From: Phycisphaerae bacterium
GTDB taxonomy: Bacteria; Planctomycetota; Phycisphaerae; UBA1845
Reading direction: 5' to 3'
DNA length: 64,000 bases
Assembly (NCBI GenBank): GCA_029260215.1
Contig: JAJDDQ010000008.1
Coordinates: forward strand, 1-64,000
Of the stretch, positions 1 through 64,000 are shown in pieces. Position 1 is the stretch's first letter; each line of letters begins with the position of its first letter. The notes under the pieces are model-generated. The model saw only the letters and a program-made list of their open reading frames with translations, had not been told where the DNA came from and did not search any database. Both the position numbers and the translations under genes were made by a program.

Positions 1-1
1 C

Positions 2-148
2 GCCACGCAGGCCGTCCTCATGAGCGTCTACCGCACTCTGCGCCTCCGCGGCCTCGACCCCACACGAACCATCGCCCACGCCCTGAAAAACTACCTCACC
101 ACCGGCCAACTCCCTCGATTACCCCGACGCGACATTGCAGACGGCTGA
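2..148 (+). CDS. IS66-family transposase, C-terminal fragment (cut by window edge)
   Basis: Only the last 48 codons lie in the window, so the start is off the left edge. The visible peptide includes QAVLMSVYRTLRLRGLDP, then an ALKNYLTTGQLPRLP stretch, which matches the C-terminal end of many IS66 (TnpC) transposases in the pattern RTLKLRG..P..TI..AL..Y..TG.LPPLP. IS66 transposases are DDE enzymes that move the element by cut and paste. The final residues DIADG and the stop lie within a sequence (136-158) that is nearly repeated at 206-228, so the natural C-terminus may have been replaced by repeat DNA. No right-hand inverted repeat of the element was recognised downstream. Family assignment rests on the C-terminal pattern alone. 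Confidence 0.7.
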   Translation, partial: ATQAVLMSVYRTLRLRGLDPTRTIAHALKNYLTTGQLPRLPRRDIADG

Positions 149-227
149 TCTCTTACCAAAAATCATTGTAGAACACGGGCGAACGCGGTCATCGAGCGGA
201 TTGGCATTGCACACGGCTGACCTGTTA
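136..227. repeat. Dispersed repeat F, one full and one partial copy
   Basis: Positions 179-227 (GCGAACGCGGTC, then GATTGGCATTGCACACGGC, then TGACCTGTTAC) recur at 59015-59064 with only a few differences. A shorter degenerate copy, ATTGCAGACGGCTGATCTCTTACC, sits at 135-158 and covers the stop codon of the IS66 fragment. The rest of the interval between the transposase and the first glycosyltransferase (228-405) shows no gene. Confidence 0.75.
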
Positions 228-405
228 CCTCACATCTTATCGCACGTTCCCATTTTCCGGGCGGTTGAGCTATGCGCCGGGCGGACCGATAGTTACGTCG
301 GGTTGGGGGTTCGTACCCCAATCGCATGGGGCCTTTGCGTAGTGGTCCGGTTGCGGACTATGATCCGCGTGGGTTCTCAGATTCTGAACGATCGGAACGT
401 CATTC

Positions 406-1437
406 ATGAGCGCGGTCGATGTCTCGCTGGTCATCCCTCTTCGCAATGAAGAGAAGAACGTGGCTCCGCTGTGCAAGGAGTTGGGTGAGGTTCTGCGCGA
501 TCAGTCATTGCGTTTCGAAATCATTTACGTGGACGACGGGAGTCGCGACGGCACGCTCGTCGAGTTGAGGCGATGCGCGGGCGACGATCCGCGGTCGGTC
601 ATTGTGGAGTTCACGCGGAATTTCGGGCAGACGGCGGCGATGGCGGCTGGTTTCGCTTTGGCTCGGGGGCGGATAATCGTGCCGATGGACGGCGATCTTC
701 AGAACGACCCGCGTGACATTCCCGCGTTGTTGGCCAAGCTGGACGAGCCGCCGGGTTACGATGTGGTCAGCGGTTGGCGGAAGAATCGGCAGGACAAGTT
801 CTGGTCCCGGCGGCTGCCTTCGGTGTTGGCCAACGGTCTCATTCGCCGCGTGACGGGGGTGCGGATCAACGATTTGGGTTGCAGTTTGAAGGCTTACCGT
901 CGCGAAGTGCTGGAGGATGTGTCGCTGTATGGTGAGATGCATCGCTATCTCCCGATTATCACGCGCTGGCGTGGTGCGCGCATCGCGGAAGTGGCGGTCA
1001 ACCATCGCCCGCGCATCCACGGCCAAACCAAGTACGGGCTTCGTCGGACGGTCAAGGTGTTGCTCGATTTGATCACGGTCAAGTTTTTGGGGGACTATCT
1101 GACCAAGCCGATTTACTTCTTTGGAAAGCTGTGCCTGTTTAGCTTGTGCGGTGGGTTCGTGATTCTGGGTCTTTCGATCGCGCAGAAGTACGGACATTTC
1201 GCGAGCGAGCCGATCAACCTCAACCGCAATGTTCTGGTCTTGCTGGCGGTTCTATTGGTGCTTCTTTCCGTGCTGTTCATCGTGATGGGCGTGTTGAGTG
1301 AATTGCTGGTGCGCATCTACCATGAAAGTCAGGGACGCACCACGTACAAGGTGCGAAATCTGTACCGCGGTCGTGACGCGGGAAAGGACGACGTGCCCGC
1401 AGCGCAGGCCGGTCCCCCGGTCGGCAGCGTGCGCTGA
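406..1437 (+). CDS. Membrane-anchored family 2 glycosyltransferase (DPM1/GtrB/ArnC type)
   Basis: It is expected to transfer a sugar from a nucleotide donor to polyprenyl phosphate on the cytoplasmic side of the membrane. The GT-A domain (about residues 5-165) carries VDDGSRDGT near residue 43 and MDGDLQNDPRD near residue 93, the usual donor and metal signatures. Two C-terminal hydrophobic segments (about 235-258 and 275-303) match the two-helix anchor of this family, and 343 aa is a typical length. The ATG is preferred because homology (VSLVIPLRNEE) begins at once. It opens the same-strand run of glycan genes; the next gene starts 12 bases after its stop. The sugar and the lipid carrier cannot be told from sequence. 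Confidence 0.9.
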   Translation: MSAVDVSLVIPLRNEEKNVAPLCKELGEVLRDQSLRFEIIYVDDGSRDGTLVELRRCAGDDPRSVIVEFTRNFGQTAAMAAGFALARGRIIVPMDGDLQNDPRDIPALLAKLDEPPGYDVVSGWRKNRQDKFWSRRLPSVLANGLIRRVTGVRINDLGCSLKAYRREVLEDVSLYGEMHRYLPIITRWRGARIAEVAVNHRPRIHGQTKYGLRRTVKVLLDLITVKFLGDYLTKPIYFFGKLCLFSLCGGFVILGLSIAQKYGHFASEPINLNRNVLVLLAVLLVLLSVLFIVMGVLSELLVRIYHESQGRTTYKVRNLYRGRDAGKDDVPAAQAGPPVGSVR

Positions 1438-1449
1438 CGGTCAAAGCGC

Positions 1450-2187
1450 ATGCACGGACTTTTTCACAACGTCGAAACGCCCGACATCGAAACGTCTTCG
1501 GATTCCTACCGTCGCCGATTCTCGGGGGAGGTGGGCGCGTTTTTCCTGGATGAGCAGCGTCATGGTGCGGCGAAGCTGCTCGCGGGTCTGCCTTCGTCGT
1601 CGCGGGTGCTGGATGTGGGCGGCGGTCACGGGCAGCTTACCGAATTTCTTCTGAAGGCTGGACATCGCGTTTGCGTGCATGGGAGCGCATCGAGTTGTCT
1701 CGAGCGCGTCAGGTCCGACACGGTGGCCTGTGATTCGCGCCCGCAACCAGCGGTGTCGAATCTTTGGCGGCTGCCGTTTCGTGACGGCTCGTTCGATTTG
1801 GTGACGGCTGTTCGCGTGCTGGCACATGTCGTGCGCTGGCGTGCGTTTATCGACGAACTTACGAGGGTCAGCCGGCGGGCGGTGCTCGTGGACTACGCGC
1901 CGTGGTCGAGTGCGAACGTGCTCGCGCCGATTCTGTTCCACGTCAAGCATCGCATCGAAGGCAACACGAGGCCATTTTTCTGCTATACCGGATCGAGTTT
2001 GGCCGGCGCGTTTCGGCGGAACGGTTTCGCGCGCGTGAAGACGCACAAACAGTTCTGGGCACCGATGGGTGTGCATCGGATGATGGGCAGTGGGTCGTTA
2101 TCGAGTGGGATCGAGCGCGTCGGGCGCTCGGTCGGGCTGACGCGTTTGATCGGCTCGCCGGTCTTGATGCTGGCTGAGCGGGAGTAA
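1450..2187 (+). CDS. Class I SAM-dependent methyltransferase
   Basis: A 245-aa Rossmann methyltransferase (Methyltransf_11-like). Motif I is VLDVGGGHGQLTEFL near residue 51, which binds S-adenosylmethionine; a motif IV-like LPFRDGSFDLVTAVRVLAHV follows near residues 109-128, with the usual hydrophobic start of the core strand. There is no signal peptide or membrane segment, so it acts in the cytoplasm. It sits between two glycosyltransferases, 6 bases before the second, so a methyl transfer to a sugar or lipid intermediate is likely but inferred. The ribosome binding site before the ATG is weak. The acceptor is unknown. Confidence 0.85.
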   Translation: MHGLFHNVETPDIETSSDSYRRRFSGEVGAFFLDEQRHGAAKLLAGLPSSSRVLDVGGGHGQLTEFLLKAGHRVCVHGSASSCLERVRSDTVACDSRPQPAVSNLWRLPFRDGSFDLVTAVRVLAHVVRWRAFIDELTRVSRRAVLVDYAPWSSANVLAPILFHVKHRIEGNTRPFFCYTGSSLAGAFRRNGFARVKTHKQFWAPMGVHRMMGSGSLSSGIERVGRSVGLTRLIGSPVLMLAERE

Positions 2188-2193
2188 CACGGG

Positions 2194-3399
2194 ATGCCCT
2201 CAGAGGCTGCGCGAAACGACAGGCCTTGCGTGCTGATGGTGGCGCCTCAGCCCTGTTTCGATGTTCGGGGTACGCCCATGAACATCCTGTGCATGTGTCG
2301 CAGTTTGACCGATCTGGGCTACGAAGTTCACCTGGCGACCTATCCGATGGGCGCTCACGAGGACGTTCCGCACGTCGTCTATCACCGTTCGATGGGCGTG
2401 CCTTTCATTCGTTCGGTGCCGATCGGTTTTTCGTTTGCGAAGATCGTGCTGGATGTTTTTCTTGCGATGACGACGCTGCGGCTGGTGGCGCGAAAGCGCG
2501 TGCGCGTCGTGCATGCGGTAGAGGAGGCTGCGTTTTTCTGCGTGCCTTTGGCGAAATTGTTCAACAAGCCGGTGATCGTGGATATGGACTCGGACGTGGC
2601 TGATCAGTTGGGCAACCATTCGAGCGCGTTGGTGCGGTTTCTTTCGAAGCTCGTGGTCCCGGTCATGCGTTGGACGCTACGGCGGTCTGCCTGTGCTTTG
2701 ACGGTGTGCCGGGCGCTGACGGACACGGTCGAACGGGACGCGCCTTCGACTCGGGTATTTCAGATTGAGGACATTCCGCTGCCGTCTGCCCATCGCACGC
2801 CGGATGCGGCGGCGACGGCTTCGTTGGCCGAGGAGCTGGGTGTTTCGGGTAAGCGTGTGGTTCTGTACACGGGCAATCTTGAGTCTTACCAGGGCGTTGA
2901 CCTGCTCCTCGATGCTTGGCCGGCGGTGATGCGGTCGGTTCCGAATGCGGTGGTGGTCTTGGCTGGTGGCGAGCCGCATCAGGTGAGCGCGTATCGGCAG
3001 CGTGCCCGGCTGCTGGAAGTTGATAAGTCATTCTTGGCGATCGGGAAGCGACCGGCGGATGAGATGCCGGAGTTAATGTCTCTGGCCGACGTGCTCGTTT
3101 CACCTCGGAGCGAGGGCGAGAACACGCCGTTGAAGATTTTCTCGTACATGTTGAGCGGTCGGCCCATCGTTGCGACGAATCTGCGCACGCATACGCAGGT
3201 GCTGGACGAGGGGTCTGCTGTGCTGGTTGCACCTTCGGCTGAGGCGTTTGCGAAGGGTCTGATCGAGATTCTGGGCGATCGGGAGCGGGGGGCGGAACTT
3301 GCCAAACGCGCGAAGGCCAAAGTCGAGCGCGATCACAGCTACGACGTGTTCAAACGCAAGCTGGGCGAGGTTTACGCATTTGTCTTGCGGGCGGATTGA
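2194..3399 (+). CDS. Glycosyltransferase family 4 (GT-B fold)
   Basis: A 401-aa retaining GT-B enzyme. The N-terminal half opens with VLMVAPQPCFDVRGTPMNI, typical of a GT4 acceptor domain that follows a glycine-rich loop. The C-terminal donor domain contains VVLYTGNLESYQGVDLLLDA, and near residues 305-330 the signature SEGENTPLKIFSYMLSGRPI. In this family the E(x7)E motif is usually E..G.P....EA; here the second acidic residue is not obvious (KIFSY), which resembles the group with a KI.EY variant. GGGAG/GGG lies just before the ATG. It lies tail to tail with the methyltransferase on the opposite strand, whose 3' end overlaps it by 28 bases. Likely adds a sugar in the same pathway as the flanking genes. 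Confidence 0.87.
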   Translation: MPSEAARNDRPCVLMVAPQPCFDVRGTPMNILCMCRSLTDLGYEVHLATYPMGAHEDVPHVVYHRSMGVPFIRSVPIGFSFAKIVLDVFLAMTTLRLVARKRVRVVHAVEEAAFFCVPLAKLFNKPVIVDMDSDVADQLGNHSSALVRFLSKLVVPVMRWTLRRSACALTVCRALTDTVERDAPSTRVFQIEDIPLPSAHRTPDAAATASLAEELGVSGKRVVLYTGNLESYQGVDLLLDAWPAVMRSVPNAVVVLAGGEPHQVSAYRQRARLLEVDKSFLAIGKRPADEMPELMSLADVLVSPRSEGENTPLKIFSYMLSGRPIVATNLRTHTQVLDEGSAVLVAPSAEAFAKGLIEILGDRERGAELAKRAKAKVERDHSYDVFKRKLGEVYAFVLRAD

Positions 3400-4193
3400 G
3401 TTGGTTTCTTGCGGGCGTGCAGGATGAGGCTGTACCCGGTGAACGGGGCGAAGAGCGCGTCCAAGGCGGCCCAGGCGCGCATGAAGGGATAGAGCGTTGC
3501 GAAGAGGCGGAATTGTTTGGCGCGTTTGTCGACGTCGTCGCGCGTGACGACGGAGCCTTTGGACGACGAATTTCCCGTCGATTTGGCCGATTTTCGCGTG
3601 TAGACGTAGTTCAGGGCGATGTCGAGGAATTCGGAGAACGCGCGGTTGTAGGTGTGCCCGCCGAGGATGTCGAAGCAGGGGCTGAGGAGGTTTTCGAACT
3701 GCCGGCGTGTGTATCCGGGGCGGACGTGTCCGTGCCATGCGTCGGTCAGACCGGCTGCCAGTCGCACTCGGCGGAGGATCGACGGGGTCTTGATGTGCGG
3801 GACGTTGGTGATGACGGTTCCGCCTTCGCGGAGCACGCGGTGGATTTCGCGAACGAGTTGTGCATCGTCGTCAAGGTGTTCGAGCATGTCGATAACGACG
3901 ACGATGTTGAAGGATTCATCTTCGAAGGGCAGCGTTTTTCCATCGACTTGATGCACGTTTGTCGTCACGATGTCACGGATGGACGCAACGGCGTGGGCGT
4001 CGAGGTCGGCGCTGTGCCACGTTCCGCCGCGAATGCGCAGAAGGTGGCTGACGACGCCGTTGTCCGCGCCGAGGTCGAGGCCGGCGATCGTGGCGGAGTC
4101 GTCGAGGTATCGGCTGATGGCCCGCCACTTGGCCTGTTTGAGCACGGACTTATCGAAGAGGCGGAGGTGCCAGTTTTGGGCGGCAGATTCCAT
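3372..4193 (-). CDS. Class I SAM-dependent methyltransferase
   Basis: A 273-aa methyltransferase with GLDLGADNGVVSHLLRI as motif I (about residues 38-54), LPFEDESFNIVVVIDMLEHL as the motif around the SAM ribose/adenine site, then HRVLREGGTVITNVPH, the Methyltransf_11 pattern. The open frame continues far upstream against the next gene, but homology starts just after the ATG chosen here (MESAAQNW); an alternative ATG lies at 4241. It is the only gene in this part of the cluster on the minus strand and diverges from the GlpD-like gene. Its last 28 bases overlap the end of the GT4 gene. A role in modifying the cluster product is inferred from position. Confidence 0.83.
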   Translation of the reverse strand: MESAAQNWHLRLFDKSVLKQAKWRAISRYLDDSATIAGLDLGADNGVVSHLLRIRGGTWHSADLDAHAVASIRDIVTTNVHQVDGKTLPFEDESFNIVVVIDMLEHLDDDAQLVREIHRVLREGGTVITNVPHIKTPSILRRVRLAAGLTDAWHGHVRPGYTRRQFENLLSPCFDILGGHTYNRAFSEFLDIALNYVYTRKSAKSTGNSSSKGSVVTRDDVDKRAKQFRLFATLYPFMRAWAALDALFAPFTGYSLILHARKKPTQSARKTNA

Positions 4194-4289
4194 GACGGTC
4201 CGGTCCGGCGAAGGGTTTGTGTTCACGACGCGTCGAACCATATCGGCAAAATGATCGTTCGGTAAGTGTATTTTGTGGTGAAAGGGACG

Positions 4290-5921
4290 ATGCAGCGGCA
4301 GGCGGAACAACTCGCGGAACGCGAATTCGATGTGTTGGTCGTGGGGGCTGGCGTCTTCGGTGCGTGCATTGCACACGATGCGTCTCTGCGGGGGTTGTCG
4401 GTTGCCTTGGTCGATCGCGGCGATTTCGGCGGGGGTGCGTCGGCCAACTCCCTGCGCATCGTGCATGGCGGTCTGCGGTATCTTCAGCAATTCAACTTGC
4501 GGCGGATGAGGTGCTCGATTCGTGAGCGGGCGACGTGGCTTCGGATTGCACCGCACCTTGTGCGTCCGTTGCGGTTTGTTGTGCCGACGCATGGGTTGGG
4601 CGCGCGAAGTCGATCGGTGTTTGGGGCTGCGTTCGCGATCGACGGTCTGGTCGGTATGGGCAGGAACCGTGGCCTGGATCCGCTGCGGTGCATTCCGCGG
4701 GGTCGCGTTCTGAATCGTGACGAAGCCTGCGCGGTATTGGGCGAATTGATGCCTGAGAATGCGACCGGTGCCGCGCTGTGGCACGACGCGCAGATGATTC
4801 ATTCGGAGCGCCTGACGCTGGCCGTGGTGCAGAGCGCACACGCAGCCGGGGCGGTCGCGGTGAACTACGTTGAGGTCCAGCGATTGCTGAGCGAGGGCAG
4901 CCGTGTGGTGGGCGCGAAAGCGCGCGACGTTTTGACGGGTGCGGAGTTTTCGATTCGATCCAGCCTGACGGTCAACGCAGCCGGTCCTCACATCGCGCGT
5001 CTGTCGGCGGTTGGCGATGGTCCGAAGCTGGTTCGCGGTGTGAATTTGCTGACGCGTCGTTTGGCGGGAGACGTCGCCGTCGGCCTGCGGGGACGCGGGG
5101 GGCGTATGGTGTTCATCACGCCGTACGGGTCGCATTCGCTCGTCGGGACTGACTATCTTCCGTATGTGGAGGGTCGGGTCGGCGTTGACGCTGGTGAGGT
5201 GGAGCGGTTTATCGCAGAGATTCGCGAGAGCTGCCCCGCGATACAGCTTGAGTTGGACGACGTGTGTGCGGTTCAGGTCGGTTGCATTCCAGTGGCCAAT
5301 GGTCCTGACGAGCCGGGCGGGTTGCGTTTTCTGGAAGACGACATCGTCGTGTATCACGAACGCGACCGCGGTCCAGGTGGGCTGATTAGTGTGGCCGGTA
5401 CGAAGTACACGACCGCGCGGGCGACGGCGGAGCGGGTGGTCGATGAACTCTGCCGGACGATGGGGGTTCGGTGTCCGTGTGCGACCGAAAAAACACCGCT
5501 TTGGGGCGGGGATATTGAGGGTCTTGAGGAGGCGGAATCCTCGGCTGTTGGGCGATGGGGGTCATTGGCAAATCCGGAGCGAATTCATAATATGTTTGCA
5601 TTATATGGGACGCAACTGGGCGAAGTTTCAGGTGCAACGTGTGAACGGTCGGCGGAGGTGGTGGACGCGTCCGGTGTTTTGAAAGCGCAAGTGTTGTATG
5701 CCGTCCGTTGCGAGATGGCGGTTAAACTTGTCGATGTCGTGTTCCGACGTACAGATCTAGCGAGTCAGGTAATTACACCCACGCGAGAGGGTGAGAATCC
5801 GAGTCCGATAGAAATAGCCGGCGCGACGATGGCGGCGGCGCTCGGCTGGTCCGACTCCCGTTTGAAGAAAGAACTGGAGGAGGTCGGGGCTGTTCTGGAT
5901 TGGCGGCGCGGGGATCGATAG
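4290..5921 (+). CDS. FAD-dependent glycerol-3-phosphate dehydrogenase-like protein (GlpD/GlpA family)
   Basis: A 543-aa flavoprotein. The dinucleotide-binding motif VGAGVFGACIA is near residues 19-29 and is followed by the family signature for binding FAD (NSLRIVHGGLRYL). A central DAO domain holds NAAGPHIARL and, further on, GGLISVAGTKYTTAR; the C-terminal DAO_C helical domain includes YAVRCEMAVKLVDVVFRRTD. GlpD oxidises sn-glycerol 3-phosphate to dihydroxyacetone phosphate and passes electrons to quinone at the membrane. AAAGGGACG before the ATG fixes this start over an in-frame GTG at 4266. Placed inside a glycan/lipid cluster it might act on a related polyol phosphate rather than in glycerol catabolism; there is no glpK or glpF nearby. 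Confidence 0.85.
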   Translation: MQRQAEQLAEREFDVLVVGAGVFGACIAHDASLRGLSVALVDRGDFGGGASANSLRIVHGGLRYLQQFNLRRMRCSIRERATWLRIAPHLVRPLRFVVPTHGLGARSRSVFGAAFAIDGLVGMGRNRGLDPLRCIPRGRVLNRDEACAVLGELMPENATGAALWHDAQMIHSERLTLAVVQSAHAAGAVAVNYVEVQRLLSEGSRVVGAKARDVLTGAEFSIRSSLTVNAAGPHIARLSAVGDGPKLVRGVNLLTRRLAGDVAVGLRGRGGRMVFITPYGSHSLVGTDYLPYVEGRVGVDAGEVERFIAEIRESCPAIQLELDDVCAVQVGCIPVANGPDEPGGLRFLEDDIVVYHERDRGPGGLISVAGTKYTTARATAERVVDELCRTMGVRCPCATEKTPLWGGDIEGLEEAESSAVGRWGSLANPERIHNMFALYGTQLGEVSGATCERSAEVVDASGVLKAQVLYAVRCEMAVKLVDVVFRRTDLASQVITPTREGENPSPIEIAGATMAAALGWSDSRLKKELEEVGAVLDWRRGDR

Positions 5922-5946
5922 TCCGGTAAAGGAGTGCGGAACGAAC

Positions 5947-6987
5947 ATGCAGCCGACTGCACTGGTTACAGGCGCGAATGGGTTTACGGGCAGCCGTTTT
6001 TGTCTGTACCTGGCGCGCAAGGGTGTGCAGACGCGCGGTCTGTACTACACGCCCGACGGCGGCGAGCCGGACTTCGGGCACGACTGTCTGGAGCTGGTGG
6101 CTGGCGACATTCGCGATCGCGCCTGCGTCAAAAAAATCGTTGCGGGTGTGGACGTTGTGTACCACATCGCCGCGTTGTACCGCCCGACGAACGTTCCGAA
6201 GAAGGACTTCTGGGACGTGAATGTCGAGGGTACGCGGTACATGCTGGAAGCCGCGGCTGAGGCGGGCGTGAAGCGGTTCGTGCATTGCAGCACGATCGGC
6301 GTTCACGGCAACGTCAAGAATCCGCCCGCGGCTGAAGACGCTCCGATTCAGCCTGATGACTATTATCAATACACGAAGCTCAAGGGCGAAGAGTTGGCGC
6401 GCGATCACGGTCGCCAACTGGGGTTGGAGGTTTCGATTGTGCGCCCGGCTGCGATTTACGGTGCGGGCGAACGGAGATTCCTGAAGCTGGCCCAGCTTAT
6501 CAAGCGGCGGCGATTCGTGTTGTTCGGCAACGGCGAAGTGAAATACCACTTCATTCACATTGACGATCTGTCGGATGCGTTCGTTTTGTGCGCGACGAAG
6601 GAGGAGGCCGTCGGACAGACGTACATCATCGCGGACGATCACGCCGTCACGCTGAACTGCATCACCGAGGTGATCGCCAAGACGCTCGCGGTTTCGCCGC
6701 CGAAACTCCACTTGCCGTATGGTCTGTTGTACACCGCTTCGGCGCTTTGTGAGGCGATCTGCGCTCCACTGCGTATCTCGCCGCCTCTGCATCGCCGTCG
6801 AGCCGCATGGTTTCGATCGACGCGGAGTTTCGATATCGGCAAAGCCCGGCGACAGTTGGGCTTTGAGCCGAAGGTGGCGGCGGAGGAAGGTCTGGCACGC
6901 ATGGTTGAATCGTACATCGAAGCCGGCTGGATTCCCGGTGCGCAGTGCGCAACGGACAGCGCTCAACGTGAGAAAACACCGTGTTAG
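5947..6987 (+). CDS. NAD(P)-dependent epimerase/dehydratase (extended SDR)
   Basis: A 346-aa extended short-chain dehydrogenase. The cofactor motif TGANGFTGSRFC is at residues 8-19, acidic residues follow in the GDIRD block (about 54-58), and the catalytic YxxxK is in YQYTKLKGEE near residue 140, preceded by the Ser/Thr of HCSTIGVHG. The C-terminal part binds the substrate and resembles the 3-beta-HSD/dihydroflavonol reductase branch as well as sugar-nucleotide epimerases. AAAGGAG lies upstream of the ATG. The stop overlaps the GTG start of the carbamoyltransferase gene by 7 bases, so the two are translationally coupled. Substrate: probably a nucleotide sugar or a polyprenyl-linked intermediate, not provable here. 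Confidence 0.85.
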   Translation: MQPTALVTGANGFTGSRFCLYLARKGVQTRGLYYTPDGGEPDFGHDCLELVAGDIRDRACVKKIVAGVDVVYHIAALYRPTNVPKKDFWDVNVEGTRYMLEAAAEAGVKRFVHCSTIGVHGNVKNPPAAEDAPIQPDDYYQYTKLKGEELARDHGRQLGLEVSIVRPAAIYGAGERRFLKLAQLIKRRRFVLFGNGEVKYHFIHIDDLSDAFVLCATKEEAVGQTYIIADDHAVTLNCITEVIAKTLAVSPPKLHLPYGLLYTASALCEAICAPLRISPPLHRRRAAWFRSTRSFDIGKARRQLGFEPKVAAEEGLARMVESYIEAGWIPGAQCATDSAQREKTPC

Positions 6988-8792
6988 TACTGGGCATCGC
7001 GGACGGGCAAACGAGCGGTGCGTGCGTGGTCGGCGACGGCAGGATTCTGTCGGCTGTCAACGAGGAACGCATGGCGCGCCAGAAGCAGGCGCGTGGGTTT
7101 CCGTGGAAGTCAATCGACGAAGCGCTGCGGCTGGCTGGTGCAAGCCCGAAGGATGTAGACGTCGCGGCGGTCTCGGACCGCTGGATGATGCTGCGCGAAG
7201 AAGTTGACGGTTGGCCCGGCTGGTTTGAAGCCCGCGCAGAAGGTCGGGACGGTGTGAAGGATTTTTTCTTCCGAATGGCCTCAATGTTCGGTGGAATCGC
7301 CCCCTTCCTGCCCGGTGTGCGTAACGCTTATTACCTTCTTCGCATGCCGTCCTTCGCCCACCGGCGGAAGCGCATCGGCGAAATCCTGCGCGACAAATGG
7401 AACATCCAAGTCGCACCACGCTTTGTCCACCACCACTACGGGCACGCAGCCAGCGCGTACTACACGAGCGGCTTTGACGAGGCGCTGGTGGTGACGATGG
7501 ACGGCGGCGGAGATCGGGATTGCTCGCACGTGTACAGCGCTCGGGATGGCCTGCTTCAGAAACTGTCCTCCAGCAGTTCCTACGATTCGCTGGGCAACTA
7601 CTACGCCTACGTCACAGCGCTATGCGGATACAAAGCCAAGCGCCACGAAGGGAAAATCACCGGATTGGCCGCACGCGGGGAACCGATTTATGTCGATCTC
7701 TTCGAGTCAATGATCGGCTTCTCAAACGGAAAGCTGGTCAATCGCGGCAGGGTGCTGTTCAACAAGGCGCTGGCGACCATTGAAGCCCGCCTGCCGAAGG
7801 GTTGGAAGCACGCGGACTTGGCTGCCTCGATCCAACTCGTGTCGGAGCGCGTCGCGTGTGCATTGGTCGAGCACTGGCAGCGCGAGACAGGCCATCACAA
7901 TGTCGCGCTGGCCGGCGGCTTGTTCGCCAATGTGCGCATCAACGAATGCATTTTGCGCGTCAAGGGTGTGAAGAATGTGTCGGTCCATCCGGGCATGAGC
8001 GACGAGGGGCTGGCCGTCGGCGCTGCCTTGGCAGTTTATCAGGACGATGCCCGCAAGGCAGGCAAGCCTTACGAAGCCAAGCTGCTGCCTCACGCGTGCC
8101 TTGGTACGGAAATCAAAGACGCCGATGCGGAATCAGTGTTGCGGGCAGCTGGCCTGGAATTCACCAAGCCCAAGAACACGGCGGCGCACGTTGCGCAGTT
8201 ACTGCACGAGGGGCACGTCGTGGCGCGTGCGTCGGGTGCGATGGAATACGGACCGCGGGCGCTGGGCAACCGCACGATCATGTACCGCCCGGACGATCAC
8301 AGCGTCAACGATTGGCTTAACACGCTGCTGCGACGCACCGAGTTCATGCCTTTCGCTCCAGCCAGCACCTACGAATCCGCCGCCGACCTTTACATCGATC
8401 CCAATGGTGCGCTGGAGACGGCGCGATTCATGACGATCACGCTTCACTGCAAACCGATCATGCGTAAGCGGTGTGAGGGCGTCGTGCATGTGGACGGAAC
8501 CGCCCGCCCGCAACTTGTTCGGCGCGAAGACAACCCCGGTTTTTACGACATCATTACCGAGTATGAAAAACTAAGCGGCTTGCCGGCCATCATCAACACG
8601 TCCTTCAACATTCATGAAGAGCCGATCGTGCGCACAGCCAAGGACGCGGTGCGAGCGTTTCTGGACAGCAAGCTGGACTACCTCGTGCTCGGCCCGTTTG
8701 TGGCGGTCGGGCCTGTGGGGAGTGCGGAGACCCGGGCTTGCTGGAAAGCCCAAAAGGAACGAGAACCGGTTTCGGTCGGCGCGAACGGTTGA
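6981..8792 (+). CDS. NodU/TobZ-family O-carbamoyltransferase
   Basis: A 603-aa enzyme that makes carbamoyl-adenylate from carbamoyl phosphate and ATP and moves the carbamoyl group to a hydroxyl, often on a sugar. The N-terminal Kae1-like domain shows LGIADGQTSGACVVGDG and the metal-binding HHHYGHAASAYY near residue 150, followed by VVTMDGGGDRD. The C-terminal NodU_C domain carries GAMEYGPRALGNRTIMYRP and LPAIINTSFNIHEEPIV. The GTG start overlaps the end of the SDR gene. Length and motifs are those of complete enzymes. Next to AsnB and glycosyltransferases it suggests a carbamoylated glycan or glycolipid; the acceptor is unknown. Confidence 0.93.
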   Translation: MLVLGIADGQTSGACVVGDGRILSAVNEERMARQKQARGFPWKSIDEALRLAGASPKDVDVAAVSDRWMMLREEVDGWPGWFEARAEGRDGVKDFFFRMASMFGGIAPFLPGVRNAYYLLRMPSFAHRRKRIGEILRDKWNIQVAPRFVHHHYGHAASAYYTSGFDEALVVTMDGGGDRDCSHVYSARDGLLQKLSSSSSYDSLGNYYAYVTALCGYKAKRHEGKITGLAARGEPIYVDLFESMIGFSNGKLVNRGRVLFNKALATIEARLPKGWKHADLAASIQLVSERVACALVEHWQRETGHHNVALAGGLFANVRINECILRVKGVKNVSVHPGMSDEGLAVGAALAVYQDDARKAGKPYEAKLLPHACLGTEIKDADAESVLRAAGLEFTKPKNTAAHVAQLLHEGHVVARASGAMEYGPRALGNRTIMYRPDDHSVNDWLNTLLRRTEFMPFAPASTYESAADLYIDPNGALETARFMTITLHCKPIMRKRCEGVVHVDGTARPQLVRREDNPGFYDIITEYEKLSGLPAIINTSFNIHEEPIVRTAKDAVRAFLDSKLDYLVLGPFVAVGPVGSAETRACWKAQKEREPVSVGANG

Positions 8793-8831
8793 GTCCGTCG
8801 GCTGCCCGCTTTTGGTGAAACGGATCATAAC

Positions 8832-10772
8832 GTGTGTGGAATCGCCGGAATTATCGGTCGCGACAGTGTCGACGAAAAAGCGTTACACAAGATGGCCGAC
8901 GTCTTGCGTCACCGTGGGCCTGACGACGAAGGATTCCACATCGACGGCTCAGCCGGTCTGGCCCATCGCAGGCTGAGCATCATCGACATCGACGGCGGAA
9001 AGCAGCCGCTGTCCAACGAAGACGGCACGATCTGGATCGCGTTCAACGGCGAAATCTACAATTTCCGCGAGTTGCGTCGCGAACTTGTGGACAAAGGGCA
9101 CATCTTCGCCACGCAATCCGATACCGAAGTAATCGTTCACCTCTACGAAGAACTAGGCCGCGATTGCGTGAAGAAACTGCGCGGCATGTTCGCGTTCGCC
9201 ATCTGGGACAGCCGGGATCGTTCGCTGTTCTTGGCACGTGATCCGATGGGGCAAAAGCCGCTCTTTTTTCACGTCGGCCCCAAGGGCTTTCTGTTCGCCT
9301 CCGAGCCGAAAGCGATTCTCGCGACCGGCATTGTCCAGCCGAAGCCCGATCTGAACGGATTGTGGCATTACATCTCGCTGCGCTTCCTGCCGGATCGCTA
9401 CACGCTGTTCGAGGGAATTCAGAAATTACAGGCCGGCTCACGACTGGAATATCGAGACGGCAAAGCAGCCATCGACCGATACTGGTCCATTGATTTCAAT
9501 CGCAAACGCAGCGGGTCGGATCGCGAGTTGATCGACGGGTTGCATGAGAAGTTGCGCGACACGGTAAAGTCGCACATGGTCAGCGACGTTCCGGTAGGTG
9601 CGTTTCTCAGCGGCGGCATCGATTCGAGCACCATCACCGCGATGATGGACGAACAGTCCGACGACAGAATCCCCGCTTTTTCGATCGGTGTGGCTGAGCA
9701 GAAATTCAACGAGCTGCCGTTCGCCCGCACGGTGGCCAACGGCTTGAACGTCGAGCACCATGAGCAAATCGTTCGGGCGGACCTGATCCACCTCATCCCG
9801 TCGATGGTTTACCACATGGACGAGCCGTCCGATCCGTTCGGCGTCGGGGTGTACCTGGTGTCGCAGATGGCGCGCGAGCGGGTCAAGGTGGCGCTTGGCG
9901 GCGATGGTGGGGACGAGAATTTCGCGGGCTACGATCGGTACTCGGGCAATCGGCTGGTGGATTATTACTGCTGGCTGCCGCGGTGGTTTCGAGCCAACGT
10001 CATGGGTCCGGTCACCGACCGCATCCCGCAATCGTTCGGGTACAAGAGTCTCGCGCAGAAGGCTGCGTGGGTGAACGAGATGTCGTTTTCAACAGGCGGA
10101 GCGCGTTACGCGCACAGCGCCAGCTTCCTGCGATTCACGGAGGATGCGAAGAACGGGCTGTTCACCCCCGACGCCCGCCGCCGCGTGGACGATCCCGATT
10201 CCGTGGGCAAGATTCTCGCCTACTACGATGCGGAAAACGCGAGTGATGAAACCGACCGCATGTTGCACACGGATTTGATGACGCGTATGCCGGATCACCT
10301 GCTGCCCATCGTGGATCGCATGGCCATGGCACACTCGCTGGAAGTGCGTTCGCCGCTGGTGGATCAGGAGCTGGTCGCGCTTGCGGCGTCGCTGCCCGCC
10401 AACATGAAGTTGCGCGGGCGGACGCTCAAATACGCGTTGCGAAGCGTCGCGGGCCGGTATTTGCCCGCGTCGGTAATCGATCGACCCAAGCAGGGATTCG
10501 GATTTCCGCTCGCATTGTGGATGCGCGACGAGTTGAGCGGGTTCCTGCGCAACCTGTTCGCCGAGTCGCGTTTCGTCGAGTTAGGCTTGTTCGACCGGGC
10601 GTATATGAATCGGATTCTCGATGAGCACCTGAACGGCCGGTGCGATCACAATTTCCGCCTGTGGATTCTCATCAACCTTGAGATATGGTATCGGCTGTTC
10701 TTTGAAGGACGGTCGTTGGATCAGATGCGCGAGTTCACCGACGGCCTGATGACCCCGCATGCGCTGGCCTGA
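8832..10772 (+). CDS. asnB: Asparagine synthase (glutamine-hydrolysing) / AsnB-like amidotransferase
   Basis: A 646-aa two-domain enzyme. The class II glutaminase domain starts with the nucleophile Cys2 in MCGIAGIIG and has LRHRGPDDEG and AFNGEIYNF; the synthetase domain has the PP-loop FLSGGIDSSTITAMM near residues 257-271 and the later KYALRSVAGRYLP and RPKQGFGFPL segments. The chemistry is ATP-dependent amide formation using glutamine nitrogen. The length and the C-terminal part look like the paralogues found in exopolysaccharide and exosortase (XrtA) loci as much as like housekeeping AsnB, so amidation of a glycan component is possible. GTG start, fixed by the obligatory Cys at position 2. 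It lies 39 bases after the carbamoyltransferase. Confidence 0.92.
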   Translation: MCGIAGIIGRDSVDEKALHKMADVLRHRGPDDEGFHIDGSAGLAHRRLSIIDIDGGKQPLSNEDGTIWIAFNGEIYNFRELRRELVDKGHIFATQSDTEVIVHLYEELGRDCVKKLRGMFAFAIWDSRDRSLFLARDPMGQKPLFFHVGPKGFLFASEPKAILATGIVQPKPDLNGLWHYISLRFLPDRYTLFEGIQKLQAGSRLEYRDGKAAIDRYWSIDFNRKRSGSDRELIDGLHEKLRDTVKSHMVSDVPVGAFLSGGIDSSTITAMMDEQSDDRIPAFSIGVAEQKFNELPFARTVANGLNVEHHEQIVRADLIHLIPSMVYHMDEPSDPFGVGVYLVSQMARERVKVALGGDGGDENFAGYDRYSGNRLVDYYCWLPRWFRANVMGPVTDRIPQSFGYKSLAQKAAWVNEMSFSTGGARYAHSASFLRFTEDAKNGLFTPDARRRVDDPDSVGKILAYYDAENASDETDRMLHTDLMTRMPDHLLPIVDRMAMAHSLEVRSPLVDQELVALAASLPANMKLRGRTLKYALRSVAGRYLPASVIDRPKQGFGFPLALWMRDELSGFLRNLFAESRFVELGLFDRAYMNRILDEHLNGRCDHNFRLWILINLEIWYRLFFEGRSLDQMREFTDGLMTPHALA

Positions 10773-10780
10773 GTGAATCC

Positions 10781-11827
10781 GTGACTGAATCCTCTTCAAT
10801 TGATACCGCGCCCTCACCCGAAACGCCTCCGCCCAAGTCGCGCCTGCGCGGAATCTTGAGGCTGGCTGTCACCGTTGGGCTGTTCGCGCTGGTCGTGCTG
10901 CACGTTGGTGACGATGCGATTTTCGACTCGCTCGCGCGTGCGTCACGCAATGTGTGGATGCTCGCGGCAGCGCTGATCTTTCCGCCGGCGCTTGGGTTCG
11001 TTATTTCCACGTTGCGATTGCGACTTCTGCTCGCCGCTCAGGATATCCACCTTCCGCACAAAGACGTGCTGCGTGCTCTGTTGATCGGCACGTACTTCAA
11101 TCAGCTTCTGCCGACGTCCGTGGGCGGGGATGCTTACCTCGTGCTGCTGGTCGGCCGGCGTGTGGATCGTCTCGCTGCCGTTTTCTCAGCCGTGGTGGTA
11201 GGCCGCGTGCTGGGCATGCTGGCTATGTGCGTGTTGATTCTGACTGCTGTCGGCACGCATCCGCAGTGGTTCGGGCAGATTGTCGGTCTTGAATACTGCG
11301 TGGCCGGCGTCGCGGGCATCGGCGTGCTTGCGTGTGTCTTCCTTCTCGCGGTCAGACCGGCGTCAACAGAGCCGGGTTCCGAATGGTACGGTCTGAAACG
11401 CAAGGTGCATCGGGCTACGACCGCGCTGGCGCGATTTCGAGAGTCCCCACGGTCGCTGCTGATCGCGTTGGGGCTTTCGACGCTCCTGCAATTCAACGTC
11501 GTCGTACACTATTGGTTCTTCGGAAAATGCTTGGGGATCGAGCTGGGCATTTTGGAAGCCATGCTGGCTGTCCCGCTGGTGTCGCTGGCCGCCATGATGC
11601 CGATCACGTTCAACGGCCTCGGCGTGCGCGAATGGGTGATGATCTGGGTCTGCCTTCCGCTGGGCGTCGCCAAGGCAGACGCAGCCGTCGTCGCGTGGCT
11701 GTTCGTGTTCGGCGGACTGATTTTCGCGGCAGTGGGTGCTTACCTGTTCACCCGCCGGACACCGTCGAACGAAACAGACCGGAGCGCGTTTGAGAAAGGT
11801 ACGGAAGAGCGCCGCCAAGGAACCTGA
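10781..11827 (+). CDS. Flippase-like/LPG synthase transmembrane-domain protein (UPF0104, AglD-like)
   Basis: A 348-aa polytopic membrane protein of the PF03706 type. About eight hydrophobic helices are visible; the family signatures are FNQLLPTSVGGDAYLV near residue 105 and MMPITFNGLGVREWVMI near residue 270. Proteins of this group include the membrane half of lysylphosphatidylglycerol synthase and putative flippases that accompany glycan and hopanoid genes. GTG start, 8 bases after the AsnB stop. As last gene of the run it may carry the product, or its lipid carrier, across the membrane; this is inference from position. The 3' end overlaps the convergent secreted-protein gene by 80 bases. 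Confidence 0.87.
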   Translation: MTESSSIDTAPSPETPPPKSRLRGILRLAVTVGLFALVVLHVGDDAIFDSLARASRNVWMLAAALIFPPALGFVISTLRLRLLLAAQDIHLPHKDVLRALLIGTYFNQLLPTSVGGDAYLVLLVGRRVDRLAAVFSAVVVGRVLGMLAMCVLILTAVGTHPQWFGQIVGLEYCVAGVAGIGVLACVFLLAVRPASTEPGSEWYGLKRKVHRATTALARFRESPRSLLIALGLSTLLQFNVVVHYWFFGKCLGIELGILEAMLAVPLVSLAAMMPITFNGLGVREWVMIWVCLPLGVAKADAAVVAWLFVFGGLIFAAVGAYLFTRRTPSNETDRSAFEKGTEERRQGT

Positions 11828-14000
11828 TACTCAAATCCTCCGCCATCCCGCAGCCGCCGCCCTTGCCGTCCAGGTTCTCGCGAATGATCGTAAATGAAAG
11901 CACCACACCCTCGCCGCCGGCGTTGTTATTTTGAACCGTAAACGTGACCGGAGACGTAAGAGTCTCATCGACACATCCATCGAACAGCGGCACGGTCGGA
12001 TCGCGCTCATCGAAAATCTGCACAACGCTCCCCTCGGATGCGGATGCTTTCAATTCAATCGAAACGACCGATTCGCCCGGCGGAACGAACGCGAAAAACT
12101 GCGGCCCGGGGATCGCGTCTGCCTGAAAAACCCCCAGACGCTGTGTGCCAAGGACGGAACCGTAAGAGCCGGGATGCGAGGAATCCAGAAACTGAAATCC
12201 GTGCACGAAGGATGTGTTGAGGATGATACTGTAGACGCCGGTTTCGCTCGCCGTCGCTCGGATTTCGGCTGGGTTCAGTGGCGCGTTCATGGGTGCGCTG
12301 GCCACCATCGTGCCGCTGGGCGAGATAAGGCTCCACCAACCGGCCCCTGGATCGTTCGATCCGAATCGAATGAAGCAGATGTCGAACAAGATAGGCTGCC
12401 CTGCCACCGCGTGAAAGAAATAGCCCGTCTCTCGGCGGAAGGTCGGTGATTGCTCTGCGGGCGGCCCGGGTTCGAGCGGTATCAATCCGTCAGTCACGTA
12501 GGGTTCCGAGTTGACGCAGCCCGGCACGAACTCCCTGCCACGGTACTGCGAAACGTGGCATGCATCAGCCGACAGCAGATCCAACTCCGCGTTGGCCAAT
12601 GCGATGGCTGCCAGGTATTCCTCCGCAGGGAAACACAGCGAATCAATCAAAGGACCGAACATGCACGTGCGGTCCAGCCACCCGCCGCCGGATAGAGCAG
12701 CCAACGTGTAAAAATGGTCGGTCACCGCGTCCGGAGGAACGCGATCGAGAAACAGACCGGGCAAAATGACCGCGAAAATACCCGCGTCGCGAACCTCGTT
12801 CAGAAACACGGGGTAGCTCGCATTGAAGCCGTAGTTCGCAGTTCGCTGGGTCAAGTCGTAATAAGGTTTGGTGGGCGTGCCGAACCCCTGAGCTAGGCCG
12901 ACGTAAAACGTACTACGATCGAAGCGAATGAGATTCGTCCCGCCGATCTTCAGGTCAAGCGCGGGGGCGGCGGTCTCGAAGGCCGCGCGACATTCGTCAG
13001 CCAACAGGAGAACACGCACGCGCTCGAATTCCGCGTACGCATCGACAAGACCATTGGCGACGAGATAGGCAACACGCTCGTCTCGCGGTGGAACAACGTC
13101 GGGGATGGCCTGATCCGTGAAAAACCCCGCGAAACAACTGTCACAGTAGCAGGGATCGTTGTATGTCCGATTGATCCCCGGAAACCCGTACAGCTCAGGA
13201 TCCAGCATGACACCGTCCAACGCTTCGGAAAAACCCGGTATGAATCGGAAATCCTTGGTGTCGGTGATGCTCGCGTATTCCGCCACGCCAACGAAACGAG
13301 CCTTGATGGAGCGTTCCCAGAATTCACGCGACTGCGGGCAGGGCTTGAGCAGAGTCTCAACACCGTCAGGCCCAACGTAGGGTTCGACGAGCGGCAGCAG
13401 CCAAGGCTCCTCATTCACGGCGAACCAGTTGAAAAAGATCCACAGCTTCGCGCCTCGGGCGTTCAGCTTTTCCGACCACCGCTCGAGCGTCAGCCTGTCG
13501 CCATCGCCGATTTCCGGTCGCAACGACGGCATCTTCACGGCGAAATGCGTCACGCCGGCGTCGAGGAGCATGTCCACGGGACCGCCGTCGAACAAAAGCG
13601 GGCCGACACTCGATGCGCTCCACGCAGCCCGAATAGCGGGCGGTTCTGCCAGTTCGAGACAGCAGAATGCGTCGCAGCCGTCTCCGGAAGTGTTGTTGCC
13701 GTCGTCACAGCCCTCAGCCGCCGCCCACCGCCCGTCTCCGCACAATGGAAGCGTCGCGAATGCGCGCTGAAACCCGCCGAAATCGGCGAAGCCAATAATG
13801 GAATCATCGTCGAAATCAAGCGCGAGACATTCTTCGTCGGGCAGAGGCGCACCGATCGCGCCCGCGCAAGCAACGAACCGCTCGTAGTCCAGCAGGTCGA
13901 TAGCCCCATCGCTGTTGGCATCGCCAGCCACCGAGCTTGGCCCCTCACACTGAGCCACCAATTGCAACAACAGACCGAATCCGCAGGCAGACCAGATCAT
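11748..14000 (-). CDS. Secreted protein with dockerin-like and Cys-rich repeats, TIM-barrel-like middle
   Basis: A 750-aa exported protein. After a signal peptide (MIWSACGFGLLLQLVAQC) comes a dockerin-like pair of calcium loops (GDANSDGAIDLLDYERF; LDFDDDSIIGFADFGGF, about residues 26-80), then a CGDG...CDDGNNTSGDGCDAFCC motif of the myxococcal Cys-rich (TIGR02232) type. The middle part (about 125-470) reads like a glycoside hydrolase-like barrel, with GVTHFAVKMPSL and GAKLWIFFNWFA; no catalytic pair is assigned. The last 200 residues look like beta-sandwich domains. GGAGGGG before the ATG sets the start. It belongs to the same style of secreted proteins as the metalloprotease at 19553. Substrate unknown. 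The final 27 codons overlap the flippase-like gene. Confidence 0.75.
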   Translation of the reverse strand: MIWSACGFGLLLQLVAQCEGPSSVAGDANSDGAIDLLDYERFVACAGAIGAPLPDEECLALDFDDDSIIGFADFGGFQRAFATLPLCGDGRWAAAEGCDDGNNTSGDGCDAFCCLELAEPPAIRAAWSASSVGPLLFDGGPVDMLLDAGVTHFAVKMPSLRPEIGDGDRLTLERWSEKLNARGAKLWIFFNWFAVNEEPWLLPLVEPYVGPDGVETLLKPCPQSREFWERSIKARFVGVAEYASITDTKDFRFIPGFSEALDGVMLDPELYGFPGINRTYNDPCYCDSCFAGFFTDQAIPDVVPPRDERVAYLVANGLVDAYAEFERVRVLLLADECRAAFETAAPALDLKIGGTNLIRFDRSTFYVGLAQGFGTPTKPYYDLTQRTANYGFNASYPVFLNEVRDAGIFAVILPGLFLDRVPPDAVTDHFYTLAALSGGGWLDRTCMFGPLIDSLCFPAEEYLAAIALANAELDLLSADACHVSQYRGREFVPGCVNSEPYVTDGLIPLEPGPPAEQSPTFRRETGYFFHAVAGQPILFDICFIRFGSNDPGAGWWSLISPSGTMVASAPMNAPLNPAEIRATASETGVYSIILNTSFVHGFQFLDSSHPGSYGSVLGTQRLGVFQADAIPGPQFFAFVPPGESVVSIELKASASEGSVVQIFDERDPTVPLFDGCVDETLTSPVTFTVQNNNAGGEGVVLSFTIIRENLDGKGGGCGMAEDLSIRFLGGALPYLSQTRSGLFRSTVSGG

Positions 14001-14138
14001 CGGCTTCCCCTCCGTGAGGTCGTATGATGTTATTGAATACCCCGAACGGCCGAAGCCTACAGCCGCACGTTTGTACCGACAAGGCAAGAAGGGGAAGCGG
14101 TACCGATGCTGTCGACGCGATCCTGCAGCCCAGCCGAC

Positions 14139-14603
14139 TCACTTGATCTTCAGAAACTGCGAGATGGCGTTCAGTGAGACTTCACTGATGTGGTGCTCGA
14201 TGCCCTCAGCGTCGAGGTGGGCCTGGTGTTCAGGCACGCCGATCACGCGGAGCAGCTTGAAAACGAGCTGATGACGTGCCCGGGTTTGTTCCGCAAGATT
14301 TTTTCCGGAATCGGTGAGAAAAATAGCGCGGTAGGGTTTGGTTTCGACCAGGCCTTCGCGGCGCAGGCGGGCGATGATGCGGCTGGCGGTAACATGAGAA
14401 ACGCCCATATGCTCGGCAATATCCACCAGCCGGGCTTCACCCGCGCCGGTGAGAAGATCGTCGATAAGCTCGACGTAGTCCTCGCCCATCTCGGCTGCGT
14501 GGTCCTCGCGCGTCCGGCGGAACCGCTCGGGTGCCTGTGGACTGACGCGTACCTTGGACGCTCTTGGGCGTTTGGTCTCTTTTTTGCTCGTTTTCTTGGC
14601 CAA
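14139..14603 (-). CDS. mntR: Manganese-responsive transcriptional regulator MntR (DtxR family)
   Basis: A 154-aa metal-dependent repressor. The winged helix (about residues 40-100) includes LVDIAEHMGVSHVTASRIIARL, here split as a recognition helix beginning at VSHVTASR, and the dimerisation/metal domain follows. Likely metal ligands can be placed by comparison with MntR of Bacillus and E. coli: the Asp and Glu of EDYVEL, the His of ARHQLV, and the Glu/His of DAEGIEHHISE. The basic N-terminal extension and the overall layout are closer to the E. coli protein. Translation seems to begin at a TTG; no ATG is available before the conserved domain. MntR normally senses Mn(II) and represses uptake genes; the target here may include the outer-membrane gene upstream, but no MntR box was recognised. 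Confidence 0.9.
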   Translation of the reverse strand: MAKKTSKKETKRPRASKVRVSPQAPERFRRTREDHAAEMGEDYVELIDDLLTGAGEARLVDIAEHMGVSHVTASRIIARLRREGLVETKPYRAIFLTDSGKNLAEQTRARHQLVFKLLRVIGVPEHQAHLDAEGIEHHISEVSLNAISQFLKIK

Positions 14604-14648
14604 ATCAACGATTCTCTGTCTTGGAACGACGCCATCGCTCCCGCATTG

Positions 14649-14780
14649 TCACGACTCAATTGATGGGCTGGGTGCCCCACGGCTTTAGCCGTGGGGAAGT
14701 CGAATCCAAAAACCACTCGACCTCTCCACCTCTGAAGAGGTGGGGCACCCACCCGTCGTTTCGCGCTTGATAAAGCACTA
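14649..14780. repeat. Dispersed palindromic repeat A, copy 1
   Basis: About 130 bases between mntR and the barrel gene. The outer arms GGGTGCCCCAC and GTGGGGCACCC enclose two hairpins, CCCCACGGCTTTAGCCGTGGGG-like and CCACCTCTGAAGAGGTGG-like, with a GTCGAATC/short CTCGAC segment between. A near-identical copy lies at 19383-19512 and a shortened one at 42056-42118. The whole can fold as a cloverleaf. It may also act as a transcription-stop or mRNA-stabilising structure; there is no gene in it. Confidence 0.85.
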
Positions 14781-14825
14781 TCGCCGGCAAGTACGATTCG
14801 GGCCATCGTCACCCGCCGAACAGCC

Positions 14826-15653
14826 TCAAAATCGGATGACGAATCCGACACCGGTAAAGAAATCGTCAGCCTCGTCATTCAAACCGAAACCAGCCCGCCA
14901 GTCGAGTTGGAGATTGTTGTGGACCAGAAAGGTCACGCCCCCGTTGAGGTAATGAGCGGCGTCGGCGTGGTGGGCGTTGTTGAAAAACCCGTAATATTCA
15001 CTGTAAATGCCCCATCGGTCGTCCAGCGCTACAGCCAACGAAATCGAGGCGGCTGTCTGAAGGAATCGACTGCCGTTCTCCGTCGGGATCGCCAAATTGA
15101 CGTTTCCCGAGAGCGAGAATCCCTCGGCGAGATCGTAAGCCCACAGGAGCTTGACCGCGGGGTCGGCATCGTTGGTTGTGGCATCGCCGTTTCCGCTGGG
15201 GACACTCGTTTCAAAAATCAGACCGAAATGCGGGCGCCAGCCGTCCTGCTCGAACAATTTCCACTTGAGGCCGATGGTCGCATCGTTGGCGTTATCGGTC
15301 CGAAACGTTTCGCCGTCCGAATCTTCGGTGGCGGACGTGCGGTCACGCGTCCACGCGTAACCCTCCCAGCCGAGCCGTAATTCGAGGTTTTCGGTGAGGC
15401 CGACGCGCAGGAGCCCTTCCGGCGCAGTGTGATTCTGCGTACGCAGGCCGTCGTCGTCGTTCAGCGTAAAAGTGTAGCCGGACTCAAGCTGAACATGCCC
15501 AGCCGGTATGGTTTCGGTGCTCTCGGTGAAATCGGGACGATCGGTCACCAGCGGCTCGGACATGGGATCGACGGTTTGGGCTGAAACATGCGTGAGGATC
15601 GTGGCCGAGCACAACAGAACGCGACGCGCGAGGGCAGATGGGCTTGTGAACAT
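14826..15653 (-). CDS. Outer-membrane beta-barrel protein (MetA-pathway/transporter-like)
   Basis: A 275-aa exported protein with a signal peptide (residues 1-24, cleavage near VSA-QT) and a mature region of alternating hydrophobic beta strands. DRPDFTESTETIPAGHVQLE and later GWEGYAW fit the Phenol_MetA_deg (PF13557) family of putative outer-membrane transporters. The chain ends in VGFVIRF; a terminal aromatic residue is the usual beta-barrel assembly signal. GGAGGAAC precedes the ATG and rules out the upstream in-frame start. The gene is followed by a repeat and then mntR. A palindromic candidate operator (15697-15721) sits 44 bases before the start. The substrate is not known. Confidence 0.8.
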   Translation of the reverse strand: MFTSPSALARRVLLCSATILTHVSAQTVDPMSEPLVTDRPDFTESTETIPAGHVQLESGYTFTLNDDDGLRTQNHTAPEGLLRVGLTENLELRLGWEGYAWTRDRTSATEDSDGETFRTDNANDATIGLKWKLFEQDGWRPHFGLIFETSVPSGNGDATTNDADPAVKLLWAYDLAEGFSLSGNVNLAIPTENGSRFLQTAASISLAVALDDRWGIYSEYYGFFNNAHHADAAHYLNGGVTFLVHNNLQLDWRAGFGLNDEADDFFTGVGFVIRF

Positions 15654-15696
15654 ATTCGTTGTTCCTCCGATCGGGCTTAGTGAAATAGTGGCAATA

Positions 15697-15721
15697 GCTA
15701 CAAGATGTAGCACATGCTACA
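15697..15721. promoter_or_regulatory. Candidate operator of alternating GCTACA half-sites
   Basis: The half-site GCTACA occurs at 15697-15702, its reverse complement TGTAGC at 15706-15711, and GCTACA again at 15716-15721, giving two overlapping inverted repeats (spacers AGA and ACAT). It lies between mobA and the barrel gene, 44-68 bases before the barrel start, where a repressor site would be expected. The protein that binds is unknown; it is not an obvious MntR box. Confidence 0.4.
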
Positions 15722-15737
15722 AAGTGCAGCTTGTGCG

Positions 15738-16352
15738 TCAAGCCTCGGGGTCGGTCGATCGGGCGTGTTTCAGGTCGTCGGACGTGTTGACGTTGGTCAG
15801 TGCTCGGCGGGTCGCGTCGTCGGCATCGACGGAAATGTGCGGTACGGACCTGATAATCGCGTTCAACGAGTGAATTCCGCGCTTAATCTGCCAGCGGACT
15901 TCGGGGAGGACTCGGGGGTGGTACAACGCGCAGCAGGGATCGAATCGCCCCTCGATGCGGTATGCGACGACGCTGACGTCGGGTGTGACGCGCGCCAGAA
16001 GGGCGTTCAGAGTGTCCGGGGCTAGCAGGGGCAGGTCGCAACTGAGCAAAAAACACCACTGATTTGGGAAATGGGTCAGCAGGGCAGCCAATCCACCGAC
16101 CGGCCCGATGCCCGGCGGATCGTCTGGAATGAGCGTTACGCCGCGCAAGGGAGGCGGGAGTTCAGCGCATTGACCGACGAGCACATATTGTGCAGCCGCA
16201 CTACTGACGGTGCGTACGACCGTTTCGAGCATGGTGTTATTGCCCCAGGGCAGTGTGGCTTTGTCTCGCCCCATGCGGGAGGACCGTCCGCCGACGAGTA
16301 TGCCGGCGTTGAACGGTGTGTTCGTTGAATTCGCGGGTTGGCGTGCGCTCAT
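15738..16352 (-). CDS. mobA: Molybdenum cofactor guanylyltransferase MobA
   Basis: A 204-aa nucleotidyltransferase that joins GMP from GTP to molybdopterin, making the guanine dinucleotide cofactor. The signature GILVGGRSSRMGRDKATLPW begins at about residue 16 and corresponds to LAGG..RMG.DK; the downstream metal motif is CDLPLL near residue 100 and a conserved IPDDPPGIGPVGGL lies before it. The length is usual (about 200). The in-frame upstream ATG at 16427 adds a non-conserved, proline-rich stretch, so the ATG at MSARQ is used. It follows the hydrolase gene by 55 bases. No other molybdenum cofactor gene is in the window. Confidence 0.88.
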   Translation of the reverse strand: MSARQPANSTNTPFNAGILVGGRSSRMGRDKATLPWGNNTMLETVVRTVSSAAAQYVLVGQCAELPPPLRGVTLIPDDPPGIGPVGGLAALLTHFPNQWCFLLSCDLPLLAPDTLNALLARVTPDVSVVAYRIEGRFDPCCALYHPRVLPEVRWQIKRGIHSLNAIIRSVPHISVDADDATRRALTNVNTSDDLKHARSTDPEA

Positions 16353-16407
16353 CAAATCTGTGCGAATCTTCGCTGAATGGGGCTTCGGGATTGCCCGGCT
16401 TGTTCCG

Positions 16408-18339
16408 TCAGGGATCGGAAAGCACACCGACGACGATGCGCGTGGGGTATTCGCCCGATCGGTAGACGCGCTGGGTTGCTTTTTGGAAATCGGATTCGAC
16501 GGCTTCGAAAATGTTGTCCACGTATTTTTGCGGATTCCGGTCGACCAGCGGGAACCAGGAACTCTGGATTTGCACCATGATGCGGTGGCCTGCTTTGAAC
16601 GTGTGCAGAACGTCCTGCAATTCGAGTCTTACGCGCGTGGGTTCGCCGGGGGTGAAGGGCTGCGGGTTTTCGTAGCTGTTGCGGAATCGTCCGCGGATGA
16701 CCTCGCTGCGGACCATCATCTGGTATCCGCCGTGGGGGCGCGTGACGGTGATGGCTGTGGGGTCAGGTTCGTTTCGGGGGAAAAAGTCGATGATTTTGAC
16801 GATCCAGTCTGAGGCTGTGCCGGAGGTGGACACCCACAGGTCGGCGACGATCGGACCGGCTAGTGTGATGTCGTCGGTGAGTTCGTCCGTCGCGTAGGCG
16901 AGGACGTCGGGCCGGCGCGCGGCGAAGCGCTGGTCGTCGGTCATATATTCGCGTGTCATTTTGGGGACGATTGTTTCGGTGAACGGTACTGGCTTGGCGG
17001 GGTCGCTGACGTATTCATCGAAAACGACTTCCGTTGCCGTCGGTGCGTCGAAGGTCAGCGTCATGCCGGTCGATGTGTAAAGACTTTTTTCTTCCAAGTC
17101 TTTGGGCGGCCAATGGTCGAACGTGCGCCAGCGGTTTTTCCCGGTTTCGAACATGTAGGCTTCGGGCAGGTCGAAATTGCCTTTGTTCTTGAGGAAGTGG
17201 TCGAAGAATTTTTTCTCGATGTTCTCGCGGTAGAAACCGGATATGCCTTCGCCGAAGTAGATATTGCCGAGTCGGGTGCCCGGCTCGCGTGCCCAGCCGC
17301 CGTGTCGCCAGGGGCCCATGACGAGCATGTTGAAGACGTCGGGATTGCGCATTTCGACTGACCGATAAATGTTTAGTGGGCCGTAGAGGTCTTCGGCGTC
17401 GAACCAGCCTCCGACGGTCATGACGGCGGGCGCGACGTTGTTCAGATGGGGCAGGATGGCGCGTGCCTGCCAGAATTCGTCGTAGTTCGGATGTTGTGCA
17501 ACCTCCGTCCAGAAGGGCACATCGCCGTGCAAGTACCGCTTTTCCGCGTTGGCGATGGGGCCGATGTCCATGAAGAACTGGTAGCCGTCCGGTGTGCCGT
17601 GGTCAAATCGTTTCCACTTGTCCTGGTTGGGGCCTGTGCGTGGTTTTCCGAAGGAGACGAGGAAGTTGAAGCTGTGCGGGAGGAACACGGCGCCGTGGTG
17701 GTGAAAATCATCGAAGAACCAGTCGGCGATCGGTGCCTGCGGAGACACCGCTTTCAATGCGGGGTGGGCGTCGATCATGCCGGCTGCTGCGTAGAAGCCG
17801 GGATAGGAGATGCCCCACATGCCGACTCTGCCGTTGTTGTCGGGCACGTTTCTGAGGAGCCAGTCGATCGTGTCGTGGGTGTCCGTGCTCTCGTCGATCT
17901 GCGTTGCGCCGGTTTTGTCCGAAATGTGGGGCCTCATGTTGACGAAGTCGCCTTCGGACATGTAGCAGCCTCGGACGTCCTGGTACGCGAAGATGTAGCC
18001 CGCGTCGATGAGGAATTTGCTTGGGCCTAGCTTTGTGGGGAATTTGTCCGGTTCGTAGGGTCGAACGCTGTAGGGGGTTCTGATGAGAAGGATCGGGCTG
18101 CGTTCGGAAGTACTGCGCGGTCGATAGACGGTGGTGAACAATTTCACGCCGTCGCGCATTGGTATTTCGTGTTGGGTCTTGATGAACCGGTCGGCCAGCG
18201 TTTCGCTCGTTGGTTGGCGCGCTTGCCGCATGGTTGGGCGGGTTGCGCTGCACCCTGCGCAGATAAGCACAAGGGCAGACAGCATTGCATGCCGGAAACG
18301 AATGCGCCGCGAGATAGACCGATTCTGGTTGGGCATCAT
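16408..18339 (-). CDS. CocE/NonD-family serine hydrolase, lipoprotein
   Basis: A 643-aa alpha/beta hydrolase of the X-Pro dipeptidyl-peptidase/cocaine-esterase group. A lipoprotein signal ends in LVLICAGC with the lipidated Cys at residue 30. The S15-type domain starts at ETLADRFIKTQHEIPMRDGV; the nucleophile lies in MWGISYPGFYAA (Ser about 178). The later beta-rich C-terminal jelly-roll domain (about 420-640, WVSTSGTASDWIVKIIDFFP) is standard for the family. It probably hydrolyses an ester or amide of an environmental substrate outside the cytoplasm. Its ATG overlaps the stop of the upstream beta-repeat protein by 4 bases, so the two are co-translated. Acid and His of the triad were not placed with certainty. 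Confidence 0.88.
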   Translation of the reverse strand: MMPNQNRSISRRIRFRHAMLSALVLICAGCSATRPTMRQARQPTSETLADRFIKTQHEIPMRDGVKLFTTVYRPRSTSERSPILLIRTPYSVRPYEPDKFPTKLGPSKFLIDAGYIFAYQDVRGCYMSEGDFVNMRPHISDKTGATQIDESTDTHDTIDWLLRNVPDNNGRVGMWGISYPGFYAAAGMIDAHPALKAVSPQAPIADWFFDDFHHHGAVFLPHSFNFLVSFGKPRTGPNQDKWKRFDHGTPDGYQFFMDIGPIANAEKRYLHGDVPFWTEVAQHPNYDEFWQARAILPHLNNVAPAVMTVGGWFDAEDLYGPLNIYRSVEMRNPDVFNMLVMGPWRHGGWAREPGTRLGNIYFGEGISGFYRENIEKKFFDHFLKNKGNFDLPEAYMFETGKNRWRTFDHWPPKDLEEKSLYTSTGMTLTFDAPTATEVVFDEYVSDPAKPVPFTETIVPKMTREYMTDDQRFAARRPDVLAYATDELTDDITLAGPIVADLWVSTSGTASDWIVKIIDFFPRNEPDPTAITVTRPHGGYQMMVRSEVIRGRFRNSYENPQPFTPGEPTRVRLELQDVLHTFKAGHRIMVQIQSSWFPLVDRNPQKYVDNIFEAVESDFQKATQRVYRSGEYPTRIVVGVLSDP

Positions 18340-19043
18340 CGGGCTTTGAGCGCGTTGCCGATGCCGAGATTATCCCACGCTCCGACGACGCCGTAGCCTT
18401 CCGAGTCGGGCTTCATTGTGCAGATGGCTGCCCCGTCCTGGTTGAAGACTGCGAGGGCGCCTCCGATGCCGTCGGATGTTCCGCCGAATTCGACGAGTTT
18501 TTGCCCGGTGTTGCTTTCCGTGATGATCTGCCCGTCGCCGCGATTTGTTACGGTGATCTTGGCCATCGCGCGTCCCTCGGGGTTTTTGGTGGTGATGGTG
18601 CCGTGACGGTTGACGGCTGAGATGTTGACCATTTCGTTGTTCCTGCCGTCGAGCGTGGTGACGAAACCCTCTCCGCTGGCCAACGCTCCCAGCGTGACGA
18701 CGCGATCGCCTTTTGCGTTACGGAGCGTGATGGCACCTTGGCCATCGACTGTGGCGGCCAATTCAACGAGTCGTTTGCCTTCGCTGGACCGGGTGACGAT
18801 GACGCCCTTGCCGTTTACGGAGGTCATGGCCACCACGACCTTTCCGCCTTTGTCGACGACTTCGAACTGTTTGGCGCGCAGTACGCGGGGTGTTCCGCCG
18901 CCTCGTTGTGCGTCAACTTGTCCCATGACGAGTACACTGAGCGCGACGACGCAGCAGGTTGCACAGGTGATGCGGAGTCTCGCGACGGTTCGTTCGAGTT
19001 TTTGGCATCTTGCTTCAAAGCGTTCCATTGCGTCCAATTGCAT
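18336..19043 (-). CDS. Membrane-anchored beta-repeat protein of unknown function
   Basis: A 235-aa protein with a short cytoplasmic N-terminus, one transmembrane segment (about residues 25-45, CATCCVVALSVLVMGQV) and an exported region made of about seven repeats of 22-23 residues. The repeats read G-x-x-V-V-x-L-x-x-x-x-x-G-x-G-x-I-x-T-x-N-x-x (for example KRLVELAATVDGQGAITLRN, then DRVVTLGALASGEGFVTTLD). This period suggests a small beta-solenoid. The family is not recognised. Its stop overlaps the start of the CocE-like hydrolase by 4 bases, so the two are likely produced together; a docking or scaffold role is a guess. Confidence 0.65.
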   Translation of the reverse strand: MQLDAMERFEARCQKLERTVARLRITCATCCVVALSVLVMGQVDAQRGGGTPRVLRAKQFEVVDKGGKVVVAMTSVNGKGVIVTRSSEGKRLVELAATVDGQGAITLRNAKGDRVVTLGALASGEGFVTTLDGRNNEMVNISAVNRHGTITTKNPEGRAMAKITVTNRGDGQIITESNTGQKLVEFGGTSDGIGGALAVFNQDGAAICTMKPDSEGYGVVGAWDNLGIGNALKAR

Positions 19044-19193
19044 TGAGATTCGTTCCTTTCTTTGGGTGTCGTGTTGTCATGCGACATCCTATCGACGGGT
19101 GGTGACGGCCTGCAACCGTGGGTTTCTGGCTTGAAGCGCACGTGAAACCTGGCGATCGCTGGATTGTCTTGCGGCGGAGGTGTGTCCCATTCT

Positions 19194-19276
19194 GGGTGGC
19201 ATGGTCTGGCGCAGCCAGGCCGTGGTGTTCCGCAAGCCCCACGGCCTACCGTCTACGCCGGTAGACCGTGCCATCC
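19194..19276. repeat. Dispersed cloverleaf repeat C, copy 1
   Basis: About 83 bases in the divergent spacer upstream of the metalloprotease gene. Outer arms GGGTGGCATGGTCT and AGACCGTGCCATCC pair with G-T wobbles; inside are AGGCCGTGG paired with CCACGGCCT and short hairpins with GGCGCAGCC and ACCGTCTACGCCGGT. The same plan and most of the sequence recur at 53986-54068. Confidence 0.8.
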
Positions 19277-19382
19277 TGCACTGCGAATGGCCATCCGTTC
19301 GAGGATGCAGCTGTGCGGCGTGGGTGTGGCGATCTTCATTTGGGTTACCGGGCGGAGCTTGGTAGAATGGCTTGGTGCGATG

Positions 19383-19512
19383 TCACAACTCATTTGACGG
19401 GTTGGGTGCCCCACGGCGTTAGCCGTGGGGAAGTCGAATCCGAGGGACTATTCGACTCCCCCACCTCTGAAGAGGTGGGGCACTCAACCGTTGTTTTAGG
19501 CTTGACAAAGCG
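19383..19512. repeat. Dispersed palindromic repeat A, copy 2
   Basis: Matches copy 1 (14649-14780) over about 130 bases: outer arms GGGTGCCCCAC and GTGGGGCACT, a hairpin around GGCGTTAGCC, and a hairpin around CCTCTGAAGAGG. It ends 40 bases before the metalloprotease start. With repeat C it fills most of the 509-base space between the divergent genes; the remaining bases (19044-19193 and 19277-19382) show nothing recognisable. Confidence 0.85.
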
Positions 19513-19552
19513 CTGGTGGCCGTGTGTTTGGGCGTTTCCGCAAGGAGTTTTC

Positions 19553-22500
19553 ATGTTTTCGCGAAAACGACTGTCCGTGTGCGCCTGCTTTGCCTCGGTG
19601 ATTCTGGCGTGCGCCGGTCCGACGATCGCCGACGAACCGGGCGGCCACTGGTGTCGTACCTTCGAGCGGTGGGCTTCGCGCAATCCGCAGCCGGAGGGCA
19701 GCGACTGTCCGTTGGAGGGTGTTTGCGACGACCCGGCTGTGCGTGATACATGGATACCCAAGCCCGGTGCTTCGTTTCGCGTATTGCGGGTTAGATTTAA
19801 TGTTTTTGCGGAAGATGACGGATCGAACCCGGCTGCGTCGAAGGAGGATCTCGCGCAACAGATTGTGTCGTTGAATCAGCAATTTCTGCCGTCAGGCATT
19901 CAGTTTCTGACTGAGATCGAATACATCAACGATTCGACGTATCGATTTTACAATAACGATGAAATCGGCATGAAGAGCAAATACGCCGACGATCCTGAAC
20001 ACAAACTGAATGTGTTCATCGTGCGGACGTCAGGTTTTTCGGTCGGCACGTTTCCCTGGGATTCCGATGCACTGACGTTCCTCGGCGGTGTTATTCTTCA
20101 TGAATTTCACCTCGGGCCAACGGGCACAACGCTTGCGCACGAGATCGGACACAATGTCGGTTTGTGGCACACGCATCACGGCGTGAGTGAAGTTCAGAGT
20201 TGTTCTGCATGCTACGAGCGGGCAGACGGTTTGAACGGAGACACGACCGGCGACTTTGCGCGCGACACGCCGCCGACGCCGAGAAACTTCACTTGCAGTG
20301 ATCCCGGGACCGTTGATGGTTGCAGCGGCACGCCCTGGGGTGATACAAACCTTTCGAACTACATGAGCTACGCACCGCAGGTATGCCAGAATCATTTCAC
20401 GCCGCAACAGGGCGGGCGACTGAACTGTTGGGTTGATGACGTACTGAGCGGTTGGATTTGCGAGGAATGCGCGCCTACCGGAGCCTGCTGCACGTTCGCC
20501 GACAGCGATTTTTCCTGCACGGATGTTCAGTCGGGGAATTGTGCGGGTGAATTTTTCGGTGCAGGGACCGCCTGCGACGATCTGCCGAATGATCGCTGCG
20601 ACTGCAATGGCAACAATGTGGCTGACTTGTTGGACATTGCCGATCTGAGCGAGAGTGATTGCAACGGCAATGTTGTTCCGGATTCTTGCGAAAGCGACGA
20701 GGATTGTAACGGCAACGGGTCGCAGGATATCTGTGAGCTGGCGAACGGGGGAGGCTTGGACTGCAACGGCAACGGCCTGCTCGATGAATGCGACATCGCC
20801 GATCTGACCAGTGACGACTGCAACGGCAACGGCGTGCCTGATGACTGCGAGCGGGACTGCAATGGCAACGGTGTGGCTGACGAATGCGATATTGTGGAGG
20901 GCGACAGTCCCGATGAGGATGCCAACAGTGTTCCCGACGAGTGCCAGAAGAATTTGTATGTCGCAGCGATTGCCAGCGGTGCGAACGACGGATCGTCGTG
21001 GGAGGACGCAATCACTGATCTTCAGGATGCGTTGTCGGCTTCGTTTACCGGGGATCGTATTCTCATCGCCCAGGGCGTGTATCTTCCGTCCGAGTTGGTG
21101 TTGAGGTCTTCCACATTCGCGATTCCGGCGGGTGTTCAATTGTACGGTGGTTTCGCAGGGCCGGGCGCTCCCGTGCCGGACGCACGGCGTGTGGCGGAAT
21201 TCCAGACCATTCTGAGCGGAGACTTGGCGGGGAATGATGAGTCTGAGTTTTCAAACCGGGCTGACAATGTGTACAACGTTGTCACGTGTGTGAACAATGG
21301 TGATACAGTCGTCATTGACGGTTTGACGATTCGTGGGGGCAACGCGAACGGATCTACACTTCCACGTGACGCGGGCGGGGCGATTCGCATCGCAAATGCG
21401 TCGCCGACTATTCGGAACTGCGTGATTGAAGACAGCTCTGCTTTCTTTGGCGGCGGGGCTGAGTGTTTCAACGGCGGCGACGCCAAATTTGTGGATTGCA
21501 GGTTTCTTGGGAATCGGTCCATGTTTCGCGGAGGCGGGTTGCATGTGAACAGCAGCAGCCCGTCTGCGGAAGGCTGCGATTTTGTCGGCAATTCGGCTGG
21601 CAATTCCGGTGGCGGGGCGCGTTTTACGGGTTCACCGAATGCGTCCCTTAGTCGCTGTCGTTTTTTGGGCAATGATGCTCAATTCGGCGGTGGGTTGGTG
21701 TTCGACAACACGACCGGGACGCTTGATAACTGCCTGTTCAGCGGGAACTCAGCCGAGGAAACCAGCGGCGCGATGCACAATTGGTTTTCCTTTCCGACGA
21801 TCAATCAGTGCGCTTTTGTGAGCAATTCCGCCGGTCTCGAGGGCGGCGGCCTTTACAATCTGACATCAAGCGTCGCGACGCTGAACGGATGCATCTTGTG
21901 GAACAATCGCGATCAGAACGGCACGTCGGCTTCCAGTCAGATAGCGCTTCAAGATACCGCCGGTGATCCTGTCGTTTCCTATTCGATGGTTCAGGGTGGC
22001 TGGCTTGGCGGTATTGGGAACATCTCGGGCGATCCGCTTTTTCTCGATCCGGACGGGCCTGATAATGTTTACGGTACGTCCGACGACAGTGCTGGATTAT
22101 TCAAGCGTTCGCCGTGCATCAATGCGGGCGACCCGGGGACGATTTTCGCGGGCGCGGATTTGGGCGGACGGGCACGCATCATGTGCGGACTGGTCGATAT
22201 GGGGCCTGAGGAGTTTGGCCAGGGTGATTTTGAGTGCGGCGGGCATGTTGATATCGACGACTACCCGTCGTTGTCCGGCTGCTTTAGCGGCTCGTTGCCG
22301 GGCGATGTTTCATCCGAGTGCCAGGTTTTTGACACGGATGCCGATGCCGATATCGACTTGATCGACTTCGGGCGTTTCCAAAGTGTTTTTCTGGGAACGT
22401 GTTCCACGGTGGTTTCCGAATCGCCGTTGGCGATGGAGATATGCTCTGATGAAGGGCTTACGCTCGAAGCGTCGGCAAGCGGGGTTGATTTGTTCTATGA

Positions 22501-22924
22501 ATGGCGACGCGACGGGGATGTCGTTGTCGGTGCGACCGAGTCGTCTTACGTGGTTGGTTCTGCCGGCGCGGTTGATTCGGGGACGTATTGTGCGGTCGTG
22601 CGATCCGCGTGCGGCGATGTGGACTTCTCTGAACCGGCTGTTGTTACCGTTAACGCAGCGCCGACCGAAGTGTCGCTGCAACCGCAGCCGGCGAGTCCCT
22701 GTGTTGGCGGGTCCATATTCCTGACGGGCAGCGCTTCCAACTCTCCTGATTATCAGTGGTATAAAAACGGCGAGCCTATTCCTGACGCGACCGGCCTTTT
22801 TGTCTTCGTCAGTGATGTGACGCTCGAAGACTCGGGCGATTACCATTTCACGGCTGAGAATTCCTGCAACGTGGCTGAGTCGGGTGTTGCCACAATTACG
22901 GTCATGGATTGTGCTTCGCCTTAG
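19553..22924 (+). CDS. Secreted multidomain M43 (pappalysin-type) metalloprotease with calcium repeats, beta-helix and Ig-like domains
   Basis: A 1123-aa exported protein. After the signal peptide comes a metzincin domain with the zinc site HEIGHNVGLWH near residue 195 and the Met-turn SNYMSYAP, as in M43 proteases. A GACCT...C Cys-rich segment (about 305-345) leads into six or seven DCNGNG-type calcium loops, then a right-handed beta-helix of polymorphic-repeat type (about 465-830), a dockerin-like pair (about 895-955, ending DFGRFQSVF) and two Ig-like domains. AAGGAG before the ATG sets the start. The protein probably degrades extracellular protein or acts at the surface. Its architecture resembles other secreted proteins of Phycisphaerae. 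No partner gene is evident. Confidence 0.85.
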   Translation: MFSRKRLSVCACFASVILACAGPTIADEPGGHWCRTFERWASRNPQPEGSDCPLEGVCDDPAVRDTWIPKPGASFRVLRVRFNVFAEDDGSNPAASKEDLAQQIVSLNQQFLPSGIQFLTEIEYINDSTYRFYNNDEIGMKSKYADDPEHKLNVFIVRTSGFSVGTFPWDSDALTFLGGVILHEFHLGPTGTTLAHEIGHNVGLWHTHHGVSEVQSCSACYERADGLNGDTTGDFARDTPPTPRNFTCSDPGTVDGCSGTPWGDTNLSNYMSYAPQVCQNHFTPQQGGRLNCWVDDVLSGWICEECAPTGACCTFADSDFSCTDVQSGNCAGEFFGAGTACDDLPNDRCDCNGNNVADLLDIADLSESDCNGNVVPDSCESDEDCNGNGSQDICELANGGGLDCNGNGLLDECDIADLTSDDCNGNGVPDDCERDCNGNGVADECDIVEGDSPDEDANSVPDECQKNLYVAAIASGANDGSSWEDAITDLQDALSASFTGDRILIAQGVYLPSELVLRSSTFAIPAGVQLYGGFAGPGAPVPDARRVAEFQTILSGDLAGNDESEFSNRADNVYNVVTCVNNGDTVVIDGLTIRGGNANGSTLPRDAGGAIRIANASPTIRNCVIEDSSAFFGGGAECFNGGDAKFVDCRFLGNRSMFRGGGLHVNSSSPSAEGCDFVGNSAGNSGGGARFTGSPNASLSRCRFLGNDAQFGGGLVFDNTTGTLDNCLFSGNSAEETSGAMHNWFSFPTINQCAFVSNSAGLEGGGLYNLTSSVATLNGCILWNNRDQNGTSASSQIALQDTAGDPVVSYSMVQGGWLGGIGNISGDPLFLDPDGPDNVYGTSDDSAGLFKRSPCINAGDPGTIFAGADLGGRARIMCGLVDMGPEEFGQGDFECGGHVDIDDYPSLSGCFSGSLPGDVSSECQVFDTDADADIDLIDFGRFQSVFLGTCSTVVSESPLAMEICSDEGLTLEASASGVDLFYEWRRDGDVVVGATESSYVVGSAGAVDSGTYCAVVRSACGDVDFSEPAVVTVNAAPTEVSLQPQPASPCVGGSIFLTGSASNSPDYQWYKNGEPIPDATGLFVFVSDVTLEDSGDYHFTAENSCNVAESGVATITVMDCASP

Positions 22925-23009
22925 CGTACCTGTGGGGTTTGAACACCCTGTGCTCGTGTGATTGTCGTTTTGAACAGATTTCGGCGTATTGTGGATCGGG
23001 GACTACTGG

Positions 23010-24185
23010 ATGAGCACCATAGACATTTCAGCGCCCACCGGCGATCAGGAAATTCGCCTGTTCGGCGATATCCTCGCGGAGTCGCTCTGTTTTCCACCGC
23101 CCGATGAATTCGATCTGGCGGCGGTTGAAGGCCGGGAGAACCTGCTCGTGGCGCGAATCGACGGTTGCGTTGTGGGCGGGTTGATCGTCAGGCCTATGGG
23201 GCAATGGTTCGGCGGGCGGTGTGTGCCGATGGGGGCTGTTCGCGGCGTGGCTACCTCTCCCGAATATCGCGGCCAAGGCATCGGGCAGGCCATGATGTGT
23301 CACGCGCTCAACGAGATGCACGACGCGGGCACGGCGATTTCGGTGCTCTACCCCGCGACGCAGCCGGTCTATCGCCGACCGGGATTCGAACAGGCTGGCG
23401 TGTCGTTGCTCTACCGTATCGATCCCCAAGCCTTTGGTGTTCATGAGCAGCCTCTGGCGATTCGCAAGATGACTCCGGACGATTATGAGGCAGTTCACAA
23501 CGTCTACACCGAACGGGCGCGTCACGAATCTGGTCAGGTTGACCGGGATGCGTGGCTGTGGAAACGCAAAATAGAACCGCGTATCGGAAAGGCGTTTGGG
23601 TACGTCGTGAGTCGCGGCGACGAGATGGAAGGCTACGTCGTGTTCACGAAAATGCATCGCGAGGCACCGTTTTACGACCTGTACGTCAATGACATGGTGG
23701 CGCTAACGGTCGACGCGGGCCGGAGTCTTTTGTCGTTCCTGGCCAACCATCGCTCGATGTCCAAGCGCATCACCTGGACAGGGCCTCCGTCGGACCCGTT
23801 GATGCTGCTGACGCCGGAGCAGAATGAGAATAAGGTCGAACGGTTGGCGTGGATGTTGCGTATTGTGGATGTGGATCGGGCGTTGGAGGCCCGCGGGTAC
23901 GCGCCTCACATAGATTGTCAGGTACACTTTGAGGTGCGCGACGACGTCCTGCCGCACAACAATGATCGTTTCGTGCTTGAAATCGCCGACGGGCAGGCCC
24001 GCGTGCGCCGCGGCGGAGAGGGACGCCTCGCGATCGACGTGCGCGGGTTGGCCTCTCTCTACACGGGCTATTTGTCGCCTGAGCAGTTGAAAGTCAGCGG
24101 TTACGCCGATGGTGACGCGGAATCGATGCGGGTGGCTGCTTCCGTCTTCGCCGGCCCCGCACCTTGGTTGGCGGATATGTTCTGA
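23010..24185 (+). CDS. GNAT N-acetyltransferase of the Eis type with SCP2-like C-terminal domain
   Basis: A 391-aa protein. The N-terminal GNAT domain binds acetyl-CoA through VRGVATSPEYRGQGIGQAM (about residues 72-90, the V-x-P-x-x-R-G-x-G pattern). A second, degenerate GNAT fold follows, and the C-terminal 100 residues (CQVHFEVRDDVLPHNNDRF onward) form an SCP2 sterol-carrier-like domain, the three-part layout of Eis (enhanced intracellular survival) proteins. Eis enzymes acetylate amines such as aminoglycosides or lysines; the substrate here is open. The ATG at MSTIDIS follows a purine-rich stretch; a slightly longer start at 22989 is possible. No co-transcribed partner is visible. Confidence 0.85.
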   Translation: MSTIDISAPTGDQEIRLFGDILAESLCFPPPDEFDLAAVEGRENLLVARIDGCVVGGLIVRPMGQWFGGRCVPMGAVRGVATSPEYRGQGIGQAMMCHALNEMHDAGTAISVLYPATQPVYRRPGFEQAGVSLLYRIDPQAFGVHEQPLAIRKMTPDDYEAVHNVYTERARHESGQVDRDAWLWKRKIEPRIGKAFGYVVSRGDEMEGYVVFTKMHREAPFYDLYVNDMVALTVDAGRSLLSFLANHRSMSKRITWTGPPSDPLMLLTPEQNENKVERLAWMLRIVDVDRALEARGYAPHIDCQVHFEVRDDVLPHNNDRFVLEIADGQARVRRGGEGRLAIDVRGLASLYTGYLSPEQLKVSGYADGDAESMRVAASVFAGPAPWLADMF

Positions 24186-24200
24186 CGGACCGTTGAAAAA

Positions 24201-24297
24201 GTGTGGCACGGGTTTGCAACCCGTGTCTTCATCGGGCAAAAGGCTGATGTTACTCGGGGTACTATCGCATGCACCGGTTGAAAACCGGTGCCACACC
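24201..24297. repeat. Paired-hairpin repeat G
   Basis: GTGTGGCAC at the left and GTGCCACAC at the right pair with each other and enclose two hairpins: CACGGGTTTGCAACCCGTG and GCACCGGTTGAAAACCGGTGC. It starts 16 bases after the acetyltransferase stop and lies about 200 bases before typA. Only one copy is seen in the window. The following 24298-24498 bases hold no recognised feature besides the possible typA leader. Confidence 0.7.
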
Positions 24298-24498
24298 GAA
24301 AAATGTGTTCTTCAGCAGGATGTTGAGGCTTCGGTCAGCCGTCGTCCGCTTGCGGTTTCAATATCGGACCGTAAGGCGATCTGCACAGGATTCGCAGCCG
24401 CTGGAGTTGAAAGAGTTGCCCACTGTCGCTACAAGTCGTCATTCCCGCTGGCACCGCGCCGTAGGAAGAATCCCATTGCGAACGAAACGGACACCCTT

Positions 24499-26316
24499 TT
24501 GAACACGCACATTCGAAACGTAGCCATCATCGCCCACGTCGATCACGGCAAGACCACTCTGGTCGATCAGATGCTCAGGCAGTGTGGCCAATTCCGCGAC
24601 AGCCAGCTCAAAGGCGAGCGCATCCTCGATTCCAACGATCTGGAGCAGGAACGCGGGATTACCATTCTCAGCAAGAATATCGCTATTGAGTACGAAGGCT
24701 ACAAGATCAATCTCATCGACACGCCGGGCCACGCGGATTTTGGCGGCGAGGTCGAGCGCGTGCTCAAGATGGCCGACGGTTGCTTGCTGCTTGTGGATGC
24801 GTACGAAGGCCCCATGCCTCAGACGCGCTTCGTGCTGCGTAAAGCGTTCGAGGCCCATCTTCGACCGGTCGTGGTCATTAACAAGATCGATAGAGCGGAT
24901 GCGAGGCCTGGCGACGTGCTGAATGAGATTTTCGATCTGTTCATCGAGCTTGGGGCGGACGACGAAGCGCTGGAGTTCCCCACTATTTACGCCTCGGGCA
25001 CCAAGGGATTCGCCACGCTCGATCCGGATGTCCCGTCGGACAACATCCGTCCGCTCTACGATGCGATAATCAATCACGTGACTGCGCCCGTGAACGACCC
25101 GAACGCACCGTTGCAAATGCTCGTTACCACGCTGGACTATAATGACTACGTCGGGCGCATCGGCATCGGGCGCGTGTTCGCGGGCACGATTCGCGCTGCC
25201 CAGACGGTGGCGGTTCTGCATCGTGACGGCTCACAAACCGAGGAAAAAATCAACGAACTCTTTGCGTTCGACGGATTGGGACGCAAGAAGGTGGACAGCG
25301 TTGAAGCCGGTGACATCTGCGCGGTCGTCGGTATCGACCGCATCGACATCGGCAACACCCTCGCGGACCTCGAGAATCCAGTGCCGCTGCCCATCGTGCG
25401 CATCGACGAGCCGACTTTGCACATGACTTTTTCCGTCAACACCTCGCCGTGCGCGGGCAAGAGCGGCAAGTTCCTGACCAGCAGGCACGTACGCGATCGG
25501 CTGGAACGCGAATTGAAGAGTGACGTGGCTTTGCGTGTCGAACCGGGACAAACGCCCGAGGAATTCCACGTATCGGGCCGAGGCATGCTGCATTTGTCCA
25601 TCCTCGTCGAGACCATGCGTCGCGAGGGATTCGAGATCGCCGTCGGCAAGCCCAAGGTCATCTTCCGCGAACTCAACGGCAAGAAGACCGAGCCGATCGA
25701 ATCGTGCTCGATCGACGTCCCGGGGCTTCACGTTGGTGCGGTGATGGAGTTGATGGGTGCCCGTCGCGGCATCTGCAAGACGATGGAGTCGCGCGGCGAA
25801 GGGACGCTGCTTCAGTTCACGATTCCCGCACGTGGGCTGATCGGGTTGCGCAACCGCATGCTGACCGCGACCAACGGCACAGCCACCATGCACCATAATT
25901 TCTACGAGTATGAGTATTTTCGCGGGCCGATTCCGGGGCGATCCAACGGTGCTTTGGTTGCCAGCGATTCCGGTCGCGTCACCGGTCACGCACTGAACAA
26001 CCTGACCAGTAGCGGCGATTTCTTCGTCGCAGCCGGGGAGTCGGTTTACGAGGGGCAGGTCATCGGTGAACACTGTCGCGACGGCGAACTCGCGGTCAAT
26101 ATTTGCAAGGAAAAGAAACTCACGAACATGCGCGCCGCGGCGGCTGACAAAACCGTCGTGATCAAGCCGCCGCGTGAGTTGACGCTCGAAACTGCGCTCG
26201 AGTTCATCGAGGATGACGAGCTTGTCGAAGTGACGCCCGAGGCTATTCGCCTGCGCAAGAAGCTACTCAAGAGTCACGAGCGCAAGCGATCCGGACGCGC
26301 CAAGAAACTCGCATAA
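24499..26316 (+). CDS. typA: Ribosome-associated translational GTPase BipA/TypA
   Basis: A 605-aa GTPase of the EF-G family that binds the ribosome and helps assembly and growth under stress. G1 is AHVDHGKTT (about residues 12-20), the effector region contains [18 protein letters not shown]3 is [10 protein letters not shown] and G4 is [10 protein letters not shown]; domains III-V and the TypA-specific C-terminus ([15 protein letters not shown]...) follow. No ATG exists in this part of the frame. The TTG gives [17 protein letters not shown], which matches the usual TypA N-terminus and length. An ATT at 24475 with AGGAAG upstream is an alternative start. The long leader (24298-24498) could carry regulation. 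Confidence 0.93.
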
Positions 26317-26324
26317 GGCAAACC

Positions 26325-26356
26325 CAACGAGCGGCGAAATTCAGTTCGCGCGGACG
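26325..26356. repeat. Dispersed palindrome B, copy 1 (overlaps a stop codon)
   Basis: AACGAGCGGCGAAATTC then AGTTCGCGCGGACG, a diverged copy of the GAGCCGCGGACTTCAGTCCG family seen at 35501, 37090, 42184 and 58951. The hairpin arms are partly preserved. The stop codon of the MMPL/RND gene (complement of TCA at 26341-26343) and its last few codons lie inside it, so it reaches into coding sequence. It fills the 24-base gap between typA and the convergent exporter gene. Confidence 0.7.
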
Positions 26357-28551
26357 CTTGACGCTCGGTTTTGGAACGGCTTGAACATCACAACGAGCGC
26401 AGGCAGCAGCAGAAGGTTGGCTGCGAGCGCCACGCACATTGCGAATCCGAGCAGGCCGCCGAAGTAGGCCGTCGGCAGGAAGCGCGAGAGCACAAGTATC
26501 CAAAATCCGCCCGCGATGACGATTGTCGAAAACACGCAAGGGCGGCCGACGCTGCCGTGCGTGCGGCGCATGGCGTACGAAACGTCGCCCGTGTCGCGAA
26601 GTTCCGCACGGTATCGCCAGAGATAATGCACGGCGTGGTCCACGGCGATGCCGGTCGCCACCGAGAGCATCATAGCCGTCGTCATGTCGATCGCGATGCC
26701 GGTCCAGCCCATCGCCCCCACGCACACGATGATCGGCAGCAGTGTCGGACCGAGCGCGATCAGGCCTGCCTTGATCGAGCGAAGTACAACGATCAATGCA
26801 AGCACCACGGCTGCACATGTCAGCCCCAACGCACGAAACTGATCGCGCCAAAGTTCCGAAACAAGTTGAGCGTGAAAGCAGTACAAGCCAGTCACCTCGA
26901 CCGTGAAGGCGTCACCGAATTTCGCTTCCGCCCTCGTGCGTAATTCGTCGGCCATCGCGAGCTTGTCAGCTACCTGCACGCCCTCCGACACGCGCAGGTT
27001 AATCCGCAACGCATCGTGTGAGGCTGAGAGAAAGTTGCGTGCGAGCGACGGGTCGATGGCCCGATCAATGAGCGCGAGCAGCGTGTCGACTTCGAATTGT
27101 GTTGTGGGTGTTCGCGCCCCGCCCAGCGAGAGAATGTCAGCCGGTGTCAGCGCTTTGCGAATCGGTTCGAAACGCTCCACCGCGTCCGCCCCGAAGCGCT
27201 TGGCTGACGCCAGCGCATGCGGAGTGGCCACAGACGCCCCGTCCCGTCGCTGAACAATCACTTCGATCGAGCCGGCCGGCGTCAGGTTGGATTCGATAAA
27301 CTCGTAGCTGTGTCGCACCTCGCTGTCGCGGCGAAAGCTTTTGACGAAATTACTCTCGAATCCCAGCCGAGTCGCTCCCAGTGCAATGACCACGGTTCCG
27401 ATGGCAAACGCGACGACGATGCGTCCGCGACGCGGGATCAGCCAACCGGCCACGGTCCGCAGGCCGTCGCCAAGTCGATCGACACGCGGGGGCGGCGGAC
27501 TCAGGGTTCGCCATCGCGCCAGCCAGGGCAGCAACAACAACGAGAACACAAGCGCGAGCAGAAGGCCGACGACCATCAAAATCCCAAACGTGCGAACCGG
27601 TGTGATGGAAGAGATCGATACCGATCCGAATCCCGCGCACGTTGTGGCCATCACGCCCGTGCAGGGAGCAGCCAGACGCGCCAACACCCGTCGCGTCCGC
27701 GTTCGCCAATCGTAGAATGGGGTCGCGGCGAATTCCTCCTCCTCAGCGGCGGCGAGATGCACGCAGTTGGCCACCGAAAGAATCGCGACCAGGATGACGA
27801 TCATCTGCGTGATTAATGCGGTGTGCAGGCTCAGCGCCGACGCGACCCCCAGCGTGCATACCGTGGCAGCCGTGGAAACGACCAGCGCATAGACAGCCGG
27901 CGCGGGCCGGCGAAAGACGATGGCCAGCGTGATCACAACGAGCGCGATCGCCGCCAGCGAAAACGTCCGCAAATCGCGATCGACGTACTCGTACATGTCG
28001 ATCATGGTCACGTAAGGGCCAGCCAGAATAATGGCTGTCTCGGGCGCGGCGATGCGCTCGGCTGCGACGATTCCCTTCAATTCCCCGACGGTTTTGCGGC
28101 GAATCGTGCCCGACGATTGTTCGCCGTTCATCTGAAGCACAATGGCGATCGTCTTGCGGTCCTGCGAGATGAGCGTCTGGGAAAACAGCGGGTGCTCGTA
28201 GAGTCGCTCGCCCAGCGCACCGCGTACGAGGGTCGGCACATCGTTCAGGGTAGTGATTTTCGCGACTTGAGGAAGCGTTTTGGCCTGGTCGCTGATGTGT
28301 TTGGCCACCGCCAGCATGGCGTCGAGATCGCCGTCATCGCGGTGCAGCGCGACAATCGCCATTTCGTTGCTGACGAATTCGTCCATCGACCGGCGCAGCG
28401 CATCGTAGGAGGGGCTTCGCTCTGCCACGAACGCCGCCAGCGAATAGTCCTTGTGCAACCCGCGCGTGGTCAGCAGCCCGATCGATACGGCCGTCGCAGC
28501 CGCGATCAGAAACAAAGCGTACTTATGGGACTTAACCGCAAGATCACCCAT
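26341..28551 (-). CDS. MMPL/RND-superfamily exporter
   Basis: A 736-aa polytopic membrane protein with the duplicated RND plan: one TM helix near residue 15, a large periplasmic loop, five TM helices (about 195-350), a sixth near 380, a second loop, and five more TM helices to the end. The second half includes GIAIDMTTAMMLSVATGIAVDHAVHYLW, typical of the MMPL/HpnN-type central helices with acidic residues used for proton flow. Such proteins export lipids or hydrophobic molecules with the proton motive force. No membrane-fusion or outer-membrane partner is next to it. Its last residues (SSVRAN) are encoded by a dispersed palindrome, so the C-terminus has probably been changed by the repeat. 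Confidence 0.87.
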   Translation of the reverse strand: MGDLAVKSHKYALFLIAAATAVSIGLLTTRGLHKDYSLAAFVAERSPSYDALRRSMDEFVSNEMAIVALHRDDGDLDAMLAVAKHISDQAKTLPQVAKITTLNDVPTLVRGALGERLYEHPLFSQTLISQDRKTIAIVLQMNGEQSSGTIRRKTVGELKGIVAAERIAAPETAIILAGPYVTMIDMYEYVDRDLRTFSLAAIALVVITLAIVFRRPAPAVYALVVSTAATVCTLGVASALSLHTALITQMIVILVAILSVANCVHLAAAEEEEFAATPFYDWRTRTRRVLARLAAPCTGVMATTCAGFGSVSISSITPVRTFGILMVVGLLLALVFSLLLLPWLARWRTLSPPPPRVDRLGDGLRTVAGWLIPRRGRIVVAFAIGTVVIALGATRLGFESNFVKSFRRDSEVRHSYEFIESNLTPAGSIEVIVQRRDGASVATPHALASAKRFGADAVERFEPIRKALTPADILSLGGARTPTTQFEVDTLLALIDRAIDPSLARNFLSASHDALRINLRVSEGVQVADKLAMADELRTRAEAKFGDAFTVEVTGLYCFHAQLVSELWRDQFRALGLTCAAVVLALIVVLRSIKAGLIALGPTLLPIIVCVGAMGWTGIAIDMTTAMMLSVATGIAVDHAVHYLWRYRAELRDTGDVSYAMRRTHGSVGRPCVFSTIVIAGGFWILVLSRFLPTAYFGGLLGFAMCVALAANLLLLPALVVMFKPFQNRASSVRAN

Positions 28552-28591
28552 GACGGGCGGCGGTTATACCACGAATCGGGATCACACAAGG

Positions 28592-28639
28592 CCCTCGAAG
28601 AAAGTCGAAAGCAGAAAATCGACAGCCGACGTTTGGCGG
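28592..28639. repeat. Dispersed repeat E, copy 1
   Basis: Forty-eight bases (CCCTCGAAGAAAGTCGAAAG, then CAGAAAATCGACAGCCGACG, then TTTGGCGG) repeat at 31416-31463 with one difference (C for T). The copy lies 41 bases upstream of the exporter start. The second copy abuts an IS4 transposase relic, so an origin as an element end is possible. Confidence 0.75.
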
Positions 28640-28664
28640 ACGATGCTTCCACAGGGAACGCCTT

Positions 28665-28760
28665 CTGACATCGTAGCGTCCGCCAAACGGCAAGCCACGG
28701 TTACACTCACTGACCCTTTGGGGGCTGACCAAGGCCACGCCACAAGAAGTGGCTACACCC
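28665..28760. repeat. Dispersed repeat D, copy 1
   Basis: About 96 bases (TGACATCGTAGCGTCCGCC then AAACGGCAAGCCACGG..., ending CACGCCACAAGAAGTGGCTACAC) match 59070-59166 at most positions. Together with repeat E this fills the spacer between the exporter and the next gene; 28761-28941 has no recognised gene or site. Confidence 0.75.
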
Positions 28761-28941
28761 GCAGCAACGATTCGAGCAACACGAGGCACGCTGAAACCCT
28801 GTCCGATCTACCGCCGTTGGCCCAGCAATAGGTGATCGTTTCCCCGTTCCCCTCGGCGAGCGACTTGGACGTTCGGGTGAGGGAGCGATGGGTGGGCCTT
28901 CGTAGTCGGTCGCGGCGCACCAAGGCCGAATGATCGCCAGT

Positions 28942-30315
28942 TCATGGCCTGGGCCGTGGCCGTTGACCGCTTTTTTCAGCCTTTAGCATGTGACGTTGGG
29001 TTTCATTCAATAGGCCGACAAGCGACGGCTTGAGCACGCGATGGAATATGCGTTTGATGGGTTCGCGCAGTTTGGCGGCGCGGGCCTCCAACCGTTCGAT
29101 GGCCAGCGAATTCCCTTTTTTTGGTTGGCCGTCCACTTGCGAGGCGCGCAATTTCATCCGTTCGTTTTCGATTTGCTGATCGATCTCTTCGAGCATTTCG
29201 CCGACGCTGTCGAGATAATCACGGGCTTTAGCCTGCGCGTCCGACAATACCTTCCAAGCATCGCGCGTCTGAGCAGGATCCAAACGGTGGCGCCGGATGA
29301 AGGCTCGCACGTACTGCTCCCATAACCCCGGCCTGTTCTGAACGCGATCGACATCTACGGTGAAGATTCTGGGCTGGGAAAACACTGTTCCGGCGTTGAT
29401 GCGGTCGATCTGATCGTTGTAGGCGTCGTAGTCGAACTCGTCCCGCCGAGATCGCCACTCCTCCTCTGTGATAAGGCGCTTTCCATCCCACCAGTACGTC
29501 GGCAATTGATTGCCCAAATTGTTGACAAAAGTCAGCGGGATCATTTTCAGCCATTCCGGCCCGAGCGAGGCGGGATGGTCCGGTTCGTCAAACGATGCGT
29601 GAAGCACGGTCAGCCGTTTGAAGGGTACGAGTTCCCCCGACAATCGACGCGAATATACGACCTCGCTGGGGAAGTGGAATCGCCCATTGTCCTCATACTT
29701 GGTGACGCATTCAAAGACGATTCCGTCGTCGTCGCTCGCGGTACACCGGGTGCAAAGGAAATCGCGGGCGGAATCAAGCTCCCAGTGTATTCGCCCGCCG
29801 CGCTCAAGCAGCGCGCTGACGACATACTGGTCCCCGCGCCATTCGGCGGAATATTCCAGAACAGGAAGATCGAAGTATTCATCGGGATTGTCGTCATGTC
29901 CCCACTTGCGCGGAACGGGAAACGTTCCGGCGCGGAGGATGTCCTGAGGCGCATCCCGACGTATGGTCGACTCTCTTGGATCCATTGTCGCGGAAACGCC
30001 GCCTTCGACGTACGCACACCGGTACTCGCGGTTTTCAATGATTCGGCGTTCCGCGCATCCCCAAAGCTCGCCGATAGCGCCGGGATACTGACATCCCTGC
30101 CAGTCGCCTCGCCTGATTTCGAGCCGATCCTCGTGGGCCACGCGAGTGCTCATGAATTTTGTATTTCCTGATTCCATGGGAAACTCCTGAGACCACTCGA
30201 TGTGGGCGGTCTGGAACTGGCGGAGTGATTCCTGGGCGCGTTCCAACTCCGGTGGGGTCAGGGATTGACCAAAGAGCAAGGTCAGGCAGACGGTTGTCAA
30301 TCTCAATATCATCAT
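28942..30315 (-). CDS. Exported protein of unknown function
   Basis: A 457-aa protein with a signal peptide (MMILRLTTVCLTLLFGQSL) and no recognised domain. The middle contains a DEYFDLPVLEYSAEW segment and scattered Cys (four pairs). Residues about 350-450 are rich in charged, helix-forming sequence (MLEEIDQQIENERMKLR and further), suggestive of a coiled coil, and the chain ends in Arg/Pro (RPRPRP). It lies 39 bases downstream of the Cys-rich secreted protein on the same strand, so both may be made together. The end is AT-neutral and unremarkable. It may bind the envelope or other proteins, but nothing in the sequence shows a catalytic role. Confidence 0.7.
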   Translation of the reverse strand: MMILRLTTVCLTLLFGQSLTPPELERAQESLRQFQTAHIEWSQEFPMESGNTKFMSTRVAHEDRLEIRRGDWQGCQYPGAIGELWGCAERRIIENREYRCAYVEGGVSATMDPRESTIRRDAPQDILRAGTFPVPRKWGHDDNPDEYFDLPVLEYSAEWRGDQYVVSALLERGGRIHWELDSARDFLCTRCTASDDDGIVFECVTKYEDNGRFHFPSEVVYSRRLSGELVPFKRLTVLHASFDEPDHPASLGPEWLKMIPLTFVNNLGNQLPTYWWDGKRLITEEEWRSRRDEFDYDAYNDQIDRINAGTVFSQPRIFTVDVDRVQNRPGLWEQYVRAFIRRHRLDPAQTRDAWKVLSDAQAKARDYLDSVGEMLEEIDQQIENERMKLRASQVDGQPKKGNSLAIERLEARAAKLREPIKRIFHRVLKPSLVGLLNETQRHMLKAEKSGQRPRPRP

Positions 30316-30354
30316 GGCACGTTTCCAATACGAATGCGTCGCGTTTGTTTGTGA

Positions 30355-30858
30355 CTATGGCGGAAGCGGTGCCCCGCAACCTCCGGCGGTTGCAACCCAA
30401 TCCGTTCCCATGATCACTCCAATCCAATCTCCCTCAACACACTCGGGAAGCTGATATAGGCAATTCCCATCTTCATCTCCCGTGCATGCATACCGGTTGC
30501 ATTGATATGTTCTTTGTTTTCTGTAGCATTTAGTACTCAATATGGAGGGTTCAAATGTAAAAACGTCTATCGCTTTAGTTGATTTGTACTGGGGACACCA
30601 GCCCGGCGCTCCAGCCTGACACGTGCAACTAATTTCATTGCACGATACCGGCCCATCGATCATGCCGCAGAACGCTACGCACACAAAGTAGCAAGCAGGA
30701 TCTGCCACCCATTTGCAGCATGTTTCATCAGGCATGGAACTCCAGCATTCCGGAGACTCGCAGCCTTCCCAGTCTCCGGGCGGGCAACCTTGGCCGTGAC
30801 ACAGTGAAACTATGCTGACACAGAGTATCCATACGGCGGAATTGCGGTACACATTCAT
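30355..30858 (-). CDS. Small Cys-rich secreted protein of unknown function
   Basis: A 167-aa product with a clear signal peptide (MNVYRNSAVWILCVSIVSLC) and about twenty cysteines, spaced as in CESPECWSS, ETCCKWV and CNEISCTCQ, so the mature chain is probably held by disulfides. No named family is recognised. GGAG 10 bases before the ATG supports this start; the open frame continues upstream to 31134, but that part lacks coding character and would hide the signal peptide. The next gene downstream starts within 40 bases and also codes for an exported protein. A small extracellular binding or inhibitor protein is a guess. Confidence 0.65.
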   Translation of the reverse strand: MNVYRNSAVWILCVSIVSLCHGQGCPPGDWEGCESPECWSSMPDETCCKWVADPACYFVCVAFCGMIDGPVSCNEISCTCQAGAPGWCPQYKSTKAIDVFTFEPSILSTKCYRKQRTYQCNRYACTGDEDGNCLYQLPECVEGDWIGVIMGTDWVATAGGCGAPLPP

Positions 30859-31155
30859 CGGTTTGACTCCTTTGCACAAAAAGTCGCTTACGCCGCCGGA
30901 CCGGCTTCCAGTTGCGCAGAGCAACGGGTATTGAATTCGCATCCCTGAGAGCCCTATGTGGGATGCGATAGAACTGTTTGCCGGGGGGGGGGTAGCTTTG
31001 GAAGAGTAAACATTAGCGGAAGCATCTCCTTCGCACGATAGGCTACCCGAAAACAATGCGTCATGCAAGCGAAAAATCACCCGTTCGCGAGCTTTTTTTC
31101 TCAACTGAAAACAGAGAACAGTCCCGAATGGCACTGCCGATTATGTGACAAGGAC
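30859..31155. other. Intergenic spacer with a ten-G tract
   Basis: No gene is seen. It contains a run of ten G at 30983-30992, about 125 bases upstream of the Cys-rich gene on its leader side. Such tracts can change length during replication. The rest shows no strong repeats or promoter elements. Confidence 0.4.
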
Positions 31156-31415
31156 TTACATCGATTTTCCTTTCCGTGGTTCGGCCTTGGCTTGGGCGCG
31201 TGGTTTGGTGAGTAACGCATGCTCTTTGGGGCGGCGTTTGATCGCGCGCAGTTCCACGCGTACGTGACCGGTTTCCCACGACATGCATAGTCATGCCGGC
31301 CAAGGCGGCGTCGATGAGTCGCGCGGCCAACGCGTCGTCGCCCAGAGACATTAGAAGCCCGCTTGCTCCAGTCGTTTGAACGACGGCGGTGAAACTCAAC
31401 GTGCGTGGCGACACG
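31156..31415 (-). pseudogene. IS4-family transposase remnant (5' truncated, frameshifted)
   Basis: Reading leftward, one frame gives VSPRTLSFTAVVQTTGASG and DDALAARLIDAALAGMTMHVV, followed after a one-base shift (near 31270) by HVRVELRAIKRRPKEHALLT and KPR...KSM-stop. This order matches the C-terminal end of IS4 transposases (SPR.LSF..A.Q; AA....GNRPGRVEPR..KRRPK..LLT.PR). The N-terminal three quarters, including the catalytic residues, are missing; the fragment stops at repeat E. So this is a dead relic of a cut-and-paste element. No inverted repeats or target duplication were found. Confidence rests on the conserved tail motif, seen only after the shift. Confidence 0.7.
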
Positions 31416-31463
31416 CCCTCGAAGAAAGTCGAAAGCAGAAAATTGACAGCCGACGTTTGGCGG
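31416..31463. repeat. Dispersed repeat E, copy 2
   Basis: Forty-eight bases identical to 28592-28639 except for one C/T difference. It directly adjoins the IS4 transposase relic, whose reading frame runs into it. The remaining bases to the GTPase gene (31464-31637) show no gene; a GCGATTGCAATTGCG palindrome is at about 31502-31516. Confidence 0.75.
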
Positions 31464-31637
31464 GGTTGATTGCACCGGACGGGTTTGGTGCGATTGCTGT
31501 AAGCGATTGCAATTGCGTGTCTTATGCTCCAAACTGCCGGACGGTGACGTTTCGCGCGTAATACTTGTGCGATGCATACGAATAGAACCGCGCGTCGTCT
31601 TGCGGGGTGTCGGCTGTTGGCGGATGATCGGGACAGG

Positions 31638-33305
31638 ATGGGCGAGCAGGATTCGGGGTATTTGCAACGGTTGGCTGACGAGGACGCTCGCGCGCGTCTG
31701 GACCGTCTGGGCTTGGCGTGGACGTCTGCCGACCAGTCCGCAGCCGCCGCGTTGCGTTTCATCCTCGACACCCGAAGCAAGGCTGCCCCCAACGGCCAAG
31801 CCACCATGCTCGTCGCGCTGGTCGGCGGGGCGTCGTCCGGCAAGAGCACCTTGTTCAACTCGCTAATCAGCCGTGAGGTCAGCCGCGTCAGCGCTCACGC
31901 CCACGAAACGCTGGGGCCTATTGCGGCTGCACACGCCGATCATCTTCCGCAACTCCATCGGTGGATGGACGAGGGATCGCTTCTGGTCGGTTTCGAACCC
32001 TGTCGCCTCGACGATCAACAGGCTCATGTCGGTGCTGTCGGCAAGGTTGCGCTGTGCGAGCATCGGCTGGACGAGCTGAAAAACGTCCTGCTCATCGACC
32101 TGCCCGACGTGACCAGCCAGATGTCCGCCGACGAGGGGGCGGTTGCCCGTAGATTGATGCCCTGGTTCGACGGCCTCATCGTCGTCGTGGACGAGGAGCG
32201 TTGGTTCGACGCAGCCATCTTCGACGAAACACTCACCTTCGCCCGCGACCTCGGGCCTAGTTCCTGGGTCGTGTTCAACCGCACCGAGCACGACGACGCT
32301 TTTTCCGACGAGCAGCGTGAACGGTTGGCTGACCACGCGCGACAACAGCGGGCGGACGCGTTCTGTATCAGCCGTTTTCAGCGTGGCAGCGGGTTTCGCC
32401 CTGTGGCCACCGAAACACGCGAAGAAGTCGTGCGCTGGTTGACGGCCTGCGACGGTAAAGGCCGTTCGGATTCGCTGGGCAAGACGCTCCAGCGACGTTG
32501 TGCGAACCTGCTCGCGGAGAACGTCGCGCGAAGTCAGGCGCTGGACGCGCTCCGCCGAAACATCGGCCAGGAAATCGACACGCTGGCCGACGAAACGCGC
32601 CTGTCCATCGACCTGCTGACCACGGATGAACGTCGCCTTCTCGGCGTGGGGCATCGCTTTATTCCCCTGTACGATGTAGCCCGAAACGTGTTCGATCGTG
32701 TCAGCCGATTTGGCAGGCCCAGACGTGCGACCGTAGGTCAACCTGAAGGCGTGGATTTTGACAAGGACATGGACGATCTCGCGGGCGTGCTGACCCGCAA
32801 TCTGGAGAGTCGCTTTGAACGTTCGACCCACGCGGTCGATCGCGTCATAGCCGACGCGGGATACCTCGCATGCGACAGCCAATGGTGCGCCCGGTGGGAT
32901 TCCCCCGAATTCGACGCGCGCGACTGGGCCGTTCGCATTCGCGGTCACATCGATGCTTGGAAAGAGGAATCCGCGAAAACCTCCCGGCGCGGGAATGTCG
33001 GCGCGCTGGCCATCGGGACGCCGCTGCTGCTTGCTGATCTTCTGTTCCTGGGCGGTGCGGGCATGACGCTTACTTGGCTGACCGCTTCCGTCGCGGGTTT
33101 TCTCGGTGGAAAAAGTTTGGTCAACCTGTTCGACCGCTCGCAGGCGTTCGCTGAGTATCGAACGACGGTGGCTGCCTATCAGCAACTGGTCCGCGAATCG
33201 CTGCGCGACCAATGCGAACGCAACCTGGCTGATATGCCCGCGCGACACTTAGCCATGAACGACCCTATCATGGAGGCTGTGCTGGCCTGCTCGAAGCCGC
33301 GCTGA
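31638..33305 (+). CDS. Dynamin-like GTPase, first of a tandem pair
   Basis: A 555-aa GTPase with a C-terminal membrane hairpin. The N-terminal G domain carries G1 GGASSGKST (about residues 63-71), G3 DLPDVTS near 155, and G4-like FNRTEHDD near 210. The middle part is predominantly helical and charged. Two hydrophobic stretches near residues 455-500 (GALAIGTPLLLADLLFLGG and then TLTWLTASVAGFLGG) look like a membrane-dipping hairpin, the layout of bacterial dynamin-like proteins. GGGACAGG lies before this ATG; an upstream ATG (31572) adds 22 residues of low-conservation Arg-rich sequence. Its stop is 8 bases before the second GTPase, so the two are co-expressed. A role in membrane remodelling is inferred. 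Confidence 0.78.
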   Translation: MGEQDSGYLQRLADEDARARLDRLGLAWTSADQSAAAALRFILDTRSKAAPNGQATMLVALVGGASSGKSTLFNSLISREVSRVSAHAHETLGPIAAAHADHLPQLHRWMDEGSLLVGFEPCRLDDQQAHVGAVGKVALCEHRLDELKNVLLIDLPDVTSQMSADEGAVARRLMPWFDGLIVVVDEERWFDAAIFDETLTFARDLGPSSWVVFNRTEHDDAFSDEQRERLADHARQQRADAFCISRFQRGSGFRPVATETREEVVRWLTACDGKGRSDSLGKTLQRRCANLLAENVARSQALDALRRNIGQEIDTLADETRLSIDLLTTDERRLLGVGHRFIPLYDVARNVFDRVSRFGRPRRATVGQPEGVDFDKDMDDLAGVLTRNLESRFERSTHAVDRVIADAGYLACDSQWCARWDSPEFDARDWAVRIRGHIDAWKEESAKTSRRGNVGALAIGTPLLLADLLFLGGAGMTLTWLTASVAGFLGGKSLVNLFDRSQAFAEYRTTVAAYQQLVRESLRDQCERNLADMPARHLAMNDPIMEAVLACSKPR

Positions 33306-33313
33306 AGTTGACG

Positions 33314-35167
33314 ATGCAGGATACACCGGAACTCATCGAAGAACGGCTTTCGCGAATCAATCGCCGGCTGTCCGACATGCTGGACGTGCCGTCGCTGCCG
33401 CTCACCGGCGGCGGTGCCCGGGCGCTCGACGATCCGCTGTGGGTATGGGGCGTGGTAGGGGGCAAGGACGTCGGCAAGAGCACGCTCATCAACGCGCTCG
33501 CCGGCGGCGAGGTTGTTCAAAAGGGGCTTGAAGTCGGCGAAGGCACCTTCAAACCCTCAGCCTATCTGCACGCCGATGACGAAAACGCCCTCCGTGCCCG
33601 CTTCGTTTCGTTGAATGGATTGTCCGTTGGGTACCACGCCGTCGCACCGCCCGTGATGCACAGCCTGGCGCTCATCGATCTGCCTGATTTCGACTCCCTG
33701 TTTGCTAATCACGCCGAACAGGTTCGCGCGGTGGCGGGCGTTCTCGATGGAATTATCTGGCTGACCACGCCGAAGAAGATGAGCGACTTGCGCGGAATAT
33801 GTGAAATCCGTCGCGTGCTCAAGGATCGTGCCAATTTCATCTACGTGGTCAACAAGATGGACTGGCTCCTCGCTCAGTCCGCCGCACCTTCCGAAGACGA
33901 ATTGAACCGTGTCGCAGCCGCCCTGAACAACCAGATAGCTCTGAGCGGAGCGGATGCGAACGATGCTCGCTGCTTCCTGATCAGCGCCAAACACCGCACC
34001 AAAGCCGCGATTCTCGCCTCGATCGCGAGCGGGCAGGACCGGATTCCTCCCCTTCTTGCGAAGGAGGGGTCGGGGGAGGTCTTGGCCCAAACAGCCACGC
34101 GCAGTGAAACAGACGCGATCTCCACCGCCGCCAGCCGGCTCGTCGATCAGTTCGACGATCTGCGCGTCGCACTCACCACGGCCCCGACACCGGAAAAATC
34201 GTTGGCCAACAAACGTGCCAACTTTGCCTTTCAGGTGGGAACGCAAGCCAAAGCGCTCCTCAGTCATTATCAGCCGCGTGCGTTGGTCGATCGGTTGAAC
34301 GAAGCAGTCTCAACGGACGCGATCGAGGAGTGCGTCGGGCGTGCCTTTCCGGAAGCGTACTGCCGCCAACTCCTGACCCGGCTTAACGAGCGGCGCGTGC
34401 TTGTGGCTGAGTGGTCCGCCTCGCTGTTCAAAAAACGCATCGCCTGTTGGCCGATGCTCGGCGTGCTGGCTTGGCCTTTTGTGATGATCGGCATGGCGAT
34501 TGCGAGCCTGCGTTCCATCCTGCCCCGCGAAGACGCTGACGATCGCGACGGGGCGTTTCGCTTTGACGGCATTGCTCTTGATGAGCGGGCCGACAGCGCC
34601 CGGTCAGCCGTACTCGCCCGACTCGGTTCAGCAGCCGCCCGTGCCGGTGTCGAACTGCCCGACGCTTCCGCCGTCGCACGCCGATTCCGTACCGAGACGC
34701 TGGCGGTGGCCGACGCGCATCGCGACGCGGTGATCCAGCGATACCTCGATCGTTCCCCGAGTTTTCCGGGTCGCGTGTTGCGAAAGTGGTTTCCGCTCGC
34801 GGTGTTGCTGTGGTTCCCGATCGTGCAACCGATTGCGGATTGGACGTTGGCCGGCGCCGCCGGTGCGATCGGATTCAACGCTGAGTCAGCCCGGGTGCTC
34901 GTCGGTATTCTGTCCGCACAGAACATGCTGACCGGTCTCGGCGTGTCCGTGTTGATCCTCGGCTGCGTGACCGGTGCGGTGTACTCGTCAGCCGTCCGGG
35001 ACAGTTTCGCCGCCGTCGACGCCCTGCGTACCATGCCCGCGGAACTGTCCGCCCAACCGCTCGTTCAGACCGTGGCCGACAGCATAGCCCAACCCGTACG
35101 CCGCGTGGCCGACGAACTCGCCACCCTGACTGCACCGCTCGAAGAGTTGGCTGGGAAAACAGTTTGA
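33314..35167 (+). CDS. Dynamin-like GTPase, second of a tandem pair, with repeat-encoded insert
   Basis: A 617-aa GTPase. G1 is GVVGGKDVGKST (about residues 43-54), the G3 motif DLPDFDS near 117 and G4 is NKMDW near 180. Three hydrophobic segments follow (about 375-397, 480-505 and 535-560), with long helical parts between, so it is probably membrane-bound. A stretch of 12 residues (PPLLAKEGSGEV, about 245-256) is encoded by an in-frame dispersed repeat (34046-34080) between the G domain and the first helical part. A TTG at 33308 is an alternative start. It pairs with the upstream GTPase; heteromeric membrane remodelling, as in tandem bacterial dynamins, is inferred. Confidence 0.77.
   Translation: MQDTPELIEERLSRINRRLSDMLDVPSLPLTGGGARALDDPLWVWGVVGGKDVGKSTLINALAGGEVVQKGLEVGEGTFKPSAYLHADDENALRARFVSLNGLSVGYHAVAPPVMHSLALIDLPDFDSLFANHAEQVRAVAGVLDGIIWLTTPKKMSDLRGICEIRRVLKDRANFIYVVNKMDWLLAQSAAPSEDELNRVAAALNNQIALSGADANDARCFLISAKHRTKAAILASIASGQDRIPPLLAKEGSGEVLAQTATRSETDAISTAASRLVDQFDDLRVALTTAPTPEKSLANKRANFAFQVGTQAKALLSHYQPRALVDRLNEAVSTDAIEECVGRAFPEAYCRQLLTRLNERRVLVAEWSASLFKKRIACWPMLGVLAWPFVMIGMAIASLRSILPREDADDRDGAFRFDGIALDERADSARSAVLARLGSAAARAGVELPDASAVARRFRTETLAVADAHRDAVIQRYLDRSPSFPGRVLRKWFPLAVLLWFPIVQPIADWTLAGAAGAIGFNAESARVLVGILSAQNMLTGLGVSVLILGCVTGAVYSSAVRDSFAAVDALRTMPAELSAQPLVQTVADSIAQPVRRVADELATLTAPLEELAGKTV
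34046..34080. repeat. Dispersed repeat H in frame inside a GTPase gene
   Basis: CCTCCCCTTCTTGCGAAGG followed by AGGGGTCGGGGGAGGT; the arms CCTCCCC and GGGGAGG-like pair, and CTTCTTGCGAAG forms an inner loop. A related sequence is inside the small element at 51159-51262. This motif is known from many bacterial genomes as an intergenic repeat; here it is translated as PPLLAKEGSGEV without breaking the frame. Confidence 0.8.
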
Positions 35168-35308
35168 CGCGAACAGTTCGCCGAGTCGCAACGCGGAATT
35201 GCTTCCAAGGTCGAATCGGGTGACAATAGCAGCGTGGGGCCGCGATCGTGCGGTGTGGTGAACGTGCTCAATAATCGTCGGGCGATCAGCCGGCGAAGGA
35301 GAATTGAA

Positions 35309-35461
35309 ATGTTCCGAAGAATCCTGGCTTTCGCCTGTCTTACGCTCTCATTCGCCGTCACCGCCGGTTGCGGCGACGACATCCGAACCACACGGACCAT
35401 CACCACGCACGAAGAAGAGCCGCCACGCATGGTCTCGCCCGGTACGGAAATCGTCGAATAG
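35309..35461 (+). CDS. Small lipoprotein
   Basis: A 50-aa product. A lipoprotein signal (MFRRILAFACLTLSFAVTAGC) ends in the lipobox VTAGC at residue 21, leaving a mature chain of about 30 residues rich in Thr, Glu and Pro. GAAGGAG lies 6 bases before the ATG. The gene follows the second GTPase by 141 bases and precedes repeat B. It belongs to no known family; such tiny lipoproteins are common next to membrane-remodelling genes, but a link is conjecture. The start and signal are convincing; the short length keeps confidence moderate. Confidence 0.6.
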   Translation: MFRRILAFACLTLSFAVTAGCGDDIRTTRTITTHEEEPPRMVSPGTEIVE

Positions 35462-35500
35462 TTGCACGCCAGCGCAGTCCTTCACGCGCATCGCGCCCCA

Positions 35501-35535
35501 CACGAGCCGCGAACTTCAGTTCGCGCGGACGCTCC
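35501..35535. repeat. Dispersed palindrome B, copy 2
   Basis: CACGAGCCGCGAACTTCAG then TTCGCGCGGACGC. The hairpin is CGCGAACT-TC-AGTTCGCG. Compared with copies at 42184 and 58951 (CGCGGACT-TC-AGTCCGCG), the change G to A in one arm is matched by C to T in the other, so pairing is kept. It lies downstream of the small lipoprotein gene and before rsmA (convergent). Confidence 0.8.
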
Positions 35536-35571
35536 AAGGTTCGCTATCGCCATTCGTGCGTTGGGTTTACT

Positions 35572-36453
35572 CTACGCGGATCTCGTCGATTCCACTTGCT
35601 GCCCGATTGAAATCCACTCGCGCACGCTAACCTCCTCAGCCCGTCGCGAAAAATCATACAGCGATTCCAACTCCGCACAGCGCTCCTTACCCAGCGCATG
35701 AGCTATGTTGTGACGCAATATCTTTCGCCGATGCGCGAAGCCCTTATGCACCAGTTGCGAGAATCGGTTGAGCGCTTCCACGCTATCGAACGGATTGGGC
35801 TTCAGGTCGACCTGCATCATCGTGGATTCCACTTCCGGTCGAGGCCAAAAGATGGTGGGCGGCAGATGGCCCAACCGGCGAGGCTTGCAGGCAGCCTGAA
35901 TGACAATGCTTACCGGCCCGTACTCCTTCGTGCGTTCCGATGCGACGATGCGATCCCCGACTTCCTTCTGCACCGTGAATCGGAATCCGTCGATTTGACA
36001 CGGGCCTAGAATCAACTCCATCAACAGCGGCGTGGCGATGTCGTAGGGAAGGTTGGCCACCATCATCAATCGGCCGCTGCACTCGGCACGCAGGCGATTC
36101 AGCTCCGTGAGCACATTTTCGGCGATGCGATGCTTGTTTGTGAACACGTCGCCGCGGATGAGAGAGAAGTTGTCCGCGCTCTTCAGCCGGCGCGAGACGA
36201 TGTCGCCGAGTTTCGGATCGACCTCCACCGCCAGAACTTTCCCAACGAGTCGCACAAGGTGTTCCGTCACCGCGCCCGTCCCCGGGCCGACTTCGAACAC
36301 AGCGTCGTCTTTAGTCAGCTCAGCCGATTCGATCAGCCGGCGGAGATTGTTGCCGTCGATCATGAAATGCTGGCCCCACCGCTTGCGCGGGTGGATGCCC
36401 TCCGCCTCGAGCATTTCTTCAATATCAGTCTTTGTCTGAAACGTTTCGTCCAT
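35572..36453 (-). CDS. rsmA: 16S rRNA (adenine1518-N6/adenine1519-N6)-dimethyltransferase RsmA (KsgA)
   Basis: A 293-aa SAM-dependent methyltransferase that dimethylates two adjacent adenosines near the 3' end of 16S rRNA. The N-terminus has the usual HPRKRWGQHFMID (about 20-32), motif I VFEVGPGTGAVTEHLV near 48, and motif IV MVANLPYDIATPL near 131, where canonical enzymes show NLPYNIS, so NLPY is kept and N is replaced by D in a position that varies. The C-terminal helical domain ends in VSVREWISIGQ. Length is slightly above the usual 270. Upstream is a divergent CII-like gene. The product acts late in 30S assembly. Confidence 0.92.
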   Translation of the reverse strand: MDETFQTKTDIEEMLEAEGIHPRKRWGQHFMIDGNNLRRLIESAELTKDDAVFEVGPGTGAVTEHLVRLVGKVLAVEVDPKLGDIVSRRLKSADNFSLIRGDVFTNKHRIAENVLTELNRLRAECSGRLMMVANLPYDIATPLLMELILGPCQIDGFRFTVQKEVGDRIVASERTKEYGPVSIVIQAACKPRRLGHLPPTIFWPRPEVESTMMQVDLKPNPFDSVEALNRFSQLVHKGFAHRRKILRHNIAHALGKERCAELESLYDFSRRAEEVSVREWISIGQQVESTRSA

Positions 36454-36581
36454 TTTCCAACCTGCTGATGTCCCTTGCCTTGACCGAACAACCGTCCGAC
36501 CATATTACCGCGCGTGCGGATTTGCGGAAACTCTAATCCGCCCCGGGCATTGTAGCGAGACGATTACGGAGAATTGAGGAT

Positions 36582-37052
36582 ATGCGATCTGACGAAGTGC
36601 TCAAGCAGGCCGCCGACGCTGTTGGCGTCAAAGCTCTCGCCGCCGAATTACGCCTCTCACCAGCACTCGTCTACAAATGGTGCCAGCAATCCGGTGCGGA
36701 CGACCCCGACGCCAGCGGAGCACGCAATCCGCTCGACCGGTTGGCTGACATTTTGCGTATTACAGGCTGCCGGAACGTGGTCGATTGGCTTTGTCACGAA
36801 TCCGGCGGCTTTTTCGTGCCCAACCCCGGCGCCGAAGACGCGCCCCCGCGCGTCGAAATGCTCAACGAGACCCAGAAGCTCGTGCAGGAATTCAGCCAAC
36901 TGCTGACCACCGTCACGCAATCCATTGAGGACGACGGCTTCATCGAAGGGAAAGAAGCCGACCTCATTCGCGATTCATGGGAGCGCCTCAAGTCCTCAAC
37001 CGAACGATTCACCGCCGCCTGCGAGCAGGGCGTTTTCGCCCCTGAAGAATAA
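36582..37052 (+). CDS. Phage CII-like DNA-binding protein (CP76 family)
   Basis: A 156-aa protein. The N-terminal half contains a helix-turn-helix pattern (KALAAELRLSPALVYKWCQ, about residues 17-35) as in phage regulatory CII/CP76 proteins (PF06892), which bind operators in lysogeny control. The later part is helical and acidic. No other phage gene is near, so it is probably domesticated and may regulate a cellular gene. It diverges from rsmA with 128 bases between the starts and is followed by repeat B. Family assignment is by the HTH and length; the target is unknown. Confidence 0.6.
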   Translation: MRSDEVLKQAADAVGVKALAAELRLSPALVYKWCQQSGADDPDASGARNPLDRLADILRITGCRNVVDWLCHESGGFFVPNPGAEDAPPRVEMLNETQKLVQEFSQLLTTVTQSIEDDGFIEGKEADLIRDSWERLKSSTERFTAACEQGVFAPEE

Positions 37053-37089
37053 CCGCCCACTGGGTTGGAGCAATTTCGATAAAATCGCA

Positions 37090-37120
37090 ACGAGCCGCGG
37101 ACTTCAGTCCACGCGGATTT
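37090..37120. repeat. Dispersed palindrome B, copy 3
   Basis: CGAGCCGCGGACTTCAGTCC then ACGCGGATTT; one base in the second arm differs from the perfect palindrome. It lies 38 bases after the CII-like gene and before the convergent FG-GAP gene. Confidence 0.75.
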
Positions 37121-37166
37121 CAAAACGCATCACCATCAAGAAAACGAAGTACACACCGAAAACGCC

Positions 37167-39050
37167 CTAAGACGCCCCGCCGCCATCGACCGACTGTCGA
37201 ATGACGTGCGTACGGTCGACCGCGAGATTCTCAACCGTCTGCTCGCCCCCTCCAGGCCAACTAATCGTGATCGACACGGGCACCGCCGACTCCCCCAATC
37301 CGATCGTCACCGGCAATTCCACCTGCGACAGATAACTCCGCGTGGGCATGACCTGCCGCGCGATGTGATCGCCCTCGACCTCGGTTTCGATCCACGCGCC
37401 GATGGCATCGCGGTTGCACGTTACCCCGATCAGTTTCAAGCGAATCCAGTGGTGACCGGCATCGAAATCGTTGCGGAACAGGATAGGCCGGCGACCGACT
37501 TGCGTGAACAAAACGTCAAGGTCGCCGTCGTTGTCGATGTCGGCATAGGTCGCTCCGCGCCCGACCATCGGCTCGGCGAAGTCAGCCGTCGATGTGGGGT
37601 CAACCGGAACGAAACATCGCCGCCGCCCAGGCCCGCAATTCCAGAAAAGCTGAGCAGGCTGCTCGTAATTCTGACTTGGCTGAACGATGTTGATCTCTTC
37701 TTCGAGATGCCCGTTGGCCTGCAGCAAATCCAGCCGCCGGTCCAAGTCGTAATCAAACAGAAACAGTCCGAACGACAGCATCAGACGACTCGGCGCACCG
37801 ATGCCCTCCACGATGGCTTCGTCCGCAAAGAGCGAGCGCCGCCCCTGCGACACGTACAGCGATGTCATTTCGTTGGCGAAGTTCCCAATCGCAACGCCCA
37901 GATCGCCGTCGTTGCGATGCTGACCCGTGTCGATACCCATCGCACCCGTCGCGTTGCCGTCGCGATCGTAGGCCAAACCCACCACGACCGCGTCTTCACT
38001 GAATGTGCCGTCGCCGTTGTTGTGGAAGTAGAAGTTCGCGACCGTGTCGTTGGAAACCAGCAGGTCCATCCAACCGTCCCGATCAGCGTCCACCGGCGCG
38101 ACGCCCAGCGATTTCGCCATGGCAGCCCCCGTAGCCGGATTCTTCACCTGCACGCCCGCGTCAGCCGACACATCTGTGAACGTCCCGTCGCCGTTGTTGC
38201 GATACAGATAGGGAAACGTGCCCGCGAAATTCATCGGCGGCCCATACGCTCTGCCCACGCCCACCAGCTTATAGTCCACCTCGAAATCAATCTCACGCGA
38301 CCAGCGAATATAATTGCACACGAACAAATCAAGATCGCCGTCATTTTCGTAATCCACAAACGCCGAACTCGTGCTCCATTCCGAATCCCCACCCGCCACG
38401 TTGGCCGACGCGGTAACGTCTTCAAAACGTCCGCCGTTATTGCGAAGCAACCTGTTCGATCCCAAAGCCGCCAAAAACACGTCAACATCGCCGTCGTTAT
38501 CGTAGTCTCCAACCGCCGCCCCAGTCGCGTAAAGCGACATGTCCAGACCCGTCTCCGTGGTCACGTTCTCAAACCGCCCGCTGCCGTCGTTACGATAAAG
38601 CGCCTGCGTCGCCGCCGATGCTTCCTGCGCGTCGCCAAGCCAACGCTGCCCGTTCATCAACAGCAAGTCCTGATCGCCATCGTTGTCGTAGTCGAAGAAG
38701 GCAGCCCCCGAACCCATCGTCTCCGGCATCAGTTTTTCACCGGCAGCGCCGCTCTCGTGAACGAAATCGATACCAGCCGACACCGTGATGTCGGTGAACG
38801 CGACCACGGGTGGAGGCGTGTCATCCTCCACCCTCTTCGGGGCCGCCACAACGGAATCGGTCGCCGGCGGAGCCTCTTCAGGCCGATTGACGCTCCACAC
38901 CACAACACAGACGATCAGCGCAATCCCAGCCATCGCCATAATCGACCGGCTGAAAACCTTACCGATGATTGAGTCGTCTTCGGCAACGAATTCATCCTCC
39001 ACCACCGGCCCATCCTGCGAAGTCGAGTCATCATGCTGTGCTTCGGTCAT
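37167..39050 (-). CDS. FG-GAP/VCBS repeat protein with ASPIC/UnbV domain (CRTAC1-like)
   Basis: A 627-aa membrane-anchored protein. After a short acidic cytoplasmic tail, one TM helix lies at about residues 33-52; the exported region holds about nine FG-GAP/VCBS repeats with calcium loops such as FFDYDNDGDQDLLLMNG, VGDYDNDGDVDVFLAALG and DINDGDLDVLF-type sequences. The C-terminal ASPIC/UnbV domain (about 535-620) ends in the usual WPGGGEQTVENL block. The start overlaps the stop of the multiheme cytochrome gene by 4 bases (ATGA), so the proteins are made together. Such pairs are common in planctomycetes and may be part of a surface redox or adhesion complex; function is not established. Confidence 0.88.
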   Translation of the reverse strand: MTEAQHDDSTSQDGPVVEDEFVAEDDSIIGKVFSRSIMAMAGIALIVCVVVWSVNRPEEAPPATDSVVAAPKRVEDDTPPPVVAFTDITVSAGIDFVHESGAAGEKLMPETMGSGAAFFDYDNDGDQDLLLMNGQRWLGDAQEASAATQALYRNDGSGRFENVTTETGLDMSLYATGAAVGDYDNDGDVDVFLAALGSNRLLRNNGGRFEDVTASANVAGGDSEWSTSSAFVDYENDGDLDLFVCNYIRWSREIDFEVDYKLVGVGRAYGPPMNFAGTFPYLYRNNGDGTFTDVSADAGVQVKNPATGAAMAKSLGVAPVDADRDGWMDLLVSNDTVANFYFHNNGDGTFSEDAVVVGLAYDRDGNATGAMGIDTGQHRNDGDLGVAIGNFANEMTSLYVSQGRRSLFADEAIVEGIGAPSRLMLSFGLFLFDYDLDRRLDLLQANGHLEEEINIVQPSQNYEQPAQLFWNCGPGRRRCFVPVDPTSTADFAEPMVGRGATYADIDNDGDLDVLFTQVGRRPILFRNDFDAGHHWIRLKLIGVTCNRDAIGAWIETEVEGDHIARQVMPTRSYLSQVELPVTIGLGESAVPVSITISWPGGGEQTVENLAVDRTHVIRQSVDGGGAS

Positions 39051-41959
39051 CCGTCCGATCCTTTCGCGATTTCTTCGCGCGCTTCAAGCAATGTCGCATC
39101 TGCCGCCCGTGTGATTTCGCGCTCAGGCAGCCCGTACGCACCCACACGCTGCAAATCGTAGATCACCACCGCCTCCGCCGCGTGATTGGCCGGCGCGGAC
39201 TTGCGGCGCGCTTCCGCAACGGCGACATCGGCTGCGTTGTCATCCGGCTTGTACTTGGCATGCAAGGTGCGATGCGCTTCCGACTTGGCATCATCGCCAA
39301 GCTGAGCGTAAAGAAGCCCCAAGTTGTAATGGGCCTTCATGTTTTCCGGGTCGATCGCCAACGCCCGATCGAACCATTCGATCGCCTCACGCATCAACGC
39401 TACCCGGGCATCCTTGGATGCCTCACCGCGCTCCTGCTTGGCCCGTTCAAAAAGCGTCTGCCCCAACTCATTCAGCACGCGATAGTCTTTGGAGAAATCG
39501 AAACCGCGCGACCGCGTCTCGTCCGAATCCATCTCAACAATGTCGCGAAAATCGGCGATGGCCTCATCCAGAAAACCGTTCTGCTTGTTCACCAGCCCCG
39601 TAAACCATTTCACCGTCCACGCAGGGGCGGGCGTGTCGTGCTCCGCAGCCCGCGTCAGAGCAGACACCGCCTCGTCCAGGCGGCCCTCTTTCAAATAAAC
39701 CCTCGCCAGATTCAAAGGCCCATCAGCCCGACCGAGTTCTTCGACGGCAACGAACGCTTCCTCCGCCTGACGCAATTCACCCTTGTTTGCACCGGTCTCG
39801 CCCTTGCGAAACAGGCCTATACCGTAATCGTTCCACCGCTGCCACGGTATGATCGGAGACGGTTCATTGGCAGCGACCGCAGAACTCTCCGCCACCGGAA
39901 ACACGACCGAATCCGTCGCCAGCGTCATAATGGGCAAATCATTGGTCACAAAATCCTGCCCCTGAAAGTACCGCATGTACAGCGTGTCGAACTTGCGATA
40001 GCGCAACGCCGCGTCGAATGTCACTGCCCCGCGCGCGTCCGGCGGGATCGTGATCTTGCAATGCACCACGTCAGCCGCACCGGGCGGAATCTGATGATTG
40101 TACAGCGACATGAAAATATCTTCCGCGTTGCGGCGATCGATGCGATTCCCGTTGCGATCGATCACGTACATGTTCACAAAGTGCGACCAAGGATCGACCT
40201 CGCCGTCGTCCGCACGCATGCCCCCGCTCCTGCCGATCACCCGATCGCCCACGCGCGCCGTCACGTCAAGCCACACCTCGTTCGAATCGGCCGTCCCCTG
40301 CGTGAACACGTGGCCCATCTTCACCGTGCGAATCACCGTATCGATCAAATACGTCTTGCCCGGCTTCAGCGTCGGCGCCGCGGGCCTGATCGGTGCGATC
40401 AGCTTTCCCTCAATCCCCTCGCCCTCACGCACCGCGAAAACGTCCACACGCATCACGCCTTCATTGAATTTCGCGTGGGCTTCGTTCACATGTGCGGGCA
40501 TGCCCAGCAAGTGCGGAACAGCCGTGTTGGCCGACGGAAACTGGTGATCGTGAACCTTGAGCACCCCGGAATCATCGAAATCCGCAGCCGCAAAGTCAGC
40601 CGATTCATCGAGCGGCATGTGGCAGTTGTTGCAGTTCGGCTCAGCCTTTGGTGGGTAATAGAAGCTCGAAACGCCATGCCCGCTCACCCCGCTCAGCAGA
40701 AACGCATCGTAATGATTCTGCCCGCGCAACCACTTGTACGCGTTCAGCTCCTCCGGCAAATGCACCTTGTGACACGCACCGCAGAACTCCGTCGATTTGT
40801 GCAGCGGCTTGAGAAACGTCTTCTTGTGAAACGCCGGCTTAGCCTTGACCAGTTGCCGATTGATCCAGCCCAAAACCCGGTTCTCACTAAATGCGAACGG
40901 GTAATGCGAAGGCGCTTCGAGCGTGTAGTCCGCATTGCCTTTCGGCGAATTGACATGCGTGATCGCGTGACACACCGTGCAGGTTATACCTGCCTGAGCC
41001 ATCGTATCGGAGCTCAGATCGTATTGCGGGTCGTCGAATCTCGGATCGTCAAACGCCCCGCTGAAAAACGGCACAGGATCGTGACAGCCCGCACAAAAAC
41101 GGGCACCCTGCACGTTCCCGTCACGCTCGAAAATCACTTTTCGCGTGTTAAGCACCGCGAATTCATAGGCAGGATTATTGAACGACGCGAAGCGATGCAT
41201 GCTGTAAGACCACGACGCATGCACATCCTCGTGACATTCCTTGCAGTATTCATCGTTCGCCAGCACCTGCGGCGATATGAAATTGCCGTCTGACGTCCGC
41301 GACAACGACGGGAAGAAATACTGCTCACCCGAAGCAGGCCCCACAACGTTCCAATTCCGAGGATCCTGCGAGTGCAGACCAGCCATCACCGCCGCAAACC
41401 CGCACGCCACCGCAGCCCAGCTCGCTCCGACGCGCCACTTGATCCGCTTGCCCGCCAATCGGTGCAGCACAAAAAGCCAGACGACCACGAACGGCGTGAC
41501 CACGTGCGCCCAATACACCACCGAACGCATCTGCACGCTCTTCAAATCAAGTTTGAATCCGAAAATCTCGACGCGCGTCAGTGCGATACCACTCCCCAGC
41601 AGCAGCAGGCTCACCGCAAACAACGCATACCCCGCACGCACCGCCCGCCGATTAGGCCTGTTCCGCGCATTCACAATATGAATACACCCGAACACGATCA
41701 CCGGCAGAACAACGACCGTCCCCAGCACCAGGTGCGCCAGAAACATCATCTGATAAAAGTAATTCTGGTAAACCTGCCCCGACCACCACTCCAGAAGCGT
41801 CACCGACCCCAGATACACCGCGTTGATGACCAGCACCGCAAACAGCGCAAACACCGCCAGCAGCAGTTTCTTCAACCGAGGACCAACCACCGCAACGTAA
41901 CGCTTGCGACGAGCTTGACCTGGAGAGACTTGATTCTCGGGCGACGTCACCACAGACAT
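39047..41959 (-). CDS. Pentaheme c-type cytochrome with N-terminal membrane domain and C-terminal TPR repeats
   Basis: A 970-aa protein. The N-terminal 190 residues have four to five membrane helices with histidines (for example FLAHLVLGTVVVLPV), resembling a cytochrome b-like anchor. Five CxxCH heme sites follow: CKECH (about 237), CAGCH (289), CTVCH (327), CGACH (393) and CNNCH (444), consistent with a cytochrome c-554/c3-type domain. Residues about 710-900 form TPR-like repeats (DGPLNLARVYLKEGRLDEAV, AHYNLGLLYAQLGDDAK). It presumably passes electrons between the quinone pool and a periplasmic partner. ATG chosen by homology start; it is followed directly by the CRTAC1-like gene. The partner and final acceptor are unknown. 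Confidence 0.85.
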   Translation of the reverse strand: MSVVTSPENQVSPGQARRKRYVAVVGPRLKKLLLAVFALFAVLVINAVYLGSVTLLEWWSGQVYQNYFYQMMFLAHLVLGTVVVLPVIVFGCIHIVNARNRPNRRAVRAGYALFAVSLLLLGSGIALTRVEIFGFKLDLKSVQMRSVVYWAHVVTPFVVVWLFVLHRLAGKRIKWRVGASWAAVACGFAAVMAGLHSQDPRNWNVVGPASGEQYFFPSLSRTSDGNFISPQVLANDEYCKECHEDVHASWSYSMHRFASFNNPAYEFAVLNTRKVIFERDGNVQGARFCAGCHDPVPFFSGAFDDPRFDDPQYDLSSDTMAQAGITCTVCHAITHVNSPKGNADYTLEAPSHYPFAFSENRVLGWINRQLVKAKPAFHKKTFLKPLHKSTEFCGACHKVHLPEELNAYKWLRGQNHYDAFLLSGVSGHGVSSFYYPPKAEPNCNNCHMPLDESADFAAADFDDSGVLKVHDHQFPSANTAVPHLLGMPAHVNEAHAKFNEGVMRVDVFAVREGEGIEGKLIAPIRPAAPTLKPGKTYLIDTVIRTVKMGHVFTQGTADSNEVWLDVTARVGDRVIGRSGGMRADDGEVDPWSHFVNMYVIDRNGNRIDRRNAEDIFMSLYNHQIPPGAADVVHCKITIPPDARGAVTFDAALRYRKFDTLYMRYFQGQDFVTNDLPIMTLATDSVVFPVAESSAVAANEPSPIIPWQRWNDYGIGLFRKGETGANKGELRQAEEAFVAVEELGRADGPLNLARVYLKEGRLDEAVSALTRAAEHDTPAPAWTVKWFTGLVNKQNGFLDEAIADFRDIVEMDSDETRSRGFDFSKDYRVLNELGQTLFERAKQERGEASKDARVALMREAIEWFDRALAIDPENMKAHYNLGLLYAQLGDDAKSEAHRTLHAKYKPDDNAADVAVAEARRKSAPANHAAEAVVIYDLQRVGAYGLPEREITRAADATLLEAREEIAKGSDG

Positions 41960-42021
41960 GGTTGAACACTCCGAACGGGCTGCCAGCCCCAACAGCAATC
42001 GACAAGACAACTCATAAGTCT

Positions 42022-42152
42022 AGTGATTGACGAACGCTTCCACAAGAAACCCCGCGGGTGCCCCACCTCTTCAGAGGTGGGGAAGTCGAATCCGTCAATT
42101 GAGGCGCGATAAAGCACCAGTGATTGACGAACGCTTCCACAAGAAACCCCGC
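42022..42152. repeat. Tandem 34-bp direct repeat flanking a shortened copy of repeat A
   Basis: The sequence AGTGATTGACGAACGCTTCC then ACAAGAAACCCCGC occurs at 42022-42055 and again at 42119-42152. Between the two lies a shortened repeat A (42056-42118, GGGTGCCCCACCTCTTCAG...). Its hairpin CACCTCTTCAGAGGTG is the reverse complement of the second hairpin of copies 1 and 2, as if the arm had been inverted. Confidence 0.8.
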
Positions 42153-42183
42153 CTCGCGAACCTCCGTTCCAAACACAGCACAC

Positions 42184-42220
42184 CCAACGAGCCGCGGACT
42201 TCAGTCCGCGCGGACGTCAA
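42184..42220. repeat. Dispersed palindrome B, copy 4
   Basis: CCAACGAGCCGCGGACTTCA then GTCCGCGCGGACGTCAA; a perfect 8-bp hairpin with loop TC. It lies in the 431-base spacer between the cytochrome start and the pseudo-receiver end, downstream of the latter. The remainder (42221-42390) shows no gene or clear signal. Confidence 0.8.
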
Positions 42221-42390
42221 AATCGCGACTACCATAGAATTGCGAGAATCCCCGCCGAATTTACCACAGTGGAACACGTACCTAGTCGTACGCCCCTCGC
42301 CCGCATTTTCTTTCGCGCGATTAGGCCTAGACCGCCCGGCCGTCTGCAGAAGTCGTCAGCAATTAGAAAGGAAAGACCCGCCGCGCCCGA

Positions 42391-42957
42391 TCACCCAGCC
42401 TGCGAATCCTGCATCGCCAGCACGCGATGGAACAACTTGCGGTGCGCTCCAACCAAATCCTTGCAGATAAGATCGATACGCTGATTGAGTTGGCGACGAT
42501 CACGCAGAACCCGTCGCAGCAGCGCCCGGTGATTCCGCCGGCGCGTCATATCGCGACTCACCGCCCGATGTGCGAACAGGCTTCGTTCGAGCGTCTCGCG
42601 CAGGTAGACTTGATCCAGCGGCAGACGCAGATAATCCGTCACACCGAGGCGCATCGCGTCGATGACATCATCCGTCTCCGGCGACGATGCGATCAGAATC
42701 ACAGGCCGATCGCGCAGGGCGATGATATTCCGTGCGAAATCAAGCCCGCACATATCCGGCAGGACAGCCTCAGCCACAACCACATCGTGCGTGTCGATGC
42801 AGTCGATATCCAGCCCATCCGCCGCCGTCGCAGCGCAGGTCACGTGCGCCCCAAGAATGCCGCCCGCAATATCCACGACGAAACCGAGGGCCGACGTGTT
42901 CGACATCACCGCCAACACGCTGCCCTGATCCTCAATTCCCTCAACGAATGCAGACAT
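42391..42957 (-). CDS. Pseudo-receiver domain protein
   Basis: A 188-aa protein with a receiver-like fold (about residues 13-120): VLAVMSN at strand 1, VVVAEAVLPDMCGLDFARN around the phosphorylation site, ILIASSPE at strand 4 and VTDYLRLPLD at strand 5. In true receivers the phospho-acceptor Asp lies where Glu63 is here, the acidic pair is where Met/Ser are, and the invariant Lys is Leu in LRLPL. So no phosphate transfer is expected and Glu63 may mimic the phosphorylated form. A helical, Arg-rich tail follows. The gene lies 36 bases downstream of the HDOD histidine kinase stop and is probably in one transcript. An ATG is preferred over a TTG at 42972. Confidence 0.75.
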   Translation of the reverse strand: MSAFVEGIEDQGSVLAVMSNTSALGFVVDIAGGILGAHVTCAATAADGLDIDCIDTHDVVVAEAVLPDMCGLDFARNIIALRDRPVILIASSPETDDVIDAMRLGVTDYLRLPLDQVYLRETLERSLFAHRAVSRDMTRRRNHRALLRRVLRDRRQLNQRIDLICKDLVGAHRKLFHRVLAMQDSQAG

Positions 42958-42993
42958 CAAATTCACCGCCAAGACCGCGACGGCGAATCCGGT

Positions 42994-45273
42994 TTACGGT
43001 CGCCGCGCGGGAAGTTCCACAAATACCGTCGTGCCCTCGCCCGGTGTGGATTCGATCCACAGTCGGCCACGGTTGATCTCAACCAGCCGCCGGGCGGTCG
43101 ACAGCCCAAGCCCGCGTTGTCGGCCGGCACGCCGGTGCGAATAGAACGGGTCGAACGCCCGCTCCAGCACATCCCAACGCATGCCAGCCCCCCGGTCCGC
43201 GAGCGCGAGCATAACCGTCTCATCGGTCGCGGCTGACGGCGAGTTGATTACCACCACCGCTTTGTTGCGATCGCTCGCGTCAACCGCGTTGTCCACGACA
43301 GCAGCCAGCGCGAACGCGATCTGCTCCGCGTCCGCCCAAAACGACACCTGTGCTTCCGCAACCGCAATATCAACACTGATGCGCCCCTCGCCGTACTGCT
43401 TGACCCAGTGTCGCCGATTCGCGTCAAGCCAGGGCTTCAAAGTCACACGCGATGGCTCCGGACGAGCAGGCTTCGCAAACGCGACAAGCTCGTCGATGAT
43501 CAAACTGCACTCGTCCGCATGACGGCGGATCGTGTTGAATACCGCGAGGTCTTCAACATTGTCCGCCTCGTCGGACAACGCCTGAACCCGTCCGGAAATG
43601 TTGGCCAACGGCGTATTCATCTCATGCGCCGCCCCAGCCGACAATTCCGCGATCATCGAAAGCGCACGCTCCTGTGCGACACGTTCCGCCGAATCGTGCA
43701 GCGATCGATTCGCCTCCGCCCACGCGCCGGCAGCCCGCTCCATCCGCGCGCTGCGCAAAGTCTGCGACAACAACGCCCCGAACCAGGACGCCGCCGTCTC
43801 GATCATCGCCCGCCGTTCAGCAAACAAACGCGATACCCGCGCATCCGACTTGAACAACACACCCCCGATCGGCGAGCCGTCGTGAGATATCGAAAGCATC
43901 AACGTCTCACTACCCCCCAGCACGCGGCGATGACGATCGATCACCGGCTCCGCAACCCGCGACGGAGGTCCGACAAGCCCCATGCCGACCGTGGCCTGCG
44001 GTGTCGATTCCGCGAACGGCACGATCAATGCCTCAGTCGAAATCGTGTCGCCCACCAGCCACGCACAATGCACAAGGGTGCCCCGGTCGTTCGAGGCGAA
44101 GACCGCCACCGGGTCCGTTCCACAAAAATCCCGCCAGAAACGCGCGATGTGCCCACACACGTCGGATTCGTCATCCGAAGGCGACCATCGATTCGCCAAA
44201 TCGCCCAGAAGTCTCAGGTCGCTTCCGCCGGACGTGTCCGGCGGTGCGATGCGATCAACACTTCCATGGTAAGCGTCAGCCGGCGCGCACCGTTCGCCCG
44301 ATCCGCTCAACGCATCCATAAGTTCCCGGCTGCGCTCGTCACAGTCGGACGAAATCGCTTCGACATCCGCCAGCGTCATCCCCACACGCTCACACACCGA
44401 AGCCAGCACGCGATCGCTCATCCGGTCAGGCCGGCCAATCGACTGTGATCGGGTGCTGATCGCGTCCGCGATCTGAACGACGGCTACCAGCGGCCCGAAC
44501 CGCGAAATTTCAAATACAAGTTGAATCGGATGATGGTGAAAACCAATCGCGTCGCACAACGCGGCGCTCCACTTCCACCGTCGCGCCAGTTGCAAACCCA
44601 CAGCCGCGTGGTCCGTACCCAGCGATGCTCGCTCCAATGGCAACAGCGGTTCGTGCCGCAGATCGGCGGTCTTCAGAAGTCGCGTGTACGATTTGGGAAC
44701 CCCACCCAGCAGAACCAGCTTTCCGATATCACGGAGCAGAGCACCGGCAAACACGACATCCGCAGAAATGTTGACCTGCGACACGCGACCGATCGCCTCA
44801 GCCGCCGCCGCCGCCCGGCAGGACCGCCACCGCACAAGCTCAACATAGTCCGCCAAACACCGTGGTTTGTGATCAGACGAACAGAGCCGCGCCCCTGAGT
44901 GCGACCAGGGCGGGAGCACGAAGGAAGCGGTGGAACGGAAAAGTCGTACATTACGCCCACGACTTTCCCCACCCCCAAGACTCAGATTACCCAACAATTC
45001 CGGCGCAACACCCCCGAGATTCGACGACGCACCAGCCCCCCCAAAAAAACCAAGAGACCAATGCACCGCGAGAAACGCCCCTACCCCCATCTCGGTATGC
45101 CGACCGAGATCAGGCCCGCGACCGGAATCCGCGAAATCCGTCCCCGCAATCTGCGCGAACGAAGGCGAAGCCGGCATCGCCGGCCCATCCAGACGCGAGA
45201 CCACGTCGGCGATGACCGCCGCCGCCCGTTCCGCACGTTCTTCGCGCGCAATTTTCCCGCTAGGGGAACCCAT
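42994..45273 (-). CDS. HDOD-domain sensor histidine kinase
   Basis: A 759-aa kinase without a clear membrane segment, so probably cytoplasmic. The N-terminal HDOD domain (about residues 140-260) has VVFAGALLRDIGKLVLLGG where HD-type phosphatases show LLHDIG (H is R here), then a GAF-like region (about 365-515), then HisKA with the phosphorylation site ELSAGAAHEMNTPLANISG (His about 553) and the HATPase region with DNAVDASD, ADRGAGM and GLGLSTARRLVE. The catalytic parts look intact. It is flanked by the pseudo-receiver (downstream) and by the HTH-receiver (76 bases upstream), which is the natural partner. The HDOD signal is unknown. Confidence 0.85.
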   Translation of the reverse strand: MGSPSGKIAREERAERAAAVIADVVSRLDGPAMPASPSFAQIAGTDFADSGRGPDLGRHTEMGVGAFLAVHWSLGFFGGAGASSNLGGVAPELLGNLSLGGGESRGRNVRLFRSTASFVLPPWSHSGARLCSSDHKPRCLADYVELVRWRSCRAAAAAEAIGRVSQVNISADVVFAGALLRDIGKLVLLGGVPKSYTRLLKTADLRHEPLLPLERASLGTDHAAVGLQLARRWKWSAALCDAIGFHHHPIQLVFEISRFGPLVAVVQIADAISTRSQSIGRPDRMSDRVLASVCERVGMTLADVEAISSDCDERSRELMDALSGSGERCAPADAYHGSVDRIAPPDTSGGSDLRLLGDLANRWSPSDDESDVCGHIARFWRDFCGTDPVAVFASNDRGTLVHCAWLVGDTISTEALIVPFAESTPQATVGMGLVGPPSRVAEPVIDRHRRVLGGSETLMLSISHDGSPIGGVLFKSDARVSRLFAERRAMIETAASWFGALLSQTLRSARMERAAGAWAEANRSLHDSAERVAQERALSMIAELSAGAAHEMNTPLANISGRVQALSDEADNVEDLAVFNTIRRHADECSLIIDELVAFAKPARPEPSRVTLKPWLDANRRHWVKQYGEGRISVDIAVAEAQVSFWADAEQIAFALAAVVDNAVDASDRNKAVVVINSPSAATDETVMLALADRGAGMRWDVLERAFDPFYSHRRAGRQRGLGLSTARRLVEINRGRLWIESTPGEGTTVFVELPARRP

Positions 45274-45349
45274 CGGTGCTTCTTTCGCTCCCCGCGATCA
45301 ATGTCTAATTCTGCGAAACGCCTTTGTCGCGGTCGCCCGCGACGCCCGA

Positions 45350-45931
45350 TCAGGCTGCGACCAACTCTGCGATGCGGTCCACAACCACGCGAACATCGAA
45401 CGGCTTCTTGATGAAATCGTCCGCACCCGCCTCTCGCAATTCCTCAATCTCGTCCGGGTCCGCCACACCGCTGATCATGATGATCTTGGTGTGCTTCAAG
45501 TGCTCGTTCGAACGGATGCTCCGGCAGACAGCCGTCCCGTTGATATCCGGCAACTTAAAGTCAAGCAGGACTATGTCCGGTAGAAGTTCACGCGCCAGGA
45601 TGCCCGCGTCAAATCCCGTCGTGCCCGACGACACATCGAAACGACCGTCCCGCGTCAACACGTCCACCAACAGCTCAACGATGTCCACATCGTCGTCGAT
45701 CACCAGAACATTTTTCGTGGGACGCCCCAATCGATCCAACGGAATCTGATTGTCCCGCATGAACTTGATCAAATGATCGTAAGGGATGCGCCGAAACCGT
45801 GAACCGGGCACGCGAAAACCGCGCAGCCTTCCATTATCAAAACACCGAATCACCGTCTGTTGACTGATGCTGCAAATCCGCGCCACTTCGCCAGTCGTAA
45901 AGACAGATTTTGTTTTCGATGATTTATCCAT
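45350..45931 (-). CDS. HTH-receiver response regulator (excisionase-type HTH + REC)
   Basis: A 193-aa protein with an N-terminal excisionase/MerR-like HTH (about residues 10-60: FTTGEVARICSISQQTVIRC, then DNGRLRGFRVPGSRFRRIP), and a C-terminal receiver (about 75-190) with LVIDDDVDIVELL, phospho-acceptor Asp in IVLLDFKLPDING, the Ser of IMISGVAD, and the Lys of DDFIKKPFD. All catalytic positions are present. This reversed order (DNA-binding first) is a known planctomycete pattern. AAGGTAG precedes the ATG. It is the probable target of the HDOD kinase encoded next. Promoter elements upstream (45932-46120) were searched for by eye without a clear hit. Confidence 0.87.
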   Translation of the reverse strand: MDKSSKTKSVFTTGEVARICSISQQTVIRCFDNGRLRGFRVPGSRFRRIPYDHLIKFMRDNQIPLDRLGRPTKNVLVIDDDVDIVELLVDVLTRDGRFDVSSGTTGFDAGILARELLPDIVLLDFKLPDINGTAVCRSIRSNEHLKHTKIIMISGVADPDEIEELREAGADDFIKKPFDVRVVVDRIAELVAA

Positions 45932-46120
45932 TCTACCTTAATCCGCGAATTGCCAATTCATGCCTATTTGTATCAATGTTCCTATATGTCCTAAGTTCCC
46001 AACACCCTACATTCGAACGAGTCACCCTGTCAAGTGAAACAGAAAGTTTTGCAACGATTGCGCGGAAGGCGCAGAATGGGTATCTTGTGAAGACTTAACA
46101 ATTCACAGCGCGAAATGTGC

Positions 46121-47956
46121 TTACAACGCTTCGCGCTTCTGGCGACGATGGAGATGTATCCAAAGAACGGAAATGTCCGCCGGGTTGATCCCGCTGATAC
46201 GCGATGCCTGACCGATTGTGCGCGGCTGAATGTGGTCGAACTTCTCTCGCGCTTCCAGCCTCAAAGCGTCGATCCCGTTGAAGTCAAAATGTGTAGGAAT
46301 CACCACCGTTTCGAGCTTTGAAAACCGGTCGATCTGACGTTGCTGCCGAACCAGATAGCCTGCGTACTGCGTGGCGATTTGCACATGCCTGAACGCCTCG
46401 TCGGACATCCCACACCCGATCTGCGTGGCTTCGGCGGTCGAAAGCTCGAAATCCGGCCGTTTAAGCCAATCCAGGATCGGCTTGCCCGCGCGTCGCATGC
46501 GCCCAAGCCCTTCGCGAATGTCGGCGATCCTTTGACGCTTGGATTCGAAACGCGCCCAGCGGCTGTCGCAAACCAAACCCAGCGTCTTGCCGATCGGGGT
46601 CAGTCTTTGATCCGCATTGTCGCACCGCAGATGCAACAGGTATTCCGCCCGCGAAGTGAACATTCGGTACGGCTCTGTCGGCGGTCGTGTAATAATGTCG
46701 TCGATCATCACACCGACATAAGCTTCGTTTCTACCGAAGACTACGGGATCCTGGCCGCCAATGAGCCGGCAGGCATGCAATCCCGCCACCAGCCCCTGAG
46801 CAGCCGCTTCCTCGTATCCGCTGGTCCCGTTGATCTGCCCAGCCAGGAACAGTCCCGCGACCCGCTTGGTCTCCAGAGACAGCTTCGTTTGATGCGTCGG
46901 AACCCAGTCGTATTCCACCGCATAGCCCGGCTGAAGAATTTCAGCCTGCTCCAGCCCGGCGATCGTGCGTACCATCTCCGTCTGAACCGCCGCCGGCAGC
47001 GAGGTGCTGATTCCGTTGCAGTAGACCCGCTCGTTGTCGTAGCCTTCGGGTTCCAGAAAAACCTGATGCCGCGATTTATCCGCAAAACGGACGACCTTAT
47101 CCTCAATACTCGGGCAATATCGAGGCCCCTGCGACTCAATCTGCCCGGAGTACATGGGAGCTTCGTGCAGGTGCCGGTGAATCAGGGCGTGCGTGTCGGC
47201 ATTCGTGTAGGTGATCCAGCACGGAATCTGTTTCTGGCCAATCGCATCGTTCATGAACGAAAACGGCGTTGGCGATTCGTCGCCCGGCTGCTCTTCGAGC
47301 ACGTCGTATCGAATCGAATCGCGATGAATTCTGGGCGGCGTGCCGGTTTTGAGGCGACCAAGCTCGAATCCCAGCGCCCGCAATCGCGGACTGAGACCCG
47401 TGCAGGCTGGTTCTCCCGCTCGTCCGCCCTCGGTCAGGCTTGTGCCGCAGTGCATGAGTGCCTGCATGAACGTTCCCGTGGTCACGACGACGGCAGAACT
47501 GTTCAGGCGTCGCCCGTCCTGCAACAGGACGCCGTCCACCCGGACTGAGGCTTCGCCCAAGCCGGTGGCAGTTTGGGTTGAGAGGTCTTCAACAATCCCC
47601 TCGATGATATCGAGGTTGGGAACTTCGCTGAGATGGTTCTGCACGCATTGGGCGTAGGCTTCGCGGTCAGCCTGTGCCCGTGGTGCCCAGACTGCGGGGC
47701 CTTTGCTGCGGTTGAGCATGCGAAACTGAATGCCGGCTTGATCGATCACCAGGCCCATCAACCCGCCGAGGGCATCGACCTCGCGGACCATGTGCCCTTT
47801 TCCCAACCCGCCGATGGCTGGATTGCAGGACATGCGCCCGATGGCCACGCGCTCCATTGTGATGAGCGCGGTGTGTGCGCCGAGGCGCGTGGCAGCCCAA
47901 GCCGCCTCCGCTCCGGCGTGTCCACCACCGACCACGATGACGTCGTATTTATGCAA
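46121..47956 (-). CDS. mnmG: tRNA uridine-5-carboxymethylaminomethyl(34) synthesis enzyme MnmG (GidA)
   Basis: A 611-aa flavoprotein that, with MnmE, puts the carboxymethylaminomethyl group on the wobble uridine of some tRNAs. The FAD motif [18 protein letters not shown] begins at residue 6; [18 protein letters not shown] and the GSR-like segment [11 protein letters not shown] are near residues 44 and 205; the C-terminal helical domain ends as usual ([18 protein letters not shown]). The length is normal. It is downstream of rpsR with 133 bases between, a region that includes a strong hairpin (48028-48070). MnmE is not in the window. Confidence 0.95.
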
Positions 47957-48027
47957 TATTCAAACCCGGTTGGTGTCCGACCGACGAACGCTGCGAGATT
48001 TTAACGGAGATCGCGCGCAGGAGTCCA

Positions 48028-48070
48028 GAAAACGGGGCGGACGTCGCGTTGATCGACGTTCGGTCGCCCC
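48028..48070 (-). terminator. Hairpin between rpsR and mnmG
   Basis: On the minus strand, GGGGCGACCGAACGTCG and CGACGTCCGCCCC pair around a small loop, and GTTTTC follows. This may end or weaken transcription from rpsR into mnmG, or it may stabilise the 3' end of the rpsR message. Confidence 0.55.
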
Positions 48071-48089
48071 GAATTGTTCGTCGAAGCCC

Positions 48090-48329
48090 TTACTTGCTGG
48101 TGTAGGGGATCAGGGCGATGAAGCGGGCGCGTTTCACGGCGTTCTGCAACGCACGCTGCTCGCGAGCAGTGGTTCCGCCACGCTTGCGCGACATGACCTT
48201 GGAGCTGGAGGTCAGAAACTTGCGCAGCAGATCGATCTCTTTGTAATCGACCAGCGGGCCAGTCCATTCCTTGCGGTCACGATCCGGAAATCGTTGTGAG
48301 GATTGAAGATAACGTCCCTTTTTTTCCAC
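48090..48329 (-). CDS. rpsR: 30S ribosomal protein S18
   Basis: A 79-aa ribosomal protein of the small subunit. VDYKEIDLLRKFLTSSSKV and SRKRGGTTAREQRALQNAV, then KRARFIALIPY, are the well-known S18 core that binds the platform with S6. The bacterial S18 length is about 75-85. The start ATG lies 3 bases after the stop of the Trm112-like gene. S6, SSB and L9, its usual neighbours, are not here, so the order is unlike the standard rpsF-ssb-rpsR-rplI operon. Confidence 0.96.
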   Translation of the reverse strand: MEKKGRYLQSSQRFPDRDRKEWTGPLVDYKEIDLLRKFLTSSSKVMSRKRGGTTAREQRALQNAVKRARFIALIPYTSK

Positions 48330-48332
48330 GTT

Positions 48333-48557
48333 CTAACCTTCCTTCGCTTTCGGGGCGGCGCTAACCACGCGGTCAAAATCTTCGTTGCTGACGGTTTCAG
48401 CCTCATCGATCAGCATGATCGGAATTCCGTCCCGAATCGGATACCGCAATCGGGTCACGCGATCCGTCGAATACAACCAATCGCCGGACTGAACCAGCGG
48501 CGCCTTGGTCTTCGGGCAGACCAGAATGTCCAGAAATTCCGCATCAAGCTCGGTCAT
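48333..48557 (-). CDS. Trm112/YcaR-family protein (UPF0434)
   Basis: A 74-aa small protein: LDILVCPKTKAPLVQSG near residue 9 and LRYPIRDGIPIMLIDEA near residue 37 are the conserved parts. The Cys of VCPKTK is present, while the second pair of zinc ligands of eukaryotic Trm112 is not visible. Bacterial members are small zinc-ribbon-like proteins; some activate methyltransferases. It overlaps nothing but sits 3 bases before rpsR, so both are likely made from one message. A partner methyltransferase was not identified. Confidence 0.85.
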   Translation of the reverse strand: MTELDAEFLDILVCPKTKAPLVQSGDWLYSTDRVTRLRYPIRDGIPIMLIDEAETVSNEDFDRVVSAAPKAKEG

Positions 48558-48680
48558 GGCCTATCCGTCCCTGTCTCGCCGCCGAGTGTCAAGATCGCGG
48601 ATGCTACCAAACACCGTCGAACTTGACAAGAGGGGGTGTGAAATGGCTGATGGCCGCCTAAATAGCGGCCAAACAAGTTG

Positions 48681-50168
48681 TTATGACGCCTTTGGGGTTT
48701 CGGCCTGTGATTTCAGCTCCCGCTTGGCGACCTTTCCTGTGGGGCCTCTGGGTAATTCCGTGACGATGCGGATTTCACGCGGGACTTTGTAGCCCGCCAG
48801 CCGTTCGCGCGCGAATGTTCGGAGGGCGGTTTCGTCGAGCGTGTGGTCGGTCGCGGCGATCACAAACGCGAGCGGGACTTCGCCTCGGCTGGTGTCTGGG
48901 ACGCCGATGACGGCGGCCTCATCGACAGCCTCGTGCAATTCAAGCATTGCTTCAATTTCGCGGGGGAAGACGTTTTCGCCACCCACGATCATCATGTCTT
49001 TCTTGCGGCCTGTGATGAACAGGTATCCGTCGCTGTCGAAGCGTCCGATGTCGCCGGTCGCAAACCAGCCGTCGTCCAGCAGTACGGCTGCGGTTTCGTC
49101 GGGTCGATTTCGGTATCCGCGCATAACGCTGGGGCCTTTGACGCGGATTTCGCCTTCCTCTCCGGTTTCCACCTCGGCGTTGTCGTCATCGACGATGCGT
49201 ACCTGAACATTTTTGAGCGGCAGGCCGACGGAGTGTGTCCGGTGTTGGTCGGGCGTGTTGAGGGATATCACCGGCGATGTTTCGGTCAGTCCGTAGCCTT
49301 CGAGCAAGGTCTGGCTGAATCGTTTGCGAAAGGCGGTCGAGATGCGTTCGGGCAAAGGTTCGCCGCCGGAGACGAGCAGGTGAAAATCCCGGAAAGCGTC
49401 GGGGTCGGCAGACTTGCTGCGCATCAGCGCGTTGTACATGCTGGGGACAGCCATCAGGACCGTGGGTCTAAAGTCCTTGATGGCGCGCGAAACGGCGGCT
49501 GGGTTGAACCTCGGCAGAGCATGAACCGCGATGCCGCGCACGATGGGGACCAGGACGTTGGCTGTCAGCCCGAAGACGTGGAAAGGCGGCAGCACGCACA
49601 GGAAACGGTCGGAGGGACGTAAATCGACGGCGGCGATGACGCCTTCGCAGTTGGCGCTCAAATTGCCGTAGGTCAGTTCGACGCCTTTGGGTGCAGCCGA
49701 CGTACCCGAGGTGTAGAGCAGGACGGCTAAGTCGTCGGGCGATACCTTGGGTACGGGCGGTCTTGGTTTGAACCGGTTCATCAGGATGCGCCGCCTGAGG
49801 GGCAGGTCTTCGAGGTGAACGGTTCGTACAAGGAGGTTGTTGGTGATGTTGTCAAAGTGATGGACGGTGAGCACGACGTCCAGATTCGCGTCGCGGACGA
49901 TGACGGCGAGTTCCTCGGGGCTGAGGAGGAAGTTGAGCGGAACGGGCACCTTGCCGGCCCAGTGGGCGCCGAAGAGCGATCCGAAGAATCCGGTCCCTGC
50001 GGGCAGGAGCAGTCCGACGGATGCGCGGTCGGTTTGCTTGGCGATGACATCGCGCAAGACGATGGACAGCGCGGTAAGGTTTCGGAACGTCAGGGACGAT
50101 CGCGAATCCTCGACCGCCAGTGAGGCAGGCCGACGTGCGTTTTGCTCGAGCAGTGCGTCTATGAACAT
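48681..50168 (-). CDS. AMP-dependent acyl-CoA synthetase/ligase
   Basis: A 495-aa enzyme of the ANL superfamily. The P-loop-like motif VLLYTSGTSAAPKGVELTY is near residue 150, LEGYGLTETSPVIS near 290, and the hinge FATGDIGRFDSDGYLFITGR is near 375, ending in KDMMIVGGENVFPREIE; the C-terminal catalytic Lys is probably in PRGPTGKVAKREL. It forms an acyl-adenylate, then usually the CoA thioester, of a fatty or similar acid. Length is on the short side for long-chain ligases but standard for this subfamily. It stands alone, with 123 bases to the Trm112-like gene. Substrate not determined. Confidence 0.9.
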   Translation of the reverse strand: MFIDALLEQNARRPASLAVEDSRSSLTFRNLTALSIVLRDVIAKQTDRASVGLLLPAGTGFFGSLFGAHWAGKVPVPLNFLLSPEELAVIVRDANLDVVLTVHHFDNITNNLLVRTVHLEDLPLRRRILMNRFKPRPPVPKVSPDDLAVLLYTSGTSAAPKGVELTYGNLSANCEGVIAAVDLRPSDRFLCVLPPFHVFGLTANVLVPIVRGIAVHALPRFNPAAVSRAIKDFRPTVLMAVPSMYNALMRSKSADPDAFRDFHLLVSGGEPLPERISTAFRKRFSQTLLEGYGLTETSPVISLNTPDQHRTHSVGLPLKNVQVRIVDDDNAEVETGEEGEIRVKGPSVMRGYRNRPDETAAVLLDDGWFATGDIGRFDSDGYLFITGRKKDMMIVGGENVFPREIEAMLELHEAVDEAAVIGVPDTSRGEVPLAFVIAATDHTLDETALRTFARERLAGYKVPREIRIVTELPRGPTGKVAKRELKSQAETPKAS

Positions 50169-50285
50169 CGTTTAAGGTTCGATCGCGTGTCGGGCGAGCG
50201 TAATTGAGGGTAAATGATTTGTCTATCAAGCGCTTGGCGCGGATAATGCCGGATCGTCTGGGCATCGATCGCGAACCCTGGGAGC

Positions 50286-51077
50286 ATGGATGTGACCGCA
50301 GGCCGATTTCACGTTTTTGCAGTTGTCGTTTTTTTCACGGTAGGCGGGGTTGGTTGCGCGACGTTCAGCGCCGATCTGGCGACGCAATTGCGTCAGGCGG
50401 AACGGGACTATCGCTTGGCCCGCTACAAACAGGCTGATCGGGGTGCGTCGGCTGTTATCGAAGCTCAACCCGCACATCCGGACACGGCTGAGGCGCACTA
50501 TGTGCGTGCTCTGGTTCGTTTGCGGGGAGACCATCGCGATGCGGCTCAGGCGGACCTGGATCGGGCTGTTGAGCTTGGTCGGCGTCGGGAGGTGATTGGG
50601 GCTGCCCACGTTCAGATTGGTCATATTGAGTTTGACGACGGGCGTTTCGATCGTGCGGCTGCTGCTTATGCGCGGGCGATTCCGCTGCTGGGCAGGGAGT
50701 CGACGAGCGGTGACGTGTTGTATCGGTTGGCCATTTGCCGTCAGCGTCTGGGCGATTTTGCCCGGTCGCGGCGCGATTTCGATCGTGTGGTGCGTGCGTT
50801 TCCCGGTTGCCGGAGTGCGGCGGCTGCCCGCCAGAAGCTGACCTGGGCTGAGGATTGTTTCTCGATTCAGTGTGGTGCTTACTCTCAGAAATATCGGGCG
50901 AAGGCGGCGGCGCAATCGCTGTCTGAGCGAGGCGTTCGTGCGGTGGTGTCTGCGCTGCCGCGTCGTGTGGGGGCACCGTTTATTGTACACGTCGGACGTT
51001 TCAGGGATTTTGACGAGGCGAGGGCTGCACTGGGCGGTGTTCGTCGCGTTCAGCCGGATGCGTTTCTTATTCCGTAG
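50286..51077 (+). CDS. TPR lipoprotein with C-terminal SPOR domain
   Basis: A 263-aa exported lipoprotein. The signal peptide ends in a lipobox GVGC at residue 24. The mature part has TPR-like helices (about 30-180; for example AEAHYVRALVRLRGDH and YRLAICRQRLGDFARSRRDF). The C-terminal 75 residues form a SPOR domain (FSIQCGAYSQKYRAKAAAQ to HVGRFRDFDEARAALGGVRR), which binds denuded glycan strands of peptidoglycan, often at division sites. It probably sits in the outer or inner membrane facing peptidoglycan, so it is good evidence that this organism has some peptidoglycan. The gene is transcribed alone. A small mobile element starts 13 bases after the stop. Confidence 0.83.
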   Translation: MDVTAGRFHVFAVVVFFTVGGVGCATFSADLATQLRQAERDYRLARYKQADRGASAVIEAQPAHPDTAEAHYVRALVRLRGDHRDAAQADLDRAVELGRRREVIGAAHVQIGHIEFDDGRFDRAAAAYARAIPLLGRESTSGDVLYRLAICRQRLGDFARSRRDFDRVVRAFPGCRSAAAARQKLTWAEDCFSIQCGAYSQKYRAKAAAQSLSERGVRAVVSALPRRVGAPFIVHVGRFRDFDEARAALGGVRRVQPDAFLIP

Positions 51078-51089
51078 GGTTTGTTGATT

Positions 51090-51336
51090 CGTAACTCTTC
51101 AGCCATGTGCAATGCGAAGCCACGTTCTGCCCTCGCCTTGCGACAGAATACGATCTCTTCCCCCCTTGCAAAGGGGGGATACAGGGGGGTCTGGATCGGA
51201 GGGGTGCTTCGGTTCGCAAGAAGAACCTCCCCCGGCCCCTCCTTCTAAAGGAGGGGAGGAAGAGGGCAATCATCACGCCCGTAGGGCCCAACTGAGTTTG
51301 TCGTTGTTCGGGATTGCACGTGGCTGAAGAGTTACG
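51090..51336. mobile_element. Small TIR-bounded element (MITE-like) with TSD
   Basis: A 247-base element. The left end starts CGTAACTCTTCAGCCATGTG and the right end is its reverse complement with one mismatch over 24 bases. TTGATT flanks both sides (51084-51089 and 51337-51342), as expected for a target-site duplication. Inside lies the repeat H family (51159-51262). No open reading frame of a transposase fits, so a transposase encoded elsewhere would have to move it. Confidence 0.75.
51159..51262. repeat. Dispersed repeat H in the TIR-bounded element
   Basis: CCCCCCTTGCAAAGGGGGGA in the left part and CCTCCCCCGGCCCCTCCTTC then TAAAGGAGGGGAGG in the right part make two hairpins. The second is a relative of the in-frame repeat at 34046-34080. 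Confidence 0.75.
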
Positions 51337-51342
51337 TTGATT

Positions 51343-51706
51343 CGTAATATATCTTCGGCCTGACGCAATAAGGAAGCCGGCAAGACTGGCTCGATCGGAA
51401 CGGACTTGCAAAGCGCAGCGTAGCCAAACCGTGGATCGCAGGACATTTCCCACAGTCCGGTTGCCCCGGGCCCTACCGACGGCGTGCGCCGCGGATGGCC
51501 CCATAACTCAGCAGCGATCCCGTTGATTCAATCCGTTTTTCGGACAGACTCTCAATTCTGACACTCCGTTTCCCCAATATTGAGACAATGAGCAGATGTC
51601 GCGACTAACTAGCGACGCGATTCCCGGGAATGAGAAACTGCAAGCATCTTTGATTCCCGGAAACAATAACGGGATCGACTAAATGTGCGGACGGTGCTCT
51701 TCGGGA
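51343..51706. other. Gene-free spacer with a candidate operator palindrome
   Basis: No reading frame of note. It contains the perfect palindrome ATTCCCGGGAAT (51620-51631) and a second half ATTCCCGG at 51653, about 50-90 bases before the -35 element of the cytochrome promoter, and GTCGC/GCGAC arms at about 51598-51616. These may bind a regulator. Confidence 0.4.
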
Positions 51707-51736
51707 TTGAAACGCCTAACCGTGATTTGTTATAAT
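51707..51736 (+). promoter_or_regulatory. Sigma-70-type promoter for the diheme cytochrome
   Basis: TTGAAA (51707-51712) and TATAAT (51731-51736) are 18 bases apart, close to the housekeeping consensus. The gene start follows 80 bases after the -10. This is the clearest promoter in the window. Confidence 0.65.
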
Positions 51737-51815
51737 AGCTGGCGCGTCGGGATCTTGGCCTTTGCTCAGGGTCCGCGTTTGAAGTCACGACAGCCAGTAG
51801 ATGATCGGAAGAACA

Positions 51816-52721
51816 ATGAGACGACGTTTCTTAAGTCCGCAGTTCGTGCATTCGACAGTGACACTATTTGTAGTAGCTATCGCGACTGCACTTTCATCAT
51901 CAAAAGCCACCGCTCAGAATGCGATCAATGGCGGGCTGTTGTATGACAAGTGGTGGGTCATGATCGGTGCGCCGACACCAGTGGGAGATCACCCATTGTA
52001 TCCGCCCGCCGGTCAACAGTCGGGAAGTGGCACCTTTCGTTGCAAGGAGTGTCACGGCTGGGATTACAAGGGCGCCGCCGGTGCCTACGGTGCCGGTTCT
52101 TCTCATTTCACGGGTATCGCCGGAGTCTTCGGCTCAACACTGACGCCGTCTCAAATGTTCGACATCATCAAGAACCCCGATGGAGACGGTACGGGCGGCA
52201 CAACGGTCAACGGGCACGGCTACGGGAGTACCGACCTGACTGATGCGGACATCAATGATATGGTCGAGTTTCTGCAAACACTCTTGATTGACACAGACAC
52301 GCTCATAGCGCCCGACGGAACGTTTCTTGGAAATGCAACGCAAGGCCAGATTATCTATAGCGGCGTGGGCATATGCTCCGCCTGCCACGGCGCCGATGGG
52401 ACAGCCCTCAACTTTGGAACGCCCGAAGACCCGGAGTGGGTCGGAACGGTTGCGGTGGCCAACCCCTGGGAATTCCAGCACAAGATGCGTCTAGGCCAGC
52501 CGAACAGTGCTCCGCAAATGCCGAGTTGGACCGAAGGCGGCGGCTCGGATCAGGATGTCGCAGACACAGGCTTGTATATCCAGCAGAACTTTCCGACCGG
52601 CGTGGCGCAACCGACGGTCCCCACAGTGTCGGAGTGGGGAACGTTCATGTTTACGCTCTCATTGCTCACAGCGGGCACATTGGTGATAGGCCGCCGTCGA
52701 GCCGTGGCGATCAGCAGGTAG
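51816..52721 (+). CDS. Diheme c-type cytochrome with IPTL-CTERM sorting signal
   Basis: A 301-aa exported protein. The signal peptide is followed by a cytochrome c domain with CKECHGW near residue 71 and a second with CSACHGAD near residue 185. The C-terminus has the IPTL-CTERM pattern PTVPTVSEWGTFMFTLSLLT then AGTLVIGRRRA: VP.L.EWG, a membrane helix and a basic tail. IPTL-CTERM proteins are sorted by an exosortase-like enzyme not seen in the window. ATCGGAAGAAC precedes the ATG (51801 is an alternative start). A sigma-70-type promoter lies upstream. It is likely to transfer electrons in the periplasm while tethered to the membrane until processing. Confidence 0.85.
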   Translation: MRRRFLSPQFVHSTVTLFVVAIATALSSSKATAQNAINGGLLYDKWWVMIGAPTPVGDHPLYPPAGQQSGSGTFRCKECHGWDYKGAAGAYGAGSSHFTGIAGVFGSTLTPSQMFDIIKNPDGDGTGGTTVNGHGYGSTDLTDADINDMVEFLQTLLIDTDTLIAPDGTFLGNATQGQIIYSGVGICSACHGADGTALNFGTPEDPEWVGTVAVANPWEFQHKMRLGQPNSAPQMPSWTEGGGSDQDVADTGLYIQQNFPTGVAQPTVPTVSEWGTFMFTLSLLTAGTLVIGRRRAVAISR

Positions 52722-52770
52722 ATTGCGGCGACAAGAAGGACGAACATAACGACGTTGCACGAAGGCGAAG

Positions 52771-53508
52771 TCATACGCTGCGCTTTATCGTTCTGCGCAA
52801 ACGAAACAACTCGACAAACGCACGCAACACGACCTTGATGTTCGCGCCGGACTGCTCGCCCGAAACGCGCGCGTAGTGTACCACCGAAGTTTGACCGATC
52901 TTGTAGCCGAGGTTCGTGGCGCGGGCGAGGATTTCCGCATCGATCAGCGCGCCGGTCGATTGCATTTCAATCTCGTCGAACAACTTCCTCGGATAAAGCT
53001 TGAACGCGCAATCCACGTCGCGCACCTTCATGCCGAACACAAGATTCACAAGCCACGTCCACGCCCAGCCGTTGAGCTTGCGTATCAACGGGTCTTGCCG
53101 GTTCGAACGATAGCAACTCACGATCTCACAGTCTGAAAGCAACGGAATCAGTTTCTTCAATTCGGCGAAATCGAACTGCCCGTCGCCGTCGGTGTAAAAA
53201 ACCCAATCCTTCGTCGCCTCGCGAAATCCGCGCTGCAAAGCCCCACCGTAGCCTCGACTGGGCCATTGGTGGATCGCCCGGACCTGTGGAATGCGATCCG
53301 CCAGCGCGTCGGTCAGCTCTTTCGTACGATCACTGCTGCCGTCGTTGATGATGATGATTTCGAAATCGTCGCTGACCTCGCTACAGGCAGCCAAGGCAGC
53401 CTCAGTCACGCGCTCGACGTTGGCTTCCTCGTTGTGGCAGGGGTAAAACACGCTGAGGCGAAACGGATCGAGCGGCGGCTTCTCAATTTTACGGCTGCGT
53501 GTGCTCAA
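52771..53508 (-). CDS. Glycosyltransferase family 2 (DPM1-like), soluble form
   Basis: A 245-aa GT-A enzyme. LSVFYPCHNEEANVERV (about 18-34), INDGSSDRT near 55 and YTDGDGQFDFAEL near 112 are the usual signatures. A conserved DCAFKLYPRKLF near 178 fits polyprenyl-phosphate glycosyltransferases, and no C-terminal TM helices are present. It presumably charges a polyprenyl phosphate with a sugar, or acts with a separate membrane partner. Its end lies 49 bases after the convergent cytochrome gene, and its start overlaps the stop of the first bactofilin by 4 bases (ATGA), an unusual pairing that suggests a link between envelope glycan and cytoskeleton. Confidence 0.87.
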   Translation of the reverse strand: MSTRSRKIEKPPLDPFRLSVFYPCHNEEANVERVTEAALAACSEVSDDFEIIIINDGSSDRTKELTDALADRIPQVRAIHQWPSRGYGGALQRGFREATKDWVFYTDGDGQFDFAELKKLIPLLSDCEIVSCYRSNRQDPLIRKLNGWAWTWLVNLVFGMKVRDVDCAFKLYPRKLFDEIEMQSTGALIDAEILARATNLGYKIGQTSVVHYARVSGEQSGANIKVVLRAFVELFRLRRTIKRSV

Positions 53509-53930
53509 TCAGCCGGCTCCATATTTTGATCTGCGGGCAGTTCGGGGATGATCCGATAAAACCCCTTCAGCTTGGCGCCGTTGGCCACCGTCAAACGCGA
53601 CGCGCAAACATCGCCCTGAATCTGCCCCGTGCGGGAGACCTCGACCACGCCGCGCGCTTCCACATTGCCCTGCACCCGCCCACGCACGGTCAGGTTGCCC
53701 GCACGAATGGGCGCGGAGACGACGCCGCTCTTTTCCACCACAATGTTGCCACAAGTCGCGAACATACGGCTGGCACGATAGCCGGTGATCTTGAAATCTT
53801 CCAGGATGAGTCGTTGTGAACAATGCGGGCAGAACACCGACATGGCCCGCAACGCGACATCCACATGCAGGCCGCACTCCGTGCAAATCACGTCGCGATT
53901 TCGTGTACCGCCCGAGTTCCCCCGTGCCAT
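53505..53930 (-). CDS. Bactofilin with N-terminal zinc-ribbon
   Basis: A 141-aa polymer-forming protein. An N-terminal zinc-ribbon has CTECG near residue 16 and CPHCS near residue 34. The bactofilin beta-helix follows (about 45-130) with repeats such as LTVRGRVQGNVEARGVVEV and RTGQIQGDVCASRLTVANG. Bactofilins polymerise without nucleotide and shape the cell or position wall enzymes. The zinc part is an uncommon addition. The gene overlaps the glycosyltransferase by 4 bases and follows the second bactofilin, with repeat C between them. Confidence 0.88.
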   Translation of the reverse strand: MARGNSGGTRNRDVICTECGLHVDVALRAMSVFCPHCSQRLILEDFKITGYRASRMFATCGNIVVEKSGVVSAPIRAGNLTVRGRVQGNVEARGVVEVSRTGQIQGDVCASRLTVANGAKLKGFYRIIPELPADQNMEPAD

Positions 53931-53985
53931 GTCAGCGTCGCCACCCCGGCGGGCAAATGCTCCGACATAGCTTATTTGATAAGTT

Positions 53986-54068
53986 GGGTGGCACGGTCTG
54001 GCGTAGCCAGGCCGTGGGAACCTGTAGCAACCACGGCCTCCCGGCTACGCCGGCAGACCGTGCCACCC
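53986..54068. repeat. Dispersed cloverleaf repeat C, copy 2
   Basis: Outer arms GGGTGGCACGGTCTG and CAGACCGTGCCACCC pair perfectly over 15 bases. Inside are AGGCCGTGG with CCACGGCCT, the short hairpin GGCGTAGCC and the hairpin CCGGCTACGCCGG. The fold is cloverleaf-like. It matches 19194-19276. It lies between the two bactofilin genes. Confidence 0.85.
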
Positions 54069-54091
54069 ATCGAATGACGTGCGTCTGCGGG

Positions 54092-54523
54092 CTACTTCTT
54101 ACCACTCGCCACCGGTTCCTTGCTCTGATTGGGCTGTGGTTGTTTGACACTCTGGCTGGGCTTGGCACTCTCGACCGGGGATTGGCCGTTGGTTCCGACG
54201 ACGCATCTTCCGATAAACACCGCCCCGTCAGCCACCTCGAGCCTGGCGGTGTGCAAGTCGCCCTCGAGTCTGGCAGACGTCGTCAGGCAGACTTTTCCGG
54301 TGGAGGAGAGATTGCCTTTGACCTCGCCCTCGACATCGACACTGCCCGCCTTGACCTCGCCGGTGAGCTTGGCACCCTCGGCGATCAGGAGGTGGCCTGT
54401 GGTTTCGATCTGGCCTTCAAACTGCCCGAGATGCCGGACGCTTTTTTCAAATTTCAGCTCACCTTTGAAGATTGCATCAGGACCGATAACCGTCGTAAAT
54501 TCACCGCCCGCGTTCGAAGCCAT
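54092..54523 (-). CDS. Bactofilin
   Basis: A 143-aa polymer-forming protein. The central beta-helix (about 12-108) has the regular pattern seen in FKGELKFEKSVRHLGQFEGQ, LLIAEGAKLTGEVKAGSV and LEGDLHTARLEVADG. The C-terminal tail is Ser/Pro/Gln/Lys-rich and disordered, which is usual for linking to other proteins. AAAAGGAGTGACGG before the ATG fixes the start. The second bactofilin lies downstream, suggesting co-assembly. It diverges from the FHA-domain gene across a 359-base spacer. Confidence 0.9.
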   Translation of the reverse strand: MASNAGGEFTTVIGPDAIFKGELKFEKSVRHLGQFEGQIETTGHLLIAEGAKLTGEVKAGSVDVEGEVKGNLSSTGKVCLTTSARLEGDLHTARLEVADGAVFIGRCVVGTNGQSPVESAKPSQSVKQPQPNQSKEPVASGKK

Positions 54524-54882
54524 ATCCGTCACTCCTTTTGGCGTTTTGTTCGATCGTGTGAGGCCTGGTTGGACTGCGCCAATCGCGGATCGAGTATAGC
54601 GAATCACAAGGCCCATTCAACACGCCCACAGGCCGCGACAACTTCCTACAATTGTAGTAGGTCGCGTGAGCCTTCCAAGCTTATCGGGCGGGCGTATTTG
54701 CGGGTTGTTTGGGCCTGTTTTCCGACGCCGAATCCTCGTTTGCAACGCAACCGGTTGTGTTGCAAGGGGTTAGGCTGTACAGGTCTCAGCCGGGGTCGGC
54801 GTGAATATTTGGCGGCTACGCTCGAATCCCCTCTTGTACGGTGGTCGACGTGGACCGCCACGTGTTTTGAAGGTGAGCATCC
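54524..54882. other. Divergent spacer with a TACAATTGTA palindrome
   Basis: No gene. CGCGAC at 54634 and GTCGCG at 54661 form arms, and the perfect 12-base palindrome CTACAATTGTAG lies at 54646-54657. TACAATTGTA fits the TACAnnTGTA operators of BlaI/CopY-type repressors. It lies about 125 bases before the bactofilin start and 225 before the FHA gene. A regulatory role is inferred only. Confidence 0.4.
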
Positions 54883-56478
54883 ATGTTCAGTCGGCTTTTC
54901 AACGTGCGACTCAAGACAGCGGAGAAGGCTCTAGGGGAGGGTCGTCTGGACGAGGCCTTCCGGGCTGCGATTTCGCCGGATATCTGCGCTCACAGCCGGG
55001 GCGAGGTGATCCGGGGCAAGCTGGCCCATCGGTTTGTCGAGCGTGCCCGGCGTCATTTTGCGGACGAACGTTTCACGGAAGCATTACACGATCTGACCAA
55101 GGCTGAGCAGTGCGGGGCACGCGCGGAGACGGTCAATGAGCTTCGCAAGCACATCCGCACCGTGGCGGACGAGGTCGCCCGGCGGAAGCAGTCGCAACAT
55201 CGCCTGGTTGAGGAGGCTCGGGAGCGTATCCAGCACGGGTCGCTGGCAGCGGGAGCGCGGATTCTGGATGAGGCGGACCCCCACCACAAGGAGGCCAAGC
55301 GTCTGGCCGGTGATATTGAGGATCGTCAGCGACGGGTGACGGAAGGCGTCGAAAACATACATAAGCTTTTGAAAGACAATCAGTTACAATCCGCAGCGGC
55401 TGCATTGAAGAAGATCAAGGCCCTCGATCCGCGGAGCGACGCCGTTTTGAAGCTGGAGGCGACGGTTTGTGAGAAAATCGCAACGGTGGCGCGCTCGACG
55501 TTTGAGAGCGGGCGCATCAACCGTGCGATGGACGAGCTGGCGGCGCTTGGTTCGATCGGTCGGACATCGGCTGATCGTCGTGACGTGGAGGAGTTGCTGG
55601 AACTGGCGAAGAACGCTTCGCGGGCGTTGGGGCGGGATGATTTCGAGGAGGCTCACCGTAACGTATTACGATTGCAGAGGTTAGCACCGAAAGTGCGATG
55701 GGTGAACGAAGCCGCCAAACAGTTGGATCAGTTGGGTTCGCTGATGACGGGGCTTTTCGGGGGGCCTTTGGGTGAACATGCGAAGTCGTTTGCCGTCGCG
55801 GACGGGGACGATCAGAGGCAGCCGGCCAAGCCGATCGCGGAGACGATGCTGGCCAAGCATCGCGCGTTGAGTCCCGAGGCGCTGCCGGAAAAACTGGTGA
55901 TGCTGGTGGACGGCGGCGGCAGCTATCTGATCGTGCGGAAGAACCGTATGACGATCGGTCGGGCTACGACCGCGAATCCCGCCGACATGCCTCTGCATTC
56001 GGATCTGGCGGAACGGCACGCCGAGATTGCCCGGGTGGAGGACGAGTATTTCCTGTTCAGCGGCAGGGACGTCGAAGTCGGCGGTCGACCTACGCGACAC
56101 CACCTGTTGCGCGACGGCGATCGCGTGGTTTTGGCCCGGAATGTGAAATTCAGCTTTCGCCGTCCCCATCGGCAAAGCCAAAGCGGTATATTGGAATTGA
56201 GCGGTTCGACGAAAATGCCCGGCGACGTGCGTCGCGTGGTGTTGTTTGATCGAACCGCGATGATCGGATTCGACAGCACCGCCCACATCACCTGCCAATC
56301 AGCCGACAGGTCTTTGCTGCTGTTTGAGCGGGCCGGTCGCTTGTGGGTCAAGCCGTTGCGTCGCAATGGTGTGGACAGCGAGGCGGTTCCGGTGGTGATG
56401 GGTGAACAGATCGAGTTGGCCAACGTGAGTTTCACGGTCAGGGCGTTTGAGGCGGCGACGCCCAAGCGCAGCTTTTAG
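54883..56478 (+). CDS. FHA-domain protein with helical repeats
   Basis: A 531-aa cytoplasmic protein. The first 300 residues are helical TPR-like repeats (ERARRHFADERFTEALHDLT, EEARERIQHGSLAAGARILD, AARSTFESGRINRAMDELA-type). A forkhead-associated domain (about 345-425) contains MTIGRATTANPADMPL and AERHAEIARVED, the phosphothreonine-binding signature, and a more degenerate FHA-like region follows (about 435-525, FDRTAMIGFDSTAHITCQSA). It is probably a reader for the kinase encoded 17 bases downstream. This arrangement of FHA reader and kinase is a standard Ser/Thr kinase module. Confidence 0.85.
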   Translation: MFSRLFNVRLKTAEKALGEGRLDEAFRAAISPDICAHSRGEVIRGKLAHRFVERARRHFADERFTEALHDLTKAEQCGARAETVNELRKHIRTVADEVARRKQSQHRLVEEARERIQHGSLAAGARILDEADPHHKEAKRLAGDIEDRQRRVTEGVENIHKLLKDNQLQSAAAALKKIKALDPRSDAVLKLEATVCEKIATVARSTFESGRINRAMDELAALGSIGRTSADRRDVEELLELAKNASRALGRDDFEEAHRNVLRLQRLAPKVRWVNEAAKQLDQLGSLMTGLFGGPLGEHAKSFAVADGDDQRQPAKPIAETMLAKHRALSPEALPEKLVMLVDGGGSYLIVRKNRMTIGRATTANPADMPLHSDLAERHAEIARVEDEYFLFSGRDVEVGGRPTRHHLLRDGDRVVLARNVKFSFRRPHRQSQSGILELSGSTKMPGDVRRVVLFDRTAMIGFDSTAHITCQSADRSLLLFERAGRLWVKPLRRNGVDSEAVPVVMGEQIELANVSFTVRAFEAATPKRSF

Positions 56479-56495
56479 GCAAGGAGCGAAACGCG

Positions 56496-58862
56496 GTGGC
56501 GTACACGTACAAACATGGTGATCGTCCGCTTGAGGGCTACACGATCCAGCGCGGGATCGGTCGGGGCGGATTCGGCGAGGTCTACTACGCCGTCAGCGAC
56601 GGCGGTCGCGAGGTGGCACTGAAGTACCTGCGCGACAACGCGGAGATCGAACTGCGCGGCGTGACGCATTGCATGAACCTGAAGAGTCCGCACCTGGTCA
56701 GCATCTTCGACGTGAAAAGGAATGCCGACGGTGAGTACTTCATCATCATGGAGCACATCGCCGGGCCGTCGCTCGCGGAACTGCTTGTGTCGGAACCGAA
56801 CGGGCTGGGGATGGACAAGGCTGTCTATCTTATTCGCGAGATCGGCAGAGGGCTGGCATACTTGCACGATCGCGGCATCGTGCATCGCGACCTGAAGCCG
56901 GCCAACATTTTTTATGAAGACGGGCACGTCAAGATCGGCGACTACGGATTAAGTAAGTTCATCTCCGTTTCGCGTCACAGTGCGCAGACGACGAGTGTGG
57001 GCACTGTTCATTACATGGCCCCCGAGGTGGGCAGCGGGAACTACCAGCGCGGCATCGATATTTATGCACTGGGTGTGATGCTTTACGAGATGCTGCTGGG
57101 CAAGGTGCCTTTTGAAGGTTCGAGTATGGGTGAGGTGCTGATGAAACACCTTACGGAGCAGCCGGAAGTCGACGGACTGCCCGAGCCATTCGGCGACGTC
57201 ATTCGCAAAGCGCTCGAAAAAGACCCGAAGGATCGATACCAGGATGTCAACGAAATGCTCGATGACATTCTGGAAGTTGGTTCAGTCCAGCAATCGCTGG
57301 CGGGCTTCAACCCGAAGTCGCTTTCGGACATGCCGCATCGGGCGATGGCGGACACGATCCCTTCGCCCATCCCCTCGCCGAATCCGCTTCCGCCGTTGCC
57401 GCCGATTCCTCAGCCGCACGGTGGCGGGCCTGCTCACGGTGGATTCAGCCATCCTCGCAAGCTGGACAAGAAGCTGAAGCGTATTAACGACAAAGTTGCA
57501 CGGAAGATGAACAAGTTGGCCGGCGGGCGAAGCCCCGTGGGCGTGGCGGTCATCGCCTCCGGCGATGCGGAAATCGGGCACGTACAGTTGCCCGATCAAA
57601 ACACGATGTCCGGGGTCCAGCGGGCCTTTCTCGCAGTGATCATGGTGTCGGGCGTTTCGGTCGGTGCCGGTGTCGCGACGGGGTTGGGCGCCGGAGAGGG
57701 CGAGGTGGGTGCTTCCACCGGCTTGATGATCGCTGCCATCATCCTGGGCATGTCGGCTGCGATGGGTATTTTTTCGTGGCTTGATGCTGGTTCGCAACCG
57801 AAATGGGTCAAAGCGCTTCTTGCGGGATGCTGCCTTGCTCCTCCAATGACGTTGGCGTGCGTTCCGCTGGCGGCTGGGAGATTCGATGAGAACGCGCTGG
57901 CTTTGATGGTCGGTATGCTTGTGTCGCTGTACCTCTGTAATACTGAGGAGCGTCTTGAGTCCGGCACGCGGGGCGAGTTGAGTTTTGGTTCCGCGTTCAG
58001 CATGGGCCTGTGTTCGATGATATGTTGCGTCATCGCCGCAGGCATCATGAGTACGCGTAACGAGGAATGGTTCCTCGGCATGGGGTTCGTGGTCGGAGCC
58101 TGCGTTTCGTTGCTGGTGCAGGCGCTCGGCTGGATTCTGCCGCGGGCGTGGACGGTCGGTGTCGTCGGTCCGGCGGGGTCCGTTCCACCCGCACCCGGAC
58201 TTTCACCACCGCCGTTGGGACAAGGCTACGCGCGGGCACCTCGTGAGCATCCGCCGCTTGAGAATATTCCGTTTGGCATACCTGTGGACCCGAGCGTGTA
58301 TTCGCAGGCGATGGCCTCTGTCGATCCGGTTTCGAATGAGCGTTGGATGTTTTCGCGCGTCATTTACAGCTTTTTGACCTTGGGTACGTTGCTCGGCACG
58401 TTGCAGATCATTCTTCTCGCAGTTTTCGTCAATGACACATCGTTGGACCAGGACTTTTTTCACTGCGTCGGCGCGATAGCGAGCGGGTCGTTGATGATAT
58501 TTTTCGCTCAAAAGCTGACCAGATACCAACGCCCTGGATTCTGGCGCGAATCGCTTTGCCCGTTCCTGATGGCTATGTGCATGACCGGCATTGGTACATT
58601 GGTGTCTGCCCTCGCCGTTTACACGCTTCGCGGTGGAGAGTTTGCGTTGGCTGTCACGGGGCTTGTCATGCAGTCGATTGCGTTTTGTCTGTTGCTTGCC
58701 TCCCGCTTCGGAGCGTTTGGTCGGAAATCGAAGCGGAGTGTTTCGGCATCGCCGCCGGGCAGATTCGTGATCGGCGGCGGGCAGCCCGAAGCGGACAGTC
58801 CTGCCAGTGGGCTGCGCGATGTGCCCATTGCCCCGGAAAAGCCGAAACCGGAGGCGGGGTAA
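56496..58862 (+). CDS. Membrane-bound Ser/Thr protein kinase
   Basis: A 788-aa kinase. The Hanks-type catalytic domain (about residues 14-270) has the glycine loop RGIGRGGFGEV, VAL-Lys-YLRD, the catalytic IVHRDLKPANIF and DYG in place of DFG (IGDYGLSKF). The activation segment leads to GTVHYMAPEV. A Pro-rich linker follows and then about ten hydrophobic helices (about 370-765), an unusually large membrane part for a bacterial kinase. GTG start after AAGGAG. It is translationally linked to the FHA protein. Substrates may include the bactofilins or the sigma factor nearby; this is inference. Confidence 0.9.
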   Translation: MAYTYKHGDRPLEGYTIQRGIGRGGFGEVYYAVSDGGREVALKYLRDNAEIELRGVTHCMNLKSPHLVSIFDVKRNADGEYFIIMEHIAGPSLAELLVSEPNGLGMDKAVYLIREIGRGLAYLHDRGIVHRDLKPANIFYEDGHVKIGDYGLSKFISVSRHSAQTTSVGTVHYMAPEVGSGNYQRGIDIYALGVMLYEMLLGKVPFEGSSMGEVLMKHLTEQPEVDGLPEPFGDVIRKALEKDPKDRYQDVNEMLDDILEVGSVQQSLAGFNPKSLSDMPHRAMADTIPSPIPSPNPLPPLPPIPQPHGGGPAHGGFSHPRKLDKKLKRINDKVARKMNKLAGGRSPVGVAVIASGDAEIGHVQLPDQNTMSGVQRAFLAVIMVSGVSVGAGVATGLGAGEGEVGASTGLMIAAIILGMSAAMGIFSWLDAGSQPKWVKALLAGCCLAPPMTLACVPLAAGRFDENALALMVGMLVSLYLCNTEERLESGTRGELSFGSAFSMGLCSMICCVIAAGIMSTRNEEWFLGMGFVVGACVSLLVQALGWILPRAWTVGVVGPAGSVPPAPGLSPPPLGQGYARAPREHPPLENIPFGIPVDPSVYSQAMASVDPVSNERWMFSRVIYSFLTLGTLLGTLQIILLAVFVNDTSLDQDFFHCVGAIASGSLMIFFAQKLTRYQRPGFWRESLCPFLMAMCMTGIGTLVSALAVYTLRGGEFALAVTGLVMQSIAFCLLLASRFGAFGRKSKRSVSASPPGRFVIGGGQPEADSPASGLRDVPIAPEKPKPEAG

Positions 58863-58950
58863 CATCGTTCTTGTAGCCGGTCAGCAATCTGCAATGGCGA
58901 TGTTTCGGCATGGAGGCGTGCTGGTTGAGAATAGTGTTGGATGGGTCCGG

Positions 58951-58987
58951 GGGCGTCCGCGCGGACTGAAGTCCGCGGCTCGCGGGG
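58951..58987. repeat. Dispersed palindrome B, copy 5 (inverted)
   Basis: GGGCGTCCGCGCGGACTG then AAGTCCGCGGCTCGCGGGG, the reverse complement of copy 4, with perfect arms. It lies 88 bases after the kinase stop. Confidence 0.8.
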
Positions 58988-59014
58988 TGCATTCGAAAAC
59001 TGTGTGGAATGGGG

Positions 59015-59064
59015 GCGAACGCGGTCCTTGAATGGATTGGCATTGCACACGGCTGACCTGTTAC
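59015..59064. repeat. Dispersed repeat F, copy 2
   Basis: Same sequence as at 179-227 with a few changes. It sits between copy 5 of repeat B and repeat D, so that three repeat families follow each other here. Confidence 0.75.
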
Positions 59065-59069
59065 TCTCC

Positions 59070-59166
59070 TTTGACATCGTGACGTCCGCTAAACGGCAAG
59101 CCACGGTCGCACTTGCTGACCCTTGCGGAACTGACCGGGCCACGCCACAAGAAATGGCCACACACA
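59070..59166. repeat. Dispersed repeat D, copy 2
   Basis: Matches 28665-28760 over about 96 bases (TGACATCGTGACGTCCGC, AAACGGCAAGCCACGG, GGCCACGCCACAAGAA, then ATGGCCACAC). It ends about 105 bases before the sigma factor start. The bases from 59167 to 59270 hold no clear promoter. Confidence 0.75.
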
Positions 59167-59270
59167 TGTGGGGGGGCGTGTGGTTCAGCCTGGCTGATTG
59201 GGTTATCATGCGGGCTGCTTGAGGCTGCCGGGTAGTGATTGCTTCTCACATTCGCTCTGACGGGTCACGC

Positions 59271-60152
59271 ATGGAATCGCACAATGCCGACGAATTTCTC
59301 ATCGAGCGCATCCGCCAGGGCGATCAGGATGCGTGGCGACGCTTCATTCAACGCTACGAGGGACGACTGACCGCCTTTGCGCGCATGCGGACAGCCGGGC
59401 TGGCTGACGCGGAAGACCTGGTTCAGGAAACTTTCGTCGGGTTCCTTCAATCGCTCAAGCATTACGACAGCCGCCGGGCGTTGGAGACCTATCTGTTTAC
59501 CATCCTGCGCTACAAGCTTTGCGATCAGCTTCGGCAGCGCAAGATCGTTCCACTCAATCCGCCGGACAATGAGTGTGACTGGTGGGATCGGATCGTCCCC
59601 GGCACCACAGAGACACCGAGCGGGCTGGCAGAGCATGCCGAGCAGCGGGAGTCTTTCGAGGTGCTCCTAGCTGATCTGCTTCGCAGGCTTATTCACGATA
59701 TGCGCGATCGGAGCGCCTTCGACGATTTGCAGGTTATCGAGCTGATATTTTACAAAGGCATGCGCAATCTCGACGTTGCGAATTTGCTGGACATTGATCA
59801 GAAGGCTGTGGCTGGTATCAAGTTTCGTGCGATTCAGCGTTTGCAGGGATATTTGGCTGAGGTGGAGCCAACAGAGCTGGACGACGCGGAGGTGACTGTG
59901 GCCCGTGTTTGGCGGGAAAAGAGGTTGACCTGTCTCAAGCGCGGGACGCTCGGATCGTATCTGCTTGGTGTGCTGGAGGATCCGTGGAGCGGCTACACCC
60001 AGTTTCATCTCGACGTGGTGGGTTGTCCGATGTGTTTGGCCAACGTGGATGACCTGCGGGCTGAGGAATCCGAAGATGGTCATGGTCGGTCGCGTGAAAC
60101 AATTTTCGCATCGAGCGTGGGATTTTTGTCTCGCGTTCCCAATCAATCCTGA
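59271..60152 (+). CDS. Sigma-70-family (ECF-like) factor with C-terminal Cys/His extension
   Basis: A 293-aa sigma factor. Region 2 (about residues 15-90) includes RQGDQDAWRRFIQRYEGRL and DLVQETFVGFLQSLKHYDSR; region 4 (about 150-200) includes LQVIELIFYKGMRNLDVANL and DIDQKAVAGIKFRAIQRLQ, the -35-binding HTH. The extra C-terminal 90 residues carry HLDVVGCPMCLANVDDL, an H...C..C arrangement as in zinc anti-sigma domains. A start at 59235 would add 12 residues. Such extensions in planctomycetes may hold the factor inactive until signalled, perhaps by the adjacent kinase. A good rho-independent terminator follows. Confidence 0.85.
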   Translation: MESHNADEFLIERIRQGDQDAWRRFIQRYEGRLTAFARMRTAGLADAEDLVQETFVGFLQSLKHYDSRRALETYLFTILRYKLCDQLRQRKIVPLNPPDNECDWWDRIVPGTTETPSGLAEHAEQRESFEVLLADLLRRLIHDMRDRSAFDDLQVIELIFYKGMRNLDVANLLDIDQKAVAGIKFRAIQRLQGYLAEVEPTELDDAEVTVARVWREKRLTCLKRGTLGSYLLGVLEDPWSGYTQFHLDVVGCPMCLANVDDLRAEESEDGHGRSRETIFASSVGFLSRVPNQS

Positions 60153-60193
60153 GAATTAGCGTATCGAAACAGGTGTAAATACCCCCCTGTAGC

Positions 60194-60221
60194 GTGCCAT
60201 TCCGTGGCACACTCTTTTTTC
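60194..60221 (+). terminator. Rho-independent terminator of the sigma factor gene
   Basis: GTGCCA-TTCCG-TGGCAC forms a perfect 6-bp stem with a 5-base loop and is followed by ACTCTTTTTTC. It starts 42 bases after the stop. Confidence 0.7.
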
Positions 60222-60363
60222 TCGATTTCGGTAAACGTTCGCGCGCAGTTCGATCCGATAGAAGTGTGCGGATTGTCCTTGCGGTTCGTCCGTAGCCGTG
60301 GATACTCTGCGCGTGTGTTGGACAAATTCAGACGGCGCGGAAATTGTTTCAGGGAGCAGTTAC

Positions 60364-61425
60364 ATGTCACGTTTATGTCGTTGTGTTTTGGTGGTCGGCT
60401 TTGCGTTCGCGTCGGGTAGGACGGCGATCGCGGAGGAGTTGTTTGACGGCGGTGTGTTTGATTGGTCGCTGGATACGTCGAGTGCGACGGCTTCCTCTGG
60501 CGGCGGATCGTCGAGTGCTTCAGCCTCCGGCGGTGGATCGTATGCGCTCAGCAGTAACAACTTGTTCGGCGATAAGGAGTATGGTTGGCCTGGATTTTTG
60601 ACGGGCATGCGTTCGTCGTCGAATCTTCGCGAGCGCTTCGCCGAGCCGGTGGGTAATTCGCTTTATTTTGAGAGTCCGTTCATCGACAGCAACCTGCGGT
60701 TTCTGTATTTGTGGCACAATTTCCCATCGTCGTCGGACCTCGGAGGCGGTCAGGTCAATGTTGGTGCCATGCAGGTGCGCGTCGCGTTGACGGACCGTTT
60801 GGCGTTCATCGCGCCCAAGGACGGTTGGGCAGAGATCAAGACGGGGGCTACGGGAAGTGAATCCGGCTGGCTGGATTATACGCTGGGTTTGAAGTACGCG
60901 TTTATCGTGGATGAGGCTCGTGAATTCATCCTCACGGGTGGAATTCGCTGGGAACTTCACAGCGGCACGACGTCGGCGCTTCAGGGCGGTGGGACGAGCC
61001 AATACGAGTTGAGTCCGTTCGTGTCCGTGGCGAAGGGTTGGGACCGGTGGAATTTCATCGGGAACCTGACCTGGCGAGCGCCGGTCGATCGGAACGACGG
61101 CAATCACATTATTAGTTGGGATTTGCATTTTGATACGGAAATCGCACCGGAGACCTTGCCGGGATTTTTTCCGCTCGTCGAGCTGCACGCGCTGCATTAC
61201 ATCACCAACGGCAACGCCATCGAGTTGTCGAGCGGAGGGTTGGATTACAGCAACATTGGTGCGTCGGATGTGGCTGGCACGAGCGTGTTCTGGGGTGATC
61301 TCGGATTCCGGTGGAAACTGACGCCGAACCTCTCCTGGGGTGTTGCGTACGGGTTCCCCATTTCCAATCCGTCCAACGACGCATTCAATCAGCGAGTTTC
61401 GATGGACCTGGTTATTCGATTCTGA
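60364..61425 (+). CDS. Outer-membrane beta-barrel-like protein of unknown function
   Basis: A 353-aa exported protein. A signal peptide (MSRLCRCVLVVGFAFASG and on to about residue 23) is followed by a low-complexity Ser/Gly/Ala part (about 35-65) and then by many short amphipathic strands (VRVALTDRLAFIAPK, LGLKYAFIVDEAREFIL, GDLGFRWKLTPNLSWG). The chain ends DLVIRF, with the aromatic end residue expected of a beta-barrel. GGGAGCAG precedes the ATG. No named family; sequence outside the strands shows no catalytic motif. It has its own strong terminator and no operon partner. Confidence 0.75.
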   Translation: MSRLCRCVLVVGFAFASGRTAIAEELFDGGVFDWSLDTSSATASSGGGSSSASASGGGSYALSSNNLFGDKEYGWPGFLTGMRSSSNLRERFAEPVGNSLYFESPFIDSNLRFLYLWHNFPSSSDLGGGQVNVGAMQVRVALTDRLAFIAPKDGWAEIKTGATGSESGWLDYTLGLKYAFIVDEAREFILTGGIRWELHSGTTSALQGGGTSQYELSPFVSVAKGWDRWNFIGNLTWRAPVDRNDGNHIISWDLHFDTEIAPETLPGFFPLVELHALHYITNGNAIELSSGGLDYSNIGASDVAGTSVFWGDLGFRWKLTPNLSWGVAYGFPISNPSNDAFNQRVSMDLVIRF

Positions 61426-61457
61426 TCATCGGGCAACCGATTGATGGGTATACGCAC

Positions 61458-61491
61458 GAGGAGGCCGGCGATTGTCGGCCTTCTCCTTTTT
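61458..61491 (+). terminator. Rho-independent terminator of the barrel gene
   Basis: GAGGAGGCCG and CGGCCTTCTC pair (one mismatch) around GCGATTGT, followed by CTTTTT. It begins 33 bases after the stop. Confidence 0.8.
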
Positions 61492-61588
61492 GGGGCTTGC
61501 TCGATGCCGGACGGACGGCGGGCAAAATTGCATTGAGCGGGTGAATGGGCCGATAAACCTCAAAGAAACCCATCGAGTGAGTTGAATC

Positions 61589-63130
61589 ATGGACATGACG
61601 TTATTAAAACGATCGGTCGGGTACGCCGACCTGGCCCGTCAAGGTTATCGCCTCAAACGTTCGACCGACGATGTCGTTCGCGACAATGCGCGGCGGCATA
61701 TGGTGGAGCGCATGGGCAAGCTGCGCGGGCTGCCTCAGAAAATCGGGCAGATCATCAGTATGGGCGACGATCGGGAACGAGCGGCTGCCTTTGAGCCGCT
61801 GGCCGACGCGGCGGAGCCGTTGCCGTTTGAAGCTGTCGTGCCTGTTATCGAAGAGGCGTGGGGGCGACCGATCGAGCAGGTCGTGCGCGAGATGGATGAG
61901 ACGGGGTTGGCTGCTTCCATTGGTCAGGTTCACCGGGCGGTTCTTCTGGATGGTCGCGAGGTCGCGGTGAAGGTTCAATACCCCGGTATCGCCGAGGCGG
62001 TTCGTTCCGATTTGAAGGCGTTGGGTTGGCTTAGCGTGCCTGCGGGGGATTTGCGTCGCGGCTTTGATCTTGGCGCGTACCGCGCGGAGATTGCGCGCGA
62101 TCTTGACGAGGAGCTTGATTATCTCGCTGAGGCGGACAATCAGGAGAGGCTTCGGGCGTTGCTCGAGCCGCTGGGGGGGTGGATTGTTCCGGGTGTGATT
62201 CGATCGCTGTCGACGCGGAACGTGCTGGTGACTGAATGGCGATCTGGTGCGACGGTTGGCGAGGCAGCTTCGTTTGCGAAATCGGATCGTGACATTCTGG
62301 GCAGAACACTGATGTCGGGATTTTTGCATACGATTTTTCGGCAGGGCTTCTTTCATGCCGATCCGCACCCCGGCAACTATCGATTCGTGGTCAACCAAGA
62401 CGGCCCCAAGGTTGTGTTGTACGACTTCGGCAGTGTTTGTGCGATCAGTCTGGAGCACCGGTTGGCGATTCTGATACTGATTGAAATGACGCGCGGCGGG
62501 CAGGGCGATCCGTTCAAGGCTTTTTCCTACCTCGGGTTCGATTCGTCGCTGCTGGAGCCGTTGAAGCCCAAACTGGCGGCGGTGGCGCGGGTGTTGTTCG
62601 AGCCGTTCGGTCAGCTTGGCAAGTTTGAGACATCGACCTGGCGACTTGGGGAGCGGATGGACGATGTTCTGGGCGACGATCGCTGGAATTTTCGCATTGC
62701 CGGGCCTGCGGGACTTATTTTCGCGTTGCGTGCGTTTCGAGGTTTGACTTTTTATCTGGATCGTTTGAGCACGACCGTTTCGTGGTACGCAGGCGTCAAT
62801 CCGATTCTGGCGGAGCAGGCAGCCGGGCTGGCGAGGCTGGACGTGTCTGAAGATGAGCCGGTCGCGGGCATGCTTGGCGCGATGGCGAAGCACCTTAGAA
62901 TTCGGGTGACGGAACAAGGGCGGACGAAGGTTTCGCTGACCTTCCCCGCGTCGGCGGTGGAGCGTCTCGACGAGTTGATGGATGACGATCTGACGAAGCG
63001 GCTGACAGAGCGAAGCATCGACCTGCCCGCCATCGTGCGCGAAACCCGCAGCCGGGCGTATGCGCCGCAGACGCTCTTTGCGTTGGATGAAACCACAAAA
63101 GCCAAGGCTGTTCAGGTCTGGCTGGAGTAG
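61589..63130 (+). CDS. ABC1/UbiB (AarF)-family atypical kinase
   Basis: A 513-aa ABC1-family protein. The family marks are all seen: KxGQ in LPQKIGQIISM (about residue 48), the Ala-rich loop AASIGQVHRAVL near 108, the nucleotide-binding Lys in VAVKVQYPG near 128, the catalytic ADPHPGN near 258 and DFG in LYDFGSV near 280. These kinases bind ATP and support quinone synthesis and lipid transport in the cell membrane; in this one no C-terminal TM helix is obvious. It is upstream of an MFS gene by 18 bases and could be co-transcribed. The substrate is unknown. Confidence 0.9.
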   Translation: MDMTLLKRSVGYADLARQGYRLKRSTDDVVRDNARRHMVERMGKLRGLPQKIGQIISMGDDRERAAAFEPLADAAEPLPFEAVVPVIEEAWGRPIEQVVREMDETGLAASIGQVHRAVLLDGREVAVKVQYPGIAEAVRSDLKALGWLSVPAGDLRRGFDLGAYRAEIARDLDEELDYLAEADNQERLRALLEPLGGWIVPGVIRSLSTRNVLVTEWRSGATVGEAASFAKSDRDILGRTLMSGFLHTIFRQGFFHADPHPGNYRFVVNQDGPKVVLYDFGSVCAISLEHRLAILILIEMTRGGQGDPFKAFSYLGFDSSLLEPLKPKLAAVARVLFEPFGQLGKFETSTWRLGERMDDVLGDDRWNFRIAGPAGLIFALRAFRGLTFYLDRLSTTVSWYAGVNPILAEQAAGLARLDVSEDEPVAGMLGAMAKHLRIRVTEQGRTKVSLTFPASAVERLDELMDDDLTKRLTERSIDLPAIVRETRSRAYAPQTLFALDETTKAKAVQVWLE

Positions 63131-63148
63131 CAACGGGACAATCGCGTT

Positions 63149-64000
63149 ATGGCAAACGCACCAACCACAGCATTAGAATCCTCGAATCAATCGCTCCTGC
63201 GCGACGATTCACGCGCGTCGTCCGCCTCGATGACGCTGGTGGCGACGCTGGCGATCGTCATGTTCCTGACCATGTTGCCGGTCACCATGATGGTGCCCGT
63301 GCTGCGCGAATTGGTGGGTCAGCGTTTTGAGGCTTCTGCGTTCTGGTCGCACTCATTCATGTCCATCAACATGATCGGTGCCGTGCTGGCTGCTCCGTTC
63401 GGGGGGGTCATTGCGGACCGCGTCGGCCGACGCAAGCCACTGCTGATCGCGGCGCTTGCTCTTGACGGAGCGCTTGTCTTCGCCATGTCTCAGGCGACAT
63501 CGCTGAGTATGTTGATGACGTTTCGATTCGTGGAGGGGGCAGCGCACATTCTGGCTGTCACCACGATTATGGCCATAGCGGCCGATTGGGTCGATGCGCC
63601 GCACCGGGGCAGAATGATGGGTGTCATTGGTGCGTCACTAATGTTCGGCACATCGTTCGGTTCGCCGCTCGGCGGTCGGGTTGGACAGCATGATCCCGTC
63701 GTTGTGTTTTACCTCGGCGCGGGGTTTTCTTTTCTGTCAGCCTTCGTCGTACTCTTCATGGTGCAGGATGCCCCGATGCGCAACCGTCTGGCTCGCTGGC
63801 GCGACGCGCTGCCCATGCTGAAAAAGCACCGCGAACTTTTCGTGCCGTACGCCTATGCGTTTATCGATCGCTTCTGCGTTGGCGTGATGGTTTCGAGCTT
63901 CGTGCTTTATCTTTCGGACGTTTGTGCGCTGTCTCCCAGCCGTCGCGGAATGTTGATCGCGATGATGATGCTGCCGTTCGCGTTGCTTTGTTATCCGATT
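63149..64000 (+). CDS. MFS transporter, N-terminal part (cut by window edge)
   Basis: The first 284 codons are present; the stop lies past the window. A short hydrophilic tail precedes regular membrane helices (about 34-55, 70-92, 105-122, 132-150, 160-185, 195-212, and on). The MFS motif A is visible after helix 2 (GGVIADRVGRRKPLL). It is a secondary transporter of a small solute, but the substrate cannot be told. It follows the UbiB-like gene by 18 bases. Confidence 0.85.
   Translation, partial: MANAPTTALESSNQSLLRDDSRASSASMTLVATLAIVMFLTMLPVTMMVPVLRELVGQRFEASAFWSHSFMSINMIGAVLAAPFGGVIADRVGRRKPLLIAALALDGALVFAMSQATSLSMLMTFRFVEGAAHILAVTTIMAIAADWVDAPHRGRMMGVIGASLMFGTSFGSPLGGRVGQHDPVVVFYLGAGFSFLSAFVVLFMVQDAPMRNRLARWRDALPMLKKHRELFVPYAYAFIDRFCVGVMVSSFVLYLSDVCALSPSRRGMLIAMMMLPFALLCYPI

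Follow-up and report, generated by a model that had tools for sequence, protein, structure and literature searches.

A co-inherited tandem gene pair of Planctomycetota probably encodes an asymmetric couple of variant bacterial dynamin-like proteins

Two adjacent genes in a contig of a Phycisphaerae bacterium each encode a P-loop G domain together with helical and hydrophobic regions, which raises the question of whether they form a bacterial dynamin pair, whether they are instead ordinary GTPases with membrane-anchored tails, and which cellular task they would serve. Dynamin pairs and heterotypic activation between their members have precedent in bacteria (PMC6104087, PMC4159319). We read the two genes as coding for bacterial dynamin-like proteins (DLPs) that work as an asymmetric and obligate pair, with a probable heterocomplex acting on membranes, and assign this reading a probability of roughly 0.8.

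In the window, that is, the whole stretch of 64,000 nucleotides that was analyzed, gene 1 occupies positions 31638..33305 of the forward strand (ATG at 31638, stop codon at 33303-33305, 555 aa), and gene 2 follows head to tail on the same strand at 33314..35167 (ATG at 33314, stop codon at 35165-35167, 617 aa). The coordinates leave a gap of exactly 8 bases, in agreement with the preliminary description of the locus. Relatives of both genes at 44-54% identity occur in seven metagenome-assembled genomes (MAGs) of Phycisphaerae/Planctomycetota, and two further MAGs carry relatives at about 20% identity; since both open reading frames (ORFs) are conserved in relatives and kept as a pair phylum-wide, neither is a product of chance. 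The G domains of the two proteins are themselves homologous (hhalign, 98.5% probability). Taken together, the ORFs, the alignments, the AlphaFold models and the Foldseek/VIA-align comparisons predict for the gene 1 product a layout that runs from neck helices at the N terminus through the G domain, a long helical trunk and a hydrophobic hairpin to a C-terminal return helix, and for the gene 2 product a dynamin-like layout as well.

To characterize the folds, AlphaFold2 models were built on ten-sequence alignments, one per gene. Helices at the N terminus, a G domain, a trunk of long helices, hydrophobic helices and a return helix at the C terminus are seen in both the gene 1 model (pLDDT 77, pTM 0.73) and the gene 2 model (pLDDT 73, pTM 0.54). 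Confidence in the gene 2 model is modest, above all in its G domain, and this model is used as supporting evidence only. In Foldseek searches of the PDB, the best matches of gene 1 are the bacterial dynamin-like protein BDLP (7.8e-9), Cj-DLP (1.6e-8) and IniA (2.6e-8), and those of gene 2 are BDLP (2.3e-6), SynDLP (5.1e-5) and LeoA (1.1e-4). VIA-align superimposes gene 1 on Fzo1 (Z 18.8, rmsd 5.2, 298 aligned, model residues 1-555) and gene 2 on mitofusin-1 (Z 14.6, rmsd 5.0, 264 aligned, model residues 1-320). Against solved DLPs the TM-scores are low (0.2-0.4), values that flexible, hinged multi-domain proteins can give but that fall short of proof. The models thus predict a G domain with a helical neck and trunk contributed by both termini, strongly for gene 1 and moderately for gene 2, and the earlier proposal of a dynamin-like pair is largely borne out, with bacterial DLPs (BDLP, Cj-DLP, IniA, SynDLP) as the best matches of the two models.

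Sequence profiles leave room for another assignment, in which both proteins would not be dynamins but ordinary GTPases of the TRAFAC class (Era/Der-like) whose helical tail anchors them in the membrane. Era and Der are the best sequence-profile matches in the PDB, MMR_HSR1 and GTP_EFTU are the top Pfam matches, and Era/Der P-loops outscore any DLP with other profiles, although in the PDB search with the gene 2 alignment SynDLP ranks on top (3e-5). Most of this signal comes from the P-loop region, however, and the Era and Der equivalog models of NCBIfam reach only 24 of 237 bits and 17 of 307 bits, respectively, in short matches. No Era- or Der-type second domain was found, and the predicted folds match DLPs over their full length, including the long trunk helices: gene 1 aligns with Fzo1 across residues 1-555 and DLPs top the Foldseek results, so that a stalkless Era/Der fold, named in the preliminary description as an outcome that would speak against a dynamin pair, is not what the models predict. 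The A4 profile, searched against the PDB, also matches SynDLP, Cj-DLP1, mitofusin-2, EHD2 and IRGB10. In Pfam, Dynamin_N is matched by 10/10 members of each close alignment (best values 7.8e-8 and 9.1e-8), and the window proteins themselves score 25.6 and 19.4, below the cut-off of 27. We consider the Era/Der-like assignment very improbable. Among the other Dynamin_N matches in the genome, the one that was translated (L102) is MnmE-like by reading.

The G motifs were counted in 53 homologues of each gene, window proteins included. The P-loops (G1) noted earlier are located at residues 63-71 of gene 1 (GGASSGKST, 31824..31850, forward strand) and residues 49-57 of gene 2 (GGKDVGKST, 33458..33484, forward strand), and their lysine is present in 53/53 and 52/53 homologues, respectively. 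In switch I (G2), gene 1 has threonine in 53/53 proteins, while gene 2 has threonine in 41/53 and serine in 12/53; the P-loop and the switch I threonine of dynamins are accordingly both in place. Switch II (G3) departs from the classical dynamin consensus, which is DxxG (PMC4159319): the motif is DLPD in gene 1 (residues 154-157, 32097..32108, forward strand) and in gene 2 (residues 122-125, 33677..33688, forward strand), and DxPD or close to it across the homologues, with aspartate in place of the glycine in 53/53 proteins of each gene (106/106 overall). A canonical DxxG is likewise absent from all four related proteins of the actinobacterium Nonomuraea gerenzanensis described below. Because aspartate replaces the glycine of the classical consensus, we file the pair as variant rather than canonical dynamins; the substitution could mean weak or no hydrolysis. 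The glycine is not a requirement of the Pfam dynamin family, since three of the four DxPD proteins of Nonomuraea pass the Dynamin_N cut-off. In the G4 motif ([N/T]KxD), gene 2 carries the canonical NKMD (residues 180-183, 33851..33862, forward strand) and keeps the aspartate in 52/53 homologues, and gene 1 carries a degenerate NRTE (residues 214-217, 32277..32288, forward strand) and has the canonical aspartate in 3/53. This one-sided loss suggests, at the level of sequence, an asymmetric pair. Together with the switch II aspartate, it makes the genes a test of catalytic work-sharing in dynamin pairs.

The helical stalk-like regions and hydrophobic hairpins of the preliminary description have counterparts in the long helices of the models and in C-terminal hydrophobic segments of both proteins, located by Kyte-Doolittle hydropathy and helix prediction. 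In gene 1, a hydrophobic hairpin at residues 452-486 (32991..33095, forward strand; model helices 454-469 and 474-486, of low confidence) is the putative membrane-inserting trunk tip. Gene 2 has a C-terminal hydrophobic hairpin at residues 495-562 (34796..34999, forward strand; stretches 495-513 and 528-562), which contains WFPIVQP, and an additional hydrophobic stretch at residues 375-404 (34436..34525, forward strand) that occurs mainly in close relatives. When a segment is defined as a best Kyte-Doolittle 19-residue window of at least 1.6, every gene 2 homologue (50/50) and most gene 1 homologues (40/51) have a C-terminal hydrophobic segment, which bears indirectly on the membrane association named in the preliminary description. 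The median best window is 1.92 for gene 1 and 2.33 for gene 2, compared with means of 1.45 and 1.67, respectively, in shuffled C-terminal halves. Where the gene 2 hairpin starts, the motif WFPxVQP (residues 500-506, window positions 34811-34831) is found exactly in 16/50 homologues and in a loose form in 26/50.

To define how widely the pair occurs, genomes were counted by hand from match tables at E ≤ 1e-40. The wide gene 2 profile is matched in 60/114 genomes of the order and, in a Planctomycetota sample, gene 2 is present in 65/392 genomes, so that the pair recurs in planctomycete genomes, a check that had been proposed beforehand. A distinct gene 1 accompanies the strong gene 2 in all 65 of these genomes, adjacent to it in 49 and not adjacent in 16; one genome was left out of the 65 because its gene 2 match is gene 1 itself. 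The unlinked pairs include genomes of one or two contigs, G137, G218, G396 and G434 among them, in which the genes lie more than 0.3 Mb apart, and full-length proteins were confirmed at the loci checked (L132-L138). In 52 tandem pairs gene 1 precedes gene 2, and the two often overlap by 4 bases. Pairwise distances for gene 1 and gene 2 have a correlation of 0.95; although shared phylogeny confounds this value, it shows joint descent and looks like mostly vertical inheritance. The genes are therefore both side by side and co-inherited, as in a bacterial dynamin pair. Roughly half of the genomes of the order lack the pair, including genomes that are 93-98% complete, and this absence from near-complete relatives marks it as accessory rather than core. 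Long ORFs that resembled natural gene fusions were rejected, their extensions being Arg/Pro-rich wrong-frame translation across gene 1. The converse nearly holds: two genomes, G478 (99% completeness) and the fragmented G247, carry gene 1 but show no clear gene 2, as a possible orphan or with a decayed partner. In a literature search of partial coverage, no description of a dynamin pair from planctomycetes came up.

Outside the phylum, N. gerenzanensis encodes two homologous tandem pairs (168-176 bits for gene 1, 130-132 bits for gene 2). They resemble the window pair and its homologues in tandem order, in near full-length profile matches, in DxPD in both partners, in a G4 aspartate restricted to gene 2, in hydrophobic C-terminal segments in gene 2, and in the 4-base overlap seen in many planctomycete tandem pairs; three of the four proteins exceed the Dynamin_N cut-off, one at 8.4e-12. 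They differ in belonging to another phylum and in being about 16-20% identical to window gene 1 when aligned jointly. In a G-domain tree, each of the two Nonomuraea partners groups with its own counterpart, gene 1 or gene 2 (split support 0.32, three gene 2 sequences misplaced), which suggests that the gene 1/gene 2 duplication may be older than the phyla; the shared architecture likewise suggests an old pair. The internal membranes of planctomycetes, offered earlier as the context of the pair, are not needed to explain it, as an actinobacterium has the pair too. A tblastn search for plasmid relatives found none with window gene 2 and led to Nonomuraea with divergent homologues; the record concerned (NZ_LT559118.1, 11.85 Mb) is labelled a plasmid, is probably a chromosome, and has a gene table of 10 features. 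We suspect that the Nonomuraea pairs belong to the Streptomyces DynA/DynB family, in which DynB has two transmembrane segments and partners DynA, both proteins co-localizing with FtsZ at sporulation septa (PMC8748795).

Among other known systems, mitofusin and Fzo1 share with the window proteins a G domain with a helical bundle formed from both termini (the VIA-align matches at Z 14.6 and 18.8); they differ in being eukaryotic proteins of the mitochondrial outer membrane and in having a canonical DxxG. Nostoc BDLP1, mycobacterial IniA and Synechocystis SynDLP are the top structural matches and share the G domain, neck and trunk, but beyond the G domain their sequences have little in common with the window proteins; the DLPD of the window proteins is DLPG in SynDLP. 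Campylobacter jejuni Cj-DLP1/Cj-DLP2 is likewise a side-by-side DLP pair with a predicted fold match, but the sequence match is weak (A4 profile to 5owv, 8e-4), G3 is DxPD in the window proteins, and no match was seen to the assembly domain described as Campylobacter-specific. GTP hydrolysis by Cj-DLP1/2 requires the heterocomplex, and the pair tethers membranes (PMC6104087).

By analogy with Cj-DLP1/2, the two window proteins would probably form a heterocomplex. Each is predicted to have its G domain at the N terminus, seated on a neck and trunk of helices, and the hydrophobic helices close to the tip of the trunk would probably enter the membrane. The G domains would pair across their nucleotides, triggering GTP hydrolysis, which in turn would drive tethering, bending or fusion of membranes. 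The intact NKxD of gene 2 may mark it as the principal GTPase, and the degenerate G4 of gene 1 may make it a partner of weakened guanine specificity. A bolder version, which we think doubtful, is an asymmetric pair with the switch II aspartate in both members, in which loss of guanine specificity in gene 1 leaves one partner as a pseudo-GTPase or with a different nucleotide as substrate, and in which the pair remodels planctomycete membranes independently of FtsZ. A simple prediction from the pair is that each gene needs the other.

The cellular role can be stated less firmly than the kind of protein. Membrane maintenance or repair appears the likeliest, as a tentative guess. Meanwhile, the pair might be a planctomycete version of actinobacterial DynA/DynB that acts on division-site membranes without FtsZ, which is suggested by the full-length profile matches to the two Nonomuraea tandem pairs, with their shared order, overlap, DxPD and asymmetric G4, and by the published position of DynB/DynA at FtsZ sporulation septa (PMC8748795). 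The host genome (97% complete) has no match to Tubulin/FtsZ (PF00091), which 13/14 control genomes do match; this fits a role without FtsZ, yet the characterized DynA/DynB function depends on FtsZ through Z-ring stabilization, and with no FtsZ found in this genome, the pair cannot have a part in a Z-ring. Moreover, the comparison draws on the Nonomuraea pairs, whose kinship with S. venezuelae DynA/DynB is suspected, division genes are not conserved beside the pair, and the gaps in its distribution within the order argue against core division machinery, so we consider such a role unlikely. Anti-phage defense, a membrane surveillance that delays or prevents lysis in the manner of B. subtilis DynA or PADLOC LeoABC, seems less probable again: B. 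subtilis DynA is reported to confer phage tolerance (PMC8844932), the pair is patchily distributed within the order, and gene 1 weakly touches PADLOC Leo dynamin models (0.006), but these PADLOC matches do not rise above noise and are confined to the P-loop region, the Pfam-matched window neighbours are not defense genes, and the distance correlation fits mostly joint vertical descent. For membrane maintenance or repair, as for any other task of the proposed DLP pair, the significance lies in the host: FtsZ-less planctomycetes have to divide and to keep up complex membranes, and the pair is a two-gene candidate recurring across the phylum. The only characterized candidate relative, DynA/DynB, acts via FtsZ, and planctomycetes would show the pair's action without it.

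Around the pair, no neighbouring genes are conserved beyond a few genomes, and a promoter/terminator scan gave nothing exceeding chance. A tiny lipoprotein had been noted as following the pair; the ORF is real (35309-35461, forward strand, 50 aa, lipobox TAGC), but its homologues in relatives lie on contigs other than that of the pair, some in genomes without the pair, and these unlinked loci rule it out as a third component of the unit. Pfam matches among the genes around the pair in the window identify an MMPL transporter, RsmA, a CII-like regulator, an FG-GAP protein and a cytochrome/TPR protein. The small Phage_CP76/CII-like regulator (PF06892, 9e-7; 36582-37052, forward strand) adjoins rsmA (35572-36453, reverse strand), and the FG-GAP/ASPIC-UnbV protein (37167-39050, reverse strand) overlaps a large protein that matches TPR and cytochrome c554-type families (39047-42010, reverse strand).
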